Source: a virus. From it: 27,005 nucleotides of DNA. The translations under genes and the position numbers were made by a program. This document shows, in pieces, positions 1 through 27,005 of this stretch (its first letter is position 1; every line of letters starts with the position of its first letter). Under the pieces are notes generated by a model that was not told the DNA's origin, ran no database searches, and saw only the letters and a list, made by a program, of their open reading frames with translations. The DNA lies in the IMG/VR virus record IMGVR_UViG_3300017706_001232, positions 1 through 27,005 of that record. One strand, 5' to 3'.

Positions 1-1240
1 CCATCTGGAGGGGAACGTATGGGCAGTAGAAGAAACCTGCGTCATATGGGTTTGTACCCTTATAACCGACTACTGCGTAGTCACCGAATGCGTGACCAGC
101 ACCAACTGAACCGGCAGCGTATGGGTCAACGTAGACCTTGAACTTACCGTTGAGTGTACCAACGAAAGTGTTACCGGTATCATCTGGATCGAGTGCAACG
201 TTCATTGCTGGTGAGATGTTGAGGAATCCACCCATTGCGAGGGCAGAAGCAACATCAGCGGTGCAGAGAACGAAGTTACCCTTACCACGACGAGTTTCCT
301 TAGCGATCTGGTTGGCTTCACGTTCGATCTGGAACATGAGACCACGGAAGCGTTCTGCACTCCATCGACCGTCTGAGTCAGCATAGAGGTCGTACTGACC
401 GTCGGTTGCGATGTCGTTCTGCTTTGCACCAAGTTTAGCGTTGGTGTAAAGAGTACGAATGACTTCACGGTTGATTTCACTAAGAATCTCAGTGCTGAGG
501 ATGTTAGCAAGTTCTGTCTCGGCGTCGAGTCCGTGAACAGCCTTGAGGTCCTGAGCGAGTTCTGTGGTGTATTCAGCCTTGAGAGCCTTGGTCTTAGCTT
601 CGACAGCAATTCTGTCGATCGAGAAGCCCATGTCGGCAAAAGCCTTGTTACTACCACCACCACCGAGACCTTCAGCGGTGGCTGTTGCCATACCACGGAA
701 GTCTAGCCCGGTTGCAGCAATACCTTGGTTGGCTTCACCGGTGAGCAGCTGCTCTTGTGTTGCACCTGAAGAGAATGGTGCAGCGGAGAGACCAGCGTTT
801 GGTGAAGATGCCTGTGTAGCACCAGCGAATGCGTTGGCTTCTTGGAAGAGAGCCTCAGCACCAGCTGTACCGCCACCGTACTTGCTCTTGAGTGCAAAGA
901 TAAGACCGGTTGGAGCGGTCATTGGCTGAACACCACAGAGATCGTATGCCATTAAGTTTGGCATAGCACGACGAACGAGGCTGATTAGGATTGGATCGTA
1001 ACCAGCGAGGTTACCTGCACCACCAACTTGTGCGTTGCTAAAGTTACCACCCATGTTGTTGGCTGGTGTTTCGGTGAGGTACTGTTCCCTGAGAGCGTCC
1101 TGCTGGTTCTCAAGAAGAACTGCAGTTACCTTCTTTTTGTGGTAATCTCCGATGGTATCGAGCGAGTCGTGGTCTAGAAGTGGTGACCACTTTTCGACTA
1201 ACTCATCATATGGTGTTGTATCGTCTTTGTGTGAAAACAT
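1..1240 (-). CDS. 23: Major capsid protein gp23, 3' end outside window
   Basis: Precursor of the major head shell protein, expected to assemble on the gp22 scaffold and be trimmed by gp21. The frame is open from ATG at 1240 to the window edge (413 codons), so the C-terminus is missing. The N-terminus (MFSHKDDTTPYDELVEKWSP, then a YHKKKVTAVLLENQ segment) and the tail of the visible part (FFYCPYVPLQM) are typical of T4-like gp23; T4 gp23 has 521 residues. An AAGGAG lies upstream of the ATG, and the gp22 stop is 26 bases further upstream. By eye its codons favour AAC, GAC, ACC and AAG much more than neighbouring genes, as expected for the most abundant virion protein. Family assignment is firm. 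Position next to 22 and 21 agrees. Confidence 0.96.
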   Translation of the reverse strand, partial: MFSHKDDTTPYDELVEKWSPLLDHDSLDTIGDYHKKKVTAVLLENQQDALREQYLTETPANNMGGNFSNAQVGGAGNLAGYDPILISLVRRAMPNLMAYDLCGVQPMTAPTGLIFALKSKYGGGTAGAEALFQEANAFAGATQASSPNAGLSAAPFSSGATQEQLLTGEANQGIAATGLDFRGMATATAEGLGGGGSNKAFADMGFSIDRIAVEAKTKALKAEYTTELAQDLKAVHGLDAETELANILSTEILSEINREVIRTLYTNAKLGAKQNDIATDGQYDLYADSDGRWSAERFRGLMFQIEREANQIAKETRRGKGNFVLCTADVASALAMGGFLNISPAMNVALDPDDTGNTFVGTLNGKFKVYVDPYAAGSVGAGHAFGDYAVVGYKGTNPYDAGFFYCPYVPLQM

Positions 1241-1266
1241 GTCCTATTTCTCCTTAGAAATTTAAA

Positions 1267-2304
1267 TTATTTGTTTCTGTTTTGAAAACCAATTGCCTTT
1301 GTGTAAGCATCCATGAGGTTGTCTGTACCTCCATTATGCTGTACTTCTTCTGATAACATTCTTGGTGATGTTGATTCTTGCGAAACGGATTCGGTTGAAG
1401 CAATATTACCCAAGAATGATTCTCTTACGATTTGGAGCTTACGTGAATACTGATCATAATCTTCAAACTCTACTGTCTCTGCAAGTTGTGCAAATCTTTC
1501 AACTTCGGTGTCTGTTAACTCTTCGCACATTGTGGCAAAGATAGACTGAGCTGCAGTTACATTAAGAGCTTTTGTCAGTTCGATATTTCTTTCCATCTGA
1601 CTATTAAGTTGTTCTTCAAGATCTTCCTTGACGGTATATAATTCGTCAACAACCTTAACCTTTTCGTCTGGCATCTCGATGTAGTGAGCTTCGAATAGTG
1701 ACTTGAGACCACTCAAGAATGACTCTGCGATATCAGACTGAATACCTCTTTCGATGGCAATCTGATTGTCGGTTGTCCATTCTTCAACAACATATGAAAG
1801 GAAATCGTCGAGCTTTTCAGATAGGTCTTCTGCAATCGTTTCGACCTGACCATTTAAGGTTTTGTCGAAGGACTCTTGCATCTCTGTCTGAATAAAATCG
1901 ATTCTTTCTTCAAGAGCGGCATCAAAGATTGTGGAAAGTTTTTCCATTAGCTCTGGTGAAAGTTCGTTTTCTGCGAAGAGTTGAGAAAGGTATTCTGCGG
2001 AAGAAGTGTTTTCTTTAACTTCTTCTTCTTCACCTTCTTCTTTCTTCTTGGGAGCTACACCTGCACCACCACCCTCTGCGTCAGAAGGTTTGGCTTGAAT
2101 AGTAGCCATGTTCTGTGCTGCGTCATGTGGTGTTTCGAGTGTACCAAGTTGAGCGCCCTTACCGCTCGCATCTTGGTATAGTGCTGGATCATCGAAACCG
2201 CTAGGATCTACTGTTCTAGCAGCGTCTGTTGATTCTTTAAATGAACGTAGACCGTTTTCTACGGCTTCCGCGAGTTCTTCTTTGAATGTTTCTTTGTTAC
2301 TCAT
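1267..2304 (-). CDS. 22: Prohead core scaffolding protein gp22
   Basis: Main internal scaffold on which the prohead shell forms; in T4 it is degraded by gp21 before DNA packaging. The 345-residue product is acidic, mostly helical in appearance and lacks a hydrophobic core pattern. It has a Lys/Glu-rich stretch near residues 86-98 and the conserved scaffold segment FLSGLKSLFEAHYIEMPDEK at about 196-215. The C-terminus (MDAYTKAIGF) also resembles gp22 homologues. It is longer than T4 gp22 (269). ATG at 2304 has AGGAG eight bases upstream and a late promoter box at 2333-2340. It lies between protease and capsid genes, the standard T4 order. Confidence 0.9.
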   Translation of the reverse strand: MSNKETFKEELAEAVENGLRSFKESTDAARTVDPSGFDDPALYQDASGKGAQLGTLETPHDAAQNMATIQAKPSDAEGGGAGVAPKKKEEGEEEEVKENTSSAEYLSQLFAENELSPELMEKLSTIFDAALEERIDFIQTEMQESFDKTLNGQVETIAEDLSEKLDDFLSYVVEEWTTDNQIAIERGIQSDIAESFLSGLKSLFEAHYIEMPDEKVKVVDELYTVKEDLEEQLNSQMERNIELTKALNVTAAQSIFATMCEELTDTEVERFAQLAETVEFEDYDQYSRKLQIVRESFLGNIASTESVSQESTSPRMLSEEVQHNGGTDNLMDAYTKAIGFQNRNK

Positions 2305-2332
2305 TTAAAAGCTCCTTGATGCCTTTCTGGAA

Positions 2333-2340
2333 TATTTATA
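2333..2340 (-). promoter_or_regulatory. Late promoter box TATAAATA before gene 22
   Basis: The minus strand reads TATAAATA, an exact match to the T4 late promoter consensus recognised by gp55-type sigma with gp33. It lies in the 71-base gap between genes 21 and 22, leaving a predicted leader of about 23 bases with an AGGAG ribosome site before the gene 22 ATG. Transcription from here would serve genes 22 and 23. Confidence 0.75.
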
Positions 2341-2375
2341 AAAACTAGATTCTTAAAAATATATGTTGTATACTC

Positions 2376-3017
2376 TCATATCTTCTTTAGGAAATCCTCG
2401 AACAATTGCGTGAACTTTGTTTCCATGTTACGAGATGAAGTTCTTTTGATTTCATTTTCGTAATGTGAAATTTCTCTCTCTTTAAGAATGCCATTATCCC
2501 AAATCCATTCCTTACCTTCCATGATACCGTCAACAAAAGCATCGGGAGCTGAAGGATCTGCTACAATATCAACTGCAGCAAGCATAAAATCAGGCTGTAC
2601 CATATTGACTCCACCCTCTGTCTTGAGAGAACCCATACCTCGTGTAGACACACCAAGTTTAGCACCCTCGTCCATTAAGTTTTGTACAATTTTACCCATA
2701 GGGGTATCCATAATTTTAGCTTTACCATTAAAGTTTTTGCCTTCACATTGAAGACCTTTAATGATATGAGATACACGATCCAAATTAACAGTAGGACCCT
2801 TTGGGTGGTTGAGTTCACCAAAGGCTCGATTCTTATCAACAAACTCGTTGATATATGTGTCTACCTTGGGAGATAAAACTTCCATTGGATAGATTCTACC
2901 ATTTCTATTTTTCTGTTCGGCTTGCATGAAGACACCAGAAATGAAATAGTTCTTCTTCCCATCGGAATCTTCAACTAGCAACTCAACGTCTTCGTTCATT
3001 TCTGTTATTAATCGCAT
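2376..3017 (-). CDS. 21: Prohead maturation protease gp21
   Basis: Serine protease that cleaves scaffold and capsid precursors during head maturation. The frame extends to a TTG at 3020, but ATG at 3017 is chosen: it forms a TGATG overlap with the upstream stop and gives 213 residues, close to T4 gp21 (212). The N-terminal half has YFISGVFMQAEQKNRNGRIY, the conserved GRIYP segment. GELNHP supplies the putative catalytic His (about residue 71) and GVSTRGMG the putative Ser (about 124); an Asp in VDIVADPSAPDAF follows. Residue roles are taken from the gp21/herpes-type assemblin family. It sits between core protein and scaffold genes as in T4. Confidence 0.93.
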   Translation of the reverse strand: MRLITEMNEDVELLVEDSDGKKNYFISGVFMQAEQKNRNGRIYPMEVLSPKVDTYINEFVDKNRAFGELNHPKGPTVNLDRVSHIIKGLQCEGKNFNGKAKIMDTPMGKIVQNLMDEGAKLGVSTRGMGSLKTEGGVNMVQPDFMLAAVDIVADPSAPDAFVDGIMEGKEWIWDNGILKEREISHYENEIKRTSSRNMETKFTQLFEDFLKKI

Positions 3018-3457
3018 CAATATGCATCCGTTCCTGCGTTAGCTGCGCCGCCACCGTTACCCATGGCTGCTAGTATTGCTCTCTTTTTCTTGGACAGATC
3101 ACCGGGTTCGTCTTTGGCAGCACCGTCTGGTCTTAGGTTGTCAGCACCCTGTGGGCTCTTACCACCCTCACCTTTTGGTTCTTCACCGTCTTCGTCGTAA
3201 TCTTCCTTTACAGACTTGTCCTTAAGAGCAGATTTCATTGACTCTTCTTTATCACCATCTCCATCGAAGTCTAGAAAATCTGGTTTGCCCTTACCCTTCT
3301 TGTGCTTTTTCTTTTCACCGAGAAGAGTTGGTGCAATCTCAACGTACATTTCATTTAGGTGGTTACCTAACTTATCATACAGGAGATCGCTTATTTCTTT
3401 CTTGGCGCCAATTAAGTTTTCGTCTATTAGTTCTTTGATAATTTTATGTGTACTCAT
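3017..3457 (-). CDS. Probable prohead core protein (gp67/gp68 position)
   Basis: Sits between portal and protease, where T4 carries the small prohead core genes 67 and 68, so a minor scaffold role is inferred from position. The 146-residue product starts with a helical segment, then a Lys/Gly-rich stretch (residues 49-58) and a striking acidic loop DFLDFDGDGDKEES (60-73) resembling a DxDxDG calcium-binding loop but lacking the usual residue 12. The rest is acidic, Gly-rich and probably disordered. Two ATGs are possible; the one at 3457 is preferred because GAGG lies six bases upstream, while the one at 3469 has no ribosome site. The stop overlaps the gene 21 start (TGATG). No sequence family was recognised with certainty. 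Confidence 0.75.
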   Translation of the reverse strand: MSTHKIIKELIDENLIGAKKEISDLLYDKLGNHLNEMYVEIAPTLLGEKKKHKKGKGKPDFLDFDGDGDKEESMKSALKDKSVKEDYDEDGEEPKGEGGKSPQGADNLRPDGAAKDEPGDLSKKKRAILAAMGNGGGAANAGTDAY

Positions 3458-3499
3458 GAGTGTCCTCATTTACAGGGGTGTATAAACTATGTATATTTT

Positions 3500-5089
3500 T
3501 TAGGCTTGTGGCGGGGGTACTTCTGCACCCGGAGCCGGAGCCATTCCGGGATCCATTGGTGGTGGAGCCATGGCAGCTGCTGATGCAGCTTCCATTTCAG
3601 CTTTTTGTTTCTCTGCTGTATTCTGTGAGTCTATAAGAGTTATTTCTTCGTCTGATTGCTGAAGTATGTTCTTTCTGACATATTCTGTTGAGTAGTATTT
3701 ACCTACTAACGGATCTATCTGACCTAACATTTGCAATCGTTCCTTTAGAATTTCAGTTTCTCGTAATTCATTAAAGTAAGAATCTTCATTAAAATCATAA
3801 GAAATATTCTGATTTAAATCTTCCCAGTCAGTTTCGGAAATAACACCCTTCAAAAGAAGTTGTTTTCTTAATACATCACTGAATATACCAGTAAATTTGT
3901 TTCTTAGTCTTTGGATAAACTTATAGAATTTTACTTCGTCTCTAGTAATTTCTGCAGATCGTCCCATGTTGAAACCATTCTGGGTTTCCAATCTAGACAT
4001 TGGGACATTTAATGCTCTATATAATTTTCTTTGTAGATATTCGACATCATCCATCTGACCTAAGTTTTGTCCGCCAGACAAAGTGCTGATTTCGGTTCCC
4101 CTACCACCTTCTCTTCGTGGTAACCAATAGTCTTCAAGCATATGAAGATGATTTCTATCATCTCGGACTTCACCTGTAGACTGATTGTATACTAGTTTGT
4201 TTCTGTACCTATTCATTAATTCTTTAAGGTACTGTTCTGCCTTTTGCTTTGGAAGGTTACCTACGTCAATATAAAATATTCGTCTTTCTGGTGCTCTAGA
4301 AATTCTGTAGATAACAACAGCGTCTTCTATTTGACGAAGCATGTTTACGGGTCGAATTGCTTTTTGTAGATAACCAACAACTTGCTTGGTTGTATAATCA
4401 ACAATACCACTATGTGAATATGCAATTGAATCTGGTAGTATCTTAAGACCACCACTTCCAGTGTAAGTTCCACTGTGCTTATCATTATCTGTATAGAGGA
4501 AAAACTCTTCTATATTTGTTATAATAGGAACTGATGTTGGTCCCTTAGCATATGGTTTTTTATTTACTTTTCGAACTTTCTTAATCTTTACTGGATCTAT
4601 AGGACGAAGTTCTTTAATTCCTGCTCTTGGATTTTCTGTATCAATAATAACTTGAAAATAACAACGACCATCGATATACCATCGTCTAAAGATCTCATAT
4701 GCTTTGTTTGAAAAATCAAACATTTTCATTATATTATCAAATTCTTTTTGAATTTTTGCTTTGATGTTGTCGGAAAATCCAGTGTGAGATAAATTCAACT
4801 TAACTGGTTTTCTATCAGTTCCCATGATAATAGAATCATTTACAATATCTTCAATAGCCATATCAACTTCTGGATATAGAGCTATATTTCTATATGTGTG
4901 TATAAACTGATTTTCATTTTGTATACCACCACTAAAATCAACATAGGTTCCCATGAACCCACCAGAATTTATAGTTTGAGCGCCATCATACTCATCAGGA
5001 GAAACAAATGCTTCCTGTTTGAGTGATGTTTCAATTTCTTCTTCTCTTGATTTTTTCCCTATGGAAAAACCAAATAAATCAATAGCCAT
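3500..5089 (-). CDS. 20: Portal vertex protein gp20
   Basis: Dodecameric portal at the unique head vertex; it nucleates head assembly, docks the terminase and carries the neck. The 529-residue length matches T4 gp20 (524). Recognisable family segments include YRNIALYPEVDMAIEDIVND near residue 66-85, RRWYIDGRCYFQVIID near 134-150 followed by IKELRPIDPVKIKKVRK, PERRIFYIDVGNLPK, and a C-terminal domain with GRSAEITRDEVKFYKFI. The last 40 residues are Ala/Pro/Met-rich and low-complexity, a variable tail. GGAG lies seven bases before ATG 5089, and gene 19 ends 15 bases upstream. Confidence 0.96.
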   Translation of the reverse strand: MAIDLFGFSIGKKSREEEIETSLKQEAFVSPDEYDGAQTINSGGFMGTYVDFSGGIQNENQFIHTYRNIALYPEVDMAIEDIVNDSIIMGTDRKPVKLNLSHTGFSDNIKAKIQKEFDNIMKMFDFSNKAYEIFRRWYIDGRCYFQVIIDTENPRAGIKELRPIDPVKIKKVRKVNKKPYAKGPTSVPIITNIEEFFLYTDNDKHSGTYTGSGGLKILPDSIAYSHSGIVDYTTKQVVGYLQKAIRPVNMLRQIEDAVVIYRISRAPERRIFYIDVGNLPKQKAEQYLKELMNRYRNKLVYNQSTGEVRDDRNHLHMLEDYWLPRREGGRGTEISTLSGGQNLGQMDDVEYLQRKLYRALNVPMSRLETQNGFNMGRSAEITRDEVKFYKFIQRLRNKFTGIFSDVLRKQLLLKGVISETDWEDLNQNISYDFNEDSYFNELRETEILKERLQMLGQIDPLVGKYYSTEYVRKNILQQSDEEITLIDSQNTAEKQKAEMEAASAAAMAPPPMDPGMAPAPGAEVPPPQA

Positions 5090-5104
5090 TATATATCTCC
5101 ATTA

Positions 5105-5635
5105 TCACGCACCCGTGAAGTATTCGTATTCCACCATACATTGAAACTGAACTAAATTATCCATTGCACCAGCTGCTAACTCTACGGGACCAACCATTGT
5201 TGGCCAGCAATTGTGCAGAGTCATAGTTTTTAATATTTTACTACCATTTAAATCGTAATGATTTATAGTCCAATCTGCAACATACTGTGGATCATCTGGA
5301 CCAAAATTGGTTATGTTATCAAAATGTGAATTTATTTTATCACTCCATTGATGTAATGCAGCCCAACATGTTTCCCCACCAACGTTACTTTTTGGTGAAT
5401 CGTATACAGTAAAGGACCAAGGAGAGTATCTTCTATCTCCCGGAAGTTTTAATATACGACCTCTAAATGCAACTGGTATTGCTGGCAACTCCGCCGCAGG
5501 AAGAGATGCAGCAGAAACTTCTGCAGTTATAAAACCACCTACTGGTAGATTCATAACTACTTCGTAGCGATTTGCTCTAGTTCCTAGACCAACTCTATCT
5601 TTAAAATCTTGTAGCTTTAAATTAAGATCGGCCAT
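5105..5635 (-). CDS. 19: Tail tube protein gp19
   Basis: Subunit of the inner tail tube through which DNA passes. The 176-residue product is near the T4 length (163) and has the tube pattern: an N-terminal segment with TRANRYEVVMNLPVGGF, a central RGRILKLPGDRRYSPWSF block, and a C-terminal strand region with LHNCWPTMVGPVELA followed by QFQCMVEYEYF. It follows the sheath gene with a 3-base gap, and GGGAG about eight bases before the ATG lies in the end of the sheath gene. A CATAAATA box at 5692-5699 could add late transcription. Confidence 0.93.
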   Translation of the reverse strand: MADLNLKLQDFKDRVGLGTRANRYEVVMNLPVGGFITAEVSAASLPAAELPAIPVAFRGRILKLPGDRRYSPWSFTVYDSPKSNVGGETCWAALHQWSDKINSHFDNITNFGPDDPQYVADWTINHYDLNGSKILKTMTLHNCWPTMVGPVELAAGAMDNLVQFQCMVEYEYFTGA

Positions 5636-5638
5636 CTA

Positions 5639-6823
5639 TTAGACTCCCGTTTGTGTTTCTGGTACAAACTCTAGAACAATATTCTCTATACTATTTATGG
5701 GTTTATATTCTACTTTAAGAACAAAGTTTCCTATATTTGCAATTTCTGGTGGATTGTTTGTTTCGTCGCAAGTTACTGTGAAACTTTCAATTCCAAATTG
5801 ATTGGTGACTGATTGCAACAAAGATCTAACTCTATTTGTAACCGCAAGTCTAGTTGCTGCATCATTTACTTCAAATAACGCCTCTCTTGCAATTATACCA
5901 ACTTCTTCTTGTAGATATAATAGTAAGTTTACAATACCAATTTTTTCTCCTGATGCGGTCTTGTCACCAAACAATAATATTCCTTGATTTGCAAAAGAAA
6001 TCACAGGATTGATTTTATTTTCGTACAGTGCATCTGCACTAGCACCCGTTAATGGTTCTACCAGACGATATACATTTAGTATTTTACCTCGAGAAAATCC
6101 TGCAGGTGAAGACCAAGTATTAGCAACTCGTTTTGTTCTTGCCATACATCCTACTGCGTCTGCAGCAAGATCAATTTTAATGGGAGAACCATATAAACTT
6201 ATTTCATTTTCTATCGTGCTTGCATCTGGAATATACTCTTTTCTTCCATGCACCCAAACATCATATTTTGTATTAGCAGCATTAACATTTGCGTTTCCAT
6301 TGGTAGTGCTATGTACTGATAATACGTCATTTCCTCTTGCTGTTCTTATGTTGCTCAATGCTACAGTACCAATTCCATTATTAATATCTGCAGCAAAAAT
6401 GCAATCCAATGGTATTGTAGATGTTGTGAATGGACTTGTAGATTCAGTTCCTACTATGACTTGAGCACCATATTGCGATGCAGTTTCTATGGTATGAAAT
6501 TGATGTCTTAAAGTTGCACCAATTGGTCCGCTAGGAAATCTAACTTCATCTTTGGTTGATGCATATGTTGCACCATCACCACCACTAAATCCCGGAAAAA
6601 CATATTCTGCACTATTACCAGAGTTGAGTGATAATCTAGAGTTCAGGTCTTCTAAACCCGTAAAATGAATATAACCCTGAACAACTTCTGATGTTGTTCC
6701 CAGAGCTTTTACTATGTCATTATTAAGTATAACTGCGCCAGCTATAAATGTGCCTGAGGCTTCACCAGAAGATGGTCTAAATGTATCTTCTGAAATTGTA
6801 ACGGTAACTGAGGGTAAAGCCAT
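5639..6823 (-). CDS. 18: Tail sheath protein gp18, compact form
   Basis: Contractile sheath subunit that surrounds the tube and drives injection. The 394-residue product is far shorter than T4 gp18 (659) and is near the size of P2-type or pyocin sheaths. It keeps the conserved core: an N-terminal strand (ALPSVTVTISEDT), WSSPAGFSRGKILNV at 237-251, and YENKINPVISFANQGILLFG at 267-286 followed by a helical and beta C-terminal domain that packs on the tube. The missing mass is most easily explained by loss or absence of the outer protease-resistant domains of T4 gp18. A CTAAATA late promoter and AGGAG precede ATG 6823. Position between terminase and tube genes supports the call. Confidence 0.92.
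   Translation of the reverse strand: MALPSVTVTISEDTFRPSSGEASGTFIAGAVILNNDIVKALGTTSEVVQGYIHFTGLEDLNSRLSLNSGNSAEYVFPGFSGGDGATYASTKDEVRFPSGPIGATLRHQFHTIETASQYGAQVIVGTESTSPFTTSTIPLDCIFAADINNGIGTVALSNIRTARGNDVLSVHSTTNGNANVNAANTKYDVWVHGRKEYIPDASTIENEISLYGSPIKIDLAADAVGCMARTKRVANTWSSPAGFSRGKILNVYRLVEPLTGASADALYENKINPVISFANQGILLFGDKTASGEKIGIVNLLLYLQEEVGIIAREALFEVNDAATRLAVTNRVRSLLQSVTNQFGIESFTVTCDETNNPPEIANIGNFVLKVEYKPINSIENIVLEFVPETQTGV
5692..5699 (-). promoter_or_regulatory. Possible late promoter box CATAAATA before gene 19
   Basis: The minus strand reads CATAAATA inside the 3' end of the sheath gene, with about 57 bases between box and gene 19 start. It differs from the T4 consensus only at the first base. 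AT-rich sequence makes chance matches common, so this is tentative; extra gene 19 transcription would fit the high tube protein demand. Confidence 0.3.
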
Positions 6824-6852
6824 TATATTCTCCTATATATGGGATCAATTAA

Positions 6853-8948
<2,096 letters not shown>

Positions 8949-8959
<11 letters not shown>

Positions 8960-9689
8960 ATTCTATATCTCCTATAGTTAAATCTCCACTACTACCACTA
9001 ACACCAATTGATTGCGTGGTTCCTGTAAATTCGTCATTTAATCCTAAGATTTCAACCATATCGCCTTGAACATCAACAATAATTTGTTCAGTTTTAATCG
9101 GTGCGTATAGTCTGGTTTTACACACAAACGCGAATGTAGATGCTAATATTCTTCTATCCAAGAAATTACCGTCGTATGTTTCTTGAACTGCAACATTACC
9201 TAATGTAATTGGAACATCTAATTTTTTATCTACAGCATTTAGATTTAAAGTAACTATAAATTCAGGTGAAAAATACGGAACTATTTGTTCTACTATCTGT
9301 AAATTATCTTCCATATTACGAGTATATGCAAACAGAGTAAAACTTACATTATAAGGAACCTCTTGAAATACACTTTGTGTTGGCTCACCCGCAACTGTAT
9401 ATCTTCTTTTATTTAACTTGTTTAAATGTCGAGTTGGATCATAGTCAATATTAGTCATTTCAAAACCAAGTCGAGGAAGAGAAATTTCAATTTTTGTTTC
9501 GTCACTAATACCGCTTTGTTGTTCTAATCTTTGAGTAAACTTTTCTTTTGACGAATAAATTAAAGGAACTTTAATTTTAGAATTTGATGTTCCATCTGCA
9601 TTTGTTCTTTCAACATAAATTTCATTGAATAAAGATCCAAATGCGACAGTCAGCTTTCTTAAAGATTCGTTATAGAAATGTCCAAACAT
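8949..9689 (-). CDS. 15: Tail completion / sheath terminator protein gp15
   Basis: Hexamer that caps the finished tail and joins it to the gp13/gp14 neck. The 246-residue product (T4: 272) begins MFGHFYNESLRKLTVAFGSL, very like T4's MFGYFYNSSFRR start. It continues with VPLIYSSKEKFTQRL near 42-56, EISLPRLGFEMTNIDYD near 68-84, and NLQIVEQIVPYFSPEF near 128-143, all family hallmarks. The C-terminus has a GVSGSSGD linker-like stretch (229-236). ATG overlaps the gene 14 stop (TGATG). Confidence 0.94.
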
Positions 9690-10624
9690 CAGTAGTTACC
9701 TTCCGAAAACGGATCTTTATCTGTAAAGTCAAACAAGTTTTCGTTCGTTTTTTCTTTTTCTAGATTTAAACTATCTAGTAAATCTGCTGTAGACCCCGGT
9801 CTAGTTGGAATCTTGAGATTAAGAGATCCGTATGATTCTATTGCACCAACTGCACCACTACTTTGACCGTAAATATATTCACCAACTTCAACATTAAACG
9901 TACCAGCCATATTTCCAATGATAAGAAGTCCGCTCTCTCGTGGATTCCACTCGAATGCCTTACCAATACCATTTGCGTTATCTATATTTGGAGCAGTAGG
10001 ACCAAAAGGACCGTTTCCGGTAATATGGAATGCTTGTTCTCCAAGTATAAAGTCTGTGGTGCTTCCAGTTAATCCCAGATACAACTCAAAAGCCTGAGTG
10101 TGTTGTTCGGTTTCAAGATCATCAATAAAACTTTGATCCGTTTCGAACTCTTCATGTGAGTAAGTGAACGCCTCACAACTAAGAACAAAGGTATATCTTT
10201 TACCCAAAGGATAAAATGGGTTTTCATGCTCCACAAAGTTTATTTCAAATATAGTGTCGCTAAGAGGAAAGTAAATTAAATCCCCTTCTCTTGGTCTTCC
10301 CAAATCCGAATCTGATCGGGAGATGACATCCTCAAAGACTTTTCGAGAAACTACAAGTTCTACTCTATCCTTTAGTTCGATGCCAAACTTGCTAATTATA
10401 TCTCCCTGACCTTCAAATCCATTAACGGACTTGACATACATTTCTATTTTATAAGATCCTTTGAATTTTGTTATTGGATCTTCACCGTAAAGGTAATCTT
10501 TGTTGAATTGTTTTCTTGGGATGTAATAAACATCACGACCCATAGCACTTATGGTTTCTCGTGTTAAATCTTCTACGAGTCTTTGTTCACTCGTGTTGTC
10601 GTAAAAATACGGATTCTTAGCCAT
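9689..10624 (-). CDS. 14: Neck protein gp14
   Basis: Head completion/neck protein that with gp13 closes the filled head and accepts the tail. Residues 1-165 match gp14: MAKNPYFYDNTSEQRLVEDL start, METISAMGRDVYYIPR-like segment, GEDPITKFKGSYKIEMYVKS, and a FPLSDTIFEINFVEHENPFY block. The remaining C-terminus (to 311; T4 is 256) carries Gly-rich loops (GNGPFGPTAPN) and a beta segment GTFNVEVGEYIYGQSSGAVG resembling an added domain common in T4-like cyanophage virion proteins. The ATG lies five bases after the gene 13 stop. Confidence 0.93.
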   Translation of the reverse strand: MAKNPYFYDNTSEQRLVEDLTRETISAMGRDVYYIPRKQFNKDYLYGEDPITKFKGSYKIEMYVKSVNGFEGQGDIISKFGIELKDRVELVVSRKVFEDVISRSDSDLGRPREGDLIYFPLSDTIFEINFVEHENPFYPLGKRYTFVLSCEAFTYSHEEFETDQSFIDDLETEQHTQAFELYLGLTGSTTDFILGEQAFHITGNGPFGPTAPNIDNANGIGKAFEWNPRESGLLIIGNMAGTFNVEVGEYIYGQSSGAVGAIESYGSLNLKIPTRPGSTADLLDSLNLEKEKTNENLFDFTDKDPFSEGNY

Positions 10625-10628
10625 TGGA

Positions 10629-11426
10629 TTACCCTGTCATGAAATCAACTGGGAGTTCGTACTGAGAAAAGAACTTCTGTTCTATCTGATCTATTTCTCT
10701 ATCTGCCTCTGCTTGGATCTGACCACCTCTAAGAACCACACCACCCGGCATTTGAACACCGTCATATTTTGATAGATTAGCTCCCCACTGTTTTTTGATC
10801 AGTGCAGTTACATATTCTTTTAGTAAGCGATCATCAAATATTTCTGTGTATGTGTTTTCATTTAAAGCGGCGTAGGCTTCTATTACGAGATATTCGCCAG
10901 TAGCTATTTCGCTCCACTTCATGTCAACATGAAGTTTATTCGTTACTTTACTAAAACGCAAAGCCTTTTCTGGTTGAAAAAAGTCTTCAATCATATTAAT
11001 GTATCGTTTAGTCTGGTCGTATGATGCTAGACCCTGAGACACCGCAGCATTAAGTCCCCGGTTTACACCAAAATAATCAGAAAGTGCGAGTTGATATCGA
11101 ATATCAAACATATTCGAAGAAGAGAATTGACCGAATTGGAATATCTTAAGTACGGTTAATATATCTGAACCTTTGGGTCCATCTCCCGTTGGTCCATTCA
11201 CTGGTCCTATATCATTTGTACTGATATATTTGTTCTTTTTATCTTCCTCTGTGACTAGATGTGAAAAGAAAACTCTTTCTACACCGTCGAAGTGACGTTC
11301 CCGAAAGAACTCTAGGGCATCATCTAGTCTATCTTCTGCCTGTGTATAATCTACATTGATTTCTATAACAGGCGCACCAAGACGCTTAAACGAATACTCT
11401 ATTAGGGATTCTCTGGAATTTGGCAT
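10629..11426 (-). CDS. 13: Neck protein gp13
   Basis: Partner of gp14 at the head-tail junction. The 265-residue product (T4: 309) begins MPNSRESLIEYSFKRLGAPV, the family start, followed by DRLDDALEFFRERHFDGVER (32-51) and a conserved SSSNMFDIRYQLALSDYFG segment. The C-terminal half has the EAYAALNENTYTEIFDDRLL and KKQWGANLSKYDGVQMPGGV motifs. A Gly/Pro-rich insert (GPVNGPTGDGPKGSD, 74-88) is unusual. An AAGGAGGT ribosome site precedes ATG 11426, and a CATAAATA box is slightly further upstream. Confidence 0.95.
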   Translation of the reverse strand: MPNSRESLIEYSFKRLGAPVIEINVDYTQAEDRLDDALEFFRERHFDGVERVFFSHLVTEEDKKNKYISTNDIGPVNGPTGDGPKGSDILTVLKIFQFGQFSSSNMFDIRYQLALSDYFGVNRGLNAAVSQGLASYDQTKRYINMIEDFFQPEKALRFSKVTNKLHVDMKWSEIATGEYLVIEAYAALNENTYTEIFDDRLLKEYVTALIKKQWGANLSKYDGVQMPGGVVLRGGQIQAEADREIDQIEQKFFSQYELPVDFMTG

Positions 11427-11441
11427 AGATACCTCCTTGGA

Positions 11442-11449
11442 TATTTATG
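11442..11449 (-). promoter_or_regulatory. Possible late promoter box CATAAATA before gene 13
   Basis: The minus strand reads CATAAATA in the short gap before gene 13. The spacing to the strong AAGGAGGT ribosome site is so short that a transcript started at the usual distance would begin within that site. It could still be used with a shifted start, or be a chance match. Confidence 0.35.
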
Positions 11450-11461
11450 GCCTAACCGATT

Positions 11462-11923
11462 CTAAGCATCCAGTTCTTCTTCATTTTCTTCTTTTGGCAC
11501 ATCATGTACAGTCACGGCAACACGATCTATATCAGAATCTGACATATTTTCTATAAAATACCTTCTAGTTATTGGTGATACACCTTCATCTGGATCACTT
11601 ATCATATAATTACTAAATCCCGGCATGTTTAATGGACATTCTAGTTTAGGGTAATCTAGTTTAGAATATTCATTCTCAGATCCATTCAACCAAGTCGCTT
11701 TTCTGTCACCACATCCACATCCACCACAATAATACTTACCTTTAGTATCACTCTTTTTGAGATGTTCGCACGCAGGTAAAGAACCACCAGTATGCTGATT
11801 ACCAAAACAACTCAGAACTCTGAGTCTTTTGATGGGTTCTTCTATTTTCTTATTCGCAATACCTCTAGAAACTAGAGCCGAGGCGTAGCTTTTTGCCATA
11901 CCTAAACCTTTTCGTATGTCCAT
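11462..11923 (-). CDS. Cys-rich protein of unknown function in neck region
   Basis: No function recognised. ATG 11923 is chosen over upstream in-frame ATGs because GGAGGG lies five bases before it and the longer version would run into the fibre gene; this gives 153 residues. The product has a basic N-terminus with MAKSYASALVSRG, then a Cys/His cluster: C39, H44, C52, H54, C66, C69, C71 and C96, with the core YCGGCGCGDR at 65-74 and LECPLNMPGFSNY at 94-106. The spacing suggests bound zinc or an iron-sulphur cluster. The C-terminal 25 residues are acidic. No signal peptide or membrane segment is seen. The place between a fibre gene and neck genes suggests late expression; whether it enters the virion or acts in assembly is unknown. 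Confidence 0.8.
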   Translation of the reverse strand: MDIRKGLGMAKSYASALVSRGIANKKIEEPIKRLRVLSCFGNQHTGGSLPACEHLKKSDTKGKYYCGGCGCGDRKATWLNGSENEYSKLDYPKLECPLNMPGFSNYMISDPDEGVSPITRRYFIENMSDSDIDRVAVTVHDVPKEENEEELDA

Positions 11924-11942
11924 TATAACCCTCCATAATTTA

Positions 11943-13373
11943 TTATACAGTGTAATCGGAATCTGCAACGTAATGAAAGAAAATTTCATCAAAAATAACA
12001 TAACCAGATAACGGTAGAACTCGCAATCCTTTGATATTTGGTGTTACCTGTAGTGTATCAGAACCTGTAGTATGTAATCGTGTTCCTCCGTATCCAGTAG
12101 TACCAGAAGATAATCTCATATCCAATCCAGAAGATCTGTTATATGGATCAGTTAAAGTTCCTGACGATGGAGAATAAACAGATACAGTTGGTGTTCCTCT
12201 CATTTCAACATCAAAATCAATGTACGCATTTTCTTCGGTATTTGGTGTTACATGAAAACGAGCAGACGTAAAATCTGGTTCAGATGAAGATAACATAGTA
12301 GAAGTACCAACAGCAACCCCTAAGTCGTATGTACGTTGATAATATCTTGAGCATTTCCGCAGTTCTATTTTTGGGTCGGTTTCCTCAAAATACGGAGCAC
12401 TCGAGAGTGTTGTTCCCTGTGAAGAAAATACTCTGATATTAGAAAAGTCCCAATTTGCAGTAGTTATGGTTGTTCCTAAATTAGTCTTAAACCCAATCGC
12501 AGTATATCCATCTCCAGTTGCACCCGAATGCGTACCAACCGATTTATTATGATTTACGTTAAAGTAAGTCCAATCGGATGTACTTGGTGTAATTGTAGTA
12601 GAGAACTCTTCTGTGGTGTATGTTGTGCCATCTGGAATACTAGTTTTGATATATGGAGTTAATGTGACACCAGTACCACTGTTTAATCTGACATATCCAT
12701 CAATAGTTACAGTCTCACCTACAAATTTTGTCTGACCTTCGATTTTATTTTCTAGGGCATGAAAATCTGATGCGAATAAAGTACCAAACGACAAGTCTAA
12801 GTTTAAGTAATATGTTGGATTACCCGGAACTTCAGTTTGTCCTTTACTAAAAGCAACTTGTGTTACATTCTTTTTTCCACCTCCACCATAAGCTGCTGGT
12901 CTATTGGTATTAAAACACCATCTATCTGCTAGATAATTAGCAGCCTTTGATGTGAATGATGTACCTCTTTGCCATACATCAAAATTTCCATTTATAATTT
13001 GATTTTTTATTGTGAATTCATGTGGTCCAGTACCAACCGCACCAGTAACACCGCGTTCTCCTGTATCACCAGTCAATGCTATTGTAACTGCACCAGTTTG
13101 TCCATTCACCGAAGTAACAGGTGATCCAGTAATAGTACCGGTAACTACAAGATCACCTGAAACTGTAACGCCAGAAATTGTATCTGAAACTGAGATAGTT
13201 GCAGTACCACCGGTTGCAGCAACTACATCAATACCAGTAGAGCCTACTAGATTGTATATGTTAAGCAGGTTTAACTTTTCAATAATATCGTCGTTTTCTT
13301 TCACGACCCAATCATAAAAAGTTGTGTTTGCATTTAAATCTGGTATGTTGTAATTAGTGTCTTCTACACCCAT
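11943..13373 (-). CDS. Fibre or whisker-like virion protein with lectin-like domain
   Basis: Putative receptor-binding or whisker protein. It occupies the position next to gene 13 where T4 has fibritin (wac), but I see no long coiled coil. The N-terminus (DLNANTTFYDWVVKENDDII, 12-31) looks like an attachment segment. Residues 45-117 are short beta repeats ending in a small collagen-like GxY patch (GDTGERGVTGAVG, 102-114). NQIINGNFDVWQRGTSF (124-140) and YLADRW (147-152) match a galactose-binding-like domain common at phage fibre ends. The last third has RKCSRYYQRTYDLG-type sequence typical of that domain. 476 residues; GAGG precedes the ATG. Confidence 0.75.
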   Translation of the reverse strand: MGVEDTNYNIPDLNANTTFYDWVVKENDDIIEKLNLLNIYNLVGSTGIDVVAATGGTATISVSDTISGVTVSGDLVVTGTITGSPVTSVNGQTGAVTIALTGDTGERGVTGAVGTGPHEFTIKNQIINGNFDVWQRGTSFTSKAANYLADRWCFNTNRPAAYGGGGKKNVTQVAFSKGQTEVPGNPTYYLNLDLSFGTLFASDFHALENKIEGQTKFVGETVTIDGYVRLNSGTGVTLTPYIKTSIPDGTTYTTEEFSTTITPSTSDWTYFNVNHNKSVGTHSGATGDGYTAIGFKTNLGTTITTANWDFSNIRVFSSQGTTLSSAPYFEETDPKIELRKCSRYYQRTYDLGVAVGTSTMLSSSEPDFTSARFHVTPNTEENAYIDFDVEMRGTPTVSVYSPSSGTLTDPYNRSSGLDMRLSSGTTGYGGTRLHTTGSDTLQVTPNIKGLRVLPLSGYVIFDEIFFHYVADSDYTV

Positions 13374-13383
13374 TTAATTTACC

Positions 13384-14796
13384 TCAGAATCTTTGTATTA
13401 TTTGAGCAAAAAATCGTTTATTTACTGAACTACTAGTATCGATAGAAAATCTAGTAGCACCTATATGTAGTGTTTTACCCGAATTTTGTTTTACATCCGG
13501 ACGAGTAACAGAAGTTACTGTATATTCTTCGCTAGTTTTTCCTAATTTTATCTTATCACCAATTTGAACGTCATTTATATTTAAAGTATGTACTTCTAGA
13601 CCGATTGTAAAGGCATTAGGTTGTGTTGAAGCAACAACTACATCACTACTAGTTCTCGTAGCACCAGAAGCCTTTGTTAGTGTAATTCCATTTCCTATAT
13701 CAAAGTTTCCTGAACTTGCAGATGCACCGGATAAAGGCGCAACTACGGTCTTAACTTGATTTGAAATATTAGTTTGTGTATATGAACCAGTAAAAACTGG
13801 AGTAGAATCTGCTTTTACTATATCTTCGAATATACCAAAGTTAAAAAATTCTCGTTGATCTACAGAACCAGAAATTCCTGCAGAATCAGTTTCGCAATTT
13901 ATAATTGCATATTTTGCACCAAGTATTTCCCGGATATTCATACCTTCTGTAACGCTAAACCCTAAAGTTATTGCATTAAAAATTTCTAAAATATGAGAGG
14001 CAGTTTCTCTTGTTAATATCGCAGTTAAACTATCTCTCAGATTAAAATCTTTGTATGCAGAAGTTCCTGTGTTTACGTATTTAATGCCAACGAGTTTATA
14101 CTTCCGCTCACTCAGAGTTGCATATGGACTAGAAACAACAACACCTTCTAACTTTATAGAAGCACCAGATCCACTATCACTTAGTATAGGAATTACAGGA
14201 TCTATTTCTTTAATTATCAGATTGTCTGTGCTAATTGCAGATAAATCAATTTCCAATGAAGTGATTTTACCAGCATATGAAGTAAGAACTTTGTCTGGAA
14301 CAGCAATCCATCCAGAAGAATTTACATTACCTTTATCTGTGGCACTTATAGTGTATAGGAATAAGTACGTATATCCATCACCGTACGTAACAACACCGCT
14401 AGTATGTGTGGGTGGTGTACTAACTGGAATTTTACCACTATCTTTTTTAGTGTTAAGATCAGAATTACCTAAAATGAGATATACATTATTGTTGTATGTC
14501 ACATAGTATGTCGAATCTGGTTTTTTGTTTGTGTTCCATTTGCCATAAATTTTACCACGAACCCATTTAATATCAGGAACAACGACATTGCAGCCTACAG
14601 GATTTATTCTTGAAATTACAGACGCAGTTTTAAATACATTTCTTCTTCTGGTTTCATCATTAAGATCTGCAGAAGTCTCTACCGAATCACCACCAAGAAA
14701 GAAAGACAGTACTCTACTATTGTTTTTAACTGAATCAACAAAAGCACCTGCGTTTGCTACCGAAAGATTTGTTGCATCTAGTGCAGAAATTGTCAT
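13384..14796 (-). CDS. 8: Baseplate wedge protein gp8-like
   Basis: Probable wedge subunit. The N-terminal 170 residues fit the gp8 pattern of cyanophage homologues: WVRGKIYGKW near 78-87, YYVTYNNNVYLILGN (97-111), a Ser/Thr/Pro stretch, DGYTYLFLYTISATD (140-154) and GWIAVP. The rest to residue 470 exceeds T4 gp8 (334) and contains beta-rich sequence without a family match I can name. It follows the gp7-like gene by four bases in the 25-6-7-8 order of T4, which supports the call. A TATAAATA box lies about 65 bases upstream inside the previous gene. Confidence 0.7.
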   Translation of the reverse strand: MTISALDATNLSVANAGAFVDSVKNNSRVLSFFLGGDSVETSADLNDETRRRNVFKTASVISRINPVGCNVVVPDIKWVRGKIYGKWNTNKKPDSTYYVTYNNNVYLILGNSDLNTKKDSGKIPVSTPPTHTSGVVTYGDGYTYLFLYTISATDKGNVNSSGWIAVPDKVLTSYAGKITSLEIDLSAISTDNLIIKEIDPVIPILSDSGSGASIKLEGVVVSSPYATLSERKYKLVGIKYVNTGTSAYKDFNLRDSLTAILTRETASHILEIFNAITLGFSVTEGMNIREILGAKYAIINCETDSAGISGSVDQREFFNFGIFEDIVKADSTPVFTGSYTQTNISNQVKTVVAPLSGASASSGNFDIGNGITLTKASGATRTSSDVVVASTQPNAFTIGLEVHTLNINDVQIGDKIKLGKTSEEYTVTSVTRPDVKQNSGKTLHIGATRFSIDTSSSVNKRFFAQIIQRF

Positions 14797-14800
14797 TTGA

Positions 14801-15748
14801 TTAGCACCCCGTTATACCGTGGTTTGGACTTGAGTCGTATGGCATATATAAAAACTCATATATATTTATACTTCCAAAAGACGCTCCGGCAGAAGAAACT
14901 ACACTGTTTGGATGAGTATATGTGGGCATGTCTGCGGTGTTTGCTGATATCGCCCTTGAGTGTGAACTTCCAGAACAACCCGAAGTGTATCCAATAGTAC
15001 CAGTATCACCTTGGTTATATACAAAATAGTTTCCTATCAGTGGATTTTCGAATGATATACCTTTTGAAATTGCAGTGCTAAATCCAAACTCTGCAAGTCT
15101 TTGTTCGATTTCTATATCTTCGCTTGCCTGTTGAGATTGGGATCCCTGCGCAGAAGCTGGGGTAATTATATTAACAGTAAAACCCACGGGTTTCATGTAC
15201 TTATTATATGCATCCTCGTATACAATTTCCGATTGAACGGATTCACCTATAAGTGTAATATCTTGGGTATAACCAGATCCCTCAACATTAACCGATCTGA
15301 TTTCGGGAAATATTTTAGTGAAAAATAACGCAATTCCTTCTGCGGTTCCTTTTTTCTCTATTATATCACGTTTGAAATTTCTTAGTAATTTTTGTGGTTG
15401 GTCTAAAGTAACACCATCGAGTTGAGGAATAAATGATTTTATAAAAGCATTTTTAGTAATGGGGATTATATTGTCTATGTCCTGAAGACTTTCAATATTT
15501 TCTGTATATAATCCAGAAATATCACTCGAGTATAACCAATCATAGTAATACTGAAAAAATTTAATAAAATTAGTATTTCCGGACTCGTGTTCGTCAACCA
15601 ACCATTGTGGTAAAATTGTCCCCACATCGAAAGGATTATCCGTTGAACGATTCTCAAAAGAAGAACCTTCAGTTTCGGTTACAAATCCGGATATTGCAGT
15701 TTCAATATCCGATATAGTTTGATTTGTTCCTATTAAACTAGGATCCAT
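14801..15748 (-). CDS. Compact baseplate wedge protein, gp7 / P2 gpI analogue
   Basis: Probably links wedge to hub. It lies between genes 6 and 8, the place of T4 gene 7, but has only 315 residues against 1032. The segment FIKFFQYYYDWLYS (61-74), then AFIKSFIPQLDG (101-112) and LLRNFKRDIIEKKGTAEGIA (121-140) followed by LFFTKIF, matches the KKGT...FF motif shared by many short wedge proteins such as the P2 gpI group. The C-terminal part is Gly/Ser-rich. The start overlaps the gene 6 stop (TGATG), and AGGAGCCTCCT just upstream is a near-perfect palindrome containing the ribosome site. Function is inferred from motif and position. Confidence 0.65.
   Translation of the reverse strand: MDPSLIGTNQTISDIETAISGFVTETEGSSFENRSTDNPFDVGTILPQWLVDEHESGNTNFIKFFQYYYDWLYSSDISGLYTENIESLQDIDNIIPITKNAFIKSFIPQLDGVTLDQPQKLLRNFKRDIIEKKGTAEGIALFFTKIFPEIRSVNVEGSGYTQDITLIGESVQSEIVYEDAYNKYMKPVGFTVNIITPASAQGSQSQQASEDIEIEQRLAEFGFSTAISKGISFENPLIGNYFVYNQGDTGTIGYTSGCSGSSHSRAISANTADMPTYTHPNSVVSSAGASFGSINIYEFLYMPYDSSPNHGITGC
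14863..14870 (-). promoter_or_regulatory. Late promoter box TATAAATA before gene 8
   Basis: The minus strand reads TATAAATA, exact T4 late consensus, inside the 3' end of the gp7-like gene. The predicted leader to the gene 8 ATG is about 61 bases. The surrounding run of TATATA makes a chance match possible. Confidence 0.5.
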
Positions 15749-16845
15749 CAGGAGGCTCCTATAAAGGTTATACCAACTATAGATCTAGCGTTTAATTCGT
15801 TAATTGCTTCTTCTTGAGTAGTTGTTATACCTTCCACTGTAACCACACCGGAATTATTTGAAGTTAATGTAATACCATCGGCATTTGTTGCGTAATTATT
15901 ATTAAGTAAAAATAACTTAACGTCATCTTCAGTTACAATCCTAGATTGTGACGAAAACGTTCTTGGTATTGCAAATTTTAAACTTTCCAATGAAGGCGCA
16001 TTAGCTCCTCTAGAAGAATTAGAATTAGTAGCCAACGATAGATTATTAGCAGAAGAGGGTAGAGTTACAAATTTAAATGTACCATATCCATTACCCAAAG
16101 AACCCGATGGTACTGCGTATGTGACTGTAATAGGTTCACCATCTAATGCAGAACCTTCATATACAGTTCCATTAGATGAAACTATACCAGAAAATTTAAC
16201 ATCATATCCATTTGATCGTCTTTCGAGATGACACAACTTGGTTTCAGTTAAAACATTTGGTTCTACTGAAGTCACCACTTTATATTCAGTGCCATCAACA
16301 AATACCTGCAGTGTTCTAAAATCAACATCTATTTCTGGTATAAACACAGATTGATTTGTTACATCTAAGGTTATTGGTGCCTTATTTACAAATCTTTTTG
16401 CTTCATATACAGTAAATTCCACCGTTGTGTTTGTTGTAACCGAAACTTCTTCTATGTTATAAAACAATTTAACTTCGCTATTATTTTTAATGCCTTGAAA
16501 TTTTGTGTATGGTGGTATAGTAACAGGTGAACCTCCATCAGCAACGTTATATGCTAGCGTTGCAGTAGAAGATGTTTTGCCCGGAACAACATAACCCTGT
16601 ACCTTTGCATGTGAGATTATGGACTCTAATTTTTGTGCAGAATCTAAAAACATTTCATTAATTAAAATATTCTGAAAGAATATTTGATAAAATGTATTAT
16701 ATGCAAGCAAATCTACTACAGTAGAAAGTGCAGATCCTTCAAAGTTGTAATCAGTAAATTCACTTTGTGACTTTAAATAAGTAACAAGTTCAGTTTTAAT
16801 TTGTTCAAATTCTAAATTCTTGAGATTTATATTTGGTGGTGACAT
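15748..16845 (-). CDS. 6: Baseplate wedge protein gp6
   Basis: Wedge component that forms the inner baseplate ring. The N-terminus is typical: NLEFEQIKTELVTYLKSQ (10-27), then FEGSALSTVVDLLAYNTFYQ (35-54), ILINEMFLDSAQ and HAKVQGYVVPGKTSSTATL. The protein is 365 residues, much shorter than T4 gp6 (660) and close to the P2 gpJ size. It retains the C-terminal VTEDDVKLFL segment typical of gpJ-like proteins. GAGG precedes the ATG; gene 25 ends 13 bases upstream. Order 25-6 is the same as T4. Confidence 0.92.
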   Translation of the reverse strand: MSPPNINLKNLEFEQIKTELVTYLKSQSEFTDYNFEGSALSTVVDLLAYNTFYQIFFQNILINEMFLDSAQKLESIISHAKVQGYVVPGKTSSTATLAYNVADGGSPVTIPPYTKFQGIKNNSEVKLFYNIEEVSVTTNTTVEFTVYEAKRFVNKAPITLDVTNQSVFIPEIDVDFRTLQVFVDGTEYKVVTSVEPNVLTETKLCHLERRSNGYDVKFSGIVSSNGTVYEGSALDGEPITVTYAVPSGSLGNGYGTFKFVTLPSSANNLSLATNSNSSRGANAPSLESLKFAIPRTFSSQSRIVTEDDVKLFLLNNNYATNADGITLTSNNSGVVTVEGITTTQEEAINELNARSIVGITFIGAS

Positions 16846-16858
16846 GGTAATCCTCGTA

Positions 16859-17227
16859 TTAGTCTAATGTTATTACGGTAGTTTCGTTTATTATATCATT
16901 ACCAAATCGGTAACTGTAATTTATTTTTAATTCAAGATATCCATTCTTATATTCCGGATTTACCGTTTTAACATTTATTCTCGGTTCATATGTGTTTAAT
17001 AGCTCAAGAATATCTAGAGCTAATGTTGTATTTGCAATAGAAGCAGATTCAAACGCATATTTTTGTATTTCTCCACCAAAATTAGGTTTGAATGATTTCT
17101 CTCCCGGAAAACTAAGAAGTATATTCTTAATTGACTGCTTTATTGCGGACGAATCTCTAGACAGATTTACGTCAGAGGTAAAACTGTTTTTAGAAAAATT
17201 AAAATTTATGTCAGTATAATCTGCCAT
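16859..17227 (-). CDS. 25: Baseplate wedge protein gp25
   Basis: Small wedge protein with the gp25/lysozyme-like fold found in all contractile systems; it contacts sheath and gp6. The 122-residue product (T4: 132) has IKQSIKNILLSFPGEKSFKP (29-48), FGGEIQKYAFE (50-60) and the family EPR triad at 81-83 (LNTYEPRI). No catalytic activity is expected. AAGGA precedes the ATG at a somewhat long distance. Eight bases separate it from the preceding gene. Confidence 0.94.
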   Translation of the reverse strand: MADYTDINFNFSKNSFTSDVNLSRDSSAIKQSIKNILLSFPGEKSFKPNFGGEIQKYAFESASIANTTLALDILELLNTYEPRINVKTVNPEYKNGYLELKINYSYRFGNDIINETTVITLD

Positions 17228-17235
17228 AGAACTAT

Positions 17236-18162
17236 TTATCCTTCTTCTTCCTCTTGGGGTTTGGTTGGTATGCTGTCACGGATTAGAGTTAATTCCATTT
17301 TATGGAGTTTTACTCCTGTAAATCTGTGAGTTATAACTTGCACCAACCACTTACCAGTAAATTTTGAGTTTTTTCTATTTGTATTTAGAGAAAATTGGCG
17401 GGGAGATTCTAAATCTGGATTTAAATTTTCACTGTCTATTTCTAGTTTAACAACATCTCCCGGTCTAATACTCATGTCTCCAGCAACACTTATTTTTATT
17501 TTCTGTCCGCTAATTAAAGCTCGTTGTGCTGTACTATAAAGAGGGACATAGTCTGGTGTATTCCAAAATGTTGCAATCGTATTATTATATCGTAAATACT
17601 CTGCAAATCTTGGACCGACTTCTGGACAATTGCAACTCAAAGCAGAATTTGGATCTTCCCACACACAACCTAACCATTCTTCTCCAAGAACTTCTGCTAT
17701 TTTTGTACATTCTTTAGATTTTTGTAAAAGATTATCCAACTCTTCTTCTGTTGGCTCGTTATATTCTACAGTTATTCCTCTAAGATACACGACTGATTTC
17801 GCATAGTCGGGAAAATAATCTAATACATCGGGAGTTCCCCCACACAAACCAGCAGATAACCCATCAACTACCGCGTATTTGTTAACTCCACCCTGAATTT
17901 GTGTTTCTATTTCTTCTTGGAAGTTAGTGTTTCCTATGGACAATAACTCATACAAAGAAGCAATGTATTGAGTTCTTGGCATTAATTCTTTTGCTGGACA
18001 ATTGCATAGTGGATCAGATGCAGTACATCCAACATTAGATACAGGTCCTAGTGGATTAGCACAAATATATTCATTCCTGATGGCATGAGTCTCTTCTATA
18101 TTCACAGATTTTTTTCTGGGAATATATTCGGTTAATATTTTTATTATTGTGTCAGTTGCCAT
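17236..18162 (-). CDS. Baseplate hub-associated protein with two Cys modules
   Basis: Not recognised over its full length. Residues 220-298 (KIKISVAGDMSIRPGDVVKL, then GKWLVQVITHRF, then LTLIRDS) resemble the final beta domain of hub proteins such as T4 gp27 or P2 gpD. The N-terminal 190 residues hold two similar Cys modules: C34, C46, C53, C55 followed by PR at 62-63, and C152, C166, C177, C179 followed by PR at 184-185; each contains CNCP. Such duplication suggests metal binding or disulphides. The C-terminus ends in a Glu run. The start follows directly on the previous stop (TAAATG) with AGGAGG upstream, so the two genes are tightly coupled. Virion baseplate location is inferred. Confidence 0.6.
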   Translation of the reverse strand: MATDTIIKILTEYIPRKKSVNIEETHAIRNEYICANPLGPVSNVGCTASDPLCNCPAKELMPRTQYIASLYELLSIGNTNFQEEIETQIQGGVNKYAVVDGLSAGLCGGTPDVLDYFPDYAKSVVYLRGITVEYNEPTEEELDNLLQKSKECTKIAEVLGEEWLGCVWEDPNSALSCNCPEVGPRFAEYLRYNNTIATFWNTPDYVPLYSTAQRALISGQKIKISVAGDMSIRPGDVVKLEIDSENLNPDLESPRQFSLNTNRKNSKFTGKWLVQVITHRFTGVKLHKMELTLIRDSIPTKPQEEEEG

Positions 18163-20664
18163 TTATCCTCCTGTTGTCCTATCATCACCTATCGTACAAT
18201 CACTTGATGTGGTGCAATTACCGTCTTGTGCGTTAGTAGAATTAAAATAGTAAACAGTTTTAATATCAGGACTGTTTATATTTATTCCATATAAAGGTAA
18301 GTCCTTGGTTTTTATTGCCTGTATTTTTACTACATGTCCCATTGGGATTTCCTTACATTGAACACCGGGCTGAGCGTTTCCGCCACTATCAGTATTTAAT
18401 CTTTGATAAGAACCAACCGGCATCGACGCAAAACCAGAAGGATAATCTGTATTTTCTTTGTTTGCATTTATACCCGGACCAATCAAAATATCAACTTCCT
18501 CAGCGACAGAGGGAAGGATGCCACTCGCCCTATTAAAATTTTGGTAGTGTAAAACAGAACCACCACAAGCACCTGCAATATCTTCATATCCCACTACGGG
18601 GTCATCATTATAAGTTGCACGATTTAAAACTTCGTTTAGGTTATATGCACCCGAATAATCTGTAGTTAAACCTCTAGCACCATTTGGTTTTTCTACAACC
18701 AAAAATGGAGACCATTCGTCATTGTGGAAAGCAAGAGTAACCCCTGCCGTAGTTCCTTCTATATCACACTGTAGATATGTCTCTAATACTCTAGTTACGG
18801 AATTTTCATTTTCGAATGTTATACCACAAGTTGTACCTTGAATTCGTATTTCACCTGATAGATCCCCAACCGTAAACGGAGTATCTACCTCTACGCCATA
18901 TTTTGATATTGTTAGATTATCCCAGTTAGATCCTGCGGTAAGTTCTATTTGATTCAGAGCTTCTGTATCTAAAGAATAATCTGCTGTTGGTCCAGTAGAA
19001 CCTGCAAAATTAGCCAACTCTACCTTTGGAATAAATATGACTTCATTCCAAGAATAACGCCATATATTTCTACCCACCAAATGAGTGTTTTTAACAACCG
19101 CCATAAATCCAGAATCTTCTACTTGTGGTGATGTACAACAAACAGAATATTTGTAAATATTCCATTGTTCTTTATATGCTAACCTATCTCTATATTCTCT
19201 TTTTGCTTTGAATGTAGGAAGTTTAATTTCGTTAATAATTTTCTTAAGTGGTTCTCCATCCATATCGACACAATCAAACATAGATTGCCACTTATTGGTT
19301 TCATAAACATTAAAGTGAGATAAATCAGTTTCTATATCTCCAGAAGACCCAGAGACACCTTCTGCAAAGGCAAATAGTCCCTGCACCCCATCAGACTCAT
19401 CTGGAGTGTCGTCACCAGAACCACCAGAAACTTCCAATTCATTTCCCATTAATAACACAGAGCGAATCTTGTCTTGGTCATTAAATGCTCGATCTTCTTG
19501 ATATCCAAAAACTATATCGTTGATTGATAATTCGTCGTTTTCTAAATCAGATAACTCGTCTGATGTGACGAAAGGAAATGGATCTCCCTTTTCTATTGGA
19601 TATAAACCAGCATATACATCTTTGTAGTTATATACGATCTTTTTCTTTGTAAACTTTTCTCGATCATCCATGAGTCTAGCATACGGAGAAGAATAAAAAT
19701 CTGGTTCGTATCTGTCATAGTATGCGTACAGAGCGTTTGCACTCAAGAGGGAATAGAAAGAAAAATCTGAAATTACATCAAATTTATAAATTCTATTTTT
19801 ACCTATAATATTACTATTTAAAGTGAAGGTATTATATTCTTCGTTTAATTGACTTTCGTATGAAAGTAAATCTATAGATTTAAAATGAAATCCAGCAAGA
19901 TCTTGCCAAAAACAGTAATTCACTGCAGATGGGTTGTCGGCACTTACAGCATAACCCTTACAATAATTTAACATCTGTAGAGTATTCATTCCCTCTACAA
20001 ATTTTCTATTTGGTAATGATATAAGTTTAGGTTTTATCCAAACATCGTTAAGTGTTGCTTCACTATCAATCCCACCGTCAAGAGATTCTGATACAATTTC
20101 TACTAGACCTCTTTTGTCTATCAATTCTTCTACTGGTGTTTCTTCACCATCTTCATTTTGTTCGCCTTCAGATTCTCCAGAAGCACCCTCGAACGTTAAA
20201 CCACTTGATATCTTTCCAATAAATCCACTCGGGAGTAGATCCGGAGTTTCGTATAACTCCTTTGCATCCTTACTACAGAAATTAATTGTAACTTTTCTTA
20301 TCGTAAAACCTTCTGGAGTTTTGTTTGTTTCCGAAAAATTAGAAGAATCCTGAAATCCGTAAATTGAAAATTTAGGTAAAGTTATAGATTCAGTTTCTGT
20401 ATCTTCTTCATCTGGAGTTTTTAAAGTAATTACTAAAGTTTCATTTCCCACCAACTGCATAAATTCATAATCACCTTGAGTTCCATCGAAAACAATAGAA
20501 CCATCCATCATTGGAGATGATAATGATTCAGTTAATGTTAAAAAATCTAAAGAAATTTTATTATCTGCATATATTGTTGCAAGATCTATAATAGGAGAAT
20601 CATTCTCATCTAAGATCAAAACAGATTGTACTTCAACTTCATTGTTATATGCTTGATATGCCAT
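18163..20664 (-). CDS. Large baseplate hub-like protein (gp27 family N-terminus)
   Basis: Putative central hub component. The N-terminal 130 residues show the tube-like hub pattern: strand-rich start with LTLTESLSSPMMDGSIVFDG (42-61), GNETLVITLKTPDEE (73-87) and LPKFSIYGF (97-105). RKFVEGMNTLQMLNYCKGYA (220-239) with CFWQDLAGFHFKSIDLL (251-267) fits the hub segment that precedes the second tube-like domain. An acidic Gly/Ser linker region (158-182) and another near 411-443 interrupt it. The C-terminal 350 residues are unassigned, with scattered Cys pairs. At 833 residues it is twice the T4 gp27 length (391). The start overlaps the gp53 stop (TAATG). No lysozyme or needle domain was recognised. 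Confidence 0.55.
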   Translation of the reverse strand: MAYQAYNNEVEVQSVLILDENDSPIIDLATIYADNKISLDFLTLTESLSSPMMDGSIVFDGTQGDYEFMQLVGNETLVITLKTPDEEDTETESITLPKFSIYGFQDSSNFSETNKTPEGFTIRKVTINFCSKDAKELYETPDLLPSGFIGKISSGLTFEGASGESEGEQNEDGEETPVEELIDKRGLVEIVSESLDGGIDSEATLNDVWIKPKLISLPNRKFVEGMNTLQMLNYCKGYAVSADNPSAVNYCFWQDLAGFHFKSIDLLSYESQLNEEYNTFTLNSNIIGKNRIYKFDVISDFSFYSLLSANALYAYYDRYEPDFYSSPYARLMDDREKFTKKKIVYNYKDVYAGLYPIEKGDPFPFVTSDELSDLENDELSINDIVFGYQEDRAFNDQDKIRSVLLMGNELEVSGGSGDDTPDESDGVQGLFAFAEGVSGSSGDIETDLSHFNVYETNKWQSMFDCVDMDGEPLKKIINEIKLPTFKAKREYRDRLAYKEQWNIYKYSVCCTSPQVEDSGFMAVVKNTHLVGRNIWRYSWNEVIFIPKVELANFAGSTGPTADYSLDTEALNQIELTAGSNWDNLTISKYGVEVDTPFTVGDLSGEIRIQGTTCGITFENENSVTRVLETYLQCDIEGTTAGVTLAFHNDEWSPFLVVEKPNGARGLTTDYSGAYNLNEVLNRATYNDDPVVGYEDIAGACGGSVLHYQNFNRASGILPSVAEEVDILIGPGINANKENTDYPSGFASMPVGSYQRLNTDSGGNAQPGVQCKEIPMGHVVKIQAIKTKDLPLYGININSPDIKTVYYFNSTNAQDGNCTTSSDCTIGDDRTTGG

Positions 20665-21527
20665 TATTTAACTCTAATTGTTTGTCCACGTTCCAAATTC
20701 TCTGCAGATATTCTAGAAAGAAAAGTACTCAACTTAAATGCAAGTCCGGTACTGGTAAATTTCATATTTTTATATTCTGCATTATCTAAAGTTCTTTCGT
20801 CTATTTCAGTTTGTACTCTATACACATCGGAGTTTAAATTATCCGCAGCCAAAGAAACACCTATAGTTTCGGTTGGAGTGTTTGTAAAATCAAAAGATGT
20901 TCCGTCTATAGTCATAAAAGGACTTACTTCATTTCCACCAAAACCAACTTCATATATTTTTTTAACTTTATCATATTCATTTTCGGTTCGACCTAATTCA
21001 AATGTAGTTCCGGTTATAACCCCATCTCGATATACATCTACTACTGGTGGATCGGCAGGGTTTCCACCAGTAACTCCTTCTTTCACTATAACAACTCTTC
21101 TAAAAATAGAATCGTATTCTTTAACTACACCACCAGATTTCCATTCTCCGTCACCCTCTCCGCGAAGTAACACCACATCACCGGGAAGTATTCCTGATAT
21201 ATTTTTTGCACCCTTAATGTAATAAACTGTACCCTGCAATTCTTTTTTGGTGTCTGCATTCTGTGTAGTCTGACTATAAGGAATTTTTCTAAACGAATCT
21301 ATATCATTTAATAGTACAGTTACCCAATATAAACTAGAGTTTTTTGAGTAGTTGTTGTATGCAACATATTCCAATCTTTTAATCTGATCATAAAATACTT
21401 TTTTTGTTGAACTTGAATTTTTTAAATTATCAGAAAATACAAAAGATTTTAATATGTTAACTGATGGTATTGTTGTTCCATCGTACAGTTTAAATGTTGT
21501 TTTTGGTAATGACTTTATATACGACAT
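20664..21527 (-). CDS. 53: Baseplate wedge protein gp53-like
   Basis: Probable wedge protein that, in T4, joins neighbouring wedges. The first 80 residues fit gp53: IPSVNILKSFVFSDNLKNSS, then YDQIKRLEYVAYNNYSKNSS followed by LYWVTVLLNDIDSF, the hallmark elyWvLLlaNd-type segment. The middle is an inserted beta-rich region, and the end (LSRISAENLERGQTIRVK) resembles a LysM-like repeat. It has 287 residues against 196 in T4. The frame reaches TTG at 21530, but ATG 21527 overlaps the upstream stop (TGATG) and is preferred. Neighbours 48-like and hub genes support a baseplate role. Confidence 0.75.
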   Translation of the reverse strand: MSYIKSLPKTTFKLYDGTTIPSVNILKSFVFSDNLKNSSSTKKVFYDQIKRLEYVAYNNYSKNSSLYWVTVLLNDIDSFRKIPYSQTTQNADTKKELQGTVYYIKGAKNISGILPGDVVLLRGEGDGEWKSGGVVKEYDSIFRRVVIVKEGVTGGNPADPPVVDVYRDGVITGTTFELGRTENEYDKVKKIYEVGFGGNEVSPFMTIDGTSFDFTNTPTETIGVSLAADNLNSDVYRVQTEIDERTLDNAEYKNMKFTSTGLAFKLSTFLSRISAENLERGQTIRVK

Positions 21528-22534
21528 CAACCACCACCCTCTTCGTTATCCTGAAGAGCATATATTTCAGAACGACACATTAATCTAGGAGCAGTGATCT
21601 GACCATAAGAAGCATCTTGTTGCTGACCACCAACATCTACACGAACAACAGGTTCCATTTCTTTAAAAGAAAGTGTTAATTGTGTTCTTAGTGGATATGT
21701 GTTTCCATTATCATCCAAGGCAACAGAGGTTGTATCATGAACTGCTGTTATGTTATACAATACTAGTAGTTTAGGCTGACCCAAATATGCAAGCGGTGCA
21801 GATTGATCTGGTATTGATACTGCACCATTTGAACCTATTACCGCATGATCCATTCTCCATATTGGAGGTGTCGCTATTAAATCTCTATTCGAAATAGTAT
21901 CTTCATATGATCTAGGAAAAGAATATGCTTCTAGTTGGGCAATCATATTCAAAACTCCATTTTCACCATATATGTCGCGGTGTGACTTTGCAACAAAATC
22001 ATAAGCTAATGTGTAGTTTCTTTCTACAGAACCACTATAAAATAATTCTTGATTGGACATACCTATTGCTGGTTGGTCTGTCGCCATCGACGCCTGACTC
22101 TTGAGCATGTCAACCGCACCTAATGCAGAAGATGCAAGTTTCATTCCAGCATTCGCTGCAACTCCGGTAGCCATAGCAGCCATATCACCAAGACCTGATC
22201 CTTGACCCTGCATCGCCAATCCACCTTTCGCCATACCAATTAGTTTTTGTACACCGTCATCAACCAGATCAATCCCCGTACTTCTTGCTCCTGCGGGTAA
22301 AGATAATTTCTGTAAACTATACGCAAAACTAGTTTCGACTTGAGTATAGTTGTGTGTTGTGATTCTACTCAACTGCTGTGGCATAGGAACAAACCAAGTA
22401 TCTAACTTCGTATCACTTCCTTTACCACTAGCGATATCTGCCCTAGACTGAAGTTTATTTGCTTGGTATGCACTAAGTGCAATGTAGTCTGAGAAACTGT
22501 CTGCTCTTGTTGTTTGAGATAGTGTTACTGGCAT
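21527..22534 (-). CDS. Baseplate tail-tube cap/initiator, gp48/gp54-like
   Basis: Likely platform on which the tail tube polymerises. ELFYSGSVERNYTLAYDFVA (163-182) followed by KSHRDIYGENG and LEAYSFPRS fits the tube-initiator pattern shared by T4 gp48 and gp54, and a C-terminal LSFKEMEPVVR strand follows. A Gly/Ala/Met-rich helical stretch occupies about residues 97-145. Length is 335 (T4 gp48 364, gp54 320), so the sequence does not decide between them. ATG 22534 is chosen because GGGGGA lies just upstream; in-frame ATGs at 22546 and 22567 have no ribosome site and the longest version overlaps the divergent gene 4. Confidence 0.7.
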   Translation of the reverse strand: MPVTLSQTTRADSFSDYIALSAYQANKLQSRADIASGKGSDTKLDTWFVPMPQQLSRITTHNYTQVETSFAYSLQKLSLPAGARSTGIDLVDDGVQKLIGMAKGGLAMQGQGSGLGDMAAMATGVAANAGMKLASSALGAVDMLKSQASMATDQPAIGMSNQELFYSGSVERNYTLAYDFVAKSHRDIYGENGVLNMIAQLEAYSFPRSYEDTISNRDLIATPPIWRMDHAVIGSNGAVSIPDQSAPLAYLGQPKLLVLYNITAVHDTTSVALDDNGNTYPLRTQLTLSFKEMEPVVRVDVGGQQQDASYGQITAPRLMCRSEIYALQDNEEGGG

Positions 22535-22560
22535 ATTTTCCCCCATGTCTATATATACCG
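22535..22560. promoter_or_regulatory. 26-base divergent junction with TATATATA
   Basis: Only 26 bases separate the divergent starts of the tube-cap gene and gene 4. They contain the ribosome site of the minus-strand gene and TATATATA at 22550-22557. No convincing sigma-70 or late box with proper spacing was found for either side, so the promoters may lie inside the opposing coding regions. Confidence 0.3.
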
Positions 22561-22992
22561 ATGGCATATAAATCGAAATATAAACCTCAAAATCCCGATA
22601 AGTATATGGGAAAATTAGAAAATATAGTATGTCGATCTACGTGGGAGAGAAAGATGTGTAAATATCTAGACCTCAACGAAAATGTTATATCATGGGCATC
22701 AGAGGAGTTAGCAATTCCGTATTTTTCACAGGTAGACGATAAATGGCACAAATACTACCCAGACTTTATGTGTAAGATAAAGAACAAATCTGGAACCATA
22801 GACAAACTCATAATAGAAGTTAAGCCGGAAAAACAAACAAAACCACCTAAGTCTAAAAAACAAACTAGAAATTATCTTCGTGAGATGAAAACTTTTGCCA
22901 TAAATACTTATAAGTGGGAAGCAGCAGAAAAGTTCTGTACAGAAAATGGTTGGGTTTTTAAAATCTTAACAGAAAAGGATCTTTTCAAATGA
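22561..22992 (+). CDS. 4: Head completion nuclease gp4
   Basis: Late head-completion protein of the gp4 (50/65) family, related to PD-(D/E)XK nucleases. The 143-residue product (T4: 150) starts MAYKSKYKPQNPDKYMG, close to T4 gp4's start. Conserved features: RSTWERK (25-31, putative E29), ISWASEELAIPY (43-54), YYPDF (65-69, putative D68) and EVKP (86-89, putative E86 and K88), the nuclease core. The frame continues upstream to an ATG at 22477, but that part overlaps the divergent gene and shows no homology, so ATG 22561 is chosen despite a weak ribosome site. First gene of the plus-strand late operon. Confidence 0.93.
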   Translation: MAYKSKYKPQNPDKYMGKLENIVCRSTWERKMCKYLDLNENVISWASEELAIPYFSQVDDKWHKYYPDFMCKIKNKSGTIDKLIIEVKPEKQTKPPKSKKQTRNYLREMKTFAINTYKWEAAEKFCTENGWVFKILTEKDLFK

Positions 22993-23600
22993 ACCTATCT
23001 ACAATAAAAAACAAGTTTTTCAATTATGATCGGGTTCTTAGGCAAAATAAATTTGCTATAGATATGTCATTTGTCAGTCCAGTAAATGGTGGAGATGTTC
23101 ATGCTGTCGGAGAACCTGCTGTTCTTACATCATCTCCAACGGTGAATTTAATGATGGCACCATTTGAATTCCAAAACGTACCATTGAAAATTCCAGTTAA
23201 AAGAGAAGCACAACAAGATTTATTGATTAGATTTTATGCAGTAGAAAGTCTTAACATATACACACAACTACTAACACTAATAAAACAGTATGGTGGAGAA
23301 CCTACGGTAGCAAATGCAAAGCCAACTGCGTATGCTCCGGGAACAATGTACAATGAAACTATTAGAAATAATAGAATTATTGTTCGAATGATAACTTCAG
23401 ACGGAAGAGATGGTGGAATCAATCCACAATATGATGGTGCTGTAAATTATATTGAATATTCAGATGCATATCCACACTTTATTCAACCAATAAACTTCAG
23501 TTCAGAAAGTGATTCGCAACCCCTAACATTTGATGTTCTATTCAAATATTCATACAACTTTACTCGATACGAAACTACACTAGGTGGTACTAATTTTTGA
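22989..23600 (+). CDS. Putative tail-tube-like baseplate protein
   Basis: Not firmly identified. The 203-residue product resembles tube-fold proteins: an N-terminal LRQNKFAIDMSFVSP strand (17-31) like the R-x-N-x-F start of gp19, a middle FEFQNVPLKIPV segment, and a strand-rich C-terminus ending in FDVLFKYSYNFTRYE. It may be the second tube-initiation protein (T4 gp54 or gp48 partner), because only one such gene was found on the other strand. The start overlaps the gene 4 stop by four bases (ATGA), so translation is coupled. Role is inferred from fold-like pattern and neighbours. Confidence 0.6.
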   Translation: MNLSTIKNKFFNYDRVLRQNKFAIDMSFVSPVNGGDVHAVGEPAVLTSSPTVNLMMAPFEFQNVPLKIPVKREAQQDLLIRFYAVESLNIYTQLLTLIKQYGGEPTVANAKPTAYAPGTMYNETIRNNRIIVRMITSDGRDGGINPQYDGAVNYIEYSDAYPHFIQPINFSSESDSQPLTFDVLFKYSYNFTRYETTLGGTNF

Positions 23601-23612
23601 TTGATATAATCT

Positions 23613-24344
23613 ATGCTACATGAAATAATAAAAAAAACTATTCCCGAATATACTTGCTCATTACCAATTACCAAAAAAGAAATAAAATTTAGACCTCTTT
23701 TGGTAAAAGAAGAAAAGTTTATATCTCAAATAAACGAATTGTCTGAGTCATTTTCTGATCGGTTATATTCATTATGTAAATTAGTAGATTCTTGTTGTGA
23801 TGGTGCTATAGATTCTATGCAGCTACCATTATACGATTTTCAATATCTACTGATTGATATTCGAAAACGTTCTATTACAGAAGAAACTAGTATGCAAATT
23901 CAATGTCCGTACACTGATGAATCGGTTATAGTTAAAGTAAACTTTAATTCTCTGCTTAAAAATTCAATTGTACAAAGTAAAACTAAAGAAATATCAATTG
24001 ACAATTCTACTATACTAAAAGTAGGAATACCCAAAGTAAAAGATATATTAGACAGTTTGGTAGAGATGAAAAGTGAAAATGATGTAATGGGATTAATTTC
24101 ATCTGTATTGATAGAATTAGAAACTCAAAATAAAACCATAGATTTGAAGTCCGAAACACAAGAAGAAAAAATTCAAATGTTAGAATCTATGAATAGAGAT
24201 CAGTACAAAACAATAAAGGAATATGTGTTAAATGGTTACTTTGTAATGAAGTTAAAGTACCAGACATCAGACGGAGTTGAGAGGACGGTGAAAGTTTCTG
24301 ACTTTGCAAATTTTTTAAGGTTTTATTTGGGTACGCTGATTTAG
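23613..24344 (+). CDS. 26: Baseplate hub / tail assembly chaperone gp26, frameshift upstream ORF
   Basis: Member of the T4 gp26 baseplate protein family. The 243-residue product (T4: 208) shows EIKFRPLLVKEEKFI (23-37), a Cys-containing VDSCCDGAI stretch (58-66) and LPLYDFQYLLIDIRKRSI (71-88), the family signature, then a CPYTDE segment. The C-terminal third is helical. Near its 3' end an in-frame U UUU UUA heptamer (24311-24317) could send ribosomes into the -1 frame, giving a predicted 298-residue product with a WERD-containing tail. ATG 23613 has no clear ribosome site; it lies 12 bases after the previous stop. By analogy with lambda G/GT the short form would be made in excess. Frameshifting is inferred. 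Confidence 0.85.
   Translation: MLHEIIKKTIPEYTCSLPITKKEIKFRPLLVKEEKFISQINELSESFSDRLYSLCKLVDSCCDGAIDSMQLPLYDFQYLLIDIRKRSITEETSMQIQCPYTDESVIVKVNFNSLLKNSIVQSKTKEISIDNSTILKVGIPKVKDILDSLVEMKSENDVMGLISSVLIELETQNKTIDLKSETQEEKIQMLESMNRDQYKTIKEYVLNGYFVMKLKYQTSDGVERTVKVSDFANFLRFYLGTLI
24311..24317 (+). other. Candidate -1 frameshift slippery site U UUU UUA
   Basis: In gene 26 the codons read AAT TTT TTA AGG, so T_TTT_TTA is aligned to the zero frame, the heptamer used by HIV-1 gag-pol; A_AAT_TTT overlaps it at 24308-24314. The -1 frame is open from 24302 to the TGA at 24506-24508 and reads YADLVATLTLLF and then the short downstream ORF. Zero-frame termination is at TAG 24342. A 5-bp hairpin (TTAGT/ACTAA, 24341-24356) lies 23 bases downstream, too far to be a standard stimulator. 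Confidence 0.65.
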
Positions 24345-24370
24345 TTGCAACACTAACTTTATTGTTTAAC

Positions 24371-24508
24371 ATGACAGAAAAAACAAAATTGAATCTTAAT
24401 GAGATAGAAAACATGATAATCTGGGAACGTGATGTGTATGTTTCACTAATGAATATAGAAACAGAAAAGAAACAAGACGCAATCCGAGAAAGAAAGATAA
24501 CCTCATGA
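24371..24508 (+). CDS. Short ORF, probable -1 frame tail of gp26
   Basis: As a free-standing gene it would give 45 residues (MTEKTKLNLNEIENMIIWER and onward to RKITS). No ribosome site precedes the ATG at 24371, yet the frame is already open from 24302 within gene 26, so it is more likely the C-terminal extension reached by -1 frameshifting (63 codons after the slip). IWERDVYVSLMNIETEKKQD matches the WER-D-type helical tail that follows tail assembly chaperone domains in many phages. The stop overlaps the next start by four bases (ATGA at 24505), so translation arriving here would also feed the downstream gene. Confidence 0.65.
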   Translation: MTEKTKLNLNEIENMIIWERDVYVSLMNIETEKKQDAIRERKITS

Positions 24509-25032
24509 AAGATCAACTAAAAATCCTAAAAGAAGCACAAAAGAATTTATCATTTGAAAATATAACAAAAGCATTTACAGATAAATCTGGAATGGGTGAT
24601 AAACTAAAAGGCGCTACAGATAATATAAGTGGTGGTATTTCTGATTTTTTCATGCAGGGATTTGGTGATATGATGAATTTAGGAACCGGTGATGATGATA
24701 TGGATCTAAAATCATTACTTGGTGATTTCATACCCGAAGAACTAAAAGATATATTGGGTTTTGATGAGACACCGGAACTAAAAGATCCTGAAACTCCAGA
24801 TACAATGGGACCACATCAACCCACAGAAACACAACAACGTGTTGAAGTACAAAACCAACAGGCTTCAGATTCTGCAAGTAGAACAATGAACGACCCCTCC
24901 GCAGGAAACGGAGGGGTCATTCGAGATCAATCTCAGGCTTCTACTCCCGGTATATCAGAATCTAGTAATGGGGTCAATACTATGATTTCTGCTATACATG
25001 CAGCACCAGCGAACAGAACTGGGATGTCATGA
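24505..25032 (+). CDS. Acidic, Gly-rich protein of unknown function
   Basis: No family recognised. The 175-residue product begins with a Lys-rich helical segment (MKDQLKILKEAQKNL), has a Gly/Phe/Met patch (GGISDFFMQGFGDMMNLGTG, 43-62), an acidic stretch DDDMDLKSLLGDFIPEELKD, and then a Pro/Thr/Gln/Ser-rich, probably disordered C-terminal half. It is the last gene of the plus-strand late operon, joined to the short ORF by an ATGA overlap. Its stop (TGA 25030-25032) overlaps the 3' end of gene 32 on the other strand by six bases. A 10-bp hairpin lies in its coding sequence at 24892-24918. A tail or hub assembly role is suggested only by its neighbours. Confidence 0.75.
   Translation: MKDQLKILKEAQKNLSFENITKAFTDKSGMGDKLKGATDNISGGISDFFMQGFGDMMNLGTGDDDMDLKSLLGDFIPEELKDILGFDETPELKDPETPDTMGPHQPTETQQRVEVQNQQASDSASRTMNDPSAGNGGVIRDQSQASTPGISESSNGVNTMISAIHAAPANRTGMS
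24892..24918. terminator. GC-rich hairpin near convergent gene ends, possible terminator
   Basis: Perfect 10-bp inverted repeat GACCCCTCCG / CGGAGGGGTC with a 7-base loop CAGGAAA, standing out in AT-rich surroundings. It lies within the 3' part of the acidic protein gene, about 110 bases beyond the end of gene 32 on the minus strand. On the minus strand it is followed by GTTCATTGTTC, moderately U-rich; on the plus strand by no U run. It could end or stabilise the gp32 transcript. Confidence 0.45.
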
Positions 25033-25887
25033 CTCGTTAGCGAGCTTTTCGAAGTAATCCAGAGCATCTGTATTTTCTGATACTTCTTCTCGTGCAGGAG
25101 TGGGTTGCTCCGCAGTCTCTACTGTCTCGCTGTTAGTTTCAGTGGAACGAACATCTGCTCCAATAGTACCATCAAACTTAACCTTAAGAGCCTCATAGGT
25201 CTTGAATTGATCATCTGCAACGAAAGCCTGAAGAGAGTAAATCTTCTTCCACAGATCTTCTAGAGCCGAGTCCTGACCGTCGAAGAGAGCATCAGGAGTA
25301 TCAAACTCACTCTTATCGTAATTGATGTAACCAGCGACCTTACGAACCTTGAGCTTGAAATCTGCACCCTTCCAGAAGTCAAACGGATTAATTGCTTCCT
25401 CGTCTTCAAACTCAGGAGACATGGCTTCGTTGATCTTATCAAAGATCTTCTTACCATACTTGTAAAGAAAGTTCTTACCTTCGTTCTGAGGATTAGTAGG
25501 ATCACTAATCACTAGAATGTTGGAGGTATATTGCATCTTTCGCTTACGCTGACGAGCAATATCCTTATCACTTTCAATACCACTATTCCACAACTTGTTG
25601 TTTGCTTCGCATACTGGACACTTCCCACCAGTTGTGGTGGGACAGTTCTCAATAAACCAACCTCCGGTTCCCTGAAACGCATGGGAATAAGTCTTCACAA
25701 AAGGAAGATCTTCCGTACCAAACGCAGGAAGGAAACGGATGACTGCATAACCATTACTGGACTTATCCAGTTCAGGTCTCCAGAATCGATCATCCTTATA
25801 TGAGTTCTTAGACTCAGACTTTTCAATCTTCTCCTGAAGACTCTTCGTGCTGCTACCTGACTTCTTCTTCATGTCTGCAAAATTCAT
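25027..25887 (-). CDS. 32: Single-stranded DNA-binding protein gp32
   Basis: Cooperative ssDNA-binding protein of replication, recombination and repair. The 286-residue product (T4: 301) has a basic N-terminal KKKS patch (7-10) like the cooperativity box, the OB-fold core with FWRPELDKSSNGYAVIRFLP (35-54), and a zinc site by homology: H69, C82, C90 and C93 (CPTTTGGKCPVC). RKRKMQYTSNILVISDPTNP and GKNFLYKYGKKIFDKINEAM follow the T4 order. The C-terminus is Ser/Thr/Glu-rich and acidic (DALDYFEKLANES), where partner proteins bind. Codons favour AAG, AAC and GAC, as in gene 23. A strong sigma-70 promoter and structured leader precede it; AAAGG is the ribosome site. Confidence 0.96.
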   Translation of the reverse strand: MNFADMKKKSGSSTKSLQEKIEKSESKNSYKDDRFWRPELDKSSNGYAVIRFLPAFGTEDLPFVKTYSHAFQGTGGWFIENCPTTTGGKCPVCEANNKLWNSGIESDKDIARQRKRKMQYTSNILVISDPTNPQNEGKNFLYKYGKKIFDKINEAMSPEFEDEEAINPFDFWKGADFKLKVRKVAGYINYDKSEFDTPDALFDGQDSALEDLWKKIYSLQAFVADDQFKTYEALKVKFDGTIGADVRSTETNSETVETAEQPTPAREEVSENTDALDYFEKLANES

Positions 25888-25894
25888 ATTTTGC
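25877..25894 (-). promoter_or_regulatory. Hairpin with gene 32 start codon in its loop
   Basis: On the minus strand GCAAAAT and ATTTTGC form a perfect 7-bp stem around the 4-base loop ATGA, whose first three bases are the gene 32 start codon. Pairing would place initiation in a closed structure next to the AAAGG ribosome site. T4 gp32 represses its own translation by binding its leader, so an operator role is plausible. Confidence 0.45.
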
Positions 25895-25900
25895 CTTTCC

Positions 25901-25917
25901 CCGAGGAACTACCTCGG
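25901..25917 (-). promoter_or_regulatory. gp32 leader hairpin, ribosome-site proximal
   Basis: CCGAGG / CCTCGG, a perfect 6-bp stem with a 5-base loop (TAGTT on the transcript), ending a few bases before the AAAGG ribosome site. No U run follows, so a terminator is unlikely; a translational control or mRNA-protecting element fits better. Confidence 0.5.
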
Positions 25918-25918
25918 T

Positions 25919-25953
25919 ACGAGTAATGTCGGGACCACCCCGACACGAGTAAT
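25919..25953. repeat. 9-base direct repeat flanking the leader hairpin
   Basis: ACGAGTAAT occurs at 25919-25927 and 25945-25953 (plus-strand reading), 26 bases apart, one copy before each leader hairpin on the transcript (ATTACTCGT). The upstream copy touches the -10 box. A tandem hairpin-plus-repeat unit suggests repeated binding sites, probably for gp32 or another regulator. Confidence 0.6.
25927..25945 (-). promoter_or_regulatory. gp32 leader hairpin, 5' end of transcript
   Basis: TGTCGGG / CCCGACA, a perfect 7-bp stem with a 5-base loop (GTGGT on the transcript), starting within a few bases of the predicted transcription start. A 5'-terminal stem of this type can protect mRNA from decay or form part of an operator. 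Confidence 0.5.
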
Positions 25954-25979
25954 TATACCACAAAACTCCACCATGTCAA
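25952..25979 (-). promoter_or_regulatory. Sigma-70 consensus promoter for gene 32
   Basis: Minus strand: -35 TTGACA (25979-25974), 16-base spacer, -10 TATAAT (25957-25952), both boxes identical to consensus. Predicted start is near 25945, giving a leader of about 58 bases. The -35 box overlaps the stop codon of gene 33. Such a promoter would be read by unmodified host RNA polymerase early in infection. Confidence 0.85.
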
Positions 25980-26194
25980 AAGGGAAGTTGTGATAATTTT
26001 GGAAGGAGATTGATATCTTCTCCCTCTATTTTAATTTTTTCCATAATGGGCTTTGATATAAACTTTGCGCCCATTTCTGGTCCAAACCCAAATCTTTCTG
26101 AAATTGCCAAAACGGCATCTATATAAGAATCTTGAGATTCTTCGACATATTTCATCACTTCAATACAAAAATTTTTCTTAAAATCATCTGTCAT
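25976..26194 (-). CDS. 33: Late transcription co-activator gp33
   Basis: Small RNA-polymerase-binding protein that, in T4, links the gp45 sliding clamp to polymerase with gp55 at late promoters. The 72-residue product is helical and acidic. SQDSYIDAVLAISERFGFGP (20-39), a following helix with KFISKPIMEKI, and the closing INLLPK (61-66) match the short gp33 forms of T4-like phages (T4: 112 residues). It lies immediately upstream of gene 32, as gene 33 is near gene 32 in T4, but no gene 59 lies between. GAGG is upstream of ATG 26194. Its presence agrees with TATAAATA-type late promoters in the window. Confidence 0.8.
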   Translation of the reverse strand: MTDDFKKNFCIEVMKYVEESQDSYIDAVLAISERFGFGPEMGAKFISKPIMEKIKIEGEDINLLPKLSQLPF

Positions 26195-26200
26195 ATATTA

Positions 26201-26437
26201 TCAATCCTCAAGTATTTTTTTGAATATTCTACGCTTTTTCTTAGCGGGCTCAGGAGCTTCTGTTACTACTGGTTCCACTATTTTCTTTACTTCCTTCTTT
26301 AGTTTAGCAACTGATTCTACCCAAAACCACCCAGCTCGTCGTTTTTCCCAAGATCCTTGATTATTCTTAGCATGATTTTCTCTAAAAAACGGTGCTCTAG
26401 AGTCGTCGTTTGATAATACCCAGAATTTACTTGCCAT
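26201..26437 (-). CDS. Small basic protein of unknown function
   Basis: Not recognised. ATG 26437 is chosen because AAGGAAG precedes it and a consensus promoter lies directly upstream; the longer frame to 26611 would overlap the divergent structural gene. The 78-residue product starts MASKFWVLSNDDSRAPFFRE, has an aromatic WFWVESVAKLKKEVKK stretch (41-56), then Pro/Glu-rich sequence and a strongly basic end (KKKRRIFKKILED). Nucleic-acid or polymerase binding is possible but only suggested by charge. It ends seven bases before gene 33, so both are probably on one early transcript with gene 32. Confidence 0.75.
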   Translation of the reverse strand: MASKFWVLSNDDSRAPFFRENHAKNNQGSWEKRRAGWFWVESVAKLKKEVKKIVEPVVTEAPEPAKKKRRIFKKILED

Positions 26438-26450
26438 TTTAATCTTCCTT

Positions 26451-26479
26451 ATTTTAGCAGTGAATATAAAAAATGTCAA
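26451..26479 (-). promoter_or_regulatory. Sigma-70 promoter with extended -10 before the small basic gene
   Basis: Minus strand: -35 TTGACA (26479-26474), 17-base spacer, -10 TAAAAT (26456-26451) preceded by TGC, an extended -10. It lies in the 79-base divergent gap and would transcribe the small basic gene, gene 33 and possibly gene 32. Confidence 0.75.
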
Positions 26480-26516
26480 CTTTAATATATATACTAGTAA
26501 CCAACCGGAGAATATC

Positions 26517-27005
26517 ATGTCCATAACCGTAAACACTGCAGGTGGAACTGCCTGTCTTTCAACAGAGTTTGGCACATCACCTGTAGGTGCAACATGCCAC
26601 CTACCACTCAATAAAATTGTATGGGGAGATGATACTGTTTCTCATAAAGTAAACGAAACATACCCACTTCCAGTACAGATAATGGAAATTACAGGTGAAG
26701 CAATTGCATTCACGGGTAACATGGGTGCAAGTGGGTCTTTCCCCATAGAAAACACAATAAATGGTTCTTCTTTAGAATATATTGCCATAGCAGGAAGTAC
26801 TGATGGTAATACTCCAGTCGGTGTTACTGGTAATGTGACTATACAGAATTTTCCCGGTGGAAACACATTAAACACAAGAGCACTTGCTTCTACAACAGAT
26901 ACTGTAAATGTTGTGGGTACAGTTGGTATTTCCGGTGGTACTTTAAATCTAACACCAAACTCAGATAAGGTCGCAGTTTTTGGTTATGATGGTGGTAGAT
27001 ATGTA
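26517..27005 (+). CDS. Putative virion structural or fibre-related protein, 3' end outside window
   Basis: Open from ATG 26517 to the window edge (163 codons), with GGAG six bases upstream. No family named with certainty. The sequence is rich in Gly, Thr, Asn and Val, with short beta segments (ITGEAIAFTGNMGASGSFPI, VTGNVTIQNFPGG, VNVVGTVGISGG), a style typical of phage fibre or decoration proteins. It starts MSITVNTAGGTACLSTEFGT; there is no signal peptide. It is divergent from the early block, and no clear late box was found; TATATATAC at 26486-26494 is the only candidate AT element. It begins another plus-strand late region. Confidence 0.65.
   Translation, partial: MSITVNTAGGTACLSTEFGTSPVGATCHLPLNKIVWGDDTVSHKVNETYPLPVQIMEITGEAIAFTGNMGASGSFPIENTINGSSLEYIAIAGSTDGNTPVGVTGNVTIQNFPGGNTLNTRALASTTDTVNVVGTVGISGGTLNLTPNSDKVAVFGYDGGRYV

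Follow-up and report, generated by a model that had tools for sequence, protein, structure and literature searches.

A putative frameshifted tail assembly chaperone encoded by gene 26 of a divergent T4-like marine phage

The 27,005-nucleotide stretch of viral DNA analyzed here (positions 1 to 27,005 of IMG/VR record IMGVR_UViG_3300017706_001232; hereafter, the window) contains an ORF resembling gene 26 of T4-like phages, and the 3' end of this ORF overlaps a short ORF in the -1 frame. The arrangement raises the question of whether the short ORF is a gene of its own or the C-terminal extension of a longer gene 26 product reached by programmed -1 frameshifting. We consider it highly probable (roughly 0.93) that gene 26 is a frameshifted tail assembly chaperone (TAC) gene providing short and long forms. 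The anatomy of the locus, its homology to the T4 proteins gp26 and gp51, and the conservation of both the site and the -1 reading were observed; the shift, its frequency, and the chaperone function are inferred.

The 0-frame ORF (positions 23613 to 24344; 243 amino acids [aa]), the predicted short chaperone or TAC-N, lies on the forward strand, as do the slippery site, both stop codons, and the -1 frame described below. Its product matched PF12322 (T4_baseplate; E = 2.8e-26, with profile positions 2 to 218 of 219 aligned) and phrog_150 (baseplate hub; E = 5.2e-25). The AlphaFold model of this protein was confident (pLDDT, 91.4; pTM, 0.88), and its strong matches were all to predicted T4-like gp26 proteins in BFVD (best E = 3.8e-13); one of these is named "baseplate hub assembly chaperone," and an entry named "baseplate hub assembly catalyst" matched less well. 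A fold search of the PDB with the model returned no match at E ≤ 0.001, and a PDB sequence search returned nothing meaningful; structural likeness to solved chaperones was treated as a supporting and not a strictly defining criterion, and TAC sequences are very divergent.

Near the end of this ORF, the bases TTTTTTA (positions 24311 to 24317) are read as codons TTT TTA in the gp26 frame, forming a slippery heptamer, T_TTT_TTA, that is separated by 24 nt (27 with the stop counted) from the TAG codon at 24342 to 24344 that ends the short form. The -1 frame is bounded upstream by TGA at 24299 to 24301, is open from 24302 to 24505, and closes with TGA at 24506 to 24508. Its post-shift part (63 codons; 24317 to 24505) would be added to gp26 as the TAC-C extension, with a junction of FANFL-KVLFG, to make a predicted TAC-NC of 298 aa. 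No Shine-Dalgarno (SD)-like element was found before any ATG, TTG, or GTG of the -1 ORF in the window. The initial annotation had described each of these features (a gene 26 of a T4-like phage, a heptamer in register 27 bases before the stop, a -1 frame open from 24302, products of 243 and 298 residues with this junction, and a downstream ORF without a ribosome site), and all were confirmed on reanalysis. The heptamer alone is no proof of frameshifting, because X_XXY_YYZ heptamers in register occurred at 62 of 8,332 codons in the window (0.74%), and T_TTT_TTN in register occurred at three places.

The predicted extension corresponds to the domain that annotations of T4-like phages call gp51. 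The 68-aa product of the -1 ORF matched phrog_634 ("baseplate hub assembly catalyst," gp51; E = 2.4e-13) across residues 3 to 65, the overlap with gp26 included. Searches with this ORF by tblastn (loose E limit) gave 484 phage records, and the best alignments, cyanophages among them, crossed the overlap into regions annotated as gp26 only. A joined coding sequence (CDS) was present in 0 of the gp26 loci retrieved with annotation, where gp51 was either a separate gene, as in S-SSM5, ACG-2014f, Mosig, and R10Z, or missed. In T4, gp26 (208 aa) and gp51 (249 aa) both matched PF12322 (E = 8.8e-64 and 3.9e-52, respectively), and of the two, only gp51 matched phrog_634 (E = 1.2e-23; residues 147 to 246). 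Comparison of profiles built on the gp26 alignment gave probabilities of 98.6% for T4 gp26 and 92.2% for T4 gp51. The T4 genes 26 and 51 are separate neighbors in opposite orientation, and T4, judged from these matches, keeps the short form (gp26) and the long form (gp51, with the extension fused in frame) as two genes.

Relatives were collected from isolates and from IMG/VR. A single-sequence scan of IMG/VR viral contigs with the window gp26 found no relatives, a scan with the -1 ORF found three, and an alignment-based scan found 80 further loci, two of which leave their contig before the gp26 stop. Ninety loci could be analyzed: 78 from the alignment-based scan, nine isolates, L013, L014, and the window. 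They covered phages infecting cyanobacteria, Pelagibacter, Vibrio, and Pseudomonas, together with IMG/VR contigs. In all 90 loci, the -1 frame stayed open beyond the gp26 stop, where the same domain followed, and the 3' end of gp26 carried T_TTT_TTN in 89, the remaining locus (L017) having T_TTA_AAA. The alignment of homologues suggested in the initial annotation thus supported both the heptamer and the -1 reading. The Kyanoviridae isolates S-CAM1, S-BM3, ACG-2014f, S-SSM5, S-CAM22, BUCT-ZZ01, and Mosig had T_TTT_TTC or T_TTT_TTT at this position, as did Vibrio phage R10Z (Schizotequatrovirus) and Pseudomonas phage pf16, and the -1 frame of these nine isolates opened into FF..L.H..L..YY..NFALMQHHKYSL.EIENMIPWERDIYV. 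T_TTT_TTA was identical in L013, L014, and L016 (L015 and L016 are one contig). Because 89 of 90 loci have the heptamer, all 90 have the extension, and close relatives share the T run, the arrangement exceeds what chance would produce. The window lineage is divergent, with about 29% identity to its best isolate match and 40 to 62% to IMG/VR relatives. Its site begins 31 nt before the gp26 stop, compared with 10 nt in 67 of 81 dereplicated loci, and its second heptamer codon is TTA rather than TTC.

Departures from the canonical heptamer were also seen. Near position 3690 of L017, at the gp26 end, the sequence ACA TTT TTA AAA has lost T_TTT_TTA, and the -1 extension is still reachable via T_TTA_AAA one codon downstream. 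L016 carries both heptamers, so L017 looks like a natural site switch. Separately, gp26-like genes without a canonical heptamer were found in Ackermannviridae and a Vibrio phage (L011, 3700 to 3930; L097 to L099 and L101, near 1020; L100, near 1120). Their 3' ends read NTT TTC, followed by a single sense codon and then the stop, and their -1 frame encodes a gp51-like extension (LLSYF.MCDELK.HGYSIFEI.E.MPWHLD); the region is unannotated in several of these records. These loci likely use a noncanonical -1 site.

Patterns of substitution indicated constraint on both the site and the -1 frame. The codon preceding TTT ended in T in 81 of 81 dereplicated sites (the codon usage of these genes predicts 50) and was variously AGT, TCT, GAT, AAT, GCT, CAT, or ACT, encoding Ser, Asp, Asn, Ala, His, or Thr. 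The first Phe codon was TTT in all 81 loci, with 73% expected (nominal log10 P of about -18 for the codon-final T and about -11 for the TTT codon, shared ancestry being ignored in both). Between the window and L013, the overlap 3' of the heptamer contained three substitutions, all three synonymous in the -1 frame and all three nonsynonymous in frame 0, and beyond the gp26 stop most variation fell at third positions of the -1 frame.

These observations bear on other explanations of the locus. That gp51 is a separate small gene, with its own start or coupled to the gp26 stop (for example, from the ATG at 24371 in the -1 frame), agrees with its listing as a short CDS of its own in many deposited genomes and with the finding that the -1 frame contains at least one ATG, GTG, or TTG codon in 81 of 81 dereplicated loci. 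Such starts lack an SD-like element in the window, however, and an ATG with one was found in 8 of 81 loci. The conserved part of the extension starts at the slippery site, 5' of the possible internal starts, the heptamer is preserved at the nucleotide level, and T4 gp51 joins the domain, in one reading frame, to a gp26-like domain; a separate gene is accordingly considered very unlikely. Transcriptional slippage on the T run, which would give mixed mRNAs in place of a ribosomal shift, is less probable still. Eight T's do occur in some relatives (e.g., L024, L042, L047, L055, L067, and L089), but the run is only six T's long in the window and in most relatives, which is short for polymerase slippage. 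Moreover, the T run always falls at the same phase relative to the codons, and the T_TTA_AAA replacement in L017 fits tandem tRNA slippage and not slippage by a polymerase.

The window comes from one viral contig only, and an assembly error or a decayed gene could in principle have split what is really one ORF or left a pseudogene. This explanation is the least credible, as the six-T run, both frames, and both stops recur in the close relatives L013, L014, and L016, isolate genomes share the arrangement, and the substitutions show purifying selection; for the family, error or decay is already refuted. A base-count error in the T run, which the initial annotation had named as a potential refutation, is very unlikely because these three relatives share the six-T run in the same register. 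An independent gp51 start, transcriptional slippage, and sequencing error were thus each considered and rejected on the evidence given for them, and ribosomal frameshifting is the preferred reading.

Elements that might stimulate such a shift were examined on both sides of the site. Among the 81 dereplicated loci, most had a conserved SD-like stretch some 10 nt 5' of the heptamer (region of about 6 to 15 nt upstream). Mean anti-SD duplex energy reached its peak (-6.0 kcal/mol) for 9-mers that end 6 nt ahead of the site and was near 0 a few nucleotides to either side. The observed anti-SD energy was -6.35, versus -5.06 (standard deviation, 0.17) under a synonymous-codon null model (z = -7.5), and GAG was preferred to GAA before a conserved Gly (36:22, versus 374:1046 elsewhere; Fisher's exact test, P = 2.6e-8, with relatedness ignored). 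Much of the SD-like signal follows from the protein sequence, and a further part lies at synonymous positions. In the window and its relatives, no stimulator is evident where one would be expected: the nearest SD-like stretch stops about 20 nt short of the site (12 to 18 nt in L016), not about 6 to 8 nt. RNA structure 3' of the window site was not more stable than in shuffled sequences (z-scores were positive), and in relatives, downstream structure was weak on average, with only mildly negative z-scores (mean z, -1.41, versus -0.52 for an upstream control). The conserved SD-like element, the L017 site replacement, and the noncanonical Ackermannviridae site are possibly unreported details. One tentative synthesis, to which we give somewhat less than even odds, is that a GAGGGA-type internal SD-like sequence, lying about 10 nt 5' of T_TTT_TTC and kept by selection over and above that on the protein code, stimulates the shift in most T4-like frameshifting phages, as in bacterial dnaX. 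The window lineage, whose site is 21 nt further from the stop, would do without such spacing, and the Ackermannviridae would shift via NTT_TTC. Together with the two genes of T4, these would represent several independent reengineerings of one chaperone frameshift.

Under the frameshifting model, most ribosomes would terminate at 24342 and release the 243-aa TAC-N. A minority would slip back one base on T_TTT_TTA, with the tRNAs on TTT and TTA re-pairing with TTT and TTT, and would continue to 24505, giving the 298-aa TAC-NC with the extra helical C-terminal domain that annotations list separately as gp51. On the model of lambda G/GT, the short form may coat the tape measure protein, a few long forms may recruit tail-tube subunits, and both forms would depart before the tail is completed.

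The genes flanking this region were also inspected. In cyanophages, a long ORF follows the gp26/gp51 region. In the window, the next ORF (24505 to 25032; 175 aa), whose ATG overlaps the -1 stop as ATGA, had no Pfam or PHROG match and is not recognizable as a tape measure protein. It occupies the expected tape measure site, and its position is conserved in L013 and L015. In a related 58.5-kb contig, a tape measure gene was looked for without a positive control; the outcome, no match and no obvious long candidate, therefore carries no weight. Upstream of gp26, the listed GTG start of a gp4-like head closure gene (phrog_218; 22477 to 22992) is probably too long; relatives of this gene begin with MAYKS, which would place the start near 22561 here.

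The window carries a well-supported, divergent new example of a known system and not a new kind, the principle having been published in 2022. In practical terms, the predicted 298-aa product should be annotated in place of a separate or missed gp51, and the SD-like stimulator and lineage-specific site shifts make control of the short/long ratio accessible to reporter testing. The proposal in the initial annotation that T4-like gp26 joins the long/short chaperone system was borne out, and its novelty was overrated, as the link already appears, to the extent conveyed by its title and by the papers that cite it, in the work of Vladimirov, Gautam, and Davidson (2022, Virology 566:9-15; cited in PMC10885494 and PMC12846349). 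That study identified the tail assembly chaperones of T4-like phages, and its title refers to a mechanism other than frameshifting in T4-like phages. T4 gp26 and gp51 resemble the window system in being PF12322 proteins, with the phrog_634 domain in frame in gp51, and differ from it in being encoded by two opposite-strand genes without a frameshift. It is to the T4 group itself that the nonframeshift mechanism of that title reportedly refers, the abstract being said to describe frameshifting as conserved in several T4-like groups and T4 as having separate genes 26 and 51.

Both T4 proteins are listed as hub assembly chaperones (PMC3004832), and G-T frameshifting was described as conserved among long-tailed phages "except T4" (Atkins et al. 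2016, PMC5009743); T4 itself is an exception because its short and long forms sit in separate genes. A 2025 paper (PMC12846349) refers to Vladimirov et al. on TAC-N/TAC-NC and on the poly-T -1 signals of T4-like TAC-N genes. On that account, the window shares its family and its predicted poly-T -1 frameshift with other T4-like groups, and it differs in its divergent lineage, in a site 31 nt before the stop, and in TTA rather than TTC. The TAC locus of Vandenendeviridae/Andersonviridae (phage Adele) likewise has a -1 shift at the end of TAC-N, at a GTTTTT motif, and a long -1 extension (PMC12846349); it belongs to a different phage group, and the likeness drawn here is one of arrangement. The parallel with lambda G/GT (Levin 1993; Xu 2004, 2013, 2014; reviewed in PMC5009743) drawn in the initial annotation also holds. 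Both systems have a short chaperone, a long form made by a -1 shift near the 3' end (predicted here), and a C-terminal extension, with site and extension conserved in relatives of the window; the nonvirion assembly role would apply here by analogy. The heptamers differ, and the likeness to lambda is one of organization.
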